NCBI GenBank assembly: GCA_018654745.1
Contig: JABILA010000085.1
Location: forward strand, 1 to 64,000
Source of the DNA: Alphaproteobacteria bacterium
GTDB taxonomy: Bacteria > Pseudomonadota > Alphaproteobacteria > UBA2966
DNA length: 64,000 bases
Direction of reading: 5' to 3'
The notes below the pieces were generated by a model. It did no database searches. It was not told the origin of the DNA and saw only the letters and a list, made by a program, of their open reading frames with translations. Position numbers and translations under genes: made by a program. Of this stretch, positions 1-64,000 are shown in pieces (position 1 is the stretch's first letter; each line of letters begins with the position of its first letter).

Positions 1-601
1 ATTTGTAGCTGTGATTACGTACATCGAAAACAGGGTTTTTACATGTGTGGTTCACTCACCTAATACCCGATGTACTAATATTTGCCTGTGCCCCGCGAAG
101 AGCTTTTCCCTATATGCCTAAACTATTTGCCTGTGTTCCCTAAAATGTTGTTCATCTATTTATCGCTCATAGAATGAATGATCATATTTTAACCCGCTTC
201 ACTCTTCTTGTAGTAACATCTTTTATTCTCAACCAATCGTTCAGTCGCCAAAGACTGTTACAGTATTTATACAGTTCGTCAGAATACATCACAAAAGCAA
301 TGTTTCCTTGATGTCTATTTTAACTGTACAAGCATTATATCACAAAAAGTGTGCAGAATACTACTTTTATGTTCGTGATGTACTGTAAACACCACGATCA
401 GCGTTGCTTGTGTATGCACGTGAATCGTGACTGGATTCAGGTAAATCACCTCCTACAAGGTTCGTGACGAGCCAATCAAAACTGTACGGCCCCGTGTGGC
501 TCACTGAGCACCGTTGGCCTTATTGTGGGGCAAGGGTGCCGAGAGAGTGTGGTGAAAAACGTGGCTCAAGGGTGCCGACGCCTACAATCAACAGCTTGAA
601 C
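1..601. other. AT-rich left flank without a supported gene
   Basis: I see no credible gene here. The first 460 bases are visibly richer in A+T than the rest of the window. A 12-base sequence, tatttgcctgtg, occurs twice (79-90 and 124-135). Bases 480-600 are more GC-rich and carry the phrase caagggtgccga twice (about 531-542 and 568-579). A GTG-started frame at 464-778 has no ribosome-binding site and lies antisense to the integrase end, so I do not call it. Together with the integrase next to it, this looks like the end of an integrated element, but I could not identify an attachment site or a tRNA target. Confidence 0.5.
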
Positions 602-655
602 TTGTTCAACTTGTTCAACTTGTTCAACTTGTTCAACTTGTTCAACTTGTTCAAC
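602..655. repeat. 9-bp tandem repeat, six perfect copies
   Basis: Six exact head-to-tail copies of ttgttcaac run from 602 to 655, starting 13 bases beyond the integrase stop codon. A degenerate seventh unit (cttgaac) precedes them. On the integrase strand the unit reads gttgaacaa and, after two successive TAG stops at 670-668 and 667-665, it stays in the integrase reading frame and would encode Val-Glu-Gln repeats. The perfect copies suggest recent slippage, so copy number probably varies among relatives. Confidence 0.9.
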
Positions 656-667
656 ATATTCGTCCTA

Positions 668-1906
668 CTAAACTTTGTCGTCATGATTCATCTTCTCAAG
701 TATCGAGGGGCCCATAACACGCATTCCCAATTCTTCGGCATCAGGTTTCCCGTAAAATTGAGATATCATAGGGACTGAGGTTCCCATGTAATCCGCCAGA
801 TCGAAGATTTGAACGCCCGCAGTTATTTGTCGGTTCGCAAAATAGTGACGAAGGCTATAAAGAGAATTTTTCCGACCTTTGGAATCAACTTCAATTCCCA
901 ATCTCCGAAAAGCAATCTTGACATTTTGCGACCATAAATCACCGGCTGGTTTCCCATCGTATTTGACAAAAACATTGTTCGCCCCTTCGACTGGCCAGCC
1001 CAACTCAACAACAAGCTGCTTTATGCTCATAAAGAATTCATAAACCCCCGCATCTGAATGAACACCGCGAGAACGCTCTCTCTTAATAGTTCCCTTGCCC
1101 CTTGCCGTGATCATGCAACCCTTGCCATGTTTCTTGATGTCTTCCCAGCGCAAGTTTTTAAGTTCAATTGTTCGCAACCCTGTACGTCCCGCGATTCTCA
1201 CGAGCCAATGGACACACTGACGGGTGTAACGTGCTCTCTCGTCCAACTTCTTTTCCAGATGCCAAAATTCAAGAAGTTCTCTCAGTTCTCTAAACTGTTC
1301 AACAGTCAAAGCGCCCCTCTGCTCTTTTCGACCGATTGTTTTAGACCAGTCTGACGCTACCAGCGCACGATACAAACCTTCACGGATGACACCATTGTTC
1401 GCAAGATAGCCAAGAAACATTCCAAGAAGAGTTCCTTCGCTGGTCAGTACACCGTTGCTAATTCCTTTTTCCGCCCCTCTGCGATTGTTCATTCGCCGCC
1501 AGTCAATGTAATCGTGAAATTCGGACACTGTGATTGTGGTAACGTTTCTTGTTCCAAAAAATTCACTGAACCTGAGAATCTGATTTCGGACCAACGTCTT
1601 TCTATCCTTCGAAACTGCGCGTTTAAAGTACCAAGATTCGAAGTCATCCAGCTTATTTGCGATGGTCGTTTGAAAGACAGCCAGCCCTTCTTCTTCGCGC
1701 AACTCATAACGAGCAAGATGCATCAAAGCTTCCTGCGAAGCTTCTTCAAAGTTTTTGGTTTCAAGGTTTACGTATTTGTATTTCTGGCTTTTCTTAAGCC
1801 AGATTCGGGCGTGATATTCGTCACTTTCACCACCCGCAAGAAGCCGCTTTCCAATAGCGATTTGCTTGTTAATTTTGATGATCTCTCCAGCAAACCATCC
1901 GGCCAT
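668..1906 (-). CDS. Tyrosine recombinase / site-specific integrase
   Basis: A 412-residue phage-type integrase that would cut and rejoin DNA at attachment sites through a covalent phosphotyrosine. The N-terminal half (about residues 80-195) looks like a SAM-like core-binding domain. The C-terminal half is catalytic: box I GRTGLRTIEL with Arg245, box II YSLRHYF with Arg353, and the nucleophile in SQFYG at Tyr385. Two usual histidines are replaced (Tyr350 in HxxR, Thr376 in the MGTSVPMI segment). I recall the same MGTSV...Y pattern from an alphaproteobacterial integrase subfamily, so the protein may well be active. It is alone: no excisionase, relaxase or phage structural genes are visible. The start codon abuts a repeated motif at 1908-1976. 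Base composition around it is poorer in G+C than the downstream genes, which fits acquisition by transfer. Confidence 0.93.
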   Translation of the reverse strand: MAGWFAGEIIKINKQIAIGKRLLAGGESDEYHARIWLKKSQKYKYVNLETKNFEEASQEALMHLARYELREEEGLAVFQTTIANKLDDFESWYFKRAVSKDRKTLVRNQILRFSEFFGTRNVTTITVSEFHDYIDWRRMNNRRGAEKGISNGVLTSEGTLLGMFLGYLANNGVIREGLYRALVASDWSKTIGRKEQRGALTVEQFRELRELLEFWHLEKKLDERARYTRQCVHWLVRIAGRTGLRTIELKNLRWEDIKKHGKGCMITARGKGTIKRERSRGVHSDAGVYEFFMSIKQLVVELGWPVEGANNVFVKYDGKPAGDLWSQNVKIAFRRLGIEVDSKGRKNSLYSLRHYFANRQITAGVQIFDLADYMGTSVPMISQFYGKPDAEELGMRVMGPSILEKMNHDDKV

Positions 1907-1907
1907 C

Positions 1908-1976
1908 GTGTAACACTTCTGTAAGAGTCAGGGGTTCTAAGTTATTGACATTTCACAGTGTAACACTTTTGTAAGA
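1908..1976 (-). promoter_or_regulatory. Paired direct repeats at the integrase start (operator or arm sites)
   Basis: Two 19-base copies, gtgtaacactt(c/t)tgtaaga, lie at 1908-1926 and 1958-1976, exactly 50 bases apart. On the integrase strand each copy contains TTACA twice, 11 bases apart, so four TTACA motifs sit on nearly the same face of the helix. The first copy begins one base from the integrase ATG. Such helically phased repeats are typical of autoregulatory operators or of integrase arm-binding sites. Which of the two applies is not decidable from sequence. Confidence 0.65.
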
Positions 1977-2257
1977 CTATATATATTAAATTTTATTGTT
2001 TATTATCAATAATATATATTTTTATCATTATAGTGTAAATGTACTGGTATGACGCCATGGTGCGTAATCTTCCCTGAAAGTCGGTGTGAAAGCCGTACGG
2101 CTGTTGCAGTATGATTTGCGCCGATTTTTACCCCATTGGTGGCGCGGGTGCAATGCGGTGCCGTACCAGGGCCAGTTGGCTGGAAAATGACGCTGTGTTC
2201 CTGTAAAATTGATGGGCATCCAGAGGGCAACATCAGAAATGATCCCGGAGTGAGTAC
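1977..2257. other. Intergenic junction: AT-rich stretch then GC-rich leader of the kinase gene
   Basis: From 1977 to about 2040 the DNA is nearly pure A+T and contains an inverted repeat ttattg/caataa (1993-1998 and 2007-2012). Composition changes sharply near 2045, which I take as the edge of the integrated element. From 2045 to 2257 the DNA is GC-rich and able to fold, and ends with the ribosome-binding site ggag seven bases before the kinase ATG. No gene is evident in it. Confidence 0.5.
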
Positions 2258-3625
2258 ATGTCAGTAGAGCAGCCGTCTTTCGGGCGGTTTTCGGGGGAAT
2301 TTGTCGACCAAACCCTGGAACAGGAATTCCGATCAACGCATTTTAAATATCTGGCCCGTCGGGCGCGGGTGTTTTTCCTGATTGTAACCCTGACGACTTT
2401 CTCGACAGTGGCCCTGATTTCACAAAGTGTGCACATGGACTACAGCGCCTGGGAATCATCTTCAGGCCGTCTAGTCGTTTTCGTGTTCGCCCTGCTTTTT
2501 CTGGTGCTCAGCTTCCGGACAACCTCGGGCAAGCAGATCGACCAGATGGCTGCGGCCCTGTATTTCAGTCTGCTGGTGGTGGCCTGGCTGTATAGTACGG
2601 AAATCGAATCAACCCCGGTTGTCTTGATCACCCGAAATCTGATTACGGTCTTCCTGGGCTATATGATCCGGCCCACAAGGATGATTTATGTCGTCGGGAT
2701 CGGCGTGCTGCTATCGGTCTTTATGGTCTACGAAGTCATTTATGTGCATGAGGCAACCAGACCCGAGATCACTGCCGCCATCAGTTCTGTCATTGTCATC
2801 AACATCGTAGGTCATCATGTGGGCATGGTCAGCGACAGAAACTTGCGGGTCAATCACTTGCTGCATCAGCAGGCAGAGCGGCTGGCGATTGATGCAGAAG
2901 CATCCCGTGCGGCAGCGGTTAAGGCAAATAACTCCAAATCGGAATTTCTGGCGGCCCTGAACCACGAATTGCGAAACCCGCTGAATTCCGTCGTGGGTTT
3001 TTGCGAGGTTTTGAACCAGACATTTGACGAGCACACGACCGACATGCAGCGAGAATCTGTTGAATATATTTCATCTGCCGGAAAGCACATGACCGAGATC
3101 ACCGACCAGGTGCTGGATCTGGCACGCATGGAAAGCGGCCATATCGAGTTGAACCCGGAGAGCGTCAGTGTTGATGCTATGGTGAAGAACTGCGTCGGCC
3201 TGATCGACATCGAAGCCAAGGAACATCACCTGACATCTGAGATCGAGGTTCCGGCCCCCTCACCTGTTATCTGGGCAGATGCCACACGGGCGCGGCAGGT
3301 TCTGCTGAACCTGTTGACCAACGCTGTCAAATATAATCACGACGGTGGGCACATCACCGTCAAGGTACAGGAAGTTCCGCAGGCCATTCGTATCTCGGTA
3401 TCAGACACAGGCGAAGGTATCCCACCCGAACGATACGACGAATTGTTTGAACCCTTTAACCGGCTGGAAATGGAAAAGGGCAACATCAAGGGATCCGGTA
3501 TTGGTTTGTCCATTGCCCGGAAAATTGTCGAGGCCATGGCCGGCCGCATGGGTGTTGAAAGCGTTGTAGGAGAAGGTTCCACCTTCTGGTTCGAACTTCC
3601 ACTGCCTGTCGTAGAAACTGCTTAG
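2258..3625 (+). CDS. Membrane-bound sensor histidine kinase
   Basis: A 455-residue kinase with a membrane sensor part and a cytoplasmic kinase core. Residues about 35-190 hold five or six hydrophobic segments with little periplasmic sequence, so the signal is probably sensed in or near the membrane. A short coiled linker (200-225) leads to the dimerisation domain with the phosphorylatable His236 in NHELRNPLN. The ATP-binding domain shows the N box (Asn355 in NLLTNAVKYN), the G1 box DTGEGIP (383-389) and the G2 box GSGIGLS (412-418). There is no receiver domain, and no response regulator lies next to it, so the partner is elsewhere. The start is supported by GGAG seven bases upstream. It ends two bases from the convergent hydrolase gene. 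Confidence 0.93.
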   Translation: MSVEQPSFGRFSGEFVDQTLEQEFRSTHFKYLARRARVFFLIVTLTTFSTVALISQSVHMDYSAWESSSGRLVVFVFALLFLVLSFRTTSGKQIDQMAAALYFSLLVVAWLYSTEIESTPVVLITRNLITVFLGYMIRPTRMIYVVGIGVLLSVFMVYEVIYVHEATRPEITAAISSVIVINIVGHHVGMVSDRNLRVNHLLHQQAERLAIDAEASRAAAVKANNSKSEFLAALNHELRNPLNSVVGFCEVLNQTFDEHTTDMQRESVEYISSAGKHMTEITDQVLDLARMESGHIELNPESVSVDAMVKNCVGLIDIEAKEHHLTSEIEVPAPSPVIWADATRARQVLLNLLTNAVKYNHDGGHITVKVQEVPQAIRISVSDTGEGIPPERYDELFEPFNRLEMEKGNIKGSGIGLSIARKIVEAMAGRMGVESVVGEGSTFWFELPLPVVETA

Positions 3626-3626
3626 G

Positions 3627-4487
3627 CTAAACACCTTCCAGCCAGGTTGCGGCTTCACCCCATAGATTGTCGCGCAAGGGTTCCTTGAAAAAACCGAAAT
3701 GGCCAATGCTTTTCAATCCGGCATCGGCCGGGGCCAGATTGCGCCAGGTGATATCCGCCTTTTCAAATCGCCCGATGACACTTTGATGATAATCAGCCGA
3801 AACGTAGGTATCGTCCTTGAAACTGAAGGCCAGAATTGGTGCGTCGTAGCTGGCGTAACCGCTGAAATCAAGGCTTGGGTCCCCGAACAGATAATCCGGG
3901 TGTTTGCACCACAGTGACCATTGCAGGGCAACATTCCGCGGCAGGTCAGCCAGGCCCAGGCGTTTGCCGGGATAATGCCCCAGCAGATGTGTCAGGCCAG
4001 GCATCAAAATCATCCACATGAAGCGCAGGATTATTCGTTTGGGCAGATATTTCAGTCCGTGCCAGTGTCCATGATGACCACCAATGGCTGCAACTGCCAT
4101 AAATCCATCGATCAAATCGATATTGGGCACCAGTCCCATGGTTTGCCCACCGCTGGAATGCCCGATCGCCAGAAGCTTGTTGTCGGGCCACTGTGCCCTC
4201 GCCCACGCGAGAACGCCGGGCGCATCCAGACAGGCCCAGTCGCTCATGCGGGCCGAAAACCCTTTCAGACTTGCAGGTCGGGAGTCGCCATTTCCCCGCA
4301 CATCATAGGTCAGAACTTCAAAGCCCTTGTCCGCGAGAAAACCGGCAAAGGCGCGGTAATATTGTCGGGGAACACCCAGGGCGGCATTAATCACCACGGT
4401 ACGCTGCAATCGAGCAGTGGGTGCCGCCGGGAAATGTGTCGCCGCCAGCGAAAAGCCATCGGTTGCCGGTATAACAAGATCAGGCAT
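3627..4487 (-). CDS. Alpha/beta hydrolase (COG4757-like)
   Basis: A 286-residue cytoplasmic serine hydrolase of the alpha/beta fold. The nucleophile elbow is GHSSGG with Ser111. A DVRGNGDS segment (62-69) follows the second strand as in many family members, and the probable acid and histidine lie near SFKDD and IGHFGFF in the last third. There is no signal peptide. The overall pattern resembles the uncharacterised predicted hydrolases of COG4757, and the substrate is unknown. A perfect 16-base palindrome of MerR/LiuR type lies 42 bases upstream of the start, which hints at control together with branched-chain amino acid or acyl-CoA breakdown. It is downstream of the YbaK-like gene but separated by about 110 bases containing that palindrome. 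Confidence 0.85.
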   Translation of the reverse strand: MPDLVIPATDGFSLAATHFPAAPTARLQRTVVINAALGVPRQYYRAFAGFLADKGFEVLTYDVRGNGDSRPASLKGFSARMSDWACLDAPGVLAWARAQWPDNKLLAIGHSSGGQTMGLVPNIDLIDGFMAVAAIGGHHGHWHGLKYLPKRIILRFMWMILMPGLTHLLGHYPGKRLGLADLPRNVALQWSLWCKHPDYLFGDPSLDFSGYASYDAPILAFSFKDDTYVSADYHQSVIGRFEKADITWRNLAPADAGLKSIGHFGFFKEPLRDNLWGEAATWLEGV

Positions 4488-4528
4488 TTTCCCCCCGGGG
4501 TGAACTGTGTAGATAAGTTATGTAGTTA

Positions 4529-4544
4529 ACGTTTACGTAAACGT
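4529..4544. promoter_or_regulatory. Perfect palindrome, MerR/LiuR-like operator
   Basis: The 16-base sequence ACGTTTACGTAAACGT is a perfect palindrome, and the flanks extend the symmetry weakly (ttga on one side, taac on the other). It lies 42-57 bases upstream of the hydrolase start at 4487. It closely resembles the operators described for the MerR-family regulator LiuR, which controls isovaleryl-CoA and leucine degradation genes in proteobacteria. Assignment to that regulator is by memory of the consensus, and no regulator gene is in the window. Confidence 0.65.
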
Positions 4545-4598
4545 CAAGTTCCAGGGTTGATGGAAAAGGATGCCGAGGCACCGAAAGCATTCGCCAGA

Positions 4599-5126
4599 TC
4601 AGATTTGCGGAGGATCGTCCGGGATAAGCTTTGCCAGGTCCGGCACTATCTCACAGTTCCCGAGGCCCTGAAAATATGCAGGGTCAACGATCACCTTGCT
4701 GGCGCGGGTTCCACCTCCGAGGATGACGCGATCAAATTCCATCACCCTTGCATCGACCCAGACAGCCAGGCCATCAGGCAAGGCAATGGGTGTGACGCCG
4801 CCGATTTCCATGCCGGTATGCAAGCGGGTCTCCTCTGCCCCGGCAAAACTGGCCTTGCGAGCGCCCAGCTTCTTTCTGACAACCTTATTCACATCCAGCC
4901 GACAATTTGCCAATACAATACACAGGGCGTATTTCTCCTCGCCGGTCTTTGAGCGCACCAGGATAGCGTTGGCCGAGTTCGCAAGATCGTATCCATAGTG
5001 GGCGCAAAACTGTGCGGTATCAGCCAATGCCGGATCACAATCGATGATCTCGAAGGCGACACCGGCTGCCTCCAGTTCCTGACGAATGCGTTTTTCCATA
5101 TCCACGGCGATTGTCGTCTCAGTCAT
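4599..5126 (-). CDS. YbaK/EbsC-type aminoacyl-tRNA deacylase
   Basis: A 175-residue single-domain protein of the YbaK/ProX superfamily, whose members hydrolyse wrongly charged tRNAs such as Ala-tRNA(Pro) or Cys-tRNA(Pro). Recognisable features are the NKVVRKKLG segment holding the conserved lysine region, followed by the family hallmark GMEIGGVTPIALP (about residues 105-117) and a glycine-rich GGGTR turn near residue 138. Length matches free-standing family members. It starts nine bases after the hybrid kinase stop on the same strand, so the two may be co-transcribed, though a functional link is not obvious. The exact mischarged substrate cannot be read from sequence. Confidence 0.88.
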   Translation of the reverse strand: MTETTIAVDMEKRIRQELEAAGVAFEIIDCDPALADTAQFCAHYGYDLANSANAILVRSKTGEEKYALCIVLANCRLDVNKVVRKKLGARKASFAGAEETRLHTGMEIGGVTPIALPDGLAVWVDARVMEFDRVILGGGTRASKVIVDPAYFQGLGNCEIVPDLAKLIPDDPPQI

Positions 5127-5135
5127 CTGATATGC

Positions 5136-8117
5136 TTAACTTTCTGATTCGGACGCGCCTGCTGAAATGGCAGCCCTAACTGTCGCCAGCAAGTCTTCAT
5201 TGGTGGTCTGTGATTTGACCAGCACAGCCATGACATTTTCCGCCAATTCTCGCGTCGTCTCTTTTGCCGAAAAGATGATAACAGGTGTTGGTGCGCCGCT
5301 CTGCCCCGTCAGAAGTGGCAGCAGGTCTTCGCCTGAACCATCTGGCAAGGCGAGGTCCAGAATAACCAGATCAAAGGATTGCCGCTGCAGAAGACTTCTT
5401 GCCGAAGCGACAGAGCTTGCGGCCACACAATCACAAAAATCTTCCGCCAGGGCAGACAGAATAACCGAAACATCCGTATCGTCTTCAACATGCAGGACCC
5501 GTGGCTTTTCTGAGGCAACCCTTCGCACCCCTCGATTAATTGCAGCGGTCAACACGGCGGTATCGACCGGTTTGGCAATCCAGTCGACGACATTAACAGA
5601 GTTGCCATTTTGCAAAACTGCATTTTCCTCGGCGCTGGCGGACACAACAATGACCGGCAAATCCTTCGTATGATCCTCAGCCCGGATATCCCGCAGGAGG
5701 GAAATGCCATCTTGATCCGGCAGTTCCAGATCAAGCGTCATGGCTACATAAGTATGGGCCTCCAGCTTGCTTCTGGCTTCCGCCGCTGTAAAAGCCGTAT
5801 CTGTGGAAAAGCCATCATTGTGCAGCATGGCCGCCAGAATTCGGGAAACATCCCTGTCATCTTCACAGACAAGAATCCGGTCCCTGGCGATGCCTCTGTC
5901 TTCGCTTGCGGGTGCAGGCGAAAGTGCCGGGAGTTCAAAATAAAAAGTAGTGCCATGCCCTGGCTCGGAGGCGAAATCAATGACGCCATCGTGGTTGTTG
6001 ATGATCGCCTGGCAAATACTGAGGCCAAGACCGGTACCACCAATTTGGCGTGTGTCGGAAGAATCTGCTTGCGAGAAACGTTGGAATATCCTGTCGCGAA
6101 ATTCCTCCGGTATACCCGTTCCGTGATCGACAACAGAAACCCGCCAGGCATCGCCCTTTGGATCAAGCCGGACTTCAACGGTATCACTGTCACCGGAAAA
6201 CTTGGCCGCATTGGAAAGCAGATTGGCCAGAACCTGCATCAACCGGGCATGATCGCCAAAGACCTTCACCGGACCATCCGGAATCAAAAGATCGATCCGG
6301 ACATTGTGTTCGGCGGCATAAGTTTCGTGCGCCTTTGTGGCTTCTTCCACCAGTTGACCCAGATCCAGGTCAACCATGTTGAAGTCCATTTTACCTGCTT
6401 CAATTTTTTCGATATCGAGAATGTCGTTGATCAACAGAACCAGGCGTTCCGAGTTCTTGAAGGCGATTTCCAACATCGCTGTGAGTTTTTCCGGCAATTT
6501 GCCAACGATCCCGGACCGGATCAATCCGAGTGCCCCTTTGATGGACGCAAGCGGTGTGCGTAATTCGTGGCTGACGGTTGAGACAAATTCCGATTTCATC
6601 TTGTCGGCCAGCTTCTGTTCGGTGATGTCCCGCACCACACAGGTAAATTTGCGCTGCCCGGCAATCTTCATTTCGCTGATGCCGATATCCAGCGGAAATT
6701 CTTCCCCGCTACTTCGCAATCCCTGAATTTCCCGGCCAGCGCCAACAATCGTTATGTCGCCGATGCTTCGATAAATTCTGAGATATTCCTCATATTCATC
6801 GCACCAGGGTTGGGACAGCAAACCCCACAGTCTGGTTCCGATCAAATTGGCGCTGTCATAATCGAATATCTTCGTTGCAGCCGGATTAATTGATTCGATA
6901 ACGCCCTGATCATCAAATGTAATGATGCCGTCGACAACGGTTTCAACAACGGCACGAACCCGGGCTTCACTGACCAGGGCCCTTTGCGAAGCTTCTTTCA
7001 ATTCACCTGTGCGCTGATCGACCAGTATTTTGACCTGTCGGTTCTGTCTCGAAATTGTGGTGAAAAATACCGCGGTTAGCAGCGAAATAACCAAAATAGC
7101 GAGGGATGAGCCGGCAGCAGCTGTGTACCAGTTTGTAGCCAATCGGGTCACAGTGGGGCGGGCAACAAATTTCCAGGTGCGTCCACCAACACTTAAATCA
7201 TGATTAAAGACAATATTCTGCGTGGCAGCGTCATAATCCAGCTCCGGGGCTTTTTCAGTTCGGGACCGGGAGCTGTGCATGAAGATCAGCTCGTGCTTGT
7301 TTTCCGACCCTTCATCAAAAAGATAGAAATCAATTCCTGCCGGATCACGCACAGCCTCGCTGGCTGTTGATGAATTGAGGGCCGTATCAACCATGCGGCT
7401 TATGCGGAAAACACCAACTGCAAATCCGAGCAAATTCCCCCTGCGCAAGGCAACTGTGGATATGTCGGTATTGTTTCGAAAGACCGGCGAAAAGATCAGA
7501 ACGCCTGCCGGGTCTTTGGGTGATTGCACCAGATTGATCCGGGCGCTGGCGACGCTGGTGTTGCTATCCCTGGCCTGTTCCAGCGCCTTTAACCGGGCTG
7601 GATTGGTGCCAAGATCAAATCCCAGGGCACTTTCATTGCCGATATGGGGATAGATATAGAATACCGGAAAATATTCTGGTCGATCCCTACTCACCGGTCC
7701 CATTTTCTTGTCGGCCAGTTGTTGCCTAAAATGATAATTGAGAAACCCGTCCCGACGCGCGGCAGCTTCATAATAATCAATTTGCTTTACCGGCACACGC
7801 GGCACCCATTCCAGCGCCTGGTAAGCATGCTCCTGGGCGTCCCGACCGGAAATCTCAATCAACCGGTCAAAATCTTTTCGGTCCAGATCGGTTTGCAGCG
7901 TAATGTAGGCAACGAGGGTATTTACGATCGCCAGTTCGTTGATGATGCGGTTTTCAACAGCTGCAAAGCGCTGTGACGCATTATGTTCAAAATCCAGCGC
8001 GAACTTCGTCTTGCCGTATTCGAGAATCGCCAGATGCGAAACAACGGCAAACACAATACCAATAAAGCCGATAATATATGCTGGCGTATCTATCCGGTTC
8101 AGGATTTTCGTCAACAA
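5136..8117 (-). CDS. CHASE-domain hybrid histidine kinase with two receivers
   Basis: A 993-residue membrane sensor. A first membrane helix (13-33) and a second (332-356) enclose a periplasmic CHASE-type domain of about 290 residues, a fold that binds small ligands. A PAS domain (about 385-505) follows, then the dimerisation domain with His517 in SHELRTPL, the ATPase domain with HGTGIP and GGTGLGLS, and two receiver domains. The receivers have phosphoacceptors Asp796 (TLDLELPD) and Asp921 (ILDLALPD). Conserved lysines are at 849 and 968. There is no Hpt domain, so phosphate leaving the receivers needs an external Hpt protein. It is the first gene of a minus-strand run with the YbaK-like gene. 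The upstream 150 bases have no clear operator. Confidence 0.92.
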   Translation of the reverse strand: MLTKILNRIDTPAYIIGFIGIVFAVVSHLAILEYGKTKFALDFEHNASQRFAAVENRIINELAIVNTLVAYITLQTDLDRKDFDRLIEISGRDAQEHAYQALEWVPRVPVKQIDYYEAAARRDGFLNYHFRQQLADKKMGPVSRDRPEYFPVFYIYPHIGNESALGFDLGTNPARLKALEQARDSNTSVASARINLVQSPKDPAGVLIFSPVFRNNTDISTVALRRGNLLGFAVGVFRISRMVDTALNSSTASEAVRDPAGIDFYLFDEGSENKHELIFMHSSRSRTEKAPELDYDAATQNIVFNHDLSVGGRTWKFVARPTVTRLATNWYTAAAGSSLAILVISLLTAVFFTTISRQNRQVKILVDQRTGELKEASQRALVSEARVRAVVETVVDGIITFDDQGVIESINPAATKIFDYDSANLIGTRLWGLLSQPWCDEYEEYLRIYRSIGDITIVGAGREIQGLRSSGEEFPLDIGISEMKIAGQRKFTCVVRDITEQKLADKMKSEFVSTVSHELRTPLASIKGALGLIRSGIVGKLPEKLTAMLEIAFKNSERLVLLINDILDIEKIEAGKMDFNMVDLDLGQLVEEATKAHETYAAEHNVRIDLLIPDGPVKVFGDHARLMQVLANLLSNAAKFSGDSDTVEVRLDPKGDAWRVSVVDHGTGIPEEFRDRIFQRFSQADSSDTRQIGGTGLGLSICQAIINNHDGVIDFASEPGHGTTFYFELPALSPAPASEDRGIARDRILVCEDDRDVSRILAAMLHNDGFSTDTAFTAAEARSKLEAHTYVAMTLDLELPDQDGISLLRDIRAEDHTKDLPVIVVSASAEENAVLQNGNSVNVVDWIAKPVDTAVLTAAINRGVRRVASEKPRVLHVEDDTDVSVILSALAEDFCDCVAASSVASARSLLQRQSFDLVILDLALPDGSGEDLLPLLTGQSGAPTPVIIFSAKETTRELAENVMAVLVKSQTTNEDLLATVRAAISAGASESES

Positions 8118-8270
8118 TCAAACTCCAGCAAATCTCCACCCCTTTACCGGCTGCAATTACAAAACATTCAGTATTCTTATACCTTAAATTGGAAACTTAT
8201 GAGTGGTTGCAAATCCACATGGTTCAAATTTCCCCATTTTCCACAATTATCAAGCCCTGGCGTCCGTCAG

Positions 8271-9341
8271 TCACGTCTTTTCGATTAAAATAATGCCCAA
8301 CTTTCCGTTGGTCATGGGAAAGATTACCTGGACCCGCCCACCCTCTCCATTTTCCCGGCCGTTTTCAAGCAACACCATATTGCCACTAATCCCGGCCTTG
8401 AGAGTAATCCGATGCAGTTCCCTGAAATGACCATTTGCAAAGGTTACGATCCGGATGGCCGTGCGGCTTTCATTCGGCACAATCAAATCAACGATACCAT
8501 CACCGTTGACATCAGCTGACGTCGCCAACTGCATGCTGCGCATACCAATACCGTGATTGGAAAAACCGTGCGCCTCATACACTGGCTCCAGTTGATCTTC
8601 AGCAAGGCGAAACAGTTTCAACACGACACCGAGGTGCGGTGTGATAACGGCGGCGATTTCGATCTTGCCGTCGCCGTCAAAGTCTGCCGCTGATATCAGG
8701 TTGAGCCAGCGATAAGCCCGCCCGATGGGTTTGGATTCAGCCCGCGGCGATATCTGGTCATCTACAACTGTGAAAGCCGATATTCTGGCACCACCATCGA
8801 AACCGCTTTTGATGGCAACCAGTTCCTGGCGACCATCTCCGTCAATATCCCAAAACCGTACACGCCGATCTTCAAAGACGAAATCCGCAGGTAGCAGGTA
8901 ATTCAGTTCCTGGCCCGTATCCTTTCGAACCCTGATCCCGGTCGCTTCCAGATCATCCCCAAGCACACCGTGGTCATATCGCTGCGATGGTCCGGTCAAC
9001 CACGCCTGCATCTTGCCATCTGCCGAAATTGTTATCTCTCCGTCTGGTAGACCATCAGCAGGGGGGACCATTTGAACTACACTGTCATGAGAGACAAATT
9101 CCAGGGAACCCACGGGGCCGGTCAGTTTATGGCGCAAACCAGATGCTTGCCGGATCACGAACTGACCGTTTTCAATGTCAATGGCTTCGACATCAGCTGG
9201 CGGCAATATCTGAAAAAACCGGACTTTTGATCCAGCCTGGCTGCTGTGACTTGCAAAAATAACAGCAATCCATATTGCAATTGCGGTCACAAATCGTAAT
9301 TTCCAGTAACAGGTTCTTCGCAGGACGTGGCCAGGGTGCAT
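8271..9341 (-). CDS. Secreted VCBS/FG-GAP repeat protein
   Basis: A 356-residue exported protein of unknown function. Residues about 14-36 form a signal-peptide-like hydrophobic stretch ending in an SQA-G site. Three calcium-binding-type loops of the form D-x-D/N-G-D-G occur (DIDGDGRQEL, DFDGDGKIEI, DVNGDGIVDL), each followed by a strand-rich segment. This is the pattern of FG-GAP/VCBS repeats that build beta-propellers. It is probably periplasmic or surface-exposed. It is upstream of the CHASE kinase on the same strand, 150 bases away, so it could be part of the same sensing unit, but nothing shows this directly. Several in-frame starts exist; the one at 9341 is kept because it leaves a complete signal peptide. 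Confidence 0.7.
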   Translation of the reverse strand: MHPGHVLRRTCYWKLRFVTAIAIWIAVIFASHSSQAGSKVRFFQILPPADVEAIDIENGQFVIRQASGLRHKLTGPVGSLEFVSHDSVVQMVPPADGLPDGEITISADGKMQAWLTGPSQRYDHGVLGDDLEATGIRVRKDTGQELNYLLPADFVFEDRRVRFWDIDGDGRQELVAIKSGFDGGARISAFTVVDDQISPRAESKPIGRAYRWLNLISAADFDGDGKIEIAAVITPHLGVVLKLFRLAEDQLEPVYEAHGFSNHGIGMRSMQLATSADVNGDGIVDLIVPNESRTAIRIVTFANGHFRELHRITLKAGISGNMVLLENGRENGEGGRVQVIFPMTNGKLGIILIEKT

Positions 9342-9471
9342 ATCGATCTCAGGTTTTTATGGGTTGCAATGGATTACTCAGGCGACAGGATACCCTGTGT
9401 AGGACTTTTGTCCCGTGAAAACAGGCATGTACACCTGGAGTTGATGTCAACAAACGGATATCCTGAGGCCC

Positions 9472-10224
9472 ATGAGCAGCATTGATGAGTTGCGCCTTCG
9501 TCTGGAAGACGCCGAACAGAAATTTGGCTTGCAAACGGCAGAAACCAGCCAGTACAGCGTACGTCTGGTGAAAGTTGTCGATGCGATTGTCGACGACCTC
9601 TGGGCGCAGCGGCGTGACAACGAACGCCTGAGCTTCGAGAACGAAGAATTTCGCTCAATGCTGATGACTTTGTTGACCACGATGGAAGGTGGCGACAAGA
9701 AACAGTTGCGCGACCTCATGTCGAATATGGTGGAGCGAATCACCACGCTGATGGCTGCCGGAGCCGGAGCCCCCGCCAGTGCTCCTGTTCTGGAGAAATA
9801 TCCCGAGCCAGAGCAGGAATCAAATCCAGAGCCAGCACCTGAGATCGTCGCGCAAGCACCCGAGGATGTACCGCCCGCGCCGATAGTCGAAGAACCGGCA
9901 CCAGTCCAAGCACCTGATGTTGATCCGTCTGATGTCGATACCATCACGGCAGCCGTAGCAGAACTTGCCAACAATACCGACTCGATCAAACCGGTTCTTG
10001 ATATCGGCCTGGCACCCTCTCCTGAGATCGCGCCGGAGCCTGAACCAGTAAGTGCGCCGGAGCCTGAATCAAACCCGGTACCCGCTGAAATTTCGGCAGT
10101 TGAAAAGAAGCCAAATAGCGGTGAGTTCGCCGATCTCTATGATGTTCTGGACGACATCCGTGAGCTGATCGGTGAGTGGACGGTCGTTGATCATTCGTTA
10201 CCAGACAGCAGCGAACAGGTCTGA
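9472..10224 (+). CDS. Acidic Pro/Glu-rich protein with N-terminal coiled coil, unknown function
   Basis: A 250-residue protein I do not recognise. Residues 1-75 are charged and heptad-like (LRLRLEDAEQKFGL, RRDNERLSFENEEFRSML) and should form a coiled coil. Residues about 98-215 are low-complexity, rich in Pro, Glu, Ala and Val (repeats of APEPEPVSAPEPESNP type), and are probably disordered. The last 35 residues (FADLYDVLDDIRELIGEW) look like an amphipathic helix. No signal peptide or membrane segment is present. Its stop codon overlaps the next start as TGATG, so translation is coupled to the oxidoreductase. The architecture suits a scaffold or polar-localisation protein, but that is a guess. 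Confidence 0.75.
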   Translation: MSSIDELRLRLEDAEQKFGLQTAETSQYSVRLVKVVDAIVDDLWAQRRDNERLSFENEEFRSMLMTLLTTMEGGDKKQLRDLMSNMVERITTLMAAGAGAPASAPVLEKYPEPEQESNPEPAPEIVAQAPEDVPPAPIVEEPAPVQAPDVDPSDVDTITAAVAELANNTDSIKPVLDIGLAPSPEIAPEPEPVSAPEPESNPVPAEISAVEKKPNSGEFADLYDVLDDIRELIGEWTVVDHSLPDSSEQV

Positions 10225-11525
10225 TGTCTTCGGCAGACGTGGTGGTCATTGGCGCCGGTGTGATTGGCTGTTCAATCGCCTTTGAACTTGCAAAGTCCGG
10301 TCTGGCACCTGTTGTCGTCGACAAACTTCCTGCCGCCGGATATGGCTCAACCAGTTCTTCCAGCGCCATCATCCGCAGTTTCTATTCCACCCGGGCCGGA
10401 TCCGCGATGGCCTGGGAATCGACACAAATCTGGAAAAACTGGGCGGATTATACGGAGCACGCAGATGAACGCGGTGCTGCCACTTATCGCCAAACAGGCT
10501 GTCTGCTGATCAATAGCCGCAAAGATGAATTCGTCGAAGTTATCCGCGCCATGATGATCGAAACCGGTATTCCTTTCGAGGACTGGAGCACGGATGTTCT
10601 GGCAGACAAATTGCCGTGGCTCGACCTTCACCTGTACGGGCCACCGCGACTGCTGGAAGACGAAGGCTTTGCCGAACCCGCAGATACCCTGGTGGACGGT
10701 GCGCTGTATTTCCCTGAGGCCGGATATGTCAACGACCCTCAACTGGCTGCACACAATCTGCAATGTGCGGCAGAGATTCATGGTGCCACATTCCGTTTCA
10801 ATGCCGAAGTAAAGGCAATACGCCAACGGAACGGCCGGGTCGATGGTGTTGATCTGGCGGACGGAACGATCATAACTGCGCCGATTGTCGTGAATGTCGG
10901 GGGCCCTCATTCTTCCTACATCAACAAACTGGCGGGCGTAGACAAGGACATGACGGTTCGCCACCGCCCCTTGCGCAAGGAAGTTTGTTATGTGCCGGGA
11001 CCGACAGGCGTTGACCTTGAAGATCAGGGACTGTTTATCGCGGATATGGATGTTGGTGGATATTGCAGGCCTGAGACTGGCAACAGGCTTGTTGTAGGCA
11101 GTACCGAGCCAGCTTGCGACGCTCTTACCTGGGTTGATGACCCGGATGATTATAACACCGGATTCAGTGAACAATGGAATGTTCAGGTCATGCGCATGGC
11201 CATGCGTATTCCGACACTGGGAATTCCGGGTCAGGCGTCCGGCATAGTGGCTTTGTATGATGCCAGTGAAGATTGGGTGCCAATTTATGACCGGTCTGAT
11301 TTGCCCGGCTATTACATGGCGTGTGGGACCAGCGGCAACCAGTTCAAGAATGCACCTGTCGCCGGTGCATTAATGACAGCCCTGATCAAAGCTTGTGAAG
11401 CCGGCCACGACCATGATCGCCAGCCCTTGCAATTTGATCTGGCACATACAGGCCAGTCCCTTGATCTCGGGAATTTCTCCCGTCGCAGATCAATTCACCA
11501 AAGCAGTTTTTCAGTACTGGGTTAA
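10224..11525 (+). CDS. FAD-dependent oxidoreductase, DAO family
   Basis: A 433-residue flavoprotein of the D-amino-acid oxidase/sarcosine oxidase family. The N-terminal Rossmann motif VIGAGVIGCS (8-17) binds the ADP part of FAD, followed by the acidic end of the second strand (VVDK, about 33-36) and a serine-rich TSSSSAIIRSFYS segment that in relatives contacts the flavin. The C-terminal GTSGNQFKNAP region is the usual second flavin-binding stretch of this family. No membrane segment is present. Substrate class (N-methyl amino acid, glycine, or an amine) cannot be determined. It is translationally coupled to the acidic Pro-rich protein upstream and converges on a receiver gene with a 12-base palindrome tgacccgggtca between the two ends (11533-11544). 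Confidence 0.88.
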   Translation: MSSADVVVIGAGVIGCSIAFELAKSGLAPVVVDKLPAAGYGSTSSSSAIIRSFYSTRAGSAMAWESTQIWKNWADYTEHADERGAATYRQTGCLLINSRKDEFVEVIRAMMIETGIPFEDWSTDVLADKLPWLDLHLYGPPRLLEDEGFAEPADTLVDGALYFPEAGYVNDPQLAAHNLQCAAEIHGATFRFNAEVKAIRQRNGRVDGVDLADGTIITAPIVVNVGGPHSSYINKLAGVDKDMTVRHRPLRKEVCYVPGPTGVDLEDQGLFIADMDVGGYCRPETGNRLVVGSTEPACDALTWVDDPDDYNTGFSEQWNVQVMRMAMRIPTLGIPGQASGIVALYDASEDWVPIYDRSDLPGYYMACGTSGNQFKNAPVAGALMTALIKACEAGHDHDRQPLQFDLAHTGQSLDLGNFSRRRSIHQSSFSVLG

Positions 11526-11541
11526 ATCGAGGTGACCCGGG

Positions 11542-11949
11542 TCAGCCAAAGCCAATGGCAGCGGCGATTTCCTTGCGCAGGTCGGGGGCTGAAATAGGTT
11601 TGGTCAGAACCTTGGTAGCGCCTGCCTGTTCGGTGACTTCATGCATGAATTTGTCGCTGTCACCTGTCAGAATCAGGATCGGAATACCGGCCAGTTTCGG
11701 GACTTTGTTGCGACGCACCAGGTTTGAAAATTCCAGTCCGTCGACATTCGCCATATGCAAATCGCAAATAACCAGATCGGGTGGCTGATTGGCTGGATGT
11801 TGCAAATAATCCAGCGCCTGTTGCCCGTCTTCGGCCTCAATAACATTATTGATTTCGACCTGGCTCAGCAGGCTTCGAATGATCATGCGCATGGCGCGTT
11901 GATCATCAACAATCATGATACATAATTCACTTAGCGGATCGTCTGACAT
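11542..11949 (-). CDS. Single-domain response regulator (CheY-like)
   Basis: A 135-residue stand-alone receiver with no output domain. The acidic pocket is Asp15/Asp16 (IMIVDDQ), the phosphoacceptor is Asp63 (VICDLHMAN), the switch Thr is in ILTGDSD and the conserved lysine is in VLTKPIS. I set the start at the ATG of MSDDPLS because GGAGG lies four bases upstream. An upstream in-frame ATG adds seven residues without a ribosome-binding site. It follows the NIPSNAP gene by about 85 bases on the same strand and is the last gene of a run that begins with the hybrid kinase at 16159. It is a candidate acceptor for that kinase's Hpt domain. Confidence 0.92.
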   Translation of the reverse strand: MSDDPLSELCIMIVDDQRAMRMIIRSLLSQVEINNVIEAEDGQQALDYLQHPANQPPDLVICDLHMANVDGLEFSNLVRRNKVPKLAGIPILILTGDSDKFMHEVTEQAGATKVLTKPISAPDLRKEIAAAIGFG

Positions 11950-12036
11950 CAAACCTCCGTTGCGTTCCACCGATAGTACGGTGGGCAGCTTCTACAAAAT
12001 ACCAAAAAGACTTCACGCCATTGTCGATAAAAAATG

Positions 12037-12372
12037 TCAGCTTTCTACTGGTTTCGGCTCGGGCAGAAAATCAACAGAGTTCATCAGCTTGTTTTCCTGA
12101 TTGATCAGGGCACCCAGATTCTTACTCTCAACAGTATAGGCCAACCATTCTTTATCGGCCCAGAGGGCTGCTCGCTTGGCCTCACGGTCACCTGCATTTT
12201 CATAGGCCCAGATGTGCATATACTGGTTCGGATTGCCGGTTTCCGTCGTCATATAGGCCAATGGTGCTCCCAGACAGCGTTTCTGCGGTGGCAAGCCAAG
12301 ACGGGCGTAGAGTTCCATGTGCTGTTTCAGCGTTCCGGGACGGCAAGTATAGGTGCGAACATCCAAAAGCAT
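12037..12372 (-). CDS. NIPSNAP family protein
   Basis: A 111-residue protein of the NIPSNAP family, a ferredoxin-like alpha/beta fold related to stress-responsive barrel proteins. The opening MLLDVRTYTCRPGTL and the later NQYMHIWAYENAGDREAKRAA segment are characteristic. The bacterial members have no agreed biochemical role; many sit beside catabolic enzymes. Here it is flanked on both sides by single-domain response regulators on the same strand, an unusual setting. Length is normal for the family, and there is no signal peptide. AGGACC lies about seven bases before the ATG. Function is not assigned. Confidence 0.87.
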   Translation of the reverse strand: MLLDVRTYTCRPGTLKQHMELYARLGLPPQKRCLGAPLAYMTTETGNPNQYMHIWAYENAGDREAKRAALWADKEWLAYTVESKNLGALINQENKLMNSVDFLPEPKPVES

Positions 12373-12462
12373 ATCAAAGGTCCTTCAATCAGTATTTATT
12401 TGGTTTGATCATAGCCCGGACAGGGCACGAGCGAAAAGGCGTACGCCACAGAATAAGCGGGT

Positions 12463-12897
12463 TTACTTTCGCTTTAGTTTGGCGGGATCGATCATCGGCC
12501 CCATGATGGCGTTGGAAAGCCGTGATTCCAGTGCTTTTTTGGCAACCGGCTTCACCAGATATCCGTTGATCCCTTTTTCAACGACCCCCACGATATGTTC
12601 TTCGTCTGAGTGTCCGGTCAAAATAACGACGGGTATTTTTGACATTTTCTGATCCGGAAGGTTGCGCAGCCTGCCGACAAATTCTGTCCCGTTCATGGTC
12701 GGCATTTCAAGGTCACAAATGATCACATCGATCTGTGATCCCAATGCCTGCACGCTGCCGAGGCCTTGCGCCCCGTTTTCAGCCAAAACCACTTCTCGCA
12801 CGCCAATATCATGCAAAACGCGTCCGACCAGCTTGCGCATAAAATCTTCGTCGTCGATCACGAGCACTTTCAACGACGCCATGTCGATTTTTGCCAT
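12463..12897 (-). CDS. Single-domain response regulator (CheY-like)
   Basis: A 144-residue receiver domain protein. Asp15/Asp16 (VLVIDDED), phosphoacceptor Asp62 (VIICDLEMP), Thr in VILTGHSD and Lys in YLVKPVAKK are all present, so it should be phosphorylatable. A basic C-terminal tail (DPAKLKRK) is the only extension. GAGGGG six bases before the ATG supports the start. It is 61 bases downstream of the hybrid kinase-Hpt gene (16159-12959) and in the same orientation, so it is the most likely terminal acceptor of that phosphorelay. Confidence 0.93.
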   Translation of the reverse strand: MAKIDMASLKVLVIDDEDFMRKLVGRVLHDIGVREVVLAENGAQGLGSVQALGSQIDVIICDLEMPTMNGTEFVGRLRNLPDQKMSKIPVVILTGHSDEEHIVGVVEKGINGYLVKPVAKKALESRLSNAIMGPMIDPAKLKRK

Positions 12898-12958
12898 TCT
12901 GATCCCCTCTCGTCTTTATCGCCTGAAACAATTTGTCTCAGGAATAATTCATCAATCC

Positions 12959-15900
12959 CTATAAGGCCTTAATATAATCAATAACTTCTGCAAGAACAGC
13001 AGGTATTGACGGTGCAAGATCTGCAATGGTGTCTGCATCACCGGATTTGCCCGCAATTTCCAGTTGCTCACAGAGTTCTCCCAGCTGGATTGCACCAACA
13101 GAACGCGAGGAAGATTTCAGTTTGTGAGCGGCTGATCCGACACCTGCCGCATCCCCGGCCTCTACGGCGTCGGTGATTTCCTTCACATTTGCCGTTGCCG
13201 GGTCCACAAAATCACCGAGGATTTCACGAAACGTTTCTTCATCATCGCCAAAAACACTCTTCAGTGCTTGCGGGTCTACTGGTGAGCCGCCGTTGCCATT
13301 GCCCGGCGCTGCCGTCGGAACTGCCGTTACTATTTCGATGTTGTCACCGGGTTCAGCCTCGGCGCTGTCAGAGGCCCCGTTATCCATGGAAGCTTCGTCG
13401 TTTGAACGCCCGTCATCAGAATGCAACACATCCGGCAGCCATTTCGCCAGTGCCCGTCGCAGTTTCAGCATCTCCAACGGTTTCGAGAGATAGTCATCCA
13501 TGCCCGAGGCCAGACAACGATCGGCCTCCCCCTGCAGGGCATTGGCTGTGATGGCAACAATGGGAATACGCTCGCCCGTGGATTGCTCCGCCCCGCGGAT
13601 GGCCTCCGTCATCTCATAACCATCCATGTTTGGCATGTGGCAATCCGTCAATATCAGGCCATAGCGGCCACTGCGCCAGGCTTCAAAACCCAGTTCCCCA
13701 TCATCAACAATCTCGGCCGTATAGCCCAAGAGATTGAGCTGCCGTCTTATCACATCCTGATTGGTGAGGTTATCTTCCGCGATCAGGATCAACTCGCCAT
13801 TGGCTTCGGCGTCTTCAATAGACGGTGCCTTGCGGTTCGTTTCAACCGCATCAACCTTGTGTTCGTTGATATCGGGGCTGGCACGTCCTGCTGCCATGGC
13901 CACGCCCCGGAAAAAAGAGGATCGCATCAGCGGGGCTGCTTCAACGATCACCATATCCGGTGGACGCTGGCCGCGTGTTTCGGTGCGGGTATCATCGAGG
14001 ATGACGTATCTCGGAATGTCACCCTTTGTCACCTTGCGGCATTCATCCAGGACCTGCCAGATTTCAGTTAATTTGTTCGTCAGACAGAAGACAACAACAT
14101 CATGCCCTGCATCTGCTGCCTGCGCCGACTGCAGCGTCGCCGCGACCTGGCTGATATCGGCCAGTACTTCTGGCTCGGCATCGCGTGAGGCCAGATAATG
14201 CGAGACATTGCCTGTGGCAAGCTCACTATCGACGACAACCAGTACCTTGAGACCCTTTAAGTCATCTTCATCTGCTTCCGGTCCTGTTTTGGGCACTTCA
14301 CTGAACGGAATACTGATGGAAAATGTCGATCCTTCGCCCATGACACTTTCAACAAGGATATCACCGCCCATGATGTCCGCCAGATTTTTGCAAATGGAAA
14401 GTCCGAGGCCCGTGCCGCCAAACCTGCGCGTTGTCGATTCTTCCGCCTGGGTAAAAGGCGTGAACAAGCTGGCCCGACTTTCTTCTGTCATGCCAATGCC
14501 AGTGTCCTTGATCACAAATTTAACCCGCGTAGCTTCCGATCCCGTTACGTCGGACGCATAGGCACCGATATAGACTTCACCTGATCGGCCATCACGATTG
14601 TCCGTAAACTTGACGGCATTGCCCATCAGGTTGAACAGGATTTGGCGAAGCCGCACCTGGTCCGCTGTTATCCGGGCCGGAATGTCAGGGTCGACAAAAA
14701 TGCGCAGTCTCAGTTTCTTTTTCTGGATTTCCGGCAGGAGGGTTTCGGCGACACCTTCGACAACATCCCTGATCGATATCGGCAACAGTTCCAGATCAAG
14801 TTTTCCCGCTTCGATTTTTGAGAAATCAAGAATATCGTTGATGATTTGCAGCAGGGAAAATGCCGAGGAACGGATGGTGCCCAGCATCTTGCGTTGCTCG
14901 GCTGCCAGCTTGTCCTGCCAGAGCAAATCGATCATGCCGATGACACCGTTCATGGGTGTGCGGATTTCGTGGCTCATCGCCGCCAGGAAAGACGACTTGG
15001 CCCGCGTTGCAGATTCTGCGGCATCCCTGGCCAGAACCAGTTCGGCTTCACCTTTTTTGCGCTCGGTAATGTCAGAAATGACAATTACAACGCCGCCGCC
15101 GTCTACACCGGACTGGCGTCCCTCAAGCCAACGACCGTCAAGCGTTTCAATGTCGAAGACCTGCTCGTCCCGTTCTCGCAGAACTGCTATGCGCTGCTCG
15201 ACAAGTTCCTCAATATCACCTTCGCCATATCGCCCGTCCACGGCAAGAAAACGCATTGTTTCCTGCACCGGCATGCCAATTTCCGGCATACCGTCCGGCA
15301 GGCCATACATTTCAATATAGCGCCGGTTAAACATGATGAATTTGTAGTCACCATCCAGTGCGAAGATGGCCTCGTGCATATTATCGAGTGCGAATTGCAA
15401 TTGCGTGGAGGCAGCCGTTGCTTCTTTGGTACGGTCCTCAATCAATTGTTCCAGCTGATCCTGATATTTTTTCAGCTCGTTTTCAGCGTCTGCCCTGCGT
15501 TGTTGCATACGGTTAAAGTTTTGTACCAAAGAGCCAAGCTCATCCGTGCTGGACCACTCCACCTGGGTATAGACTTTTTCCGCGTCAACACGGTCAATTG
15601 CATCGCGCAAACGATCCAGTGGCTTTCCAATTACATTTCGGGTCGCAACAAATGTCACAATCGTCAGAGCACCCGACATGACCAGCAGAATCAGAAAGTC
15701 CAGCAATACCCGGTTGCTGATTTCAGTCCAGATATTGCCGCTGTTGCCGGTAAGCACCAATTCGCCGACAGTCTCTGACTTTGCGCCAACGGTTCTGCTG
15801 ACAGCACCACGTTGACGCAAATCTTCTGCCTCCGGGACAGCCTTGTAATCGCCCTTGGACGCCATCAGATCTCCACCGGAATCATAAACAGCAATGCTGC

Positions 15901-16159
15901 TGATAAACGGCAGGTTGCTGATATCATCGACCAGGGCGGAAATCTGTTCGTCGTTGTATTCCCAGATGGCGCGGGAGAATGCAGCTTCCTGCACGCTTAA
16001 CTGGTTGGTGATTTCATCAACCAGAGCTTCGCGCTCGGCGACGTAATAGCGGAATTCAAGGGCGGCAAACAGCACCAACAAGGCAAGCGACACCATCGGC
16101 AACAGCAACCGCAACAGCCTGACACTGATTGTCCTGGAAAAAGGGATCGATTCCGCCAT
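12959..16159 (-). CDS. Hybrid histidine kinase with HAMP, PAS, pseudo-receiver, receiver and Hpt domains
   Basis: A 1066-residue multi-step phosphorelay kinase. I use the ATG at 16159, with AAAGG six bases upstream, rather than the TTG one codon before it. Numbers here count from the TTG, so subtract one for the protein as called. Membrane helices at about 14-38 and 152-174 enclose a small periplasmic sensor. HAMP (about 175-225), a coiled coil, a PAS domain (250-370), then the dimerisation domain with His398 in SHEIRTPMN and the ATPase domain (DTGIGM, GGTGLGLSI) follow. The first receiver-like domain (about 636-760) lacks a phosphoacceptor aspartate and conserved lysine. The second is intact (Asp840 in LTDCHMPN, Lys894). 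After a disordered linker comes an Hpt domain with His1013 in AAHKLKSSS. Response-regulator genes follow downstream. Confidence 0.93.
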   Translation of the reverse strand: MAESIPFSRTISVRLLRLLLPMVSLALLVLFAALEFRYYVAEREALVDEITNQLSVQEAAFSRAIWEYNDEQISALVDDISNLPFISSIAVYDSGGDLMASKGDYKAVPEAEDLRQRGAVSRTVGAKSETVGELVLTGNSGNIWTEISNRVLLDFLILLVMSGALTIVTFVATRNVIGKPLDRLRDAIDRVDAEKVYTQVEWSSTDELGSLVQNFNRMQQRRADAENELKKYQDQLEQLIEDRTKEATAASTQLQFALDNMHEAIFALDGDYKFIMFNRRYIEMYGLPDGMPEIGMPVQETMRFLAVDGRYGEGDIEELVEQRIAVLRERDEQVFDIETLDGRWLEGRQSGVDGGGVVIVISDITERKKGEAELVLARDAAESATRAKSSFLAAMSHEIRTPMNGVIGMIDLLWQDKLAAEQRKMLGTIRSSAFSLLQIINDILDFSKIEAGKLDLELLPISIRDVVEGVAETLLPEIQKKKLRLRIFVDPDIPARITADQVRLRQILFNLMGNAVKFTDNRDGRSGEVYIGAYASDVTGSEATRVKFVIKDTGIGMTEESRASLFTPFTQAEESTTRRFGGTGLGLSICKNLADIMGGDILVESVMGEGSTFSISIPFSEVPKTGPEADEDDLKGLKVLVVVDSELATGNVSHYLASRDAEPEVLADISQVAATLQSAQAADAGHDVVVFCLTNKLTEIWQVLDECRKVTKGDIPRYVILDDTRTETRGQRPPDMVIVEAAPLMRSSFFRGVAMAAGRASPDINEHKVDAVETNRKAPSIEDAEANGELILIAEDNLTNQDVIRRQLNLLGYTAEIVDDGELGFEAWRSGRYGLILTDCHMPNMDGYEMTEAIRGAEQSTGERIPIVAITANALQGEADRCLASGMDDYLSKPLEMLKLRRALAKWLPDVLHSDDGRSNDEASMDNGASDSAEAEPGDNIEIVTAVPTAAPGNGNGGSPVDPQALKSVFGDDEETFREILGDFVDPATANVKEITDAVEAGDAAGVGSAAHKLKSSSRSVGAIQLGELCEQLEIAGKSGDADTIADLAPSIPAVLAEVIDYIKAL

Positions 16160-16374
16160 CAATTGCCTTTGATAAGATTGCCCCCGGAACCCCGGTCTGT
16201 TTTTGTTTATCTCTGTTTTTGAATACTATTGCGCCACACTACCAATACCTATGCCGCAACTAAAATAGCCCGGAATTCAACAGGAACAAGGAACGTGGCA
16301 AAAACATATTTTACATTTTCGAAGACAGCGCTATTTATAGCTTGTAACGGGATAATTGCGAACAGGAAGAAGAC

Positions 16375-17142
16375 ATGTCTGTGAACTCTACAATCATACG
16401 AATTGTTGCACTTTCAGGAATATTGCTTTCGTCGACACTGGCAGCGGCAGAACCATTGAAAATGGCCTACAATTCCGATTGGCCACCCTTTTCGTCCGGT
16501 GCCGGTGACGCGGTTGGCGGCATATTGCCCGGTTTACTTGATCATCTGGTGACCAAACGCCTGGGGCTGGCGACGGTTCACAGCGGATATCCCTGGAAAC
16601 GGGTACAGCAGAATGTAAAAACCGGCAGACAGGACGCCTTGATAACGGTGCCGACGGAGTCACGCCTGAAATGGTCGCAATCGTCGAAATCTGTCGTTTA
16701 TGAAGTTGAAATGCGGGCCGTGGTCAAGCGTGGCAGCAAGGCAGACAAAATATTGATGACGAACCCGGAAGCCGCACGTCTCGGTGATTTCCGGGTTTGC
16801 GATATTCTCGGCAACGGCTGGGGATCACGCTTCATGAAGACCAACAATATTTCTTATGAAACGGCATCCAATGTCTCGCGCTGTCTTGAAATGATTTCCA
16901 AAGGACGGATGGATGTAACCATCCAATCCGTTGCGGTTGCGGGTCAAAAGATTCGGGAATCCAGTCTCGGTGATGACCTGCGTGTCCTGCCCAATACCTA
17001 TGGGTCCATGGCCTTTACCTTGCTGGTGTCAAAAAAGATGCCGGGAGCGGATGATTTCCTGAAGAAATTTGATGATTTGGTTGTCGAGATGAAAGACGAC
17101 GGCAGCCTGGCAATATTAATCGAGAAATTGCGGAGCAATTAA
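16375..17142 (+). CDS. Periplasmic substrate-binding protein, family 3
   Basis: A 255-residue exported protein with a signal peptide (about 1-24, ending in LAAA-EP). The mature part has the two-lobed periplasmic binding protein fold of family 3: the opening MAYNSDWPPFS strand, the GILPGLLDHL helix, a TGRQDALITV segment and a C-terminal DDGSLAILIEKL. Family members deliver amino acids to ABC transporters or act as ligand-sensing partners. No transporter genes are adjacent. It is divergent from the hybrid kinase gene with 215 bases between their starts, so it may present a ligand to that kinase instead. GGAAGAAGAC precedes the ATG. Substrate unknown. Confidence 0.85.
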   Translation: MSVNSTIIRIVALSGILLSSTLAAAEPLKMAYNSDWPPFSSGAGDAVGGILPGLLDHLVTKRLGLATVHSGYPWKRVQQNVKTGRQDALITVPTESRLKWSQSSKSVVYEVEMRAVVKRGSKADKILMTNPEAARLGDFRVCDILGNGWGSRFMKTNNISYETASNVSRCLEMISKGRMDVTIQSVAVAGQKIRESSLGDDLRVLPNTYGSMAFTLLVSKKMPGADDFLKKFDDLVVEMKDDGSLAILIEKLRSN

Positions 17143-17146
17143 CGCC

Positions 17147-17788
17147 GTGCCGCTGCAAAACCGGGTAACGCCGGACGGCGAGATTATTGCCGATACCATG
17201 CGCGGGATGTTTATGGGCAATCGGGGGATATTGCATGATGACCATCGCACCCTGGGGACCAGTCGCTGGAAGCATCCTCATTGGATTATTTGTCTGACGG
17301 AATTCAGAGGTCGTTACAGAGAAGTCATGACCCCTCGCCGCTACACAGAACTGTTTTTCCTGGATGAAGCTGTTGCCCTGGCAGCTGGCCACAGACCTTG
17401 TGCAGAATGCCGCAGGACAGAATATAACAGGTATGTCGATGCAGTATCCCTGGCATTCGATCAAATCCCGCCCAGAGCAGCATCCCTGGATCGAATGCTG
17501 CATCAGGAACGTGTCACAAACCGGCGACAACAAAAAACACATCAGGCCCGACTTTCCGAATTGCCAGATGGTACCTTGCTGCGTTTGCCCTACAACCCTG
17601 GCCAAATTCGTTTACGGACAAATGACAGACTTCTGCTGTGGGCAAAGGATCGATATTTCGACGACGGCATGCGGACGGGCAGCAAGTCCGAAGATCAAAC
17701 AGTGGAAGTCCTCACGCCGCCGCTATCGGTTCTTGCTTTGAAGTCCGGGTATCATCCGGTTCTGCATCCAACTGCGTTGTCCCCCTGA
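17147..17788 (+). CDS. Conserved protein of unknown function with Ada-like Cys motif
   Basis: A 213-residue protein with a GTG start four bases after the binding-protein stop, with GGAGC as ribosome-binding site, so the two form an operon. I do not know a function. A conserved-looking block runs from MGNRGILHDD through HWIICLTEF and TPRRYTELFFLDEA to GHRPCAECRRTEYNRY. The CAEC pair after GHRP is reminiscent of the zinc-binding GYRPCKRC element of Ada-type DNA repair proteins, but only two cysteines are in the motif and the rest differs. The C-terminal half is less structured. I recall similar unnamed proteins in other alphaproteobacteria. No signal peptide or membrane helix. Confidence 0.7.
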   Translation: MPLQNRVTPDGEIIADTMRGMFMGNRGILHDDHRTLGTSRWKHPHWIICLTEFRGRYREVMTPRRYTELFFLDEAVALAAGHRPCAECRRTEYNRYVDAVSLAFDQIPPRAASLDRMLHQERVTNRRQQKTHQARLSELPDGTLLRLPYNPGQIRLRTNDRLLLWAKDRYFDDGMRTGSKSEDQTVEVLTPPLSVLALKSGYHPVLHPTALSP

Positions 17789-17901
17789 CACCGTCATGCC
17801 CGCGCGACAAAGTCTGATTTTTCTGTCAGAATTCACACAACGTGCGCAGGCCTGTTTCAGCACCTGCCCGTCTTCTTTGATCTCGCACCAGGGGAAATTC
17901 A

Positions 17902-18678
17902 GTGGCATCTCATAATCTCAAACGTCTGTTCGCCGGCAAGGGCCTCAAGGTCGGGCATTCCATCTTTGAATTCGATTCCCCCGGCATAGGCCAGATCATC
18001 AGCCAGGCTGGCGCTGATTTTTCCTTTATCGACATGGAACATTCCGGCTTCGGTTATGCTGAACTCAAGCGGCTGATTTCCTATATGCGGGCCGCCAATG
18101 TGCCAAGCCTGGTGCGGCCACCTTCCAAGTCCGGCCCTCATATCTCCCGTGCACTGGATGTCGGTGCGGACGGTCTGATCCTGCCCATGGTAGGGTCGGC
18201 CGCCGAAGCCGAACAAGTCGTCGCCGATATGAAATATCCGCCGATGGGCAGACGTGGCGTTGCACTGGGTGTTGCCCATGATGGCTACACTTCCGGTCCA
18301 GCAGCCCAAAAACTGAAAGCTGCCAACAAGCGCACAGCCTTCGTCGCCCTGATCGAAACGGCAAGCGGTATCGAGAATGTCGATGAAATCGCTGCGGTCA
18401 AACAACTTGATGCCCTGTGGATCGGACATTTCGATTTGTCTTCTTCCTTGGGTATACCCGGAGAATTTGATAATCCCGTCTTCAAGAACGCCGTCAACAA
18501 GGTTCGGCGAGCCGCCAAAAAACACGGCAAGTCCATGGCGCAACTGGTCAACGACGCCGCATCCGGTGCTGCGCTTTATAAAAAAGGTTTTGATATCATT
18601 TGCTATTCCGGCGATATCTGGACTTATCAAACCGCCCTGACCCAGGGAATTGGCGATCTGCGCAACGCCTGTAAATAA
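17902..18678 (+). CDS. HpcH/HpaI-type aldolase
   Basis: A 258-residue class II pyruvate-type aldolase of the HpcH/HpaI family (2-keto-3-deoxyglucarate aldolase, 4-hydroxy-2-oxoheptanedioate aldolase and relatives). All expected active-site elements are visible: the general-base His in FIDMEHSGF, the Arg in SLVRPPS, the metal-binding Glu in ALIETASGIENV and the metal-binding Asp in IGHFDLSSSLG. These enzymes split 2-oxo-4-hydroxy acids into pyruvate and an aldehyde. The specific substrate is not given by sequence and no pathway genes flank it. The start is a GTG. It is followed by about 240 bases of mostly AT-rich DNA before the sulfur operon. Confidence 0.9.
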   Translation: MASHNLKRLFAGKGLKVGHSIFEFDSPGIGQIISQAGADFSFIDMEHSGFGYAELKRLISYMRAANVPSLVRPPSKSGPHISRALDVGADGLILPMVGSAAEAEQVVADMKYPPMGRRGVALGVAHDGYTSGPAAQKLKAANKRTAFVALIETASGIENVDEIAAVKQLDALWIGHFDLSSSLGIPGEFDNPVFKNAVNKVRRAAKKHGKSMAQLVNDAASGAALYKKGFDIICYSGDIWTYQTALTQGIGDLRNACK

Positions 18679-18920
18679 AGCCACAACTGAATAATCCTCA
18701 TTCACGATCGGGCGAGTAGCCCTGTCGAATGGGGTTCTTCGCCTGAATCCGCCAGTTCCGGCTATTTTTCAACTTCTTTATTTACAATTATTTTATGTGT
18801 TTTATATTATTTCACACTATTTCTTGATTTTAATGTTGTTAATACCAAAATATAATGTAATAAAATCGTTAACACACCAAATTTCGCAAAATATTGCCAA
18901 TTCCCGAAAGGCTCAGCGCC

Positions 18921-19208
18921 ATGACCGCACAAATCATCACCGCAAATCGCCTGGACACAGGTATCGTCGTTTATCTCAGCCAGACATTTGACTGGACCGT
19001 CGACATATCTTCGGCCTGGGTTCTGACAGCCAGCAGTGAAGTTGAGGACACGTTAAAAATTGTTGAACGGGCAAAAATCGCCCGTGATGTGGTGGGCGTC
19101 TACGCCATTGATGTCGACGACAATGACGAAATTACAGTTCCTGTGCCGCTGCGTTTTCGCGAACGTATCCGGGTCAGTGGACCAACCGTCTCCCCGCACC
19201 ACGCCTGA
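18921..19208 (+). CDS. DUF2849 protein, first gene of the sulfate-reduction operon
   Basis: A small protein of 95 residues when started at the ATG of MTAQIITANRL, which has GAAAGG about ten bases upstream; an in-frame TTG at 18894 is less likely. It belongs to DUF2849, a family almost confined to alphaproteobacterial sulfite reductase operons, where it usually lies between the siroheme synthase gene and cysI. A role supporting the sulfite reductase is inferred from this context only. Siroheme synthase (cysG) is missing from the window. The 242 bases upstream include an AT-rich run (18770-18890) that probably holds the operon promoter. Confidence 0.85.
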   Translation: MTAQIITANRLDTGIVVYLSQTFDWTVDISSAWVLTASSEVEDTLKIVERAKIARDVVGVYAIDVDDNDEITVPVPLRFRERIRVSGPTVSPHHA

Positions 19209-19237
19209 TTAATAATCGCCTGACCGGAGTTTGGCCC

Positions 19238-20893
19238 ATGTATGCCTATGAACCACACGATCAACTGCTGGTCGACCAGCGTGCCGCCCAGTTCGAGGAG
19301 CAAGTCGAGCGTCGGTTCGAAGGTGCCCTGAACGAGGACGAGTTCCGTCCCCTGCGGCTGCAAAACGGTCTTTATCAGGAACTGCATGCCTACATGCTGC
19401 GGATCAATATTCCCTATGGCACCTTGTCGTCGCGACAGTTGCGCAAACTTGCCGACATCAGCCGCACCTATGACAAGGGCTATGGCCATTTCACAACCCG
19501 CCAAAATCTTCAACTGAACTGGTTGTCCCTGAAAGACGCCCCGGCCATCCTGGCAGAACTCGCCAGTGTCGAGATGCATGCCATCCAGAGCAGCGGCAGT
19601 TGCATTCGCAATGTCACCGCAGATCATTATGCCGGGGCCGCCCCGGACGAAATTGATGATCCGCGTATCTGGGCTGAAATTGTACGTCAGTGGTCGACCT
19701 TGCACCCTGAATTTGCTTTTCTGCCGCGCAAGTTCAAGATCGCCGTTTCCGGTGGCGGTAATGATCGCGCAGCCATCGCCGTGCATGATATTGGCCTGAA
19801 GCTGGTTCATGACGATGAAAAGCAAATCGGATTCGAAGTACAGGTCGGTGGCGGACTTGGCCGTACACCTATGCTGGGAAAAGTCATCCGCGAGTTTCTG
19901 CCTGCAGAAGACCTGCTGAGTTATCTGGAAGCAATATTGCGCGTCTATAACCAGCTGGGCCGTCGCGACAACAAATACAAAGCCCGTATCAAAATCATGG
20001 TTCACGAGTTAGGAGCCGAAGTTGTCCGCGACCTGGTGGAAGATGAATGGCTGGCAACCCGCGACAGCGCCCTGAAACTGCCACAGGACGAAATCACACG
20101 CATCCGCAATAATTTCCTGCCGCCGGTTTTTGAAGATGTTGTTATCCCTGACCCGGATCATCAGGTACAGGAGCCAGGGTTTATCGCCTGGCAGCACACA
20201 AATGTTCATGCCCACAAGCAGCCCGGCTATAATATTGTCACGGTATCGTTGAAAGCCTTTGGCATTGCACCTGGTGATGCCAGCGCCGAACAAATGTATG
20301 TTCTGGCCAATCTTGCAGACGCCTACAGTTTTGGTGAAATTCGCGTCAGCCACGAGCAAAACCTGATCCTGCCCCATGTCCGTGCCGATCAATTACCTGC
20401 TCTCTGGCAGTCATTGCAGCGTGTTGGGCTGGGGACTGCGAACGCTGGACTGGCCACCGATATCATCTCCTGCCCCGGTATGGATTTCTGCACCCTGGCC
20501 AGCGCCCGTTCAATCCCGGTCGCCCTGGCGATTACAGAACGGCTGGATGATCTTGAGCGCCTGCACAATATTGGCGAGCTGAAAATCAAGATTTCCGGCT
20601 GCGTCAACGCTTGTGCCCACCACCATATCGGTCACATCGGCATTCTGGGTCTGGAGAAAAAAGGCGAGGAATTCTACCAGGTCACCGTTGGTGGCCGGGC
20701 AGATGATGACGCTGCCATTGGCGAGATTGTCGGACCTGGCTTTGCCGGTCATCAAATCCCCGATGTTATCGAAAACCTGATTGCTGTTTATCTGGATATC
20801 CGGGAAGCCGGTGAACGCTTTGTCGACACCGTCAAGCGCCTCGGCACCACCCCGTTCAAGGAGAGCCTCTATGCCCATTCTCAAACACGGTAA
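19238..20893 (+). CDS. cysI: Sulfite (nitrite/sulfite) reductase hemoprotein
   Basis: A 551-residue siroheme-[4Fe-4S] enzyme that reduces sulfite to sulfide with six electrons. It shows the duplicated ferredoxin-like halves and the siroheme/Fe-S signature: Cys412 and Cys418 (SCPGMDFC, CX5C) with Cys455 and Cys459 (SGCVNAC, CX3C). The N-terminal half carries FTTRQNLQLNW and the anion-binding SSGSCIRNVT segment. The setting among cysH, cysD and cysNC marks it as the assimilatory sulfite reductase rather than nitrite reductase. No flavoprotein partner (CysJ) is in the window, so the electron donor may be ferredoxin or an unlinked reductase. It overlaps the DUF934 gene by 23 bases. Confidence 0.95.
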   Translation: MYAYEPHDQLLVDQRAAQFEEQVERRFEGALNEDEFRPLRLQNGLYQELHAYMLRINIPYGTLSSRQLRKLADISRTYDKGYGHFTTRQNLQLNWLSLKDAPAILAELASVEMHAIQSSGSCIRNVTADHYAGAAPDEIDDPRIWAEIVRQWSTLHPEFAFLPRKFKIAVSGGGNDRAAIAVHDIGLKLVHDDEKQIGFEVQVGGGLGRTPMLGKVIREFLPAEDLLSYLEAILRVYNQLGRRDNKYKARIKIMVHELGAEVVRDLVEDEWLATRDSALKLPQDEITRIRNNFLPPVFEDVVIPDPDHQVQEPGFIAWQHTNVHAHKQPGYNIVTVSLKAFGIAPGDASAEQMYVLANLADAYSFGEIRVSHEQNLILPHVRADQLPALWQSLQRVGLGTANAGLATDIISCPGMDFCTLASARSIPVALAITERLDDLERLHNIGELKIKISGCVNACAHHHIGHIGILGLEKKGEEFYQVTVGGRADDDAAIGEIVGPGFAGHQIPDVIENLIAVYLDIREAGERFVDTVKRLGTTPFKESLYAHSQTR

Positions 20894-21362
20894 AATCATC
20901 GACGACAATTGGCAAAACCTGGCCGACGACGACGTTTTACCCGAAACCGGTCAAGTCATTGTCTCCCTTACCCGCTGGCTTGCTGATCAGACAGAACTTG
21001 TCGACAGCCAACTGTCTCTGGGCGTGCGTATTACTGGCGACGTTGATGTCAGCACCATCGTATCTGACCTGAATTATTTCGACCTGGTCGCAGTGAACTT
21101 TCCAGGTATCGCCGATGGGCGCGGTTATTCACAAGCCAGATTGTTGCGTCATCGTTATGGCTTTTTGGGTGAACTTCGAGCGACTGGTCCCCTCGTTCGC
21201 GACGTCTTTGTCGCTCTCGAACGCGTCGGTTTTGACGCCATCGAAGCCAGAGACAACGCCGAAGCCGAAGCCTGGTCGGAAGCTGTCGCTCGTATAACTG
21301 TGCGGTTGCAGCCTGATGCAAATTCCGCCCTTATCGCTTCCTTTCAATCAGCTGCGGAATAG
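20871..21362 (+). CDS. DUF934 protein of sulfite reduction operon
   Basis: A 163-residue protein of the DUF934 family, which accompanies cysI and cysH in alpha- and betaproteobacteria and is annotated as an auxiliary factor of sulfite reduction. I place the start at 20871 because AGGAG stands seven bases upstream and the protein then opens with MPILKHGKIIDD. This start lies inside the cysI end (23-base overlap), so translation is coupled. The FDLVAVNFPGIADGRGYSQA stretch is the family's most conserved part. No cofactor motif is visible and the molecular role is not known. Confidence 0.88.
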   Translation: MPILKHGKIIDDNWQNLADDDVLPETGQVIVSLTRWLADQTELVDSQLSLGVRITGDVDVSTIVSDLNYFDLVAVNFPGIADGRGYSQARLLRHRYGFLGELRATGPLVRDVFVALERVGFDAIEARDNAEAEAWSEAVARITVRLQPDANSALIASFQSAAE

Positions 21363-21371
21363 GGGCAGGCT

Positions 21372-22133
21372 ATGACCGCCCTGGCAATAAATGAAACTGA
21401 ATCGGACCTGAACCAGGACCTTCATGCCCGGGCGCGAAGCCTGGAGCACAAATATTCCAATCTGGGCGCACAAGAATTGGTGTCTCGTTCTGCAAACGAG
21501 ATATTCGGTGAACGCATTACCCTGGTGTCATCCTTTGGTACGGGTTCGGCTGTGCTGTTGCATATGGTGGCACGGGCCAACAAGCGAACACCTGTCTTGT
21601 TTGTAGATACCGGCAAGCATTTTGGCGAAACACTGCGCTATCGGAACCAGTTAGTTGACTTGTTGGGCCTGGAAAATGTCAGCAGTTTGCGTCCACAGGT
21701 AGATGACGTATCCAGGCTGGACCCCCAGGGTATTTTGTTCACGCAGAATACCGATGCCTGTTGCGCCTTTCGCAAAGTTGCACCGCTGAACCTGGCTTTG
21801 CAGGAATTTGATGCCTGGTTTACCGGTCGCAGGCGGGATCAAAATGATCAACGTGAGACCATGACCCGATTTGAAGTCGCCAACGGCAAAATCAAGGTCA
21901 ACGCCCTGGCCAACTGGACCAGCGAAATGGTAGAAAACTATTTCAGCGAACATAAACTGCCCAAACACCCGTTGGAAGCCGACGGCTTTCTTTCAATCGG
22001 CTGTATGACCTGTACCGACCGGGTTGCAGCCGGAGAAGACCCACGCGCCGGACGCTGGCGTGATCAGAACAAAACAGAATGCGGCATTCATCTTGCCGAC
22101 ACAGAATTTAAAAACATCGGAATAGACATATGA
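21372..22133 (+). CDS. cysH: APS-type adenylylsulfate/phosphoadenylylsulfate reductase
   Basis: A 253-residue reductase that forms sulfite from activated sulfate using thioredoxin or glutaredoxin. The nucleotide-binding SSFGTGSAVLLH loop (residues 53-64) is present, and the active-site cysteine is Cys237 in ECGIHL. It also has two cysteine pairs, Cys130-Cys131 (DACCAFRK) and Cys211/Cys214 (GCMTC). In this family these bind a [4Fe-4S] cluster and mark enzymes that use adenylylsulfate (APS) directly, unlike the cluster-free enterobacterial PAPS reductase. The gene is nine bases after DUF934 and overlaps cysD by four bases (ATGA). Confidence 0.94.
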   Translation: MTALAINETESDLNQDLHARARSLEHKYSNLGAQELVSRSANEIFGERITLVSSFGTGSAVLLHMVARANKRTPVLFVDTGKHFGETLRYRNQLVDLLGLENVSSLRPQVDDVSRLDPQGILFTQNTDACCAFRKVAPLNLALQEFDAWFTGRRRDQNDQRETMTRFEVANGKIKVNALANWTSEMVENYFSEHKLPKHPLEADGFLSIGCMTCTDRVAAGEDPRAGRWRDQNKTECGIHLADTEFKNIGIDI

Positions 22134-22924
22134 ACCACCTCGACCGCCTTGAAGCTGAAAGTATTTACATTCTGCGTGAGGCAAAAAACCGTTTTGAAAA
22201 ACTGGCCATGCTGTGGTCGCTGGGCAAAGACAGTAATGTCATGATCCGCCTGGCCCAAAAAGCCTTTCTCGGTCAGCTCCCTTTTCCTGTCGCCCACCTG
22301 GATACCGGCAAGGAATTTCCCGAGACATATGCCTTCCGCGAAAAATACACCAAGGAATGGAAACTGGACCTGATCGACGACGATTGCCCGCCGATCGAGG
22401 ATGTGGATATCGATCTTGAACCAGCTTCCCGCTTTGCTGCCCGTAAAAGCCTGGGCCTCAAGCAGGCGTTGAACCGCTATGGATTTCAAGCCCTGATCAC
22501 CGGTATCCGTCGCGACGAGCAGGCCACCCGGGCCAAGGAGCGTGTATTCAGTCCCCGCGGCGAAGACGGTGCCTGGGATTTCCGGGACCAGCCGCCAGAA
22601 ATGTGGAACCACTACAACACCGACTTTCCACCCGGCACACATATCCGGGTTCATCCCCTGCTGCATTGGACCGAAGTTGATATCTGGCGCTATATCCAGC
22701 GCGAAGAAATTCCGGTGGTGCCGCTGTATTTTGCCAAAGACGGCAAACGATTCCGCTCGCTTGGTGAAGAAGGGATCACTTTTCCCATCGACAGCAACGC
22801 CACTACCCTGGATGAAATCATCGAGGAACTGGAAGCAACCCGTGCACCCGAACGCGCCGGTCGCGCCATGGACCACGAATCAGAAGATGCGTTCGAGCGC
22901 TTGAGAGCGCACGGCTACCTGTAG
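22130..22924 (+). CDS. cysD: Sulfate adenylyltransferase subunit 2
   Basis: A 264-residue PP-loop ATP pyrophosphatase that forms APS from sulfate and ATP, driven by the GTPase activity of CysN. Its PP-loop is SLGKDSNVM (about residues 30-38). Other family landmarks are [25 protein letters not shown] and the C-terminal [10 protein letters not shown]. Length is slightly below that of E. coli CysD, which is normal for alphaproteobacteria. The ATG overlaps the cysH stop, and cysNC follows after ten bases, so the three are co-translated from one message. Confidence 0.95.
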
Positions 22925-22934
22925 GAACAAGATC

Positions 22935-24833
22935 ATGAATTCAATTGCAAAACCGGTCGATCCATCGGCCGTCAACCTGACCCCCATGCCCATCGTCATT
23001 GTTGGCCATGTTGACCATGGCAAATCAACCCTTGTCGGTCGTCTGTTGCACGACACCGACAGCCTGCCAGATGGCAAGGTTGAAGAACTTAAAGCCCAGG
23101 CAGATCGTCGCGGTGCCGACTTTGAATGGTCGTTTGTGATGGATGCTTTGCAGGTCGAACGCGACCAGGGCATCACTGTTGATACCACCCGGATCTGGTT
23201 CAAGACCCCTGCCCGTCGTTATGTCATCATTGATGCACCCGGACACAAGGCGTTCCTGAAAAACATGGTAACCGGTGCGGCAGCAGCTGATGCAGCCTTG
23301 CTGGTAATCGATGCCGAACAAGGTGTTTCAGAACAAACCCGCCGACATGCTTATCTGCTGCATCTGCTGGGCGTCCCACAGGTTGCTGTTGTCGTCAACA
23401 AAATGGACCTTGTCGATTATTCTGAAGAACGCTTTAACCAGGTGGACGCGGAAATCCGCAAATACCTGGAAGAACTGGGCATCAAGGCAAAGGCCGTTGT
23501 ACCTGTCTCTGCCCGTGAAGGCAGTAATATCGCCAGCAAACATTCACCGCATCTGGACTGGTGGCAGGGTGACAGTGTTGTCTCCGCCCTGGACAGTTTT
23601 TCAGAACAGGACGCGCCCTCCAACCAGGCCCTGCGCTTTCCGGTTCAGGACGTCTACCGTCAGGACGACAAGCGATATCTGGTCGGACGTATCACCAGCG
23701 GCCTGGTCCGGGTTGGCGACCAGTTGCACTTCTCACCCGGTGGTCAGACCGCAAGGGTCCAGTCCATTATCGATCCAAGTCAGCCCACCAGCCTCAGCGC
23801 TGCTGCCGGGCAATCCATTGCCCTGACTCTGGATGAAGAAATCTTTGTTGAGCGAGGCCATATCGCCAGCCACCTGGAAACCACACCAGTAGAAACCAAT
23901 TTGCTGGACGTGCGCCTGTTCTGGTTGGATAAGGAAGCATTGAAAGTTGGTGATCGCCTGAAGCTCAAGCTGGGTACGTCCGAGCACACTGTGACGGTTG
24001 CCGACATCAAACGTGTTATCGACGTGGAAACACTGCAGACAGAAGCGGAAAGCAGCGAAATTGCGCACAATGCCGTCGCCGATGTCACCTTGCGCAGCCG
24101 CTCTCGCATGGCGCTGGATGCCTTTGTCGATCATCGGGCAACGGGACGCGGTGTTCTGGTGCGCGACTATCGTGTTGTTGGTGGCTGCATCATCGAAGGT
24201 GCGTCTGATCTGGCAGCAGCCCGCAACCTTGTTTCCGTTGACCAGACGGTCACGGAAGACGAACGGTTGCAGGCTAATGGACATGGCGGTGGGGTCCTGT
24301 GGTTGACCGGTTTGTCTGGCTCAGGCAAATCGACGCTCGCCATGGCACTGCAGCGCAAATTGTTTGAACGTGGCGATCAGGTCTATGTGCTGGACGGCGA
24401 TAATGTGCGCCAGGGCCTGAACAATGATCTGGGCTTTGGTCCCGACGACCGTACCGAAAACATCCGCAGAATTGCTGAAGTCGCCAATCTTTTTGCCGAT
24501 GCCGGTTTCATCGTAGTGACAGCCTTCATTTCCCCCTACCGCGAAGATCGCGAAAACGCCCGTGCCATCGTCGGCGACAAGTTCCGGGAAGTCTTCGTCA
24601 AGGCCAGCCTCGCCGCTTGCGAAAGCCGTGATCCGAAGGGCCTGTACGTCAAGGCGAGAGCCGGTGAAATCCCTGAATTCACAGGCATCTCGGCACCCTA
24701 TGAGGAACCTGCATCACCCGAATTGGTGGTCGATACAGAAAACCAGTCACTGGAAGCCGCAGTTGCCGAAGTGCTTGCGGATATTGAAACATCGTCGATA
24801 CGTACAGGTGAAGTTTCACGCCGGGCAAGTTAA
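22935..24833 (+). CDS. cysNC: Bifunctional sulfate adenylyltransferase subunit 1 / APS kinase
   Basis: A 632-residue fusion. The N-terminal part (about 1-440) is the CysN GTPase: G1 GHVDHGKST (24-32), G3 DAPGH, G4 NKMD and two elongation-factor-like beta barrels. The C-terminal part (about 450-620) is CysC, which phosphorylates APS to PAPS: Walker [10 protein letters not shown] (459-467), the [10 protein letters not shown] segment and the FISPYREDR segment. The fusion is common in alphaproteobacteria. Because the adjacent CysH is of the APS type, PAPS is probably not strictly needed for reduction here and may serve sulfation. It is the last clear gene of the sulfur operon; a hairpin follows after 39 bases. 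Confidence 0.95.
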
Positions 24834-24872
24834 AATTCATTCTGGCAACCCAGGCTATCCATCGCTAAACTT

Positions 24873-24923
24873 CCCTGCAATCAGGGCGCTTCCGGATTTC
24901 ACCGAAACGCCTTGATTGCAGGG
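24873..24923. promoter_or_regulatory. Strong hairpin covering the next gene's ribosome-binding site
   Basis: A 16-base inverted repeat (24873-24888 with 24908-24923, one G-T pair) can extend inward through a short TT-CGG/CCG-AA stem. It lies between the cysNC stop and the PH-domain gene. The right arm ends in the GGGG that also starts the GGGGAG ribosome-binding site at 24921-24926, so folding would hide that site. There is no run of T on either strand, so it is not a standard intrinsic terminator. It could be a translational switch or a processing/stability element. Confidence 0.7.
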
Positions 24924-24933
24924 GAGATTGGCG

Positions 24934-25485
24934 ATGAAACATTTCGATGCCCTTCAGATTGCGAACGCTGAATCACGGCGCGGCGAAAAGGTAATCTGGG
25001 CTGATCGTCCGGGCCCAGGTGCCAGAGCCATGAGCCAGTTACCCCGAAGTTTCTTTGGCGTGTTTTTTTTCATCTTCTCCATAGTCTGGATGAGCGTCGC
25101 CTACAGCCCAAATGAGCCGCTGCTTTTCCCGCTGTTTGGCATTCCCTTCATGCTTATTGGTCTGGCATTTATTCTGACACCGGTCTGGGCCTGGTTTGAG
25201 GCCAGAAAATGGCTGGTCTATGCCCTGACCGACCAGCGCATCCTGATCATCCGCTTGTTTCCGCGGCACAAGGTTGAAACCTTTGCACCCAGGGATGTCG
25301 GCAAACTGGAACGGACGACTAAAGCAGATGGCTCCGGCAATCTGATATTTCGTGAAGACATCAGCCATACCCGCAAAGGCGGTACCATTCGCACACCGCG
25401 TGGGTTCTTCGGAATACGGGATGTCAAAAATGTTGAAGCAGCGGTTCACACCTTTGCCTATGGACCAGACGATCCGGAACCGTGA
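24934..25485 (+). CDS. Membrane protein with bacterial PH-like domain
   Basis: A 183-residue protein with two membrane helices (about residues 37-55 and 67-90) and a C-terminal bacterial pleckstrin-homology-like domain (ALTDQRILIIRLFPRHKVETF, with the YALT-D-RI motif of that family, followed by strands ending in FFGIRDVKNVEAAV). Such proteins are widespread with no assigned activity; they may bind lipid or act as membrane scaffolds. The ATG at 24934 has GGGGAG seven bases upstream; an in-frame TTG at 24916 lies inside the hairpin and is unlikely. It is about 100 bases after cysNC, and may be either part of that transcript or independent. Confidence 0.85.
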   Translation: MKHFDALQIANAESRRGEKVIWADRPGPGARAMSQLPRSFFGVFFFIFSIVWMSVAYSPNEPLLFPLFGIPFMLIGLAFILTPVWAWFEARKWLVYALTDQRILIIRLFPRHKVETFAPRDVGKLERTTKADGSGNLIFREDISHTRKGGTIRTPRGFFGIRDVKNVEAAVHTFAYGPDDPEP

Positions 25486-25505
25486 CGATCAGGTCTGGTC
25501 GCGCC

Positions 25506-25733
25506 TCAGCCTTTTAATTCACCCCGGTTAAAGGGGCCGTGCAGGACATGGCTTAGAACAACAACAAGTGCTGCCGAGCCGATAATAGTCCCGAGGACAA
25601 TGCCGAGGACCAAAGGCGACCAAGCACCCCACAGGAAAGGTATGAGTATAATGGCCAATGCTCCTGCCAGGGTTTGCAGGGAGCGCAGGATTTTCAGGAT
25701 TGTCAGCCGGAGAGACGGTTTGTATTCAGTCAT
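25506..25733 (-). CDS. Small two-helix membrane protein
   Basis: A 75-residue hydrophobic protein with two predicted membrane helices (about 18-36 and 41-64) joined by a tight turn (WGAWSP), a basic N-terminus and a polar C-terminus. I know no family for it. Its ATG lies three bases after the stop of the large cyclase-ATPase gene, in the same orientation, so the two are very probably one operon. It may anchor or modulate that protein at the membrane; this is inference. It converges on the PH-domain gene with 20 bases between the stops. Confidence 0.7.
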   Translation of the reverse strand: MTEYKPSLRLTILKILRSLQTLAGALAIILIPFLWGAWSPLVLGIVLGTIIGSAALVVVLSHVLHGPFNRGELKG

Positions 25734-25736
25734 ATA

Positions 25737-28700
25737 TCAGGTGTCCTGACCTGCCAGGGCTTGTTCCAATGCGGGTGTCACAGCATTAAAACCTTGTTCC
25801 CTTGCTTCGTCCAGAACAGCCTGTGCTTCGGCCATGTTTTCTTCAGTTCTGTGTCCGCGCCCCAGTTCAGCCAACACCCGCGCCCGCCGGATAATCAGGC
25901 TCATCCAGGGGATCGGTTGTTCAGATATATATTCTTCGGCGGCTTCGGCAATGGCGTCGGCACCATCCAGATTGCCCGCCTGCAACAAGGCATCCATGGC
26001 ATTGCGATAAAACCAGATGTGACTGTGGCCAACACAGCCCTGTTCCAGAACCGCCATGCCTTCGGTGATGGCCATTCGCCGTTCTTCATCATTGTCGGTC
26101 GCCAGGGCCAGGGCGCCCATAGCCAGCGGTCCGGCGAACAAAATACCGGTTTCACGACTGATTTCAACAGCCTTTCGTGCATGTTCGATAGCCTTGCTCC
26201 GATTGTCCCCGACCAGTTCAATCTGTGTCAGGATGGCAAGATTTACAGGTTCAAACCGCCGGGCACCTATCCTTGTGGCAATATCAAGAGCCGTTTCGAC
26301 TTCCTTGCGGGAGGCGTCATAATCACCCATGTCAAACAGGATTTTCCCGGCACAACTCCCCCTGGCAACCATTTCAGCCCGGTCGTTCCCGTTTTCAACG
26401 GCAAGTCGGGCGGCCAGCGTGACGTTTTCCAACGCCTTGTCCATCTCCAGCAGATACAACAAGGAATGGCTGTACATGGCCCGGTTCACAGGTTCGATCT
26501 GCTTCAACCCATGCTGTTCAACGACATCAAGACAGGCCTTGAAACTGTCATGTGCTGTGATCAAATGTCCGCGCATAAACCAGGCGTCGCCAAGGCCACT
26601 TAGTGCCCTGGCTTCCATGGCCGGTGAAGATGCTTTGCGGGCGAATTGCTGGGCCATTTCATGTTCGTTCAAACAGCCATCGATATTGCCCATGGGGAAA
26701 TAGATATTTCCGCGCATGTAATGTATTTCTGCCAGTGCTTCGTCATTTGCAGAAGCCGTTGCATCTGTTTCGGCAAGCTCCAGCGCTTTGAGGGCATCCG
26801 GATAACGATCCAGAATGCGCAGACCCGCAACCAGGTCCAGCAAGAGCGGTAATTCCAGCTTTGCACGTTGTTCGGCATCCGGCATCAGTGGCATTAATTC
26901 CAGACCACGTTCAAGATGCCCAACGGCTTCCGCGCTGGCCCAGCGTTCCGCAGCTTTCTCTGCCGCCTCTTTCCACAGGGGTACCGCCTTTTCCGCCGAC
27001 CGGGCCTCTGAATAATGGTGCGCCAGAATTTCGGTTGGGACGGGATCGTCTCTGGTACTGCGCGCGGCCAGGGCATTGGCAATGTCCAGGTGATAACGTT
27101 GCCGGGTCGCCTTTAACAAGGATTCGTAAGCCGTATCCTGCACCAGCGCGTGTTTGAACTGAAATGTTGCGGAAGGTGGCAAGCTGCGACGAACGATCAA
27201 GTCTGCGTCGATCAACTGTTCCAACGCCAGGCGCAAATCATCAATATCCAGTTTGCAAACGTCGGCGAGAACATCTTCGTCAAACTGGCGGCCAACAACC
27301 GCCGCAATTTGTGCGACTTCCTTGACCGGGGCCATACGATCGAGACGCGCCATCAGGCTGTCATGCAAAGACGCCGGAATTTCAATGCCCTGCATCTTGC
27401 CCGCAAGTTCATACTTGCCGTCGACGATCTCAAGCGATCCGGATTCGAGAACGGTTTTGGTCAGTTCTTCAATGAATAACGGTACACCATCGGTACGTTC
27501 AACAATCTGGTTCAGAACGGACGTTGGCAATTTTGCCTCACCAGCAATACCCGCGATCAAGGCTTCACTGTCAGAGCGGCTCAAACGGTTCAAAGTGAAG
27601 GTTGTCACGTGCGGATGGCCCAACCACGGTGCCTGATATTCCGGTCGCGTGCTGAGAACCAGTAATAGCCGCAAGTCCCGCAACCGTTCTATCAATAAAC
27701 TGCAGAATTCCTGGGTAGATGGATCGATCCAGTGAATATCTTCGCCGATCATGATCAGGGGATGTATTTTGGTCTGGGCTTCGAGCAAAGCCAGCAAGGC
27801 ATCCCAAACCCGTCGGCGTTGCTCCTCGGGCGTGCCACCTGAATATTCGACTGGCAAAGTGGCGCCGTCGATCATGACCGTAGCGACAAAGGGCACAATC
27901 CCGTCCGGGTCCAGTTCCGTGGCAGCAACAAACTGTGTCAGTTTTTCCAGGCGCTCAGTCGCCGAATCAGACCGGACAATCCCCATGACCCGTTCAAGGC
28001 AGCCAATAATCGGGTAAAGCGCCGAGTTTTTGTGAAAGGGTGAGCACGACAGTGTGATCCTGGCCTGGTCCTCATCTTCAACGCTTCGCATAAAGGCTTC
28101 AACGATGCGGGATTTGCCAACACCGGCCTCTCCCGACAACATCACAACCTGCCCTTCACCACTTTTTGCCTGCCGCCAGCGACCCTGCAACAAACCAATT
28201 TCTTCCTGACGACCGACCAGGGCGCTAAGGCCTGCCTCGGTCGTTGCTTCGAACCGACTGGTGGTCTGACTAATCGCGGTGACGCGCCAGGCATTTTCTG
28301 GCGCTGCGATGCCTTTGAGGTTTTGACGCCCGAGGTCTTCATAGTCAAAAAATCCGCCGACCAGGCGATGGGTGCCATCACTGATCACAACCGAATCATA
28401 TTCCGCGAGCCCCTGAAGTCTGGCGGCCAGATTTGGTGTTACACCAAGAACAACACGTTCTTCAGAAGCGCCACTGCCGATGAGATCTCCGGCAACAACC
28501 AGCCCTGTCGCTACGCCAATTCTGACATGCAAATCAAGACCAGGCCGTACCTTCAGAGCCTTGATCCGGGCGACGATATCCAGACCGGCATGAACTGCCC
28601 TTTCCGGGTCGTCTTCATGGGCGCGGGGATAACCAAAATAGACAAGAATACCGTCGCCCATGTAACGAGCGATATATCCGTTCCATTTCTCAATTACGCT

Positions 28701-29084
28701 GGCGGCCGCTGACTGATAGGCCGCAATGACATCGCGCAAATCTTCCGGATCCAGTTGGCCCGAAAGTTCCGTTGAATCAGCCAGGTCGCAAAACATGACA
28801 GTCAGATGTCGACGTTCGGCAGCACTGTCACTCAGGGCTGGAGATTCTTTGACTTGTGGCCTGGAAACAACGGGTGGAGGGGCAGAAGCTTCGGATGTTG
28901 CACTGGTGCGAATGTCAAAACCGCAATTACCGCAGAAATTATTTCCGCCAACGATTTCATTGCCGCAAGACGGGCAGGCATCCGGCAATCGTGTACCGCA
29001 GCCGCCGCAAAACCGGTTTGCTGAGGGGTTTTCAAAGGCACAAGATGGACAATTGACGACGCTTGCCGTCCCGTCATCACTCAC
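25737..29084 (-). CDS. Zinc-ribbon, class III cyclase, AAA ATPase and TPR protein
   Basis: A 1115-residue signalling protein. Two zinc ribbons (Cys12/15/26/29 and 37/40/51/54) open it. A class III nucleotide cyclase domain (about 92-265) follows with metal-binding Asp100 (FCDLADST) and Asp144 (MGDGILVYFG). A large STAND/AAA-type ATPase comes next with Walker A GEAGVGKS (318-325) and a DIHWID Walker B-like segment. The C-terminal third (about 690-1110) is a helical array of TPR type. Both metal aspartates of the cyclase are present, but whether it makes cAMP or cGMP is not settled by what I can see. No membrane segment; it should be cytosolic. It is the first gene of a pair with the two-helix protein, 24 bases after the subtilase gene stop. 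Confidence 0.9.
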   Translation of the reverse strand: MSDDGTASVVNCPSCAFENPSANRFCGGCGTRLPDACPSCGNEIVGGNNFCGNCGFDIRTSATSEASAPPPVVSRPQVKESPALSDSAAERRHLTVMFCDLADSTELSGQLDPEDLRDVIAAYQSAAASVIEKWNGYIARYMGDGILVYFGYPRAHEDDPERAVHAGLDIVARIKALKVRPGLDLHVRIGVATGLVVAGDLIGSGASEERVVLGVTPNLAARLQGLAEYDSVVISDGTHRLVGGFFDYEDLGRQNLKGIAAPENAWRVTAISQTTSRFEATTEAGLSALVGRQEEIGLLQGRWRQAKSGEGQVVMLSGEAGVGKSRIVEAFMRSVEDEDQARITLSCSPFHKNSALYPIIGCLERVMGIVRSDSATERLEKLTQFVAATELDPDGIVPFVATVMIDGATLPVEYSGGTPEEQRRRVWDALLALLEAQTKIHPLIMIGEDIHWIDPSTQEFCSLLIERLRDLRLLLVLSTRPEYQAPWLGHPHVTTFTLNRLSRSDSEALIAGIAGEAKLPTSVLNQIVERTDGVPLFIEELTKTVLESGSLEIVDGKYELAGKMQGIEIPASLHDSLMARLDRMAPVKEVAQIAAVVGRQFDEDVLADVCKLDIDDLRLALEQLIDADLIVRRSLPPSATFQFKHALVQDTAYESLLKATRQRYHLDIANALAARSTRDDPVPTEILAHHYSEARSAEKAVPLWKEAAEKAAERWASAEAVGHLERGLELMPLMPDAEQRAKLELPLLLDLVAGLRILDRYPDALKALELAETDATASANDEALAEIHYMRGNIYFPMGNIDGCLNEHEMAQQFARKASSPAMEARALSGLGDAWFMRGHLITAHDSFKACLDVVEQHGLKQIEPVNRAMYSHSLLYLLEMDKALENVTLAARLAVENGNDRAEMVARGSCAGKILFDMGDYDASRKEVETALDIATRIGARRFEPVNLAILTQIELVGDNRSKAIEHARKAVEISRETGILFAGPLAMGALALATDNDEERRMAITEGMAVLEQGCVGHSHIWFYRNAMDALLQAGNLDGADAIAEAAEEYISEQPIPWMSLIIRRARVLAELGRGHRTEENMAEAQAVLDEAREQGFNAVTPALEQALAGQDT

Positions 29085-29108
29085 GATGCCACCATATCCG
29101 AATGACCA

Positions 29109-30443
29109 TCAACGCTCTGTACATGTGGGATTGGCCTTAACCAGGCCCCAGCCAAAAACCTGGTCTCGCCCCCGTTTACCCAGATCAAGGGTTTGGCGAC
29201 GCAGTGAACGGCGGAATATTTCGGGATCAGCGCGCTGACCGCGCGAGACCTGCAACGCAGCCAGTACCGTCACAAAAGGTGCCGCGAAGGATGTGCCGTC
29301 ACCGGTTCGACCGTTTGGCCCAACGGGGACCCAGATCCCTTCGCCGGGCGCTGCAAAATCGACGTACCGTCCCTGGTTAGCATTGGCAAAAATCTTGTTT
29401 CGGGGACCTGTTGCCGTTACGGCGACAACATCGCGATAGCCAGCCGGATACGCCGCTTTCCCCCGATAGCCCCAGTTGCCGACAGAAGCGATCAGGATCA
29501 TGCCTGCTTTGCGGGCCTTTTTCAGCACCCTGGCGACAGTTTTATTATCGGCACCGGCGATGCTGAAGTTGACGACTTTGACATTATTGCTGACCAACCA
29601 GTCCAGGGCCTTGAGCAGTCCGCCACTGTTGCCGACAACCTGATCCTGACGATCAATTTCAAACATGCTGGCGGCAAACAGTTGTGCGCCGGGCAACAAA
29701 CCGGACCAGCCATTGCGCATGGGCTTTCCGATCAGCAAGGTCGCAATCGATGTACCGTGAGCATCCGACGCCGGATTACGTGTTTTATCGTGGAAGGATC
29801 GATAGACAATATTTTGCCCCCTGAGGGCGGGATGGCGAACATCCACAGCACCGTCAATCATGCCAAAGCGCACACCCTTGCCGCAATCTGCAGGTACCTG
29901 GGACCAGCCTGCGACCTGTCTCGGAAAGCGCATGCGGCTGGTCGCGGCGGAAAGATCATAGCGATGATTTGCGTCAACAGTTGCCGACGGATATTTGGTT
30001 GCCAGTTGTTTGACCGCTTTCCTCACCGTCTGGCCCTTCGGCAGTTTCAGACGCAGGATTTCGACACCCAGTTTTTTGATTGCAATGCGTTCGATCACCT
30101 GCAACTTGAGACCCGGCAAGTTCCCCTGAAAACTTTTTGGGAAATTGGTAACGAGAACCTCACCCGGTTCGAAATCATCCTCTGGTGCAGGTCGCCCGGC
30201 ACGCCCCTTGCCGCCGCCGCTTTTGGATGAACGGCGACTTGATTTCGCTTTGCCATTTTTGCCGCCAACCGAACGCTCTGTCTTGCTGCCCCGGTCATAA
30301 GACCGGACTTTTACATCAGCAAAAGATGGAGCAGAAAAACTGAACGCAATCGCCCCGGCAAAGACTGTCGACAAACACACCCGGGCGACTTGCGAACAAA
30401 CATTCGCATAAGATTTCAGGGCAGGATATTCAGCGCTGGTCAT
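29109..30443 (-). CDS. Secreted subtilisin-like serine protease (S8)
   Basis: A 444-residue exported protease. Residues 1-42 act as a signal region ending in SFA-DV. A basic Ser/Lys/Arg/Gly-rich linker (about 50-85) and a prodomain-like part (90-165) precede the catalytic domain. The triad is Asp197 (GMIDGAVD), His229 (DAHGTSIA) and Ser385 (GDGTSFAAP), with oxyanion Asn323 in SVGNWG, so it should be active. It stands directly upstream of the cyclase-ATPase gene (24 bases), suggesting co-transcription. The prodomain may be cut off after export. Substrate unknown. The 255 bases before it are AT-rich and probably contain the promoter. Confidence 0.9.
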   Translation of the reverse strand: MTSAEYPALKSYANVCSQVARVCLSTVFAGAIAFSFSAPSFADVKVRSYDRGSKTERSVGGKNGKAKSSRRSSKSGGGKGRAGRPAPEDDFEPGEVLVTNFPKSFQGNLPGLKLQVIERIAIKKLGVEILRLKLPKGQTVRKAVKQLATKYPSATVDANHRYDLSAATSRMRFPRQVAGWSQVPADCGKGVRFGMIDGAVDVRHPALRGQNIVYRSFHDKTRNPASDAHGTSIATLLIGKPMRNGWSGLLPGAQLFAASMFEIDRQDQVVGNSGGLLKALDWLVSNNVKVVNFSIAGADNKTVARVLKKARKAGMILIASVGNWGYRGKAAYPAGYRDVVAVTATGPRNKIFANANQGRYVDFAAPGEGIWVPVGPNGRTGDGTSFAAPFVTVLAALQVSRGQRADPEIFRRSLRRQTLDLGKRGRDQVFGWGLVKANPTCTER

Positions 30444-30698
30444 GGTATTCCAGGTTCAGAGCACAAAATCGCAAATCAATTGACGGAATATAGGCTTATT
30501 TTGAAAATATTGCGACAAAGTTGTTGGCTTGTTTCAATTTTTTACTAAACAGAAATTTGATAATAAGTTATTGAAAATAAACATTAAAATGCAACAAGAT
30601 GAATTATATTCAATCGAATACGCTTTGGCGTTGCTTTAATTCGGATAAATCCACCCCTGCCTTTGATGCAATCTTCTTCGACTGTCGACCAGCGAATT

Positions 30699-32357
30699 TT
30701 ATTTATCAGGTCCTGCCACCGGCAATACCACCCGAAAACTGGTGCCTTCAGCTGGTTTGCTGTCTATCGATATGGTGCCGCCCAGTGTTTCGACAAAGTC
30801 CTTGCAAACCTGCAAACCGAGACCGGTTCCAATTTCTCCCAGGGTTCCGTTGAGTGTATTGAGGTTTTCCAGCGAAAACAGCTTCTCAAGCTGGTCTGGC
30901 GGCATACCAATGCCAGTGTCCGTTACACCCAGGATAAAATCCCTCCCATCCAGCGCAGCAGACAAGGCAATTGTCCCGCCCTCAGGCGTGAACTTGACGG
31001 CATTGCTCAGCAGGTTTCGCAGAACAGCCGCAATCATGTTGCTGTCAGTCGTTGCGGTCACAGTCTGGATATCATCCACAATGGTGATGTTTTTCTGGTT
31101 TGCTGACGCCCGAAACAGCTCTTGTACTTCTGCGGCAATTTCGTGAACAGCGACTTGAGACAGATCGACGACAACGCCGTCCATCTGGGTTCGTGACCAT
31201 TCCAGAAGATTGGCCAGCAACTGATGTAACCCCGTTGCCGATTCGTTGATGGCATCAGCAGCCTCAACGATTTTGGGCGGGTCGAGGTGTTCGGCCCGTA
31301 ATTTCAGCAGGCTCGAAAAACCGATAATCGCATTGAAGGGTCCCAACAGGTCATGGGCAAGGATGGAAAACAGGCGATCCTTTTCCTGGTTCATTTTAAC
31401 AGAAACGTTGCGCGCCTGATCAAGTTCGACGGTCAGATTTTCAAGATAACTTCGTTGTTTTTCAAGTTCGGCTTCCCTGTTCTGCAACAGCTCTATCTGG
31501 TATTTCAGCTGGGCCTGCGAGTCCCGCAAATCGTCTTCGGTCTTTTTCAGATTGGAAACATCCGTGAACGTTGAAACCGAGCCAAAACCTTCGATGACCC
31601 GTCGACGAATATATAATGTCTTGCCGTCAACCGTCGTATGCAGATCGTCGGTTTCACGGTCAAAGTAATCTCTCACCCGATCAAGATATTTCCGGGCAAG
31701 TTTCTGTGGATCGCCTGCCCCGAATTCACCACGTTCAGCGTCATAAGTCAGGAATTGCATCGCCGTCGTGCCGGGCTTGCCCAGTTCTTCCGGGTATCCC
31801 CACAACTCAAGAAACCGGTTATTACATAACTCCAGAATTTCGTCGTCTTCGTCGCTCCAGATCGCCACGCCCTGATCCATCGCATCAAGTGTCGACCGCA
31901 ATATATCTGTTTTCTTGACGAGCTGGTTCTCCGTTTCTTTCAGCGGTGTTATGTCAGAATAGGTGGAGACACGGCCAAGGCCGGGTTTTTCAAAACGACG
32001 TATGAGCAACTGTCGTCCGTCATAATGTGAAAATTGTGTACTTTTGGCCACCTCATCAGATTCGGTGACAATGGCAAAACGCAGCTCTATTTCATTTTCA
32101 AGCTGAGCATCGGTGTATTTCTCTGCGGAGGGGTTCTGTCGCAAATAATTACGCAACAAATCCCTCGCTGCGACACCGGGTGCCGCATCCTCATCTGAAT
32201 ATCCCCACATATCGCGAAATCGCTTGTTGCAAAAAATCAACAAGTTGTCGTCACTCCAGACAACAACCGCCTGGTCAATTGCTTCTACAACACTTTCAAA
32301 CAACGCCAGTCTGGCGGCATCCGGCATGTCTGCGAACTGATCTGCATTTGTCGGCAT
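30699..32357 (-). CDS. Cytosolic PAS-PAS histidine kinase
   Basis: A 552-residue soluble kinase. Two related PAS domains (about 20-140 and 152-270) each include a DQxVxxW/F..N-FRFxxxWGY pattern typical of the alphaproteobacterial PAS_7 type. A long coiled coil (270-325) connects them to the dimerisation domain with His335 in SILAHDLLGP. The ATPase domain contains NLLSNAVKF, DTGIGMP and IGTGLGLQV. There is no membrane helix and no receiver. The partner regulator is unknown. An almost fully self-complementary 48-base element sits 12 bases upstream of its start (32370-32417). No convincing ribosome-binding site is seen. Confidence 0.9.
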   Translation of the reverse strand: MPTNADQFADMPDAARLALFESVVEAIDQAVVVWSDDNLLIFCNKRFRDMWGYSDEDAAPGVAARDLLRNYLRQNPSAEKYTDAQLENEIELRFAIVTESDEVAKSTQFSHYDGRQLLIRRFEKPGLGRVSTYSDITPLKETENQLVKKTDILRSTLDAMDQGVAIWSDEDDEILELCNNRFLELWGYPEELGKPGTTAMQFLTYDAERGEFGAGDPQKLARKYLDRVRDYFDRETDDLHTTVDGKTLYIRRRVIEGFGSVSTFTDVSNLKKTEDDLRDSQAQLKYQIELLQNREAELEKQRSYLENLTVELDQARNVSVKMNQEKDRLFSILAHDLLGPFNAIIGFSSLLKLRAEHLDPPKIVEAADAINESATGLHQLLANLLEWSRTQMDGVVVDLSQVAVHEIAAEVQELFRASANQKNITIVDDIQTVTATTDSNMIAAVLRNLLSNAVKFTPEGGTIALSAALDGRDFILGVTDTGIGMPPDQLEKLFSLENLNTLNGTLGEIGTGLGLQVCKDFVETLGGTISIDSKPAEGTSFRVVLPVAGPDK

Positions 32358-32369
32358 CGTGAACTAATA

Positions 32370-32417
32370 CGCTTTCGGAGAACAGAATAAGTTACCTTAC
32401 TCCATGCTCCGAAAGCG
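32370..32417. promoter_or_regulatory. 48-base symmetric inverted repeat between porin and kinase genes
   Basis: The outer arms cgctttcgga and tccgaaagcg are perfect 10-base complements (32370-32379, 32408-32417). An inner pair taag/ctta is centred exactly on the same axis, with 8-base unpaired segments between. It lies between the porin stop (32466) and the kinase start (32357) on the minus strand. It could be the porin terminator, although no T run follows, or an operator or leader hairpin for the kinase gene. Confidence 0.6.
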
Positions 32418-32465
32418 ATAAAGGACTGATCTTTCCCAAATCATTCCCTGGCTGTCATGTCCTAC

Positions 32466-33722
32466 CTAGTATTTGTAGGACACGGTCAACCATAGTTTTT
32501 GCGTATCCGTGGACTGGGTGTCCGCATCGTAATCCGCATATTTCAGGGCCACGCCCATTTTCCCGAAATCTGTCTTGTACCCTTTCGACACGGAGACATT
32601 CCATTCGCTGCCGTAACTGGCACCGCCCTTGTCTGCATCCAGGTCATGATATTGGGCGGCAATCTTGCTACCTTTGAGAACACTGTCCGCCGGGAAAGTC
32701 ATTGAGGCTTTCAGGTACTTGTCTTCAATACCGTTTGCCGGTGTCGACAGAAACTTGTCAGTGAAACCCTGAAAAGCGTGAAGGGTCGCCAGTGGTGTTG
32801 AAAACCCTGTTGTGCCATCACCTTCAAGAACCTCGTAACCGGCTTTGACGACCAGGCCTTTCCAGGCGATCCCAGGCTCCAGTAATTTGTAATCCAGGCT
32901 GACATTTGCCGTGTTGTCGGCATAGTCATTTTGCCGGGCATATTCAGCGGCATACAGCAGCTTGAAACCCTCAGCTGGCAAATCATTTTTGCCAGTCAGG
33001 CGCAAGCCCAGTGTCCTGGTGGACAAGCTGGCAACACGATGCACATCGAGGAAATATCCGTAACCCGTAACCTTCACCGGTTTGAAACTTGTATTGGAAA
33101 CATTCACCAAATGGGTGCGTGTCGACAAGTCTCCCAATGTAGCGTCATTGCCGAAAATCCGGTTGACGTTATAGACATAGCCGTAGATCAAGGTTGTTTC
33201 CGGCAGGGATGTATTTGCCGCGACCAGACCATCAAATGTCTGCTGGTTTTGGCGGAAGCCGACATTGCCCACAAACCGTGCATTGTCGAGGACAACCTTT
33301 TGCCGTCCATATGTCAGGCTGGTATCAGGCAGGCCGGTATATCTGATCCAGGCTGTGTCCAGTTCTGTTGTTTCAGGATCAGCGATTGTCGGGAAAGTGG
33401 ATTTGCCGTTGATCGTGTCGTTATAATCTTCCGACCCCAGAGCCGAAATATTTTCAAAAGCAAAAGCTGCACTCAGGCCCTGCCAGGTCCCGGTGCCATA
33501 ACCAACGCGTGTGCGCAGCGTTAAAGCATCGGCGTCTTTTGCAAATCCGGCCTGGTCAACTGATTCGTACCGCAACCTGAGATCAGCCACAGGCTTGCCG
33601 CCCGTCAGGGCATCCACAAGGCTGTCAGCAGCCTGAGCTGGACCGCTGCCCAGGGCCATGACGGACCCAGCCAACATGGCAATTCCGGCTTTAAGTGTAC
33701 GACTATTGTTCGTGCGCGACAT
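32466..33722 (-). CDS. Outer-membrane porin-like beta-barrel protein
   Basis: A 418-residue exported protein with a signal peptide (about 1-31, ending in AQA-AD). The mature part alternates short amphipathic strands and loops throughout (ADLRLRYESVD, ALTLRTRVGYGTG, LTYGRQKVVLDN, KVTGYGYFLDV), and it ends in LTVSYKY with a C-terminal aromatic residue, the insertion signal of outer-membrane barrels. The DTAWIRYTGLPDTSLTYGRQ region resembles alginate-export/OprD-like porins, so a substrate-specific channel is likely. The substrate is not known. It is divergent from the STAS gene with 252 bases between the starts. Confidence 0.85.
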   Translation of the reverse strand: MSRTNNSRTLKAGIAMLAGSVMALGSGPAQAADSLVDALTGGKPVADLRLRYESVDQAGFAKDADALTLRTRVGYGTGTWQGLSAAFAFENISALGSEDYNDTINGKSTFPTIADPETTELDTAWIRYTGLPDTSLTYGRQKVVLDNARFVGNVGFRQNQQTFDGLVAANTSLPETTLIYGYVYNVNRIFGNDATLGDLSTRTHLVNVSNTSFKPVKVTGYGYFLDVHRVASLSTRTLGLRLTGKNDLPAEGFKLLYAAEYARQNDYADNTANVSLDYKLLEPGIAWKGLVVKAGYEVLEGDGTTGFSTPLATLHAFQGFTDKFLSTPANGIEDKYLKASMTFPADSVLKGSKIAAQYHDLDADKGGASYGSEWNVSVSKGYKTDFGKMGVALKYADYDADTQSTDTQKLWLTVSYKY

Positions 33723-33809
33723 CGTCTTGTTCCTTCTCCATAAGATATTGCTGATATAGCACCTGGAGGGCGGAATTACTGTGTGCCGTATTGTCGCACA
33801 GGTAGAATT

Positions 33810-33839
33810 TTGACGCTTTTACTTGAAGTCATCTATTGT
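33810..33839 (+). promoter_or_regulatory. Possible sigma-70 promoter upstream of the STAS gene
   Basis: TTGACG (33810-33815) and TATTGT (33834-33839) are separated by 18 bases and lie about 135 bases before the STAS start. The -35 matches the consensus at five of six positions and the -10 at four of six. The stretch upstream also has a short tgtgc/gcaca inverted repeat. It is a plausible but weak prediction. Confidence 0.35.
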
Positions 33840-33974
33840 ATGCAGACGTATCTATTTCTTCTTCTTTGCCTGGAGAAATATGACCAATTATCATCGGCGG
33901 GACAGGTAGGCAGCGCACCCGTTTTGTTTAATAATCGACGCACGTGTTCAGGGTTCGAGGGGGCCATCGCTGAT

Positions 33975-34352
33975 ATGAATTTGCAGGAATTTGCGGAAGT
34001 TGTCGTTCTGGCGCCAATGGGTCGCGTCGATCACACCAGTGCGGAGAGTTTTCAATCCGAATTACTGGAACATGTTGGCCAATGTGCTGCGGCGGACAAA
34101 CACATCATTCTGGATATGAGCGGCATCGACTATATGAGCAGCGTCGGCCTGCGGGCGCTGATGATCGCCTCGAAGGAAAGCAAAAAAACGGAGATGTCCA
34201 TCGTCGTTTCTGCCTTGCAGCCGGACATGAAAGAAATCTTTGAAATCAGCCGCTTTCATTTTGTCTTCAAGACATTCGACACCACCGCCGAGGCCATAAA
34301 GGGTTTCTCCGATGCGGCGGTCGCCGCCTGGTCTGCCGGACAAGAGGACTGA
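33975..34352 (+). CDS. STAS-domain anti-sigma factor antagonist
   Basis: A 125-residue single STAS domain protein of the SpoIIAA/RsbV type, which releases a target from an anti-sigma kinase when unphosphorylated. The core IILDMSGIDYMSSVGLRALM has the phosphorylatable serine (Ser55 or Ser56) before the GL turn. The start at 33975 (MNLQEF) fits the length of the family; earlier in-frame starts would add about 64 unlike residues. A GAGGGG stretch lies about 13 bases upstream. The MBL hydrolase follows after three bases and the PP2C phosphatase next, so the three form an operon. The matching kinase is probably the RsbW-like protein at 38676. Confidence 0.92.
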   Translation: MNLQEFAEVVVLAPMGRVDHTSAESFQSELLEHVGQCAAADKHIILDMSGIDYMSSVGLRALMIASKESKKTEMSIVVSALQPDMKEIFEISRFHFVFKTFDTTAEAIKGFSDAAVAAWSAGQED

Positions 34353-34355
34353 TCA

Positions 34356-35315
34356 ATGAAGGTTCACTTTTGGGGCACACGGGGTTCGTTACCGGTTTCC
34401 CTTACGGGCGATGGCATTCGCAAAAAAGTCTTTCAGGCGTTGCAAAAGGCAAACGGCAAGCAGTTTGCGGATGATACTGCAATCAGCGATTTCATGGATT
34501 CCGAACTGGCCTTTCACCAGCGGAGTGGATTTGGGGGCTCGTCGTCCTGTGTCGAAATCAAGGTGCCGGGACAAGACTATATCGTCTGCGATATGGGCTC
34601 TGGTTTGCGAGAGCTGGGCCAGCAAATCATGCAGGAACATGGCCCTGGAAAACCGCAGACATATAATATCTTCATGTCGCACCCCCATTGGGACCACATC
34701 ATGGGGCTGCCGTTTTTCCCCCCGGCCTATATTCCCGGCAACAAGCTGCGCATTCACGGTGGTCACGACACTTTGGAACAGGCCTTGCGCAAACAACAGG
34801 AAGACCCCTGTTTTCCTGTGCATTTTGACTTTCTGGGCGCTGATATCGAATTCATCAAACTGACACCGAGTGAGCCTTTTCAGTGTGGCGATGTCACGGT
34901 TCACACCATCCGCCAGCCCCATCACGGCGATTCATACGGTTATCGGTTTGAAAATAGCGGCAAGGCTGTGGTCTATTCCACGGATGCCGAACACAAACTG
35001 GAATCCGAAGAGGAAACAGCAGAGTTTGTCGATTTCTTCAAGTCCGCTGACCTGCTGATATTTGACGCCATGTATACGATGGCAGACATGATATCCGTGA
35101 AAGAAGACTGGGGTCATTCCAGCAACATTATCGGTGTCGATCTTTGCCATCGTGCTGGCGTCAAACATTATTGCATGTTTCATCACGAGCCTGTTTTTGG
35201 CGACAAGGCCCTGTCGGAAATCCTGGCCGAAACCATTCGCTATGAGGAGATCATCAGGGACGGCGACGCCCTGAAAGTTTCCTCCGCCTATGATGGCCTG
35301 GAAATCGTGATTTGA
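34356..35315 (+). CDS. Metallo-beta-lactamase-fold hydrolase
   Basis: A 319-residue cytosolic MBL-fold protein. The metal motif is HPHWDH (His109, His111, Asp113, His114), and further ligands are expected at His190 or nearby in RQPHHGDS and Asp210 in YSTDAEHK. The opening VHFWGTRGSLPVS and the SGFGGSSSCVEI stretch resemble PhnP/RNase Z-like phosphodiesterases, including hydrolases of cyclic nucleotide or tRNA-type substrates. An insert between residues about 22 and 57 is longer than usual. It sits between a STAS gene and a PP2C gene with no more than three bases spacing on either side, which is not a standard part of a partner-switching operon. Substrate unknown. Confidence 0.85.
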   Translation: MKVHFWGTRGSLPVSLTGDGIRKKVFQALQKANGKQFADDTAISDFMDSELAFHQRSGFGGSSSCVEIKVPGQDYIVCDMGSGLRELGQQIMQEHGPGKPQTYNIFMSHPHWDHIMGLPFFPPAYIPGNKLRIHGGHDTLEQALRKQQEDPCFPVHFDFLGADIEFIKLTPSEPFQCGDVTVHTIRQPHHGDSYGYRFENSGKAVVYSTDAEHKLESEEETAEFVDFFKSADLLIFDAMYTMADMISVKEDWGHSSNIIGVDLCHRAGVKHYCMFHHEPVFGDKALSEILAETIRYEEIIRDGDALKVSSAYDGLEIVI

Positions 35316-35316
35316 T

Positions 35317-37467
35317 GTGGCGGCAAATATCGCCCCCAACACCCTGAATACTGGCTGGTCCGGTCACCCCCTGGCCCGTGGCCTGGCGGTGGAACACGGA
35401 CGCCTGCTTGCAGTTATCGTTTTGATCCTGGTGGTTCTGGCACAATCCGTTATTTCACAATCCGGTTTTAACCGCGTCGGCCAAAGTCTGCAGGATTTTT
35501 ATCACCGGCTGGCACCGCGTGACGTCACCAGCCTGCCCGTGGTCATTGTCGATATTGACGAAGCGACCCTGAAAGCACAGGGACAGTGGCCCTGGCCCCG
35601 GACACGACTGGCCGAACTTATCGACAAAGTTGGAAGGCAGAAACCACTTGCTATCGGCCTTGATATCATCATGCCCGAACCTGATCGCCTGTCACCGGGA
35701 CGGTTCGCCAGGGAACAACCAGGCATACCCGCTGAACTCGGCAGGCAACTGGCCACTTTGCCGTCGAACGATAACTTGTTTGCACAAACGATAGCGCGCT
35801 GGCCCGTCGCCCTGGGTCGTGCGGCGTTGACGGTTAAACAACAGTCCGGTGATCTGGCCCCGGTGCCTCAAACGCCTGTGCAAATCAGTGACAGCCGACA
35901 GCTGGCATCCTTCCCACAATTTGCGGATCATCTGACAAATACGAGGGAAATCGAAAAGACAGCTTTCGGTTATGGGTACCTTAATTCTGTTCTCGACCCT
36001 GACGGCATCATGCGACGGGTACCGACGGTCATTAAAGTCAGCAAACAACTGGCCCCCACCATGGGGGTTGAGCTGATCAGGATCGCCCTGGGCGCAAACT
36101 GGATCGAGACGATGAAGACGGCCGACGGCGTTGACGGCGTGCGCATTGGTGACATTGTTTTGCCAACGGACCCGGATGGCTGGATTGATCTGCATTTTTC
36201 ACCGGCTGATCCCCGCAGACGCGTATCAGCCCAGAAGATATTTCAGGGGGCTATCGATAAAAGCCTATTGGAAAACAAACTGGTCATGATCGGGGTTACG
36301 GGATTGGGTGTGGCCGATGTCTATTCGACGCCCGTGACACCGCGTATGGACGGTGTCGAAATTCAGGCCCAGTTTATTGAAAACCTGCTCTATGGAACCC
36401 GTCTCGCCAAATCACCAGACAGCGGCGCCAGCGTGTTGATCGCATTGTTGATCGTGGCCAGCCTGATCATCGTGTTGGGTCCGCGTTTTGGGCCAGGTTT
36501 CATGACAGCAGCAACCGTTGCCATCGTCGCCTTGTCACTGGTCGTTGGCTTCGAATTTTTTCGTCTGGCCCAACAACTGGTTGATCCTGGGTTCCTGATC
36601 CTGGGTGTTGTGTTGAGTTATCTGGTGATGATGGTTGCCCGGATCATTGAAGATGATCAGGACCGTCGCCTGATGTCGTTTAATTTACTGGTTGAGCGCG
36701 AAGACAACGCACGCATGTCCGGCGAACTGAATGCGGCCCGGGAAATCCAGATGGGTATTCTGCCGGACCCTGAAAATATTGAAGGTTTGCCGGAAAACCT
36801 GGATCTACATGCGTTTCTGGAACCCGCCCGGGAAGTCGGTGGCGATCTTTATGACCTGTTCATGCTGGATGAACACCGGTTGTTTTTTGTCATAGGCGAT
36901 GTGTCTGGAAAAGGCGTGCCTGCCTCCCTGTTCATGGCTCTGAGCAAGGCCTTGTGCAAAAGTGCCGCCTTGCGCACAGATGCGTCGGTGGCAGAATTGA
37001 TGACAACAGCCAACAGGGAAATATCGCGTGAAAACCCGGCCTTCATGTTTGTGACGGCGGTTGCAGGCGTTATCGATTCGCGTACCGGAGAACTTGAATT
37101 TTGTAATGCTGGCCACGATTCACCCTGTGTCGTGGCCCCCGGCCTGGCGACAAAGTCACTGAACAGTGATGGTGGACCACCTTTGTGTGTGATCGATGAT
37201 TTTGACTACCCCCTGGACAAAGCCAGACTGGAGCCGGGCGAGACCCTGGTACTGACAACAGATGGTGTCAACGAAGCCATGACAGCAAGCCAGAAAATGT
37301 ATGGCACCGACCGCTTGACGGTTTGCCTGACCAGGAATTCGGATAATAATGCGCCCAAGAATGTCGTTGCGACCTTGTATGACGACGTCAAGACTTTCGT
37401 CGCCGGGGCCGAACCCAACGACGATATCACCGTCGTTGCGATCCGCTTTCGCGAACCGGTTATCTGA
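35317..37467 (+). CDS. CHASE2-domain membrane protein with SpoIIE-type PP2C phosphatase
   Basis: A 716-residue sensor phosphatase. A first membrane helix (about 29-47) is followed by an extracellular CHASE2 domain (about 50-350) with the DIDEATLKAQGQWPWPR motif. Three helices (about 366-436) anchor it, then a coiled linker, then a PPM/SpoIIE phosphatase domain (about 465-715). Metal residues are seen in GGDLYDLF (Asp510), IGDVSGKGVPAS (Asp528) and the final NDDITVV. Such enzymes dephosphorylate STAS proteins. The start is a GTG one base after the MBL stop. Its 3' end overlaps the convergent OmpA gene by eight bases. Confidence 0.92.
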   Translation: MAANIAPNTLNTGWSGHPLARGLAVEHGRLLAVIVLILVVLAQSVISQSGFNRVGQSLQDFYHRLAPRDVTSLPVVIVDIDEATLKAQGQWPWPRTRLAELIDKVGRQKPLAIGLDIIMPEPDRLSPGRFAREQPGIPAELGRQLATLPSNDNLFAQTIARWPVALGRAALTVKQQSGDLAPVPQTPVQISDSRQLASFPQFADHLTNTREIEKTAFGYGYLNSVLDPDGIMRRVPTVIKVSKQLAPTMGVELIRIALGANWIETMKTADGVDGVRIGDIVLPTDPDGWIDLHFSPADPRRRVSAQKIFQGAIDKSLLENKLVMIGVTGLGVADVYSTPVTPRMDGVEIQAQFIENLLYGTRLAKSPDSGASVLIALLIVASLIIVLGPRFGPGFMTAATVAIVALSLVVGFEFFRLAQQLVDPGFLILGVVLSYLVMMVARIIEDDQDRRLMSFNLLVEREDNARMSGELNAAREIQMGILPDPENIEGLPENLDLHAFLEPAREVGGDLYDLFMLDEHRLFFVIGDVSGKGVPASLFMALSKALCKSAALRTDASVAELMTTANREISRENPAFMFVTAVAGVIDSRTGELEFCNAGHDSPCVVAPGLATKSLNSDGGPPLCVIDDFDYPLDKARLEPGETLVLTTDGVNEAMTASQKMYGTDRLTVCLTRNSDNNAPKNVVATLYDDVKTFVAGAEPNDDITVVAIRFREPVI

Positions 37468-38083
37468 CGATAATCTCAACCCGCCGGTTCAGGGGTTCCG
37501 CAACACTATCCTTTGTCGGCACCAGCAATTCACGCTCGCCCCGTCCGGTCGTTAAAATACGTTTGGTCCCAAGGTCCCGTGTCTTCAGCATTTCTGCCAC
37601 TGCCCGCGCCCGTTTAAGCGCCAGGTCGTCATTTGTTTTCAGTCGGCCAACCGTATCCGTATGGCCGGTGACCTGAACTTCAGCCACCTGGCGGCTGGCA
37701 ACCTCAAGCAATACCATGCGCATGGCAGGCTTTGACTTGGCCAACAGATCGGTGCTGCCCTTGGCGAAATAAAGCGTAAAAGAAACCGGTTCAGGTGGCA
37801 CGGCTTGCAGCGCCTGGGCGAAGGTCTTGTCGACTTCTTCCTGGTTCAGGGTAACCGCCTGCGTTTGCTCAGGTCCCTCACCGACGCGAGCCGCGGCCAA
37901 AGCCTTGTTCAGGACAGTTTTATTCTCGCCATTACTGACGATAACTGTGCCGACCTTGCCCGTTGAATCCGGCAACAATACGATTAGTTCAGATGGTCCT
38001 TTGGGTGCTGCACAGGCTGTCACCAACGATAACAAAACCAGTGCAGCACTGGCACGTAAACCTGATTTCAAAATCATCTTCAT
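37460..38083 (-). CDS. OmpA-family lipoprotein
   Basis: A 207-residue lipoprotein. The signal peptide ends with the lipobox LVTAC, so Cys24 would be lipidated. A poorly conserved middle leads into an OmpA C-terminal peptidoglycan-binding domain (about 98-207) with the expected VTGHTDTVG, RARAVAEML and NRRVEIIVR. It should anchor the envelope to peptidoglycan. The ATG overlaps the FecR stop (ATGA), so the two are co-translated; the gene converges on and overlaps the CHASE2 phosphatase gene end. This FecR-OmpA pair next to a CHASE2 phosphatase suggests envelope sensing, which is inference. Confidence 0.9.
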   Translation of the reverse strand: MKMILKSGLRASAALVLLSLVTACAAPKGPSELIVLLPDSTGKVGTVIVSNGENKTVLNKALAAARVGEGPEQTQAVTLNQEEVDKTFAQALQAVPPEPVSFTLYFAKGSTDLLAKSKPAMRMVLLEVASRQVAEVQVTGHTDTVGRLKTNDDLALKRARAVAEMLKTRDLGTKRILTTGRGERELLVPTKDSVAEPLNRRVEIIVR

Positions 38084-38541
38084 TGGCCTGCCCCCGCATC
38101 ATCAACCTTGACCAGGAAGCGTGTTCCCCTGACACCGAGGATTGATGCCGGTGTCATGACCTTCATGGCATCGGGTGAGCGTTTGGCGATTTGCCCGGAG
38201 ATAACAGATAGCGTGCCGCGTTTGACACGGGTGTTGAATTCACCGTCATGGGTCGTAGAGTTAAACCTGAAACGACTGAGTTCGATCCGGCTGTTGGGAC
38301 CCGAGGACATCCGTGTGCTGTCAATGAAAGTCATGCCAAGCTGACCATCCGCGCCAGTGACAATCGTGTCTGCCTGCTCAAGCGCATCACCTGCTTCGGC
38401 CGTCAAGGTTTTTCCAGCCCGCTCGATCTCAACCTTGCCTTTGAGCGTTTTGATCTGGCCGATATCCGCCAGAGCCAGCGGCGCAGAGATCAGAAATGTT
38501 CCAATCAAAGCAGTAATCATTAAGCTTGTGCGCATAAACAT
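38080..38541 (-). CDS. FecR-domain periplasmic protein
   Basis: A 153-residue exported protein when started at the ATG at 38541, which has GGAAGG seven bases upstream; longer starts lack such a site. A signal peptide (to about LALA-DI) is followed by a FecR domain in which the core GQIKTLKGKVEIERAGKT, GDALEQADTIVTG and TPASILGVRGTRFLV stretches are present. This free-standing form, without an N-terminal anti-sigma part, is often paired with OmpA-type or CHASE2 proteins and is thought to sense or assemble in the periplasm. It is the first gene of the pair with the OmpA lipoprotein. Confidence 0.9.
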   Translation of the reverse strand: MFMRTSLMITALIGTFLISAPLALADIGQIKTLKGKVEIERAGKTLTAEAGDALEQADTIVTGADGQLGMTFIDSTRMSSGPNSRIELSRFRFNSTTHDGEFNTRVKRGTLSVISGQIAKRSPDAMKVMTPASILGVRGTRFLVKVDDAGAGQ

Positions 38542-38675
38542 GAACCAACCTTCCGATATTTCCGAAAATATTAGAGCGTTTGCGGTCGAAATGAAACGCT
38601 GTGATTTCCTTATCTCCAGTTGAATACCAGAGTCCCGAAATTCACATCCGGCCAAACTGTTCTACCTGATGTGTA

Positions 38676-39146
38676 TTGCCATTGGCAAAAGACAATGGTG
38701 ATAATGCAAATACCTTACGGGTCAACGTAAACAAGGGTAGCCGCTTGAAAAGACAATTGCCTTATGGACCGCTGTTAACCCACGAAGCTGTAGAATTCGT
38801 GGAACAGATTGGCCACGCCTACAGTCTGGGGCCAACCATACGGCACAAACTTACCTTGATCGTTGAAGAGCTGGTCACCAACAGTGTGAATTACGGTAAG
38901 ATGGCCGCTGATGGCCATGTTGAGCTGGATGTCGAGGTCAAGGACGATGCAGCCTGTCTGCGCTACTGCGATACCGGCATCGCCTTTGATCCTGTCAGCA
39001 ACGCTCCCGACGACGACCGGCAGCTGGCGGCAAGGGAGCGACGTGTTGGCGGACTGGGCTGGCCGCTGATCAAGGACCTGTCGACGGATCTTGAATATCA
39101 ACGCCTTGATGGTCAAAACCAGATAACCCTGAAGTTATTGTTGTAG
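38676..39146 (+). CDS. RsbW-like anti-sigma/serine kinase (HATPase_c_2)
   Basis: A 130-156 residue protein with a GHKL ATPase domain of the RsbW/SpoIIAB kind. The N box is VEELVTNSVNYG, the G1 region is YCDTGIAFDP and the G2 region is GGLGWPLI. Such proteins phosphorylate a STAS partner on serine and hold a sigma factor or other target. The frame opens at a TTG (38676), but a second TTG at 38745 with AAGGGT nearby fits the domain start better, so the 5' end is uncertain. It is divergent from the FecR gene. With the STAS and PP2C genes upstream it completes a partner-switch set. Confidence 0.85.
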   Translation: MPLAKDNGDNANTLRVNVNKGSRLKRQLPYGPLLTHEAVEFVEQIGHAYSLGPTIRHKLTLIVEELVTNSVNYGKMAADGHVELDVEVKDDAACLRYCDTGIAFDPVSNAPDDDRQLAARERRVGGLGWPLIKDLSTDLEYQRLDGQNQITLKLLL

Positions 39147-39267
39147 TTCACCACCCTGACGATTGAAATCTGCTGCGTAGCCACTTTCCTTGGCTTCCTA
39201 TCCGGTTTAGTTTTTCTACAGAATATCCCTCCACACACTCCCCTTCCAGACGAGAGAAACCGTTCCC

Positions 39268-40248
39268 ATGAAAGCGATCCTGATCAATAAAGACGACAAT
39301 GGTTACAGCGCCGCCCTGAGTGACGTTGACGAGAACGACTTGCCGGAAGGTGACGTTACCGTGCAGGTGGATTATTCCACGCTGAACTACAAGGACAGTC
39401 TTGCCATTACCGGATCGTCGCCAGTTGTGCGCAACTTTCCCATGGTTCCGGGCATCGATCTGTCCGGCACAGTCACTGACAGCAGCAATGCTGGCTACAG
39501 TGTCGGTGACAAGGTCGTTCTGAATGGTTGGGGTGTTGGTGAAGTACATTGGGGCGGTTTGGCCCAGAAAGCCCGACTGAACGGTGACTGGCTGGTGCCA
39601 TTGCCTGATACATTCACACCAAAACAAGCCATGGGCATCGGCACAGCAGGTTATACCGCCATGCTTTGCGTCATGGCCCTGGAAGACCATGGTGTGACGC
39701 CGGACAAGGGCGAAATCCTGGTCACGGGCGCTGCCGGTGGTGTTGGCAGTGTGGCAATTTCGCTGCTGGCGAAACTTGGCTATACCGTTGTTGCCTCCAC
39801 CGGACGCGCCTCGGAAGCCGACTATCTGAAAGGCCTTGGTGCCAGTGACCTGATCGACCGCAATGATCTTTCCGAAGCCGGTCGTCCCATGGCAAAGGAA
39901 CGCTGGGCCGGTGCTGTCGATGCGGTTGGCAGCCACACCCTGGCCAACATTTGCGCAAGTCTGAAATATGGCGGCACAGTCGCTGCATGTGGTCTGGCCC
40001 AGGGCTTTGACCTGCCTGCTACGGTCATGCCGTTTATTCTGCGTGGTGTCACCCTGGCCGGTGTCGACAGTGTCAATTGCCCCAGACCACGCCGGATTGA
40101 GGCCTGGAACCGGCTGGCCAAAGACCTCGATATCAGCCACATCGAAACAATGATGACCGAGATCAATCTGGGGGACGCCATTGCCGTCGCCAGTGATCAA
40201 ATGGCGGGTAAAACCCGCGGTCGTGTCGTGGTCAATGTGAACGCCTGA
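39268..40248 (+). CDS. Acrylyl-CoA reductase (AcuI/YhdH) type MDR oxidoreductase
   Basis: A 326-residue zinc-independent medium-chain dehydrogenase/reductase. The YhdH/AcuI signature is visible in [15 protein letters not shown] near the start and [10 protein letters not shown] further on. NADPH binds at the [18 protein letters not shown] Rossmann motif (about residues 154-171), and [16 protein letters not shown] precedes it. Family members reduce acrylyl-CoA to propionyl-CoA, a step in DMSP and 3-hydroxypropionate metabolism, which would suit a marine bacterium. No other DMSP gene is nearby, so the substrate is a family-based inference. It converges on the AtuA-type operon with a hairpin between the ends. 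Confidence 0.9.
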
Positions 40249-40257
40249 TATATAAAT

Positions 40258-40291
40258 AATCCCTCTGAAGGCACAGGCTTTCGGAGGGATT
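40258..40291. terminator. Hairpin between convergent acuI-like and AtuA-operon ends
   Basis: The arms aatccctctgaag (40258-40270) and ctttcggagggatt (40278-40291) pair with one wobble/mismatch around a short loop. On the minus strand the stem is followed by an AT-rich ttatttatatat, which suits termination of the operon ending at 40290. No T run follows on the plus strand. It probably ends the minus-strand message and may also stop the plus-strand one. Confidence 0.6.
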
Positions 40292-40649
40292 ACAAATAGG
40301 GTGATCCATCCGGCAGACATTCTGTCGGCACCCGGACCTTGATTTCCCCCAGCAGAAGAAATGACAGGGTTTTGCCGTGGCCATCGATACTGAGGCTGCC
40401 GTTAACACCGCCTTCAAGGGCATCGTCGATGACAAAATTCAGGGCGCGCAGGTTCGGCAATTCATAACGGTTGCAAGCAGTGGCCCCCTTGTGGCGAAAG
40501 ACATCCAGCACACGATCTGCGGTCACCTGATCCAGAAGATAATTCCACGCCTCAAGGCGATAGACGACAACACTGATATTAGACCGATTGCCCTTGTCCC
40601 CGGCGCGACCGTGGGCGATGGCATGAAGGGGAACTTCCAGGGTCGTCAT
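40290..40649 (-). CDS. AtuA-associated C-terminal-domain protein
   Basis: A 119-residue protein corresponding to the C-terminal ferredoxin-fold-like domain that in many bacteria is fused to AtuA-type proteins (the AHGRAGDKGNRSNISVVVYR opening is typical: the HGRAGDKG motif is conserved). Here it is a separate gene whose ATG overlaps the AtuA stop by four bases (ATGA). Together they would form one functional unit of unknown biochemistry. It is the last gene of the minus-strand operon starting at 48641, and a hairpin follows directly. Confidence 0.85.
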   Translation of the reverse strand: MTTLEVPLHAIAHGRAGDKGNRSNISVVVYRLEAWNYLLDQVTADRVLDVFRHKGATACNRYELPNLRALNFVIDDALEGGVNGSLSIDGHGKTLSFLLLGEIKVRVPTECLPDGSPYL

Positions 40650-42046
40650 GCGAAAACCTCCTGTGCACGCACATGAGGCAAGACTTCATCCCGGTCGATC
40701 AGAATGGAGGCTGTGCTGACATGTTCAGTGACATACTGGCGCACGCCACCACCTGCGGCCGGGCCGGAACAGTAAAGGCTGAGCACTTCATCGGAGACTT
40801 GTTGCGCGGTTTTCTTCTCAGCCGAGCGCACAGCCGCCCGCACCCGGTATTCGCCGCTCAAAGGCGATTTCGCCTGCGACAAATTCACGTGAGACAATTT
40901 CGCCTGGGCCCGCTTGCTGCCTATGTCATTGTCATGCACAGCACCCGCACCAAAAATATCAACCCGCACAGGTTCCTGAACCCCCAGAATTTGACAACGA
41001 CGGCGAATGACGGATGCCGCCAGTTCGGCCCGTGCCAGGGCATTGGGCCCGGCATAGGTAATTTCACCTTCGCCCAACCAGCCGCCGTCAATGGAAATCG
41101 TTGCCTTCAGGGTCGCCGGCGGTGGGGCACCCTTTGCCCCTGTAACCCGGACCCTGTCGGGCGCAATTTCTTCAACAGAAATATCGCTTAAATCCAGAAT
41201 AACATCCGGCGTCAGATAACTTGCCGGATCGTGAATTTCATACAAGGCTTGCTCAATGACGGTGGCCCGGGAAACCAGGCCGCCGGTATGGGCGGCTTTG
41301 GTGATAATCATGTCGCCGGCCTCGTTCACTTCGGCGATGGGAAAGCCAACCTCGGCCAGGTCCGGCACATCCTTGAAACCGGGATCGGCAAAATAGGCCC
41401 CTGTTACCTGGCCGCCACATTCGAGCAAATGCCCGGCCATTGTGCCTTGCGCCAGGCGATCCCAATCGTCTGCCGCCCAACCGAATTCATGGATCAGTGG
41501 ACCCAGCACCAGGGCCGCATCCGTCGTGCGTCCCACCAGAACCACATCCACGCCCAGGGCCAGGGCATCGGCGATGGGCCTGGCACCCAGATAGGCATTC
41601 GCAGCAACGATTTCCCGATCAGCCAGGCCTATGCCCTCAATTGTTGGTAAATCCCGGATCGTCTCCACGCTATGCACGGCCAACAAGTTATCGCCAGTGA
41701 CGACGGCCACGCGCAAATCCGCCAACCCTGCTTCTGCTGCCAGTTCCAGAACACGACGGGCAGCGCCCAGGGGATTGGCCGCACCCATGTTGGAGACAAT
41801 GCGAACGCCGTTGGCTTTGGCTTGTCCCAGGATAGGTTCTATATAGTGATCCAGATAAGGCGAATAACCAGCCTCTGGATTATTGCGCCGCAAGCGCTGG
41901 GCAATGGCCAGAGTGCGTTCGGCCAGCACTTCATAAATCAGATAACGCGAACCATCGCAGGCTGCCAGTGTATCGACAACCGGCCCGGCGGCATCAAAGC
42001 GATCCCCGGAAAATCCAGCCCCACAACCGATATAGACCTTTGGCAT
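40646..42046 (-). CDS. AtuA-family protein (acyclic terpene utilisation family)
   Basis: A 466-residue protein of the AtuA/DUF1446 family. The start KVYIGCGAGFSGDR, the YEVLAERTLA stretch, NMGAANPLGAA and LVGRTTDAALVLGP are family hallmarks. AtuA is required for citronellol/geraniol catabolism in Pseudomonas, but most relatives lie beside unrelated acyl-CoA genes and their reaction is not established. The gene's ATG overlaps the dipeptidase stop by one base (TAATG), and its C-terminal domain partner is the next gene. This combination with a dipeptidase and an oligopeptide-type ABC transporter indicates a catabolic operon whose substrate is not evident. Confidence 0.88.
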   Translation of the reverse strand: MPKVYIGCGAGFSGDRFDAAGPVVDTLAACDGSRYLIYEVLAERTLAIAQRLRRNNPEAGYSPYLDHYIEPILGQAKANGVRIVSNMGAANPLGAARRVLELAAEAGLADLRVAVVTGDNLLAVHSVETIRDLPTIEGIGLADREIVAANAYLGARPIADALALGVDVVLVGRTTDAALVLGPLIHEFGWAADDWDRLAQGTMAGHLLECGGQVTGAYFADPGFKDVPDLAEVGFPIAEVNEAGDMIITKAAHTGGLVSRATVIEQALYEIHDPASYLTPDVILDLSDISVEEIAPDRVRVTGAKGAPPPATLKATISIDGGWLGEGEITYAGPNALARAELAASVIRRRCQILGVQEPVRVDIFGAGAVHDNDIGSKRAQAKLSHVNLSQAKSPLSGEYRVRAAVRSAEKKTAQQVSDEVLSLYCSGPAAGGGVRQYVTEHVSTASILIDRDEVLPHVRAQEVFA

Positions 42047-43008
42047 TATTTCCAGACGCGTTCGGCCACGGACAGAAAGTTACCGCCCAGAATACCGATG
42101 ACGTCTTCTTCGTTTAAACCTCGTTCCAGCAGTAGTTCTGCTGCGCGCGGCAACGCATCCAGGCCCATGCAGCCAATGTCTCCGACATAGCCTTCACTAG
42201 TTGGCCAGTAGGCCGGGTTTCTGGACGTCAGGCCGGCAATCTCGTCTTCACCCTCAAAATAATCCAGGCCCATGCCAACATGTTCTGCCCCCACCAGTTC
42301 GACCGTATAGATCACATGGTCAACAAAGGCTTCGACGTCAGTCGTGCCGCCCAGAAACAGTTCAACGCCGTTAATGCCAACCACCCCACCCGTCGCGGCA
42401 CAGGCCTTGATCTGTTCATCGCGAATGTTACGGCCCTGATCGACCAGAGCACGCGGATTGGAATGCGAAAAAACCACCGGGTCTTTTGATATTTCCATGG
42501 CTTCCATGGTTGTCCGGTAGGCGCTGTGGGAACAATCGACCACCATGCCCACGCGGTTCATTTCTTCGACAACATCTCGGCCAAAAGTGGTCAGGCCGAT
42601 ATCTGTATCATGGCATCCGCCCCCGGCACTGTTGTTCAGGTTATAGGCAAACAACATGTGCTTGACGCCGAGATTGTAATACATCGACACCATATCAAGG
42701 CTGTCATTCAGAGAAGTCATACCTTCAATATCAAAGGTTACCGCCAGCTTGCCTGCGGCCTTGGCCTCGGCAATATCTTCAACGGTTTTGACGATGACAT
42801 ATCTGTCTGTCATGCCGGATAGTTGACGATGAAAAGATGCCAGGGTTTTGACAGTGTTGTCCCATGGTTGCACGTCATAACCGGCATTGATCGAAAGATA
42901 GTTCACACCTGCCTTGCGCCATCCCTCAAGCTGTTCAAGGTTGGCATCGGGGCGAGATTCAAATCCGGCATGGTCGTCCCAGACCAAAGCATTTTCATAA
43001 AGTTCCAT
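42046..43008 (-). CDS. M19 membrane-type dipeptidase
   Basis: A 320-residue metal-dependent dipeptidase of family M19 (renal dipeptidase fold). Zinc-binding elements are recognisable: the first metal pair in VWDDHAGF (an HxD-like site, here DDHAG), Glu in TFDIEGM, His in CSHSAYRT and His in FSHSNPRAL, then the GLDYFEG element. There is no signal peptide, so it should be cytosolic or act on imported peptides. It lies 25 bases after the ATPase genes in the same operon, so peptide import followed by hydrolysis is the natural reading. GGAAAC precedes the ATG. Confidence 0.9.
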   Translation of the reverse strand: MELYENALVWDDHAGFESRPDANLEQLEGWRKAGVNYLSINAGYDVQPWDNTVKTLASFHRQLSGMTDRYVIVKTVEDIAEAKAAGKLAVTFDIEGMTSLNDSLDMVSMYYNLGVKHMLFAYNLNNSAGGGCHDTDIGLTTFGRDVVEEMNRVGMVVDCSHSAYRTTMEAMEISKDPVVFSHSNPRALVDQGRNIRDEQIKACAATGGVVGINGVELFLGGTTDVEAFVDHVIYTVELVGAEHVGMGLDYFEGEDEIAGLTSRNPAYWPTSEGYVGDIGCMGLDALPRAAELLLERGLNEEDVIGILGGNFLSVAERVWK

Positions 43009-43032
43009 ACCGGTTTCCTTACGCGTTAGATA

Positions 43033-44019
43033 TCAAAGATCGGGATCGTGACAGGCCGTCAGGTGCAGGGCATCCGGCCCGGCAATCGCGAGCACAGGTT
43101 TCTGTTCATGGCACAGGGGCTGAACCTTGGGGCAGCGCCCGGCAAAGGGACAGCCCGGCGGTGGGTCGATAGGTGTTGGTGGATCACCTTCCAGCACGAT
43201 GCGGGTTTTACGTTGATCCGGATGGATCGACGGCAAGGCCGCCAGTAAAGACCGCGTGTAGGGATGTTGCGGACTGTCGAAGACATTCCGGGTCGGGCCT
43301 GTCTCGACGATGTTTCCCAGATACATAACGGCGATGCGGTCACTCATGTAACGGACAACACCCAGATCGTGGGAAATAAACAGATAGGTCAGGCCCAGTT
43401 CAGCCTTCAATTCCTTCAACAGGTTCAGTGTTTGCGCCTGAACCGAAACATCCAGCGCCGATGTGGGTTCGTCGAGGATAATCAGGTCCGGGTGTAGCAC
43501 CAGGGCGCGTGCAAGGGCGATACGTTGACGCTGACCCCCGGAAAATTCGTGGGGAAACCGATAGAGATGCTCAACGCCCAGGCCGACGCGCTGAAGCATG
43601 GCGAGGGTCAAGCGATCAACTTCGGCCCCGCTGGCGATGCCGTTCAGGATCAGACCTTCGCCGACCAGATCACGAACCATCTTGCGGGGATGCAGGGACG
43701 AATAGGGATCCTGAAAAATCAGCTGGATTTTTTTCGCCAACCCCTCAACATCATCCCTGTCCTTGCCCGCAAGTTCCAGGCCATCGAAGTTAATGCTGCC
43801 GCCGCTGGTCGGTGCCAGCCCGACAACGGCGCGGCCCAGGGTGGTTTTGCCACAACCGGATTCACCGACCAGGCCCAGAACCTCACCGCGCTTGACGTTG
43901 ATGCTGACACCACTGACGGCATGAACCGTGGCATGGGTGCGCATCAGCAAGCCACTGCGCAAGGGAAACTTGACGTGCAGGTCGCGGATATCCAGCAATG
44001 TCTCGGCCTGTTCTGACAT
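43033..44019 (-). CDS. Oligopeptide-type ABC transporter ATPase (DppF-like)
   Basis: A 328-residue ABC ATPase. Walker A GESGCGKTT, the signature FSGGQRQR, Walker B LIILDEPTSAL and the C-terminal Cys-rich CPFAGRCPKVQPLC extension are all present; the last is diagnostic of the oligopeptide/dipeptide subfamily. I use the ATG at 44019, which overlaps the upstream stop as TGATG, in preference to a GTG one codon earlier. It pairs with the DppD-like ATPase to energise the two permeases. Confidence 0.94.
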   Translation of the reverse strand: MSEQAETLLDIRDLHVKFPLRSGLLMRTHATVHAVSGVSINVKRGEVLGLVGESGCGKTTLGRAVVGLAPTSGGSINFDGLELAGKDRDDVEGLAKKIQLIFQDPYSSLHPRKMVRDLVGEGLILNGIASGAEVDRLTLAMLQRVGLGVEHLYRFPHEFSGGQRQRIALARALVLHPDLIILDEPTSALDVSVQAQTLNLLKELKAELGLTYLFISHDLGVVRYMSDRIAVMYLGNIVETGPTRNVFDSPQHPYTRSLLAALPSIHPDQRKTRIVLEGDPPTPIDPPPGCPFAGRCPKVQPLCHEQKPVLAIAGPDALHLTACHDPDL

Positions 44020-45044
44020 CACAGCTGAACCCCGACGGAAGTGCCAGCCACCGGAGAAGTTGCTTCATGGAGGAAGCAGGCTACCTGATGGCCGGGACCG
44101 ACATCATAAACCGGCGGTTTTTGACTGGAACATCGATCCGTGGCCTGCGGGCAGCGCGGCGCAAACCGACAGCCCAGAGGCTCGTCCATCAGATTGGGGA
44201 CCGTCCCCTTGATGGAATAAAGCGGCTGACCCGGATCAATGGCATCTGGCAAGGTGCGCAACAAACCCTGGGTGTAGGGATGCTGGGGATTTTCCATGAC
44301 ATCACGCACCAGGCCGCTTTCAGCCACGCTGCCGGCATACATGACAATCACCCGGTCGCAGGTTTCAGCAACAACACCGAGATCGTGACTGATCATCAAA
44401 ACAGAGGAGCCGATATCGTCGATCAGGTTGTTAATAAGATCAATAATCTGGGCCTGGATGGTCACATCCAGGGCCGAAGTTGGCTCATCGGCAATGAGCA
44501 ATTTTGGGCGCGTGACCAGCATCATCGCGATCATGATGCGCTGGGCCATGCCGCCCGACAGCTCATGCGGATAACGTTTGGCCATATGTTTGGGATCGGG
44601 AATGGAGACCGCGTTCAACATATCCACGGCTTGCGCATAAGCGCCACGCTTTCCAAGAGACTTGTCATGGATCATCAGGGTTTCAGCCACCTGTTTCCCC
44701 ACCCGCATGGACGGGTTCAGGGACATCTTGGGCTCCTGCATGATCATGGAAATCTGATTGCCGCGAATTTGTCTGATCTCACGTTCGCTGAGTTCAAGCA
44801 GTTGCTTGTCTTCAAAACGAATGTTTCCGCGAATGATTTTACCCGGGGGCGAAACAATGCGCAAAATGGCCCTGGCCGTCAGCGACTTGCCGCAACCGGT
44901 TTCCCCCACCAGTCCTACACTTTCACCCTGTCCCAGCTTGAAGGACACGTCCTCCAGCGCGTGTACCGTCCCGCGCAAGGTATAAAAGCGGACGGCAAGG
45001 TCTTCGACCTCAAGCAAATTGTTCTTGTCTGCGCCCACCGTCAT
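44019..45044 (-). CDS. Oligopeptide-type ABC transporter ATPase (DppD-like)
   Basis: A 341-residue ABC ATPase with Walker A GETGCGKS, signature LSGGMAQR, Walker B LLIADEPTSAL and a Cys-rich C-terminal tail (CRFAPRCPQATDRC). It is the first of the two ATPases in this operon; each half of the transporter is served by one. The start overlaps the permease stop (TGATG), so production is coupled. Family assignment is clear, but transported substrate (peptide, opine, glycine betaine-like compounds and others are possible) cannot be read from the ATPase. Confidence 0.94.
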   Translation of the reverse strand: MTVGADKNNLLEVEDLAVRFYTLRGTVHALEDVSFKLGQGESVGLVGETGCGKSLTARAILRIVSPPGKIIRGNIRFEDKQLLELSEREIRQIRGNQISMIMQEPKMSLNPSMRVGKQVAETLMIHDKSLGKRGAYAQAVDMLNAVSIPDPKHMAKRYPHELSGGMAQRIMIAMMLVTRPKLLIADEPTSALDVTIQAQIIDLINNLIDDIGSSVLMISHDLGVVAETCDRVIVMYAGSVAESGLVRDVMENPQHPYTQGLLRTLPDAIDPGQPLYSIKGTVPNLMDEPLGCRFAPRCPQATDRCSSQKPPVYDVGPGHQVACFLHEATSPVAGTSVGVQL

Positions 45045-45955
45045 CAGCTTTGCCTCTGGTGCGGATCAAGAATATCGCGAATGCCGTCACCGATCAGATT
45101 GAAGCCCAGCACGACGATCAGGATCGCAAGACCCGGCAAGGTCGAAACCCACCACTGGTCGACCAGATAATCACGGCCATCGGAGACCATCAGGCCCCAC
45201 TCGGGCGATGGCGGTTGTGCGCCCAGGCCCAGAAAGCCAAGACCTGCCGCAATCAGGATAATTGCCCCCATATCAAAGCTGACCCTGACAATCAGCGTCG
45301 ACATGCACATCGGCGTGATATGACCGACCATGATACGTAAACGCCCGGCTCCGAGAACACGGATGGCCTGGATGTAGTCACTGTTGCGAACGGCCAGGGT
45401 CTCCGCCCGGACCATACGGGCATAGCCCGGCCAGTTGGCTACCGATATGGCGATAATGGCGTTTTCCAGACCGGTGCCCAGGGCGGCGGCAAAGGCGACA
45501 GCCAGAATAAGTTTCGGAAAGGCCAGGAAAACATCGGAAATCCGCATCAGGACTTCATCGACCCAACCGCCGAGATAGCCGGACAGCACCCCAACGACGA
45601 GGCCGATGGGACCACTGATTACGGCAACCAATATGGCGATCATCAGTGTCAGTCGAGAGCCATGCACAACACGGGAATAGATATCCCGACCCAGATTATC
45701 GGTGCCAAACCAGTGCTCGGCGGAGGGCGCAAACAAACGATCAGCAAGTATCTGTTCATAGGGGTCGTGCGTGGCCAACAGGGGTGCGATGAAAGCGATC
45801 AGGATCAGCAAGGCGATTGTGATGGTCCCGATCATGGTGATCGGATTGCGCTTCCATAAGGTATAGCTGTCCTGAAAATAACGTTTACGCGCATCTCGCC
45901 GCATCTGGCGCACAACTTCAGGCTTGAGGGCGTCTTCACGTGCAGTATCCGTCAT
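45044..45955 (-). CDS. ABC transporter permease (DppC-like)
   Basis: A 303-residue inner-membrane permease with about six hydrophobic helices (one near 39-60, the others from about 93 onward) and a long N-terminal cytosolic stretch typical of DppC/OppC. The LGRDIYSRVVHGSR element and the RAETLAVRNSDYIQAIRVLGAG coupling helix region match the family. It overlaps the DppD-like gene by one base and lies five bases after the DppB-like gene, so all are in one operon. Confidence 0.93.
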   Translation of the reverse strand: MTDTAREDALKPEVVRQMRRDARKRYFQDSYTLWKRNPITMIGTITIALLILIAFIAPLLATHDPYEQILADRLFAPSAEHWFGTDNLGRDIYSRVVHGSRLTLMIAILVAVISGPIGLVVGVLSGYLGGWVDEVLMRISDVFLAFPKLILAVAFAAALGTGLENAIIAISVANWPGYARMVRAETLAVRNSDYIQAIRVLGAGRLRIMVGHITPMCMSTLIVRVSFDMGAIILIAAGLGFLGLGAQPPSPEWGLMVSDGRDYLVDQWWVSTLPGLAILIVVLGFNLIGDGIRDILDPHQRQS

Positions 45956-45960
45956 CTGAA

Positions 45961-46980
45961 CTACCCCTCCCCCTTGGCCAGTGTGATCTTGGGATTTAGA
46001 TAGGCATACAGCAAATCAACCAGAAGATTGACCAGGCTGTAGCTGATGGCCACCAGCATGGTGCCACCAACGATGGCATTCAGATCAAGGGTCAGAAAGG
46101 CCACTGTCAGATAACGGCCAAGACCGGGCCACGAAAAGATGGTTTCCGTCAGCACCGCTCCCTCCAGCAAACCACCATAGGTCAGGCCGATCATGGTCAC
46201 GGTTGGCACCAGGGCATTGGGGAAGGCATGACGCACGATGACCCAGAATTCGGACAAGCCCTTGATGCGTGCAGTTTTGACATATTCCTGAGACAACACA
46301 TCCAGCATCGAAGATCTGGCAATTCGCGCAATACCGGCCAGACCAAACAGGCCGAGGACCGTGGCCGGCATGATGGAGTGCATCAGGGCATCCTGGAAAA
46401 CTTCCCAGTCTCCGGCGATGATACTGTCGATCAACAACATGCCCGTAATGCGCGGTGGTTCGATCAGCATGATATCCAGACGACCGGGTTCCGGCAGCCA
46501 GCTCAGTTTGAAATAAAAGATCAGCAGCAACACCAGACCCAGCCAGAAAACCGGCATGGAAACTCCGATCAGGCTGATGACACGTGCGGCCTGATCGAGA
46601 AATGAATTGCGCTTGACCGCAGAGATAACGCCAAGGGGAATGCCGAAGACAATGGCAATAATCATGGCAATGCTGGCCAGCTCGAAAGTGGCCGGAAAAA
46701 AGTAAATAATATCGTCGAGAACTGGTCGGCCTGTCTGGAAGGACATGCCCAGATCAAAATGCGCCAGCCGTTCAACATAGCGAAAAAACTGCACATGCAA
46801 GGGCTGGTCGAAACCATAAACGGCACGCAAGCGTTCAACCGTTTCAGGGTCAGCTTGTGGTCCGGCAATGGCGGCCAGAGGATCAATAGGCACGATCAGC
46901 GACAGAAAAAACGTTACAATCGCGATCCCTGCAACGGTAATGCACAGGGAGACCAGACGCTTGAGTATATAGTTACCCAT
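45961..46980 (-). CDS. ABC transporter permease (DppB-like)
   Basis: A 339-residue permease with a first helix at the N-terminus (about 9-30), the conserved GFDQPLHVQFFRYVERLAHFD loop, and five further helices. The EYVKTARIKGLSEF segment is the cytoplasmic coupling helix that meets the ATPase. DppB/OppB type. It starts 71 bases after the binding-protein stop, with an intrinsic terminator between them, so transcription of this and the following genes probably depends on read-through or on a promoter of its own. No clear ribosome-binding site precedes the ATG. Confidence 0.93.
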   Translation of the reverse strand: MGNYILKRLVSLCITVAGIAIVTFFLSLIVPIDPLAAIAGPQADPETVERLRAVYGFDQPLHVQFFRYVERLAHFDLGMSFQTGRPVLDDIIYFFPATFELASIAMIIAIVFGIPLGVISAVKRNSFLDQAARVISLIGVSMPVFWLGLVLLLIFYFKLSWLPEPGRLDIMLIEPPRITGMLLIDSIIAGDWEVFQDALMHSIMPATVLGLFGLAGIARIARSSMLDVLSQEYVKTARIKGLSEFWVIVRHAFPNALVPTVTMIGLTYGGLLEGAVLTETIFSWPGLGRYLTVAFLTLDLNAIVGGTMLVAISYSLVNLLVDLLYAYLNPKITLAKGEG

Positions 46981-46999
46981 AAATTTTCAGGATATCTCT

Positions 47000-47037
47000 A
47001 AAAAAATGGCGCCGGTTCCTTGTTTTGAACCGGCGCC
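47000..47037 (-). terminator. Intrinsic terminator/attenuator after the binding-protein gene
   Basis: A perfect 11-base stem (ggcgccggttc, 47008-47018, with gaaccggcgcc, 47027-47037) has an 8-base loop. On the minus strand it is followed by seven T residues, so it is a strong Rho-independent terminator. It lies between the stop of the binding-protein gene and the permease genes, which should make the binding protein more abundant than the transporter core. Confidence 0.9.
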
Positions 47038-47051
47038 AGATCATTGCAGGA

Positions 47052-48641
47052 CTACTTCTTGCTGACGGTATAGAGCTTCCACAGATCAAATGTCGGTGGC
47101 GGCAAGAAGCCGACGACATTGTTCCGTACACCATACTGGTACAGCGGCTGGAACAGGAAGATATAAGGCCCATCCTGCTGGATGATATCGTTGGCCTTGT
47201 TGTACAAAGCCATCCGCTTTGCCTGATCCATTTCACGGCTGGCCTGATCGATCAAACCGGCAGTGGTATCGTTGTAATACGCATTACGCCATGACAATTG
47301 CTTCACAGTATGATCGGCAAAAGGCTGGGCGTTGGTGTGTGGATCGTTATAGTCCGGACCCCAACGCGCCATGATGATGTCATGGTTTTGCTTGCGATAG
47401 TCAGGCCACAATTGTGACGACACCATCTTGTTGATCTTCAGCTTGATGCCGATTTTGGCCAGGGACGCTTGCAGAACCTGAGACAGTTCCGGGTTCGGGG
47501 TTTGATCACCAGTATTGATGGTGGTCGAAAATCCGTCCGCGAAACCGGCTTCGGCCATCAGGGCCTTGGCTTTGGCGATATCCTGTTTGAAGTGGATTTT
47601 GCCGTTATAGCCAGCAAATCCTTCAGGAATAAAGGTATTGATCGCCTTGGCGGCACCGCCCATGACGTGGTTGATGATGCCATCATAATCCACGGCATAG
47701 CGAATGGCCTGACGCACTTTAGCGTGCTTCAGTGGACCTTTGGTGACGTTCATGCCGACATAGTAGATCGTTGTCGCCGGGAACTTGTCGATGTGCAATT
47801 CCGAACTGCTTTCCAGGGCTTTGACCTGATCCGGGAACAATTCCCAGGCAATGTCGATATCACCTTTTTCGACTTGCAAACGACGACTTGTGGCTTCGTT
47901 GATTTCCTTGACAACGACACGCTTCAGCTTGGGTACGTTGCCCCAGTGACCACTGAAAGCATCCAGAATGACGCGATCATTCTTGGCCCATTTGCGCATG
48001 ATGAAGGATCCGGAACCGGCTTCGTTGGTTGACAACCAGGTCAGGCCCATATCGCCCTTGGGGTGTTTGTCGGTCTTTTTGGCGTGACTTTGCACGACCT
48101 TGGAATCAACAATTCCGGTGACGCCGGATGCCAGACAGGCGAGGAAAATGCCGCCGGCATATTGTTTATCCAGGGTGATCTGAACCGTGTGGGTGTCAAT
48201 TGCCTTGAGGCTGTCAGGTGTAATACCAAACTGGGTCAGAATGAAAGAAGGTGTTTCCTTCAATGTCACCACACGACCGAGTGAATAGACAACATCAGCT
48301 GCTGTTACCGGATTGCCGCTGTGAAACTTCGCGTCTGTACGCAGTTTGAATGTCCAGGTTTTGCCATCAGCTGAAACCGACCATGACGTCGCCAATGACG
48401 GACCAGGTACATCATATTTACCGGGCGCAAAGTCGAGCAGCCGGTCATAGGTTTGAGAGTTGACACCGATCCCGGCAAATTCGAATGCCTTGGCCGGATC
48501 AAGTGAAATCAGGTCGCTTGTGGCCATGCCAATAACCAGCACATCATTTCTGCTGGCGGCCTGGGCTGAACTTCCTGTAACGGTCACTGCAGACGCGGCC
48601 AAAGCCACAGACACAGTGAGAGCGCCTAGTAGTCGTCTCAT
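47052..48641 (-). CDS. Peptide-type ABC transporter substrate-binding protein (SBP family 5)
   Basis: A 529-residue periplasmic binding protein with a signal peptide (about 1-28, ending in AQA-AS). The family 5 markers are VIGMATSDLISLDPAKAFEF near the mature start, TYDRLLDFAPG, the TWTFKLRTDAKFHSG segment and the YAVDYDGIINHVMGGAAKA segment. It would capture peptide-like or related molecules for the Dpp-type transporter. It is the first and promoter-proximal gene of the operon that continues, past a terminator, with dppBCDF-like genes, the dipeptidase and the AtuA pair. The upstream 180 bases are AT-rich. Confidence 0.94.
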   Translation of the reverse strand: MRRLLGALTVSVALAASAVTVTGSSAQAASRNDVLVIGMATSDLISLDPAKAFEFAGIGVNSQTYDRLLDFAPGKYDVPGPSLATSWSVSADGKTWTFKLRTDAKFHSGNPVTAADVVYSLGRVVTLKETPSFILTQFGITPDSLKAIDTHTVQITLDKQYAGGIFLACLASGVTGIVDSKVVQSHAKKTDKHPKGDMGLTWLSTNEAGSGSFIMRKWAKNDRVILDAFSGHWGNVPKLKRVVVKEINEATSRRLQVEKGDIDIAWELFPDQVKALESSSELHIDKFPATTIYYVGMNVTKGPLKHAKVRQAIRYAVDYDGIINHVMGGAAKAINTFIPEGFAGYNGKIHFKQDIAKAKALMAEAGFADGFSTTINTGDQTPNPELSQVLQASLAKIGIKLKINKMVSSQLWPDYRKQNHDIIMARWGPDYNDPHTNAQPFADHTVKQLSWRNAYYNDTTAGLIDQASREMDQAKRMALYNKANDIIQQDGPYIFLFQPLYQYGVRNNVVGFLPPPTFDLWKLYTVSKK

Positions 48642-48824
48642 TGATTATTCCCCGTGTTGTTTATATCTTTTGCTTTTAGACCAAAATTGTTTCACGATTC
48701 TCAGGTTTAAGATACATGTTTATGAGAAAACCTGGTTTGATTACAAAGTTTTTTATAAGATCATAGGTTTACTCAACAAACCCGTTATTCTGTTTTCATA
48801 TAAATTTCCAGGGATACCCGATAA

Positions 48825-49253
48825 ATGTCCAGTCAAGACTTGTTCTCTGCTTGCGAAACCGAAGTTAATGACTTGCACAACTTTTTTGTCGACTGGATGG
48901 GCGCAAAAGTTGAACGGGACGAAAAAACATTCAGGCAGTTCACCGATACGTTGTCCGGCAACTTCACCCTCGTCAGCCCGGACGGAACGATTATGGAACA
49001 GGATGCCCTGGTACCCGGCCTGGAAGCCTCATATGGATCCCGCCCGGTGTTCAAAATCTGGATCAAGGACTGCAAATGCCGATCCGTTTCAGATGACCAG
49101 TGTCTGATTACCTATGAAGAATGGCAGGACATCGGCGGCGTCGGCAGCAGCCGCATCAGCACCGCATTATTCGCCCGCCGGGCAGACACACCCAACGGCG
49201 TAGAATGGCTGCACGTGCACGAAACCTGGTTGCCAGGGAACGAACCAAAGTAA
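48825..49253 (+). CDS. NTF2-like (DUF4440-type) protein
   Basis: A 142-residue protein that probably folds as a small cone-shaped NTF2/SnoaL barrel (FTDTLSGNFTLVSPDGTIMEQDALVPGLEAS, then strands ending in WLHVHETWLP). Related proteins are isomerases, ketosteroid-isomerase-like enzymes or ligand binders. The exact role cannot be given, and no catalytic residue pattern stands out. It is alone and divergent from the peptide transporter operon; the ribosome-binding site is a weak AGGGA about ten bases upstream. A composite palindrome follows its stop by about 120 bases. Confidence 0.7.
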   Translation: MSSQDLFSACETEVNDLHNFFVDWMGAKVERDEKTFRQFTDTLSGNFTLVSPDGTIMEQDALVPGLEASYGSRPVFKIWIKDCKCRSVSDDQCLITYEEWQDIGGVGSSRISTALFARRADTPNGVEWLHVHETWLPGNEPK

Positions 49254-49373
49254 TACGTCGTGCCCGGACTTGAGCCTCTCCCTTCGAGCTGACAAGTACC
49301 CACACCTATAGAGAAATTTGGTTGTGTGCGGATTGGCAGGGATAGCAAGAATCGACCGGCCATCCCCCTCTCG

Positions 49374-49481
49374 CTCCGTCATACCGGACCCCGATCCGGT
49401 ATCCATGCAGCCATCCCATCTAATTGCTTCTCACATTCAGCTCCAAAGCATGTATCCCGCATCAAGTGCGAGATGACGGAG
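49374..49481. repeat. REP-like composite palindrome
   Basis: An outer pair ctccgtcat (49374-49382) and atgacggag (49473-49481) encloses two inner hairpins: ataccgga/tccggtat (49381-49388 with 49395-49402) and atcccgc/gcgagat (49454-49460 with 49468-49474). This three-armed arrangement with CGTCAT-CCGGA-TCCGG motifs is the form of the dispersed repeats seen in many alphaproteobacterial genomes. It lies between two convergent genes and supplies the last codons and stop of the hydrolase at 49462. Confidence 0.8.
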
Positions 49482-50208
49482 AGTGTAATAGCTGTTTCTG
49501 GATGATGTCTGCCAAAATTGCATTCAGAGCTTCCGGCTGTTCAATTGGTACATAGTGCCCACATGAAGGAATGACAAAAAGCTGACCACGTGGTGCAGAA
49601 GCAGCAAGCGCAGAACTTGCCGCAAGCCCTGGTGCCAGATCATCTTCACCTGTTACAACGATGACAGGGACCTGACATTTCGAGATCAACAGATCGTGGC
49701 TGGCACGGGTGTGAAACACACTAACGCCACAGGCAATGGCCTCAGGAGATTGTTCCATCGCCATCTCTCGCGCAGCCTCAAGGGCCGCCTTGTCCGAAGA
49801 TCCGGAAAATAGTGGCGCCCAATATTTTTCCCAGGCAGCATCCAACCCCTTACAATTAATGAGCTCCAGGGCTGACGCAAATAAAACAGGGTCTGCACGA
49901 TGTCTGGCCTTGGTACCAATGAGAACCAATGCGGCAATACGCTCGGGAGCTGCGGCAGCAATTTCCAGTGCACACGACCCGCCCACAGAGCAACCAACGA
50001 CGATCAACTGATCCTCATCGACTTGCTTGAGTGCCTCGGCAGCCCATTCTTCGATTGAGCCCCCAAAACCATACAGCGTTGGCGCGTATGTTGATCCAGG
50101 AAGCAAATTCATTTGCTTTGCCCACATAGACCCATCCAACGGTAACGCATGTAACAACAGCATCCCTGTTTTCTCTTTGTACATGCGATTAATATTTTGG
50201 CTGGGCAT
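49462..50208 (-). CDS. Alpha/beta hydrolase
   Basis: A 248-residue enzyme of the alpha/beta hydrolase fold. The opening strand LLLHALPLDGSMW includes the oxyanion region, the nucleophile elbow is GCSVGG with Ser93, the acid region is in VVTGEDDLA, and the histidine is in IPSCGHYVP (about 226). It resembles small esterases and enol-lactone hydrolases of the BioH/PcaD kind, and the substrate is not known. The gene ends inside the REP-like element, whose minus strand encodes the last residues (HSPSSRT). It has no obvious operon partner. The start at 50208 lacks a good ribosome-binding site; the ATG of MYKEKTG eight codons later is an alternative. Confidence 0.8.
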   Translation of the reverse strand: MPSQNINRMYKEKTGMLLLHALPLDGSMWAKQMNLLPGSTYAPTLYGFGGSIEEWAAEALKQVDEDQLIVVGCSVGGSCALEIAAAAPERIAALVLIGTKARHRADPVLFASALELINCKGLDAAWEKYWAPLFSGSSDKAALEAAREMAMEQSPEAIACGVSVFHTRASHDLLISKCQVPVIVVTGEDDLAPGLAASSALAASAPRGQLFVIPSCGHYVPIEQPEALNAILADIIQKQLLHSPSSRT

Positions 50209-50301
50209 AAGCTATTATCAACAATGATGTTTCTACACACCAGAGCAACGAGAAGTATCTTGACTGCCAACGACTCAATTTTGTGATGTCGTGACTAAAA
50301 C

Positions 50302-51000
50302 CTAAACACCCACATATTTGGTCAGCAAAGTGTGATCATCACGCAGAACGCTGGCGTCAACGGTTTCGCGATTGCGACCGTTTTCGATGAAGGCGACACG
50401 GTCGGCGATTGACAGAACGGCGTCGACACGTTGTTCAACCAGGATGACCGCGACACCTTCGGCTTTCATGCGAACGATCACCTGTCTGATCTGTTCGATC
50501 ATGGATGGTTGCAGACCTTCTGTAGGTTCATCGAGCAACAATACAGAGGGTTCGATGCACAAGGCCCTTGCGGTCGCCAGCATTTGTTGTTCGCCGCCTG
50601 ACAATGTTTCCGCGGCCTGATCCAGGCGTTCGCGCAGGCGTGGGAAAATATCCAGCACGCGGTTGCGGGTTTCTTCCCCCTTGCCACGCACCATCAGTCC
50701 AATTTCAATATTTTCAGCAACGGTCAGTTCGGAAAACAGGCGGCGACCTTGCGGGATATAACCGATTCCCCGACGCGGCACCTCGTGCGCTGGCAATTTG
50801 CCGAGGTCTTCACCTGCCAGTGATATCGACCCGGCCTTCAACCTGAGCAATCCCATGATGGCCTGCATGGTGGTGGTTTTTCCGGCCCCGTTGCGGCCCA
50901 GCAGGCAAAGGATTTCGCCCGGTTTGGCGGTCAGCGACAGTCCGTGCAGAATTTTGGCTTTGCCATAGGCGACGTCAATATTGTTGATTTCCAGCATCAA
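50302..51000 (-). CDS. Branched-chain amino acid-type ABC ATPase (LivF-like)
   Basis: A 232-residue ABC ATPase with Walker A GRNGAGKTT, signature LSGGEQQ, Walker B VLLLDEPTEGL and the short C-terminus of LivF proteins. It is the second ATPase of a Liv-type importer. The ATG overlaps the LivG stop by four bases (ATGA). Last gene of the operon, and no terminator is clear downstream. The transported compound is judged from the binding protein, which is closer to the amide/urea (UrtA-like) branch than to leucine binders. Confidence 0.94.
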   Translation of the reverse strand: MMLEINNIDVAYGKAKILHGLSLTAKPGEILCLLGRNGAGKTTTMQAIMGLLRLKAGSISLAGEDLGKLPAHEVPRRGIGYIPQGRRLFSELTVAENIEIGLMVRGKGEETRNRVLDIFPRLRERLDQAAETLSGGEQQMLATARALCIEPSVLLLDEPTEGLQPSMIEQIRQVIVRMKAEGVAVILVEQRVDAVLSIADRVAFIENGRNRETVDASVLRDDHTLLTKYVGV

Positions 51001-51737
51001 CCCGTCCCCAGATAGGCGGCCTGGACATCCGCATTGGCATGGATTTGTTCCGGCGATCCTTCGGCCAGAATTTCGCCGAAATTCAGCACGGTGATAAAGT
51101 CCGCCATTTCCATGACGACATCCATATTGTGTTCGATCAGCAGGATCGTTGTCTGCCCGGCCATGGACCGGATCAGGTTTTTGAAGTCTGCAATTTCGCT
51201 GTCGGCCAGGCCTTGTGTCGGTTCATCCAAAATCAACAGCCGGGGCTTTTGCCCGAGACCCATGGCGATTTCCAGCAGACGCTGGTGTCCGTAACTGAGG
51301 TCATCAGCAATCTGGTCTGCCCGGTCCAGCAATCCCACACGGGACAGCGCACTTTCGACTTCTCCCTGGACCTGATCGGGATGGCCCGCCAGTCTGCGTC
51401 GGACTGCGAGGGCGACATTTTCACGCAAGCTTAATCGTCCAAAGATCGAGGTAATCTGGAACGTATAGGCCATGCCACGGGAGATGCGTTTGTGGGCTGG
51501 CAGCAAGGTTACGTCTTCGCCCAGGAAAGCCACGCGTCCGGCGCTGGCAGAAATGCGGCCGCACAGCATGCCGACAAATGTCGTTTTGCCAGCGCCATTG
51601 GGTCCAATCAATGCCCGGACCTGGCCTTCCGGCAAGTCAAAATTGACGTTCGAGACAGCCTGCAACCCGCCAAAATTACGCGACAGTCCCTGCGTGGTGA
51701 GCAAGTTGTTTGGCGCAGTTGATCCTAGGGCAGCCAT
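50997..51737 (-). CDS. Branched-chain amino acid-type ABC ATPase (LivG-like)
   Basis: A 246-residue ABC ATPase with Walker A GPNGAGKTT, Walker B LLILDEPTQGL and the family's LSYGHQR signature in place of LSGGQ. The characteristic SAGRVAFLGEDVTLLP segment is present. It forms a heterodimer with LivF and couples ATP use to LivH and LivM. It overlaps the LivM gene by 13 bases and LivF by four. Confidence 0.94.
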   Translation of the reverse strand: MAALGSTAPNNLLTTQGLSRNFGGLQAVSNVNFDLPEGQVRALIGPNGAGKTTFVGMLCGRISASAGRVAFLGEDVTLLPAHKRISRGMAYTFQITSIFGRLSLRENVALAVRRRLAGHPDQVQGEVESALSRVGLLDRADQIADDLSYGHQRLLEIAMGLGQKPRLLILDEPTQGLADSEIADFKNLIRSMAGQTTILLIEHNMDVVMEMADFITVLNFGEILAEGSPEQIHANADVQAAYLGTG

Positions 51738-52669
51738 GGGGCAAACCTCCTGCGGATTTCACCAACCAGACCCTGACGGGCAAACAAGGTCAACAGTACG
51801 AGGGCGACACCGGCGAATAACATATAGGCGCTGGTCAGGCCGCTGGTGATATCGATCAGATAGAACATGAACAGGGCACCCACCAACGGCCCTGTTACCG
51901 TTCCCGCTCCACCCAGCAAAACCCAGAGCAGCGGGAAGATCGAATATTGAACGGTGGCAAAACTGGCCCCGGCATAACCAAACAGCAACCCGTAAAAAGC
52001 ACCGGCAGTGCCCGAAATGGTGCCGGACACAATGACGGCAACCAGTTTGTGTCGGAAGATATCGTAGCCCAGCATACGGGCGCGGTCTTCGTTTTCCCGG
52101 ATGGCAATCAAAACCTTGCCAAAGGGCGCCTGTACCAGTTTCAGAATGATCCACAGACATACTGCAAATAGGGCGAGAGCCGTCAGATATCGATTGGCGG
52201 GGTCGCTGACATCTATGCCGGCAATGACGCGACTGGCTTTCTGGATCACGAAACCTTCGTCGCCCCGGGTCCATTCCCCGAAATAGAGCACCACCAGATA
52301 ACCGGTCTGGGCGAACATCAGGGTCACAATCATGAAGGCCACCCCGGTTGTGCGCAGGGCAAGAAGGCCAACAACTGTCGACAATAGAAAGGCTGCGACC
52401 ACGCCGCTCAGCAAGGCCGCCTCGGCAGAAAATCCCAGATGCTGGATCGTCAGGCCCATACCGTACATTCCGGCGGCGAAGAACATGGCATGGCCCAGGC
52501 TGAGCAGTCCGGTATAGCCAAACAGCACGTTGTAACCCATGGCATAAACCGCCAGCACCATCACCCGGGCAAGATTACCGTGATGATAGGCAGGTAACAC
52601 AAAGCCCAGCAGCAATAACAAGGCAATCAAGCCACCATGAAGGACAAGCGATTTTCTGATGTCGCTCAT
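51725..52669 (-). CDS. Branched-chain amino acid-type ABC permease (LivM-like)
   Basis: A 314-residue inner-membrane permease with eight to ten hydrophobic helices. The GYNVLFGYTGLLSLGHAMFF segment near residues 43-62 and the GKVLIAIRENEDRARMLGYD coupling-helix stretch are the LivM hallmarks. It pairs with LivH to form the translocation pore. It overlaps LivG by 13 bases and LivH by four (ATGA), so all four transporter genes are co-translated. Confidence 0.93.
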   Translation of the reverse strand: MSDIRKSLVLHGGLIALLLLLGFVLPAYHHGNLARVMVLAVYAMGYNVLFGYTGLLSLGHAMFFAAGMYGMGLTIQHLGFSAEAALLSGVVAAFLLSTVVGLLALRTTGVAFMIVTLMFAQTGYLVVLYFGEWTRGDEGFVIQKASRVIAGIDVSDPANRYLTALALFAVCLWIILKLVQAPFGKVLIAIRENEDRARMLGYDIFRHKLVAVIVSGTISGTAGAFYGLLFGYAGASFATVQYSIFPLLWVLLGGAGTVTGPLVGALFMFYLIDITSGLTSAYMLFAGVALVLLTLFARQGLVGEIRRRFAPWLP

Positions 52670-53547
52670 GACGAGCGTTTCCCGAACAAGCCATTGGGTC
52701 GGAAGATCAAGACGAATGCCACCAACAAGGTGGCCAGGATTTTTGCCAGGGTCGGGGTGAAAAACACGGAAATGATACCGTCACTCATGCCGATCAGAAC
52801 AGCGGCAACAACCGTACCCATCAGGCTGCCCAGCCCCCCGATGATGACAACGATGAAGGACAGCAACAGCGGATCACCGCCCATCAGATAATGGGCTTGC
52901 TGGATCGGCACAATCAGCACGGCGGCCATGGCCGCCAGGGCAGCACCGAGGCCAAATACAATCGCGTAAACACGTTCGACCGGAATGCCAAAGGCCTGGG
53001 CCATTTCGCGATCCAGCTGGGTTGCGCGCAAGATCAGGCCAATGCGGGTTTTGGCCATCAAGGCCCAGACCCCCAACAACAATAATATGGCCATGCCAAT
53101 GACAAACAGTTTGTAGCTGGAATAGCCAAACCACGGCGTATAAAAACGATGACTGAACGGCGCCTGCACCGGACGTGCATCGGGGCCATAGGTCATCAGG
53201 ACGACTTGTTGAATGATGTAGAGAATACCGATCGTCGCCACGATGGTACTTTCAGGATCATATTTCAGACGCTTGAGAACGGTCAGATCAGCTGCCGCCG
53301 CGATAACCCCGGCAGCCAGCGGTGCCACAACCAGGGCAACAATAAATCCAACGGCGGGATGCAGGCCCACAAATGTGGTCACCCACCAGGCCAGCACAGC
53401 CCCCAGCATGAAAAACTCACCATGGGCCACATTGACCACGCGCATGGTGCCAAAAACAAGACTGAGCCCGACCGCCGTCAGCGCCAGAACAGCAGACTGC
53501 ACCGCCCCTTCAAGAGACGCCAGTAAAAGATAGGGACCAAAATCCAT
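52666..53547 (-). CDS. Branched-chain amino acid-type ABC permease (LivH-like)
   Basis: A 293-residue inner-membrane permease, mostly hydrophobic, with the LivH-specific NVAHGEFFMLGAVLAW element (about residues 38-54) and the GLILRATQLDREMAQAFGI coupling region. It is the first of the transporter-core genes, 74 bases after the binding-protein gene, with a hairpin between. It forms the pore with LivM. Confidence 0.93.
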   Translation of the reverse strand: MDFGPYLLLASLEGAVQSAVLALTAVGLSLVFGTMRVVNVAHGEFFMLGAVLAWWVTTFVGLHPAVGFIVALVVAPLAAGVIAAAADLTVLKRLKYDPESTIVATIGILYIIQQVVLMTYGPDARPVQAPFSHRFYTPWFGYSSYKLFVIGMAILLLLGVWALMAKTRIGLILRATQLDREMAQAFGIPVERVYAIVFGLGAALAAMAAVLIVPIQQAHYLMGGDPLLLSFIVVIIGGLGSLMGTVVAAVLIGMSDGIISVFFTPTLAKILATLLVAFVLIFRPNGLFGKRSS

Positions 53548-53570
53548 GCTATTTTTTTATGAACAATTAG

Positions 53571-53611
53571 CTAAAACCGGGTCCCGGACGAGAATCCGGA
53601 ACCCGTTTTAG
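53571..53611 (-). terminator. Hairpin between binding-protein gene and transporter genes
   Basis: A long stem pairs ctaaaaccgggtcccgga (53571-53588) with tccggaacccgttttag (53595-53611), with one bulge. On the minus strand the stem ends with a short T tract (ggttttag). It sits just after the binding-protein stop and 24 bases before the permease start, so it could act as a partial terminator or protect the upstream message. The Dpp operon has the same arrangement. Confidence 0.65.
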
Positions 53612-53621
53612 TTCAGCCAAA

Positions 53622-54926
53622 TCAGAACGACTTTTTGGTGTAATCAACTTCGTCCGGATACAAGGTATCTTCGATCGAGGTTGTGTGTGCCAACACCAGC
53701 TTGCCGTTCGTCACCTTGGTAATATATTGGTGCCCGAAGACCTGATGGGTTTTGCCGTTAAAGATTTTGGCACCCTGTGGGTGTTCGTCAGAAAGCGGTA
53801 TGTGGCTCATGGCTTCCACGGCTTCAATCAGTTTGGCCCGGTCTTTCGGACCCTGATAGCCTGCCGCTTCCATACCGGCCTTGATCGTGTACAAGGTTTC
53901 CCAGCAACCAAACATGTGGGAATAAGTCGAGACATCCTTGGAATCCGACACCGATGCACCATTGTTATCGACCCCGACTGCAGCCCGGAAGGCCTTGTCA
54001 TGGGAAGACTGGTTCGCCTGGGCATAGCGCGGATTTGCTTCCCAAAAATAAGTGCCATCAAGGAACTCAAGACCCGGGCTTGCCATATCGACGGCCTCAA
54101 GGCTGTCAATAAAGCCAAAGATCTGTGGCTTGTTCGGGCCATAGAATTCGCCCAGTTCCTTCACAAAGGTCAGAATGGCAGGACCCACCATGACATGATA
54201 AATCACATCTGTGTCACGCGGAATTTTCGGGAAATACTTGGTGAACGAAGATTCCGTTGGCGGGATGGCGATCTTTTGAATGACCTTGCCGCCCTGCTTT
54301 TCAATCGCCGCTGTGAAATAGTCGCGATGGTCATGACCAAAGGCAAAATCGGGGTAAATCATGGTGACTTTTTTACCAAGATTTGATGCCACATAAGGTG
54401 CCATGGCCTGAACCTGGCTTTTCACATCGGTGATGCCGGGCTGAAGGGTGTAACGGTTCAGCATGCCAGAGGCGACATGATGGCCTTCTGACACCACGAA
54501 ATAAGGTAATTTAAGCTCACCTGCGCGCGGAGCGGATCCGATCACGACGTGACTGAACAATGTGCCAAAGGCGATGTCGCATTTATGCTGGGTCGCGAAC
54601 TTCTCGACAACTTCTGCGCCACGTTTGGGATCTGTGCCATCATCTTCGGCGACGATCTCGACCGGCCGACCATTAATGCCGCCAGAAGCATTGATCATTT
54701 TGGCGGCGGCCTGCGTTGTGCGGTTATACCAGCGACCATAGGCAGCACCGATGCCTGTGCGGTGAACCTGGAAACCAATTCGAATGGGTTCGGAACTTGC
54801 CGACTGGGCGTAACCAACCAGGCCGGGCAAAGTTGACATGCCTGCGAAGGCACCTGCCCCCGCAGCCAGTGTTTTCAACGCCTTTCGGCGGCTATCTGAT
54901 ACAGAAACAATTTTCTTATTTGACAT
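53622..54926 (-). CDS. ABC transporter binding protein (Liv/amide-type), Tat-exported
   Basis: A 434-residue periplasmic binding protein. I use the ATG of MSNKKIVS (54926) because AAGGGG lies seven bases upstream; an earlier start adds seven residues. A Tat-type signal with twin arginine (SRRKALKTLAAG) is followed by a hydrophobic stretch ending in GYAQS-AS. The mature part has the two lobes of the Liv/urea family, opening with PIRIGFQVHRTGIGAAYG, then INASGGINGRPVEIVAEDDGTDP. Its similarity is to amide/urea binders as much as to leucine binders. A 32-base inverted repeat upstream (54968-54999) is a candidate operator. Confidence 0.9.
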   Translation of the reverse strand: MSNKKIVSVSDSRRKALKTLAAGAGAFAGMSTLPGLVGYAQSASSEPIRIGFQVHRTGIGAAYGRWYNRTTQAAAKMINASGGINGRPVEIVAEDDGTDPKRGAEVVEKFATQHKCDIAFGTLFSHVVIGSAPRAGELKLPYFVVSEGHHVASGMLNRYTLQPGITDVKSQVQAMAPYVASNLGKKVTMIYPDFAFGHDHRDYFTAAIEKQGGKVIQKIAIPPTESSFTKYFPKIPRDTDVIYHVMVGPAILTFVKELGEFYGPNKPQIFGFIDSLEAVDMASPGLEFLDGTYFWEANPRYAQANQSSHDKAFRAAVGVDNNGASVSDSKDVSTYSHMFGCWETLYTIKAGMEAAGYQGPKDRAKLIEAVEAMSHIPLSDEHPQGAKIFNGKTHQVFGHQYITKVTNGKLVLAHTTSIEDTLYPDEVDYTKKSF

Positions 54927-54967
54927 TATTGATCCCCTTGCTGTCATTATTATCGTGAGTTATTTGC

Positions 54968-54999
54968 CCAAACTCGTTTGTACACAAATGAATTTGGGG
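54968..54999. promoter_or_regulatory. 32-base symmetric operator-like inverted repeat
   Basis: CCCAAA-N4-TTTGT-AC-ACAAA-N4-TTTGGG is symmetric about its centre, with 13 of 15 positions in each arm complementary. It lies 42-73 bases upstream of the binding-protein start. The central TTGTACACAA fits the TTGT-N2-ACAA pattern of many GntR-family operators. It is probably the control site of the Liv-type operon, and no regulator gene is next to it. Confidence 0.6.
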
Positions 55000-55204
55000 A
55001 TATTCCCGGATATAAAAACAATTGTCCAGCCATTTTCAGAAGTTATTCCACCCTGCCTGATAATAACCTGATCCAACGCTACAAAGTCCAAAACTACAAC
55101 GCGTCAAATTACTATGTGTCGCGCAGCCACATAAGCGACCGGCACGACGGACCATATTTGTATTACATGCTGCCGTTAGGGGGAAGCATAATAAAAGATC
55201 GTTT

Positions 55205-56605
55205 TCACGCTCCCCTGGGTGATGCCAGCAAGGTCAGGCCGATCAGGGTATAGACAATCATAAAGGCGGCCATGGGTAACTGACTGAGGGTCGCCTTTTT
55301 TGAGGTCCGGAACATATCGATGGCAATGGCGTGGGAGACCAGAATGGCGAGCATGTGCCCGGCGACAATTATGCCGGCCTGGCTTAACCAGATAATCTCG
55401 ACCGTATCGCGGCTGTTGAAAAATCCGGTCGTCACACGAAAATCACCAAGTCCCAGATAATCTGCACCCTTCTTCCAGGGATCGCTGATCGCGGCAAGGG
55501 TATATTGGCCATTAACCAACAAAGCCGACAAAAAATGGGCCGCATGGTAGGCCAGCGCGATTGGCAATATGGCCCGGACCATGCGGCCAAAGGCTTCCCT
55601 GAAACGGGTTCGTTCGTCTGCCAGCCACAGTCCGGCATACAAGGTTATCGCAAAGACAACGATCAACAGTATATTTGCAGTCACCAATCCCGACAGGGTT
55701 TGCCAGACCACAGCAGAGCGACCGGGAAAAGCGAGGGGGTTCACGCCGATTTGCCCCAGCCACCAGAATGTTTCGTTCAAACCATCGAAGGTGCCACTGC
55801 CAAGGATCAAAAGAACAAAAACTCCGGCGCTGATCGACAGGGATTTTGCCTGCACCAGAGGACTGCCAGGTGTCGTAATCTCCAGCCCGTCCGGGCCGCG
55901 CTGGAAAAAGCAAAGTTTTGCAAACTGGCGCAACAGGATCGTGAAACATTCACACCGGCTGAGCCAGATTTCACCGCCAAAGAACATCATGCCAGCGAAA
56001 GTGTACAGCCAATAATCAAGCACAATAATCGCCAGACGGGATGGGTCGTCCGGGGCAAGATCAGCCAGCGCGAAGGCCATGAAGACCAGAAATGCCGCAA
56101 CACCAGGCCAGACACCGAGCCGGGCCGGAAGGTCAAACCAGGGCTGCAAACCAAAGCCGTTTTGCATCAACCGATACAGACCCGTCCAGGGGTTCAGCCA
56201 GAACCAGAGGTCAGCCACCAGGCCCTGCACCACAACAAAGGCGATCCACCAGACGGTCCAGATGAACAGGGGCAGCAAGTTCGACAAAGGATCGCGGGGG
56301 CCAACGAAGCCGAACATCACCAGCACAAACAAAAATGTCAGGCCTGCAAGGCTGGTCACGGTTTCAAAGCCGGACTGGCGAAATGTTATTATGGTTTTAC
56401 GGGCAAACAGGCCAGTGGTTCGGGCGGCTGGCAAAAAGGTCAAAACCAGGATCGTCAGGGCGACGGCGGCAACACCAAAACGTATATAGATATCTGTGGG
56501 CAGCAGGAGAACGAAGCCCTGCTCCGAGGCATGGGCAAAGGCTGGTCCAGCCGCCAGCAAAGAGGCCATTGAGAAACAGAGGGCGCTGATAATAATCCGG
56601 GTCAT
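55205..56605 (-). CDS. Polytopic membrane protein of unknown function
   Basis: A 466-residue integral membrane protein with a signal-like first segment (to FAHASEQG) and roughly ten hydrophobic helices. The opening HASEQGFVLLLPTDIYI is a recognisable family feature; I recall similar proteins being annotated as fenitrothion hydrolase-like, but I do not trust that name as a function. Conserved-looking histidines lie in helices (YHAAHFLSALL, GHMLAILVSHAIA), which could bind metal. A cluster of cysteines occurs at SRCECFTILL. It is located between a sugar/amide transport operon and a response regulator and has no clear partner, though the gap to the regulator gene upstream is only 17 bases, so co-transcription is possible. 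Confidence 0.6.
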   Translation of the reverse strand: MTRIIISALCFSMASLLAAGPAFAHASEQGFVLLLPTDIYIRFGVAAVALTILVLTFLPAARTTGLFARKTIITFRQSGFETVTSLAGLTFLFVLVMFGFVGPRDPLSNLLPLFIWTVWWIAFVVVQGLVADLWFWLNPWTGLYRLMQNGFGLQPWFDLPARLGVWPGVAAFLVFMAFALADLAPDDPSRLAIIVLDYWLYTFAGMMFFGGEIWLSRCECFTILLRQFAKLCFFQRGPDGLEITTPGSPLVQAKSLSISAGVFVLLILGSGTFDGLNETFWWLGQIGVNPLAFPGRSAVVWQTLSGLVTANILLIVVFAITLYAGLWLADERTRFREAFGRMVRAILPIALAYHAAHFLSALLVNGQYTLAAISDPWKKGADYLGLGDFRVTTGFFNSRDTVEIIWLSQAGIIVAGHMLAILVSHAIAIDMFRTSKKATLSQLPMAAFMIVYTLIGLTLLASPRGA

Positions 56606-56622
56606 GATGACACCGACTTACT

Positions 56623-57789
56623 CTAGCTCTTGTTTTCAATCCAGAGCGTTGAAGCGATTTTCTCAAGCCCTGACAAATCTTTGAGAACATCAACCATCCT
56701 GGATGTCACCGTGGCGCCTGATTTTCCATACAACCTGCCATCTGATGTAAAGACAGTTCGTGCCAGCACATCACCGGCTTTCAGGTCCGCTGCCGGCACA
56801 GCTTGCATGGCCAGACCAACAGATGGGTCGTAGCCCGCCACCGGTGCCCTGCCTGCCCCGGTTGAAGGCGGCGGTAAATCATTCGCATTGAGGCCCAGTT
56901 CCCGGATTTTGTCGGGCGACAGGGCAATGGCACCAACCTCATTCAGGTCACCGACAATGGACGCTATTGGTTTGGAGACCAGGGTTCCGGATCGAAACAG
57001 GATTTCGTTATCCACTGTGCGGATATCCTCAGCCAGGAAAACCTCAGGCGCCTTGGTGATTTTTTCCGGCACGGTCAACATGCTGGCGATTTCCTGCATG
57101 GTGAGAATTTCGTGCCGCTCCAGGGCTTCAAAAATGGCCAGCATATTACTGACGTCGACTTCGCCAAGATTATCGATCAGACGACCAACGGATTCGATCA
57201 CCGCATCCGACAGGTCCGTATCATCATATCTTTTCTGCAAAAGCGGCAATCGGGCCAACACACGTTTTATCTTGTCAGGTGCTGCATCCACCCCGCCTTC
57301 GGTAGCCCGTGGATATTGCGGTGGGGTAATGACGACATCGACATCGATACGGTCATACAGGGCCGGGGTCGAAAGCCAGGACTGATCTGCTGTGATTTCC
57401 AGCAAACGCTGCAGTCTGTCGCCCAGGCCATTGCGCGAAACCGGTTTGACCAGAAAGGCATTTACATCCAGCGCCAGGGCAACCTCGACCAGGGACTTTT
57501 CCGAAAATCCGGTCAGCATGGCGATTGGCGTGCCCCGGTTTACAGAAGCATTTCCGGTCCGCACCTCTTTCACCAGTTTGAGACCGTTGTCTTCCGGCAT
57601 GCGAAAGTCGGAAATGATGATGTGGACCTTGTCCATTTCCTTGAGGACGTGGAGGGCTTGCGAAACATTGGACGCCTGGCGCACATTCACACAGCCGAGA
57701 CTGCGCAACAGTTGTACAACAATCTGGCGGGTAAATCCTTCGTCATCGACGAACAGGATTGAATAGGGTGATAGATCAAAGTTACTCAT
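56623..57789 (-). CDS. Response regulator with novel C-terminal region
   Basis: A 388-residue regulator. The N-terminal receiver (about 10-130) is complete: Asp15/Asp16 (FVDDEG), phosphoacceptor Asp61 (IISDFRMPED), Thr in AMLTGFS and Lys in FLVKPVS. I do not recognise the output region. Residues about 165-235 are helical (ARLPLLQKRYDDTDL...). The last 60 or so residues (ADLKAGDVLARTVFTSDGRLYGKSGATVTSRM, shown in two parts) resemble the short domain of HD-GYP and HDOD-type regulators that precedes their enzymatic part, but no HD domain follows. It is seven bases after the hybrid kinase-Hpt gene and is the obvious acceptor of its phosphate. Confidence 0.88.
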   Translation of the reverse strand: MSNFDLSPYSILFVDDEGFTRQIVVQLLRSLGCVNVRQASNVSQALHVLKEMDKVHIIISDFRMPEDNGLKLVKEVRTGNASVNRGTPIAMLTGFSEKSLVEVALALDVNAFLVKPVSRNGLGDRLQRLLEITADQSWLSTPALYDRIDVDVVITPPQYPRATEGGVDAAPDKIKRVLARLPLLQKRYDDTDLSDAVIESVGRLIDNLGEVDVSNMLAIFEALERHEILTMQEIASMLTVPEKITKAPEVFLAEDIRTVDNEILFRSGTLVSKPIASIVGDLNEVGAIALSPDKIRELGLNANDLPPPSTGAGRAPVAGYDPSVGLAMQAVPAADLKAGDVLARTVFTSDGRLYGKSGATVTSRMVDVLKDLSGLEKIASTLWIENKS

Positions 57790-57796
57790 GAGCGTC

Positions 57797-60700
57797 CTAA
57801 CTTAACGTCTCATGGATAAAAGATTCAACCCGCCGGAACTCACGTTCAGCTGACATAATCTGAATTTCCAGATAGGCCCAGTCTCCCGCCAGTGAGGACG
57901 TTTCCAGTTCTTTCAACTGATTATGCAGGGTTACCGCAGCCGCATTGGCCGCAGCTCCCTTGGCTGTATGAGCGGCTTCGCGAAGCTGGGCCTGGTCTCT
58001 GGCGTCATAGGCTGAGCGCAGGGATTTCGACAGGGGATCGAGATAATCAAGCAACATGCGCAGGACATCATCCAGCGAACTGGCCTCATCCGTGCCAATA
58101 ATTCCGGCCAGTTTGCCAAGATCGATCGGCTTGCCGGTACCAGCGTTGATCTGGCTGGCCGCTTCGACGGCGTTGAATTCAGCCACATGGAGCCAATGAG
58201 CCAGGGATGCAGACAAGTCCTCGAAGACAACAGGTTTGACCAGGAAATCGTCACCACCAGCGGCCCGGAAGGCTTCCTCTTCCCCGCCATCAACAAATCC
58301 GGTCATGGCAATGACGGGGCGACGTTCAAAATCCTTGTCGGTTTCCATGGTGCGGATGGCAGCCGTCAGTTCAATGCCACCCATTTCCGGCATCATGATA
58401 TCAACCAGCACAGCGGCATAGTCATTTTCACCATAAGCCGCCAGGGCCTCGGCGCCGCTGCCGACAACATGGCATTCCAGACCCAGACGCCCCAGTTGCG
58501 CTTCGGCAACAATCAAATTAATCGGAGTGTCGTCAACGACCAGAATAGGGTGATCCGCAGCCAGCACCGCTGCACGCGACCCGCTTTGGGCGAGACGACC
58601 GATTGTTGCACAAAGTTCACGACCGTCTACAGGTTTCGTCAGGACGATATTGAAACCGGCATCCAGGCATTCCTGCAGTTCGTCTTCACGCGCACCGGCT
58701 GTGATGCCAATGATCGGCATGTCCGCAATAAGACCCTTCATCTGACGGATATGTCTGGTGGTTTCAATGCCGTTCATATTCGGCATATGTCGATCCATCA
58801 GGATCAGGTCAAAATTCCGTTTTTCAAGGATCGCCAGGGCTTCAACCCCATCGGCAACGCTGCGCACTGTGTGCCCGACCTTGCCCAGGGTTTTTTCAAC
58901 AACGGCCCGGCTTATATCGTCATCTTCGACCTGAAGAATACTGAGCGTCCGGTCACTCTTGCGCATATTTGTACGTTCCACCGCAACACCGGAGGTATCA
59001 CGCAATGCGGCCGGGTCTGCATTTTCATCAACCGGCAATTCGAGCGTGAACCAGAACGTGCTGCCCTGATCCAGAACTGAATCAACCTTGATTTCACCGC
59101 CCATGCCTTCAACAAGCTGGCGACTGATCGTCAATCCCAGTCCGGTGCCGCCATACTTCCTGGCAATCTGGGCCCCGCCCTGTTCATAGGCTGAAAAAAG
59201 TTTTTCCTGTGTTTCCGGCGCGATGCCTTTGCCATTGTCTGAAACCGCGAACCGTACTTTGGCAATATCGCCGTCCAGTTCCACCAGTTCAATATTCAGG
59301 GACACAATTCCGTGGGCAGTAAACTTGACGGCATTGCTGATCAGGTTGACCAGGACCTGGCGTATGCGATGGGCATCCCCGATCAAAACGGGTGGCACAT
59401 TTTCATCGGTACGATCCTGCAGGATCAGGCCCTTGTCGCGTGTCATGCCCGTCATTAATGCAACAGCATGCTCAGCAACATCTGTCGGCAGGAAAGGTGA
59501 CGCATCATATTCGATCTTGTCGGCTTCCAGTTTTGACAGATCCAGCAAATCATCCAGGATGCGCACCAGAGATTCAGATGCAGCGATAATTACCCGGACA
59601 CTTTCCTCATGATCCGAAGCAAGATTGGAATCCATCAATAACCGGGCCATACCCAGAACACCGTTCATGGGAGTGCGGACTTCATGGCTGACCACCGCCA
59701 CAAATTGCGTCTTGGCCTCTGCCAAGGCCTGGGCCTGGTCACGGGCATTGCGCAATACGTCTTCGGCTTCCCGATGTTCAGAAATGTCCGTCAGGGTGAC
59801 AACACAGCCTCCATTCTCAAGCGGAGATTTCCGGGCCTGGATGATGCGCCCTGTTGGCGATGAAACTTCTACTTCGTCATAGGCATCATTCTTGATCAAC
59901 GCCATACGGTCAGCGACAACCTGGTCAACGTCGACATCACCAAAGTAGTTGTTTTCCGCCAGTTGCCGGATTACGCGCTCGTTCGGATCGCCAATCTTTA
60001 TCGATCCTTTGGGCAGATCAATCAGTTCCAGATAGCGTTCGTTGAAGGCAAGAAAACAGGCGTTTGCATCCAGCACATACATGCCATCACTCATGTTCTC
60101 CATGGCGCGGCGCAGCAAGGCCTCCTTGTCTGCAATTTCTCGTTCTGCTTCCTTGCGCGGTGTAATATCGGCAAAGGTGCTGACAAAGCCGCCATCGGGC
60201 AAAGGCCCACCGCGCACTTCAAGATATGTACCATCCGATCGTTGACGCTCAAAAGCATGGGGGGCGAATTCCCGGGCCGTGGCGATCTTGTTTTGTAATA
60301 ATTCCTCTGGATCGCCCGGACCAAATTCATGCCGGGCAATGTCGTGTGCCATCAGCTTTTCAAAGAGGACACCTTCCGCAACAAGTTCTGACGGATATTC
60401 CCTGATGGATTTAAGCTTTTCATTCCAGGCGATCATGCGCAAATCACCGTCAAAGGCGACGATGCCCTGATCCAGACTATCCAGAACAGTGACCAGAATG
60501 GCATTCTTGGCTTCGATTTCCTTGCGGATACGATGGGTTTCGGTGACATCTGTTACAATGCCAACCAGACGACCATCCGATAACCTGGAATAACGTGTCT
60601 CCAGAATACGTCCCTCATGAGACGTCGTATCTGTGCGTCGGTCTGTGATGGACTTGATCGAGGAGACAACTTCGTCCAGTACGTCCTCGACGGGGCCTTT

Positions 60701-61168
60701 GCCAAAATCACCGCGTTCAACCATCACCCTGAAGATCGGTTCGGCATTTTCACCCATGCCACCGACTTCCTGGGGTATCCCCAACATCTCAAACAGGCGT
60801 CGGTTTCGGGCGACGATGGTAAATTCAGGCGAGAGCGTGAAGACGCCCCCTTCCATATTGGTCAAAACATCTGCCAGCAAGGAACCGCGCGAGGCGGCAT
60901 GGGCACGCATATTGCCCATGACGGCATAGAAACCCGCAAGGCCAAAAGGGGCGATATCAACAATGTAATGCACGAAGTTTCCGCGGTGGAATTGAGCGAT
61001 ATTTTCCAGCGTCCAACTGGAGCCTGTAAACATCAGATCAAGGCTCCAGGCGGCCAGCGGAAAACACAAGCCGAACAAAAATCCGCCGACAGTGTAGATC
61101 AGAACATAATTACTGCTGGTCCCGAAATCATGACGTTCAGCTGTATCGTTTTGCCGATTGTCTGACAT
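57797..61168 (-). CDS. Hybrid histidine kinase with three PAS, two receivers and Hpt
   Basis: A 1123-residue phosphorelay kinase. I start at the ATG of MSDNRQ (61168), with AGGGG-type sites upstream, rather than an earlier start adding 17 residues. Two membrane helices (about 20-43 and 67-87) enclose only about 23 residues. Three PAS-type domains follow, then the dimerisation domain with His495 (SHEVRTPMN) and the ATPase domain (DNGKGI, GGTGLGLTI). Receiver 1 has Asp792 (LMDRHMPN), and receiver 2 has Asp923 (LVDIMMPE). The C-terminal Hpt domain has His1067 in AAHTAKGAA. It leads directly into the response regulator gene, so the chain is likely His495, a receiver Asp, His1067, then Asp61 of that regulator. 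Confidence 0.92.
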   Translation of the reverse strand: MSDNRQNDTAERHDFGTSSNYVLIYTVGGFLFGLCFPLAAWSLDLMFTGSSWTLENIAQFHRGNFVHYIVDIAPFGLAGFYAVMGNMRAHAASRGSLLADVLTNMEGGVFTLSPEFTIVARNRRLFEMLGIPQEVGGMGENAEPIFRVMVERGDFGKGPVEDVLDEVVSSIKSITDRRTDTTSHEGRILETRYSRLSDGRLVGIVTDVTETHRIRKEIEAKNAILVTVLDSLDQGIVAFDGDLRMIAWNEKLKSIREYPSELVAEGVLFEKLMAHDIARHEFGPGDPEELLQNKIATAREFAPHAFERQRSDGTYLEVRGGPLPDGGFVSTFADITPRKEAEREIADKEALLRRAMENMSDGMYVLDANACFLAFNERYLELIDLPKGSIKIGDPNERVIRQLAENNYFGDVDVDQVVADRMALIKNDAYDEVEVSSPTGRIIQARKSPLENGGCVVTLTDISEHREAEDVLRNARDQAQALAEAKTQFVAVVSHEVRTPMNGVLGMARLLMDSNLASDHEESVRVIIAASESLVRILDDLLDLSKLEADKIEYDASPFLPTDVAEHAVALMTGMTRDKGLILQDRTDENVPPVLIGDAHRIRQVLVNLISNAVKFTAHGIVSLNIELVELDGDIAKVRFAVSDNGKGIAPETQEKLFSAYEQGGAQIARKYGGTGLGLTISRQLVEGMGGEIKVDSVLDQGSTFWFTLELPVDENADPAALRDTSGVAVERTNMRKSDRTLSILQVEDDDISRAVVEKTLGKVGHTVRSVADGVEALAILEKRNFDLILMDRHMPNMNGIETTRHIRQMKGLIADMPIIGITAGAREDELQECLDAGFNIVLTKPVDGRELCATIGRLAQSGSRAAVLAADHPILVVDDTPINLIVAEAQLGRLGLECHVVGSGAEALAAYGENDYAAVLVDIMMPEMGGIELTAAIRTMETDKDFERRPVIAMTGFVDGGEEEAFRAAGGDDFLVKPVVFEDLSASLAHWLHVAEFNAVEAASQINAGTGKPIDLGKLAGIIGTDEASSLDDVLRMLLDYLDPLSKSLRSAYDARDQAQLREAAHTAKGAAANAAAVTLHNQLKELETSSLAGDWAYLEIQIMSAEREFRRVESFIHETLS

Positions 61169-61323
61169 GCCCCTCTGTACCCCTGCAAAGCATCTGTTTA
61201 GATATCTGAAACAGATCAATCACCCACTCTAAATGGCCACCAAAGCCATAGGGTGCAAGCCTCGCATTTTGACCGGGAAGCGTCCAGTGCCTGAAACAAA
61301 CGAAACAAATTTGACCGTCAGGG

Positions 61324-62970
61324 TCAGAAATTACCGCAAACGGTGTCCAGCAACGCCCGACAATCTTCCGGAAAACCATCGCCACGCCAGGCAACCATCA
61401 AATCCGGTCGGATCAACGCGTAATTGCTGCCATAGACCGCTGCGGCTGCCTCTTCCCTGACAAGGACAGTTTTCATGGGCATGGCTTTGTCACGGGCGGC
61501 TTCCTGAACCGCTGCCAATGCTGCCTCATCTTCAGCGGCAGCAAAAACCAGCAAGGTAAATCCTGCGCCAAAATGATCAAGGATTGAGCTGCCATCATCC
61601 AGCCACAGATGTGGTGCGCGATGACCGGGGCGGGCGGTCGGGACATAGTTCCGTGGATGATCTTCCGGCTCAGGCGATCCATCAGAAATCACAATCCCTG
61701 AATTATTGTATCGATAACCCAGCAAGGTACCCGACGAGACGATCAGCTTTTCCTGGCTTTCGATCAAACCTTTCAGACGACTGCGAACTTCTTCACCCTC
61801 CGGGCCGTTGTCGTCCAGGGCGTCCCCTTCCTGCATTACCGAAAACAACCGGTCGAAACAGTCAGCGGCTTCGGACGTATTGCGAACACCAATGGGCTGA
61901 CGTTCAGTCTCATAACTTTCCAGCAATCCCGGACCACCCCAGCCTTCGAGATTGGCCTGCAGTTTCCAGGCAAGATCGATGGCATCCGATACGCCGGTAT
62001 TCATGCCAAACCCGCCAGTCGGGGTAAACAGATGTGCAGCATCACCGGCCAGAAAGACCCGGCCCTTCCGATATTGTTCCGCCACCAAGGCATGTGCTGT
62101 CCAGGGCTGGGTTGAGATTACTTCAACCGGTGTTTCCTGGCCGACAAGGCCATGGATCGCGGCCACCGGGTCCACATCCTGCCAGTCTTCGCCATCATTC
62201 AGAATGACGTGATAGGTAAATGTTGTGCCACCATCCCAGTTCAGCAAGAACCCGCGATGATCCTTATGGAGTGGAAAGAAGATGTTGGCGTGGCCAAAAT
62301 CGTGACACTGCATCAATTCAGGGGCCCGAAAGTAAAACGACACGAAGGCTGCCAGGTCTGAGCGACCTTTCAGGCCGATGCCGAGGTCTCGCCGAACCAT
62401 GGAACGACCACCATCGCAGCCCACGAGATAGTCACACAGAACCTGTTCGTCCTGATCAGATCCGGTTTGCCCAATCCGGCATAAAACGCCATCCTCTGTT
62501 TCTTCGAATGATCGCAGCTCCCAGCCAAAGCGGAAATCCAGACTGTCCTGCCCTTGCACATAGTCCAGCAACACCTTTTCAACTTCGTGCTGGCCTGTGA
62601 TGGTCTTCAGGTAAGGCGACCAGCTGTGTTCGCTGGCGGCATATCCGCCCTTGGCCGCCAGTTTGTTCAATTCACGAAAGGGTGGCAGATTGATGCCGTG
62701 CAGCATCCGCCCGGCCAACGAAGAGACATAAAAATAGTTGGCTGGCAAATCAGGCGGCACACCGGCATCCGATATGGCTTCATCGATACCCCAGCGGCGA
62801 TAATATTCCATCGTCCTGTTGGCCACGGCATTGGCACGGGGGTGCATGTTCAGGCCGTCCATTTTTTCCAGGACAAGACAATCAACATTGCGCCAGCCAA
62901 GTTCGGCTGCGAGGGAAAGTCCGACGGAGCCGCCACCGGAAATCAGGATCGGGATTTTTCTCACACTCAA
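61324..62970 (-). CDS. FAD-dependent aromatic monooxygenase
   Basis: A 548-residue class A flavoprotein hydroxylase of the PheA/TfdB type. The FAD motif is ISGGGSVGLSL (9-19), the DG motif is GCDGGRSMVR (about 188-197) and the GD motif FLAGDAAHLFTPTGG follows near residue 318. The C-terminal 150 residues match the thioredoxin-like domain of this family (phenol or 2,4-dichlorophenol hydroxylases, and related polyketide hydroxylases). It would hydroxylate an aromatic ring with NAD(P)H and oxygen. Start is a TTG with GAGGA seven bases upstream. The NicX-like ring-cleavage gene upstream (51 bases) is on the same strand, so the two form a catabolic pair. Confidence 0.9.
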   Translation of the reverse strand: MSVRKIPILISGGGSVGLSLAAELGWRNVDCLVLEKMDGLNMHPRANAVANRTMEYYRRWGIDEAISDAGVPPDLPANYFYVSSLAGRMLHGINLPPFRELNKLAAKGGYAASEHSWSPYLKTITGQHEVEKVLLDYVQGQDSLDFRFGWELRSFEETEDGVLCRIGQTGSDQDEQVLCDYLVGCDGGRSMVRRDLGIGLKGRSDLAAFVSFYFRAPELMQCHDFGHANIFFPLHKDHRGFLLNWDGGTTFTYHVILNDGEDWQDVDPVAAIHGLVGQETPVEVISTQPWTAHALVAEQYRKGRVFLAGDAAHLFTPTGGFGMNTGVSDAIDLAWKLQANLEGWGGPGLLESYETERQPIGVRNTSEAADCFDRLFSVMQEGDALDDNGPEGEEVRSRLKGLIESQEKLIVSSGTLLGYRYNNSGIVISDGSPEPEDHPRNYVPTARPGHRAPHLWLDDGSSILDHFGAGFTLLVFAAAEDEAALAAVQEAARDKAMPMKTVLVREEAAAAVYGSNYALIRPDLMVAWRGDGFPEDCRALLDTVCGNF

Positions 62971-63021
62971 GATAACGTCCTCAATTATTGAACTGATAGC
63001 CGGAAAAAAATATTGTTCCTG

Positions 63022-64000
63022 TCAGCCAACCAGTTCGCCCTTTTCAACAACTGTCTGACCATCCAGCGAGACAGTGCAGTTCCGCATGGGATAGTCAAAA
63101 TGACAGGCCGTATAGCGATCAGCAAAATCATTTGCACCGGTTGAAAACAGGAAACTGCCTTCCAGGGCACGCAGTTCGGTGCCGTTGGTCTGGTCCTTGT
63201 CATACATCACCAGCGAATCCCACCGGGCACCCGGGTTCAAGCCCCAGCCTACGTGCGACACCGTATAAGCCAGTGGATCGTTCCAGCCAGCGTAATAGGA
63301 GCGCAGCAATTCTGCATCCAGACCAGTGCCTTCAATGGCGGTCACATAGTCTTTTTCAATGTGAAACGTAACTGGGGATTCGACATAGCGCTTGAAGGTC
63401 AGATTGACATCGCCAACGTCCAGGACGACTTTCCCGTTGACGCTGTTTTCAAGGGGGAAACACAGGCATAAACCCGCTGGCCAGTAGGCCACCTTGTCTT
63501 CAGGGCCCAGAAACCCGGCCCCGCCCCGCGTTGGCGCATCCGCCACATTGACCTGCAAATCTGTACCGGCATCAGATGTTACCTGCATAGTCGAGGCACC
63601 GGATAACATGGCCAGGGCCTGATCGACTTTCGGCTGAAGTCCGGGATCCGGCATGCAGCGTTCAAGAATTTCTGGATGTTCATTGGAAATCATGAAGACC
63701 CGCGTTCCGGCCTGTAACAGCACGTCCCGCTCCTTCGCATGCAGCAGACCTTCCACGGTACAGTCCACAACCAGCGAACACCCCCCAAGGCCCGAAAGAA
63801 GATCGTCATATCCTTCGAAGGCAGTTGTGGAACCGGTGGAACGAACCGGGACCGGTTCTTTCAGGGGCGGTGTCGGCACCTGAATCCTAACCACCCGGGC
63901 CCCGCGTCGCTGCAGACCACGGTCTGCCAGTTCGACCAGAACAGGCCGTGACAGGCTTTCCGACAATATGCCCACAAGGTCACCGCTTGCGACCCCGCTC
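63022..64000 (-). CDS. NicX-like ring-cleavage enzyme (2,5-dihydroxypyridine dioxygenase family), cut by window edge
   Basis: At least 326 residues, open to the right window edge, so the N-terminus is missing; a GTG at 63975 is not trusted as the true start. The protein resembles 2,5-dihydroxypyridine 5,6-dioxygenase (NicX), an iron enzyme with a fold related to M29 aminopeptidases. The likely metal residues are the His in VSHVGWGL and the His-x-Asp in ACHFDYPMRNC, and the GWGLNPGARWDSLVMYD segment is typical. It opens the ring of dihydroxypyridine in nicotinate catabolism. Together with the monooxygenase it suggests degradation of an N-heterocycle or related aromatic acid, though the substrate may differ. 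Confidence 0.82.
   Translation of the reverse strand, partial: SGVASGDLVGILSESLSRPVLVELADRGLQRRGARVVRIQVPTPPLKEPVPVRSTGSTTAFEGYDDLLSGLGGCSLVVDCTVEGLLHAKERDVLLQAGTRVFMISNEHPEILERCMPDPGLQPKVDQALAMLSGASTMQVTSDAGTDLQVNVADAPTRGGAGFLGPEDKVAYWPAGLCLCFPLENSVNGKVVLDVGDVNLTFKRYVESPVTFHIEKDYVTAIEGTGLDAELLRSYYAGWNDPLAYTVSHVGWGLNPGARWDSLVMYDKDQTNGTELRALEGSFLFSTGANDFADRYTACHFDYPMRNCTVSLDGQTVVEKGELVG

Follow-up and report, generated by a model that had tools for sequence, protein, structure and literature searches.

Partner switches were originally defined as controllers of sigma factors. SiaABCD of Pseudomonas aeruginosa combines a membrane PP2C phosphatase and a small kinase with an antagonist resembling STAS; this antagonist can be phosphorylated, and it binds and activates the diguanylate cyclase SiaD, a second-messenger enzyme encoded in the same operon (PMC8457831, PMC7647112). 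HsbA-HsbD of P. aeruginosa and BgrUVW of Sinorhizobium meliloti are presented in the cited passages as partner switches whose output is c-di-GMP metabolism and not a sigma factor (PMC7647112). For RbaVWY of Rhodobacter capsulatus no cognate sigma factor has been identified, and its STAS protein is the apparent determinant of output (PMC3999984). The Burkholderia BiofilmReg operon encodes a CHASE2 histidine kinase and a LysM-FecR protein, together with a response regulator (PMC5192318). A literature search, which covered few subscription papers, found none describing STAS-MBL or CHASE2-PP2C-MBL modules.

Here, we analysed a window (the whole stretch of DNA under study) of 64,000 nt from an Alphaproteobacteria bacterium of UBA2966 (GCA_018654745.1, contig JABILA010000085.1, positions 1-64,000, forward strand). 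A six-gene block at 33975-39146 coincides exactly with a block conserved among relatives and comprises the following features.

33975-34352, + strand: STAS protein (RsbV/SpoIIAA-like), 125 aa; PF01740, 73.5 bits
34356-35315, + strand: MBL-fold hydrolase, 319 aa, the proposed output enzyme; PF12706 (Lactamase_B_2), 60.9 bits
35317-37467, + strand: CHASE2 periplasmic sensor, transmembrane segment and SpoIIE-type PP2C in one protein, 716 aa; PF05226, 174.9 bits, and PF07228, 159.2 bits
37460-38083, - strand: OmpA-domain lipoprotein, 207 aa, lipobox LVTAC; PF00691, 56.8 bits
38080 to about 38541, - strand: FecR-domain periplasmic protein with Sec-type signal peptide; PF04773, 41.1 bits
38542-38675, no strand: intergenic region of the divergent FecR and RsbW genes, from the sequence
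38676-39146, + strand: RsbW-like serine kinase (HATPase_c_2), 156 aa; PF13581, 64.7 bits

All six products match Pfam well above cut-off. Re-checked on the sequence, the six genes and coordinates reported by an earlier sequence-only reading proved correct to the base, as did the tight packing it described (3 bases between STAS and MBL, 1 base between MBL and PP2C), the convergence of OmpA and FecR on this triad with an 8-base overlap at the PP2C end, and the divergent orientation of the kinase gene relative to FecR. FecR and OmpA are joined through an ATGA overlap; the open FecR frame extends to 38655, with the likely ATG at 38541.

The module resembles SiaABCD or HsbA-HsbD, where a STAS protein controls a second-messenger enzyme, yet it is neither. 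With SiaABCD it has in common a membrane PP2C phosphatase, a small kinase and a STAS-type antagonist, whereas the output is the diguanylate cyclase SiaD there and an MBL-fold hydrolase here. A Pfam search found no GGDEF domain, the mark of a SiaABCD-type output, among the six genes, and the PP2C protein scores 39 bits against the SiaA equivalog NF038263, for which the cut-off is 700. To our knowledge, SiaA has no CHASE2, FecR or OmpA input. BgrUVW is alphaproteobacterial, like the host of the module, but both it and HsbA-HsbD act on c-di-GMP synthesis or level, and no MBL enzyme figures in the cited passages (PMC7647112). RbaVWY is likewise an alphaproteobacterial partner switch without an identified cognate sigma factor, although its output is unknown and an MBL gene goes unmentioned (PMC3999984). 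BiofilmReg shares a periplasmic FecR-domain protein encoded with a CHASE2 sensor; this sensor is joined to a histidine kinase there and to a PP2C here, and STAS, RsbW, MBL and OmpA are not mentioned in its description (PMC5192318). The source genome also has a BiofilmReg-like pair of CHASE2 histidine kinase and FecR protein, at C44.

The closest relatives of the MBL protein (43-90% identity) bear the same cluster in Alphaproteobacteria, Burkholderiales, Desulfobacterota and Rokubacteria. Cultured carriers include Hwanghaeella grinnelliae and Desertibaculum subflavum. At all 31 readable loci of the CHASE2 clade STAS precedes MBL, and at 29 of the 31 CHASE2-PP2C is downstream of MBL; a convergent OmpA-FecR pair follows PP2C in 20 of 28 relatives, counting those in which PP2C is present and the locus is not cut off at that point. 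A survey of 385 alphaproteobacterial genomes found MBL orthologues in 15 and CHASE2-PP2C of the module type in 13; in the 12 that have both, the two are adjacent or separated by contig ends. Plasmids yielded no MBL match at E 1e-40. Seven of the eight genomes whose loci are without a local RsbW have exactly one clear unlinked RsbW-sized match, and G325, likewise without a local RsbW, has one such match and a fragment at a contig end. Because the gene order recurs in several phyla while the flanking genes are shared only inside the genus, with the nearest relative, the six genes are a real conserved unit and more than a product of chance. That they form one unit had been proposed from the sequence, and the recurrent order and orientation and the sharp boundaries bear this out; the neighbourhood survey suggested at that time as a test found the triad neither confined to a single genome nor usually without MBL. 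An upstream cyclase (25737-29084), considered as a source of the MBL substrate, is present only in the nearest relative and was therefore placed outside the module.

The STAS protein carries its predicted phospho-acceptor, S56, within YMSSVGLR, and this position is retained in 40 of 41 aligned module STAS proteins. In the RsbW-like protein the N box (EELVTN) and the G boxes (DTGIAFDP and GGLGWPL) of a GHKL kinase are conserved, with E65, N69, D99, G125 and G128 preserved in the alignment, as are the metal-binding Asp motifs of the PP2C. Since STAS, RsbW and PP2C keep every catalytic or phospho-acceptor residue, the partner switch proposed in the earlier reading, with CHASE2/FecR envelope input, is a well-founded prediction. 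A genome search for RsbW, SpoIIE and STAS found no other partner switch in the source genome: the CHASE2-PP2C is the sole SpoIIE-type phosphatase, the gene at 33975 encodes the sole stand-alone STAS (four other matches lie in open frames of 407-595 aa), and RsbW is the sole match in a short, RsbW-sized frame, the others lying in open frames of 331-1044 aa.

The six-gene device probably senses the cell envelope. By Pfam search its FecR protein has a signal peptide and a FecR domain and no other domain, and specifically no anti-sigma domain; no sigma factor gene is found among the annotated neighbours. FecR as a FecI-type anti-sigma partner was rejected on these grounds (no anti-sigma domain, no FecI), and the gene is thus not to be read as part of a FecI-FecR pair. 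A classical sigma-factor output was also rejected, as none of 14 module-bearing genomes has a SigB/F/G-type sigma factor above the TIGR02980 cut-off, the best matches being RpoD- and RpoH-sized proteins. The missing sigma factor gene, first noted for this stretch, is thereby extended for the SigB/F/G type to whole genomes.

The reading that we consider probable is an envelope-sensing partner switch with the MBL enzyme as its output, in place of the usual sigma factor. FecR in the periplasm and the OmpA lipoprotein in the outer membrane would report the state of the envelope to CHASE2, which would control the cytoplasmic SpoIIE-type PP2C. RsbW would phosphorylate Ser56 of STAS and PP2C would dephosphorylate it, and one phosphorylation state of STAS would bind MBL and set its activity. 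By analogy with SiaC and HsbA, this is most likely the unphosphorylated state, such that STAS could not bind MBL when phosphorylated or when sequestered by RsbW. We infer the sign of the switch, the STAS-MBL contact, the MBL substrate and the sensed signal.

Natural variants of the module point to MBL as the output. In L040, a single case in a draft genome, STAS and MBL are fused through a linker. Syntrophorhabdaceae and their relatives use an NMT1/THI5-type binding protein and a dCache-HAMP-PP2C as the sensor, and MBL is the component retained between the CHASE2 and dCache versions. A genome search detected neither RsbW nor SpoIIE in G139, which keeps STAS and an MBL with intact active site; alone among 41 STAS proteins, its STAS has Asn in place of Ser56. 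This correlated loss is again a single case in a draft genome. Other loci weigh against the reading: five of the seven dCache-type loci with SpoIIE in reach, and also L052, have RsbW-STAS at a distance of about 6 kb, next to an efflux cluster; G258 and G337 retain STAS-MBL(-RsbW) but have no clear PP2C, with one weak match of 40.6 bits in G258; and in G125, 81% complete, CHASE2-PP2C adjoins recQ and no MBL was found. The single envelope-to-cytosol system of the sequence-only reading is supported in part, as a conserved unit with intact switch residues, and there is indirect support for MBL as its likely output in the STAS-MBL fusion, the retention of MBL when the sensor is exchanged and the residual STAS-MBL pair of G139.

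The same three observations, together with the STAS-MBL pairs of G258 and G337, argue against a partner switch whose target is some unlinked protein, be it a regulator, an atypical sigma factor or a cyclase, with MBL acting alongside it or further upstream, for instance by clearing the triggering small molecule, or as co-regulated housekeeping. Such an arrangement has a precedent in RbaVW, whose STAS acts on unknown intermediaries and for which no cognate sigma factor was found (PMC3999984), and it would suit the MBL orthologues of L055, L057, L060, L062 and L067, which have no partner-switch gene within the stretch examined, so that MBL can work without STAS. We regard it as unlikely, though worth keeping in mind.

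As to what an MBL output would do, the enzyme conserves HxHxDH, H189, D210, GHS and H276, and has the MBL fold, dinuclear site and downstream metal ligands of the class II phosphodiesterase superfamily. The AF2 model (pLDDT 89.9, pTM 0.90) finds its nearest folds among phosphodiesterases and nucleases, namely RNase Z, YhfI, the PhnP family, yeast PDE1, Apyc1 and a Brucella MBL with AMP/GMP, and the enzyme is probably a metal-dependent phosphodiesterase. YhfI, PDE1, Apyc1, RNase Z and PhnP share its fold and dinuclear-metal HxHxDH site, whereas the module enzyme has a helical insertion of about 40 residues near the N-terminus (helices 18-31, 40-50 and 53-56), absent from three aligned paralogues, and falls below every NCBIfam equivalog cut-off (NF041851, 45.6 against 400). 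The fold by itself does not tell small-molecule and RNA substrates apart. RNA processing or decay by a STAS-gated ribonuclease resembling RNase Z/RNase J would fit the top VIA Z-scores, which belong to RNase Z (28.7, for the E. coli enzyme, and 28.4), the conserved His-Ser motif of RNase Z type (GHS) and a weak TIGR02651 match. This match, however, reaches 58.4 bits against a cut-off of 292.95, far too little for an RNase Z orthologue, and YhfI, a class II phosphodiesterase by description (PMC9117128), lies within one Z unit of RNase Z at 27.7 (yeast PDE1, 23.4; Apyc1, 20.1). MBL paralogues occur in second-messenger settings: in the same genome, the paralogous domain serves as a response-regulator output (REC-MBL, L073) and adjoins a class III cyclase (L071). 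An RNA output is accordingly improbable, and a nucleotide second messenger would be the most likely substrate. That a STAS/PP2C operon, an MBL gene and a FecR-OmpA pair came to be packed together by accident is hardly credible; apart from the absence of a known function nothing speaks for it, and it is refuted by the order and orientation that recur across phyla and by the sharp boundaries against flanking genes.

Within the favoured reading of MBL as the output, we tentatively propose that STAS may directly gate the MBL phosphodiesterase through the helical insertion, turning envelope stress sensed by FecR, OmpA and CHASE2 into destruction of a second messenger, with no sigma factor involved. 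In the literature compared here, known enzyme outputs are few and work via c-di-GMP synthesis or level. The range of partner-switch outputs would be broadened by a switch that is paired with a hydrolase, occurs in several phyla and has interchangeable sensors. As a small, testable system that is often the sole partner switch of its genome, the module also offers a probe of sensing by CHASE2 and by stand-alone FecR domains, which are widespread.

All six module genes lie exactly where the sequence-only reading had placed them, as confirmed by gene coordinates, Pfam domains and sequence, and the coordinates likewise bear out its three- and one-base gaps and the eight-base overlap of OmpA and PP2C genes:

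33975-34352, STAS protein; Pfam match well above cut-off
34356-35315, MBL-fold enzyme, 3 bases after STAS; Pfam match well above cut-off
35317-37467, CHASE2-SpoIIE/PP2C phosphatase, 1 base after MBL; Pfam matches well above cut-off
37460-38083, opposite strand to STAS-MBL-PP2C, OmpA-domain lipoprotein (Pfam), overlapping the PP2C end by 8 bases
38080 to about 38541, opposite strand to STAS-MBL-PP2C, FecR-domain protein (Pfam), ATGA overlap with the OmpA gene
38676-39146, RsbW-like kinase (Pfam), divergent from FecR, starting ~134 bases beyond it

The proposal that these genes form one signalling unit is strongly supported by a neighbourhood survey, in which STAS-MBL-CHASE2-PP2C loci recur. The survey covered 34 MBL orthologues plus a weak relative (L068), from one genome per species, with neighbouring genes identified by profiles derived from the module; counts refer to relatives only, leaving out the window, at loci with sequence reaching far enough. 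At CHASE2-clade loci, MBL is preceded by STAS on the same strand in 31/31 (fused to it in L040) and directly followed by CHASE2-PP2C in 29/31, with the convergent OmpA-FecR pair next in 20 of the 28 having PP2C. Record titles and the tree place the hosts in Alphaproteobacteria, Burkholderiales, Desulfobacterota and Rokubacteria. The position of RsbW varies: in the window and several other loci it is divergent from FecR, in many delta-type loci it precedes STAS, in locus L038 it separates STAS from MBL, and in L113 it follows MBL. Since the block flanking the module in the window (cyclase, subtilase, PAS-histidine kinase, porin, dehydrogenase) is kept only within the same genus, the module has sharp edges.

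Among 385 alphaproteobacterial genomes, 15 hold an MBL orthologue, 13 a module-type CHASE2-PP2C and 12 both, either adjacent or with the contig ending inside the module; in genome G207 the MBL halves lie on two contigs, one beside STAS and the other beside PP2C. A further phylum sample yielded two more carriers, both STAS-MBL-CHASE2-PP2C. Exceptions are G125, where PP2C adjoins recQ and no MBL was found, G139, reduced to STAS-MBL, and G258 and G337, which have STAS-MBL (in G337 with RsbW) without an adjoining PP2C. At L120 (G325, 3339-7713) the CHASE2-PP2C gene is in two parts ~2.3 kb apart, presumably through an insertion. On its 10 kb contig, L127 (G176) combines OmpA, FecR and RsbW with the C-terminal part of a PP2C but has no MBL or STAS, and the gene upstream is AstE/AspA-like; this arrangement may reflect a rearrangement or an assembly error. 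In two small alphaproteobacterial genomes of 1.2-1.3 Mb (L117, G111; L118, G308), a FecR-domain gene comes after a remote CHASE2-SpoIIE gene, and there is no MBL.

CHASE2 also associates with FecR elsewhere. We took 20 CHASE2 genes that lack module context from near the top of an alphaproteobacterial list, choosing them by hand to cover different families rather than at random: 12 had a FecR-domain gene in the surrounding stretch, one had an OmpA lipoprotein, which is thus rarer outside the module, and none had STAS, RsbW or MBL. The window's genome also has a CHASE2-histidine kinase adjoining a FecR protein, like the Burkholderia BiofilmReg operon (PMC5192318). These associations suggest that FecR and OmpA are envelope-side partners of CHASE2.

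Alignment of module loci shows a partner switch with intact parts. The phospho-acceptor position of STAS is Ser in 40/41 loci, and RsbW keeps its N and G boxes, PP2C its metal-binding aspartates and MBL its metal ligands (HxHxDH, H189, D210, H276), all with essentially no variation. In the window's genome (assembly estimated 94.7% complete), the module supplies the only match in a short, RsbW-sized frame, the only SpoIIE match and the only stand-alone STAS, and the switch therefore looks insulated there. A Desulfobacteraceae draft genome has RsbW and STAS fused in one open reading frame (L054:7159-7983).

Four observations indirectly support the MBL enzyme as the module's output. L040 encodes a STAS-MBL fusion, a single protein of 448 residues in which a proline-rich linker joins the two well-conserved domains. 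At Syntrophorhabdaceae-type loci, a phosphatase with dCache-HAMP in place of CHASE2, preceded by an NMT1/THI5-like binding protein, accompanies a retained MBL, and the MBL tree splits into CHASE2 and dCache-HAMP versions with strong support. In keeping with the earlier remark that no sigma factor gene is present, none of 14 module genomes has a SigB/F/G-type sigma factor that scores above the curated cut-off. Lastly, a genome search of G139 found no RsbW and no SpoIIE phosphatase, while STAS and MBL stand side by side with the MBL site intact; among the 41 STAS proteins, only that of G139 has the phospho-serine replaced (Asn). This correlated loss, a single case, is what would be expected if Ser56, the predicted phospho-acceptor, is the switch residue and STAS-MBL the pathway end.

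MBL orthologues also occur behind a PAS-histidine kinase without a partner switch (L060, L062, L067), the kinase having a Pfam-checked receiver domain in L062 and L067. In Syntrophorhabdaceae, an ABC efflux cluster that begins with STAS and RsbW includes an HlyD-type membrane fusion protein (L048:11684-13465, -) with a PAS domain fused to its N-terminus, an unusual combination.

The AF2 model of the MBL enzyme is of good quality (pLDDT 89.9, pTM 0.90) and, among solved structures, is closest to RNase Z (VIA Z 28.7), YhfI (27.7) and PhnP-family folds, followed by yeast PDE1 (23.4), Brucella MBL proteins with GMP or AMP (22) and Apyc1 (20.1); YhfI, PDE1 and RNase Z have been placed among class II phosphodiesterases (PMC9117128). 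It falls short of all NCBIfam equivalog cut-offs, those of the RNase Z and cyclic-nucleotide phosphodiesterase models among them. Compared with three paralogues of its own genome, it has an N-terminal helical insertion (alignment, AF2 model), which we conjecture to be a STAS docking site. Two of these paralogues, on contigs C30 and C104, are in signalling settings, and illustrate how MBL domains act as signalling outputs apart from the module: L073:6625-7839 joins an MBL domain to a response-regulator receiver, and the MBL gene at L071:6817-7650 stands in line with genes for a response regulator, a methyltransferase and a neighbouring class III cyclase. In the window, ~5 kb from the module, a gene shared only with the closest relative (25737-29084, -) encodes a large protein whose class III cyclase domain, at the N-terminus, precedes an apparent ATPase/TPR-type region.

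The literature searched held no paper on a STAS-MBL-CHASE2-PP2C module. Partner switches that control enzymes are already known (PMC8457831; PMC7647112): SiaC binds the diguanylate cyclase SiaD directly and so activates it (PMC8457831), and HsbA-HsbD and BgrUVW have c-di-GMP metabolism as endpoint (PMC7647112). In RbaVW of R. capsulatus, an alphaproteobacterial switch for which no sigma factor was found, STAS appears to set the output (PMC3999984). The module's PP2C scores well short of the SiaA cut-off, and the enzyme it is paired with is not a cyclase like SiaD but a hydrolase. Thus, although a member of none of these systems that could be tested, the module resembles them in its working.
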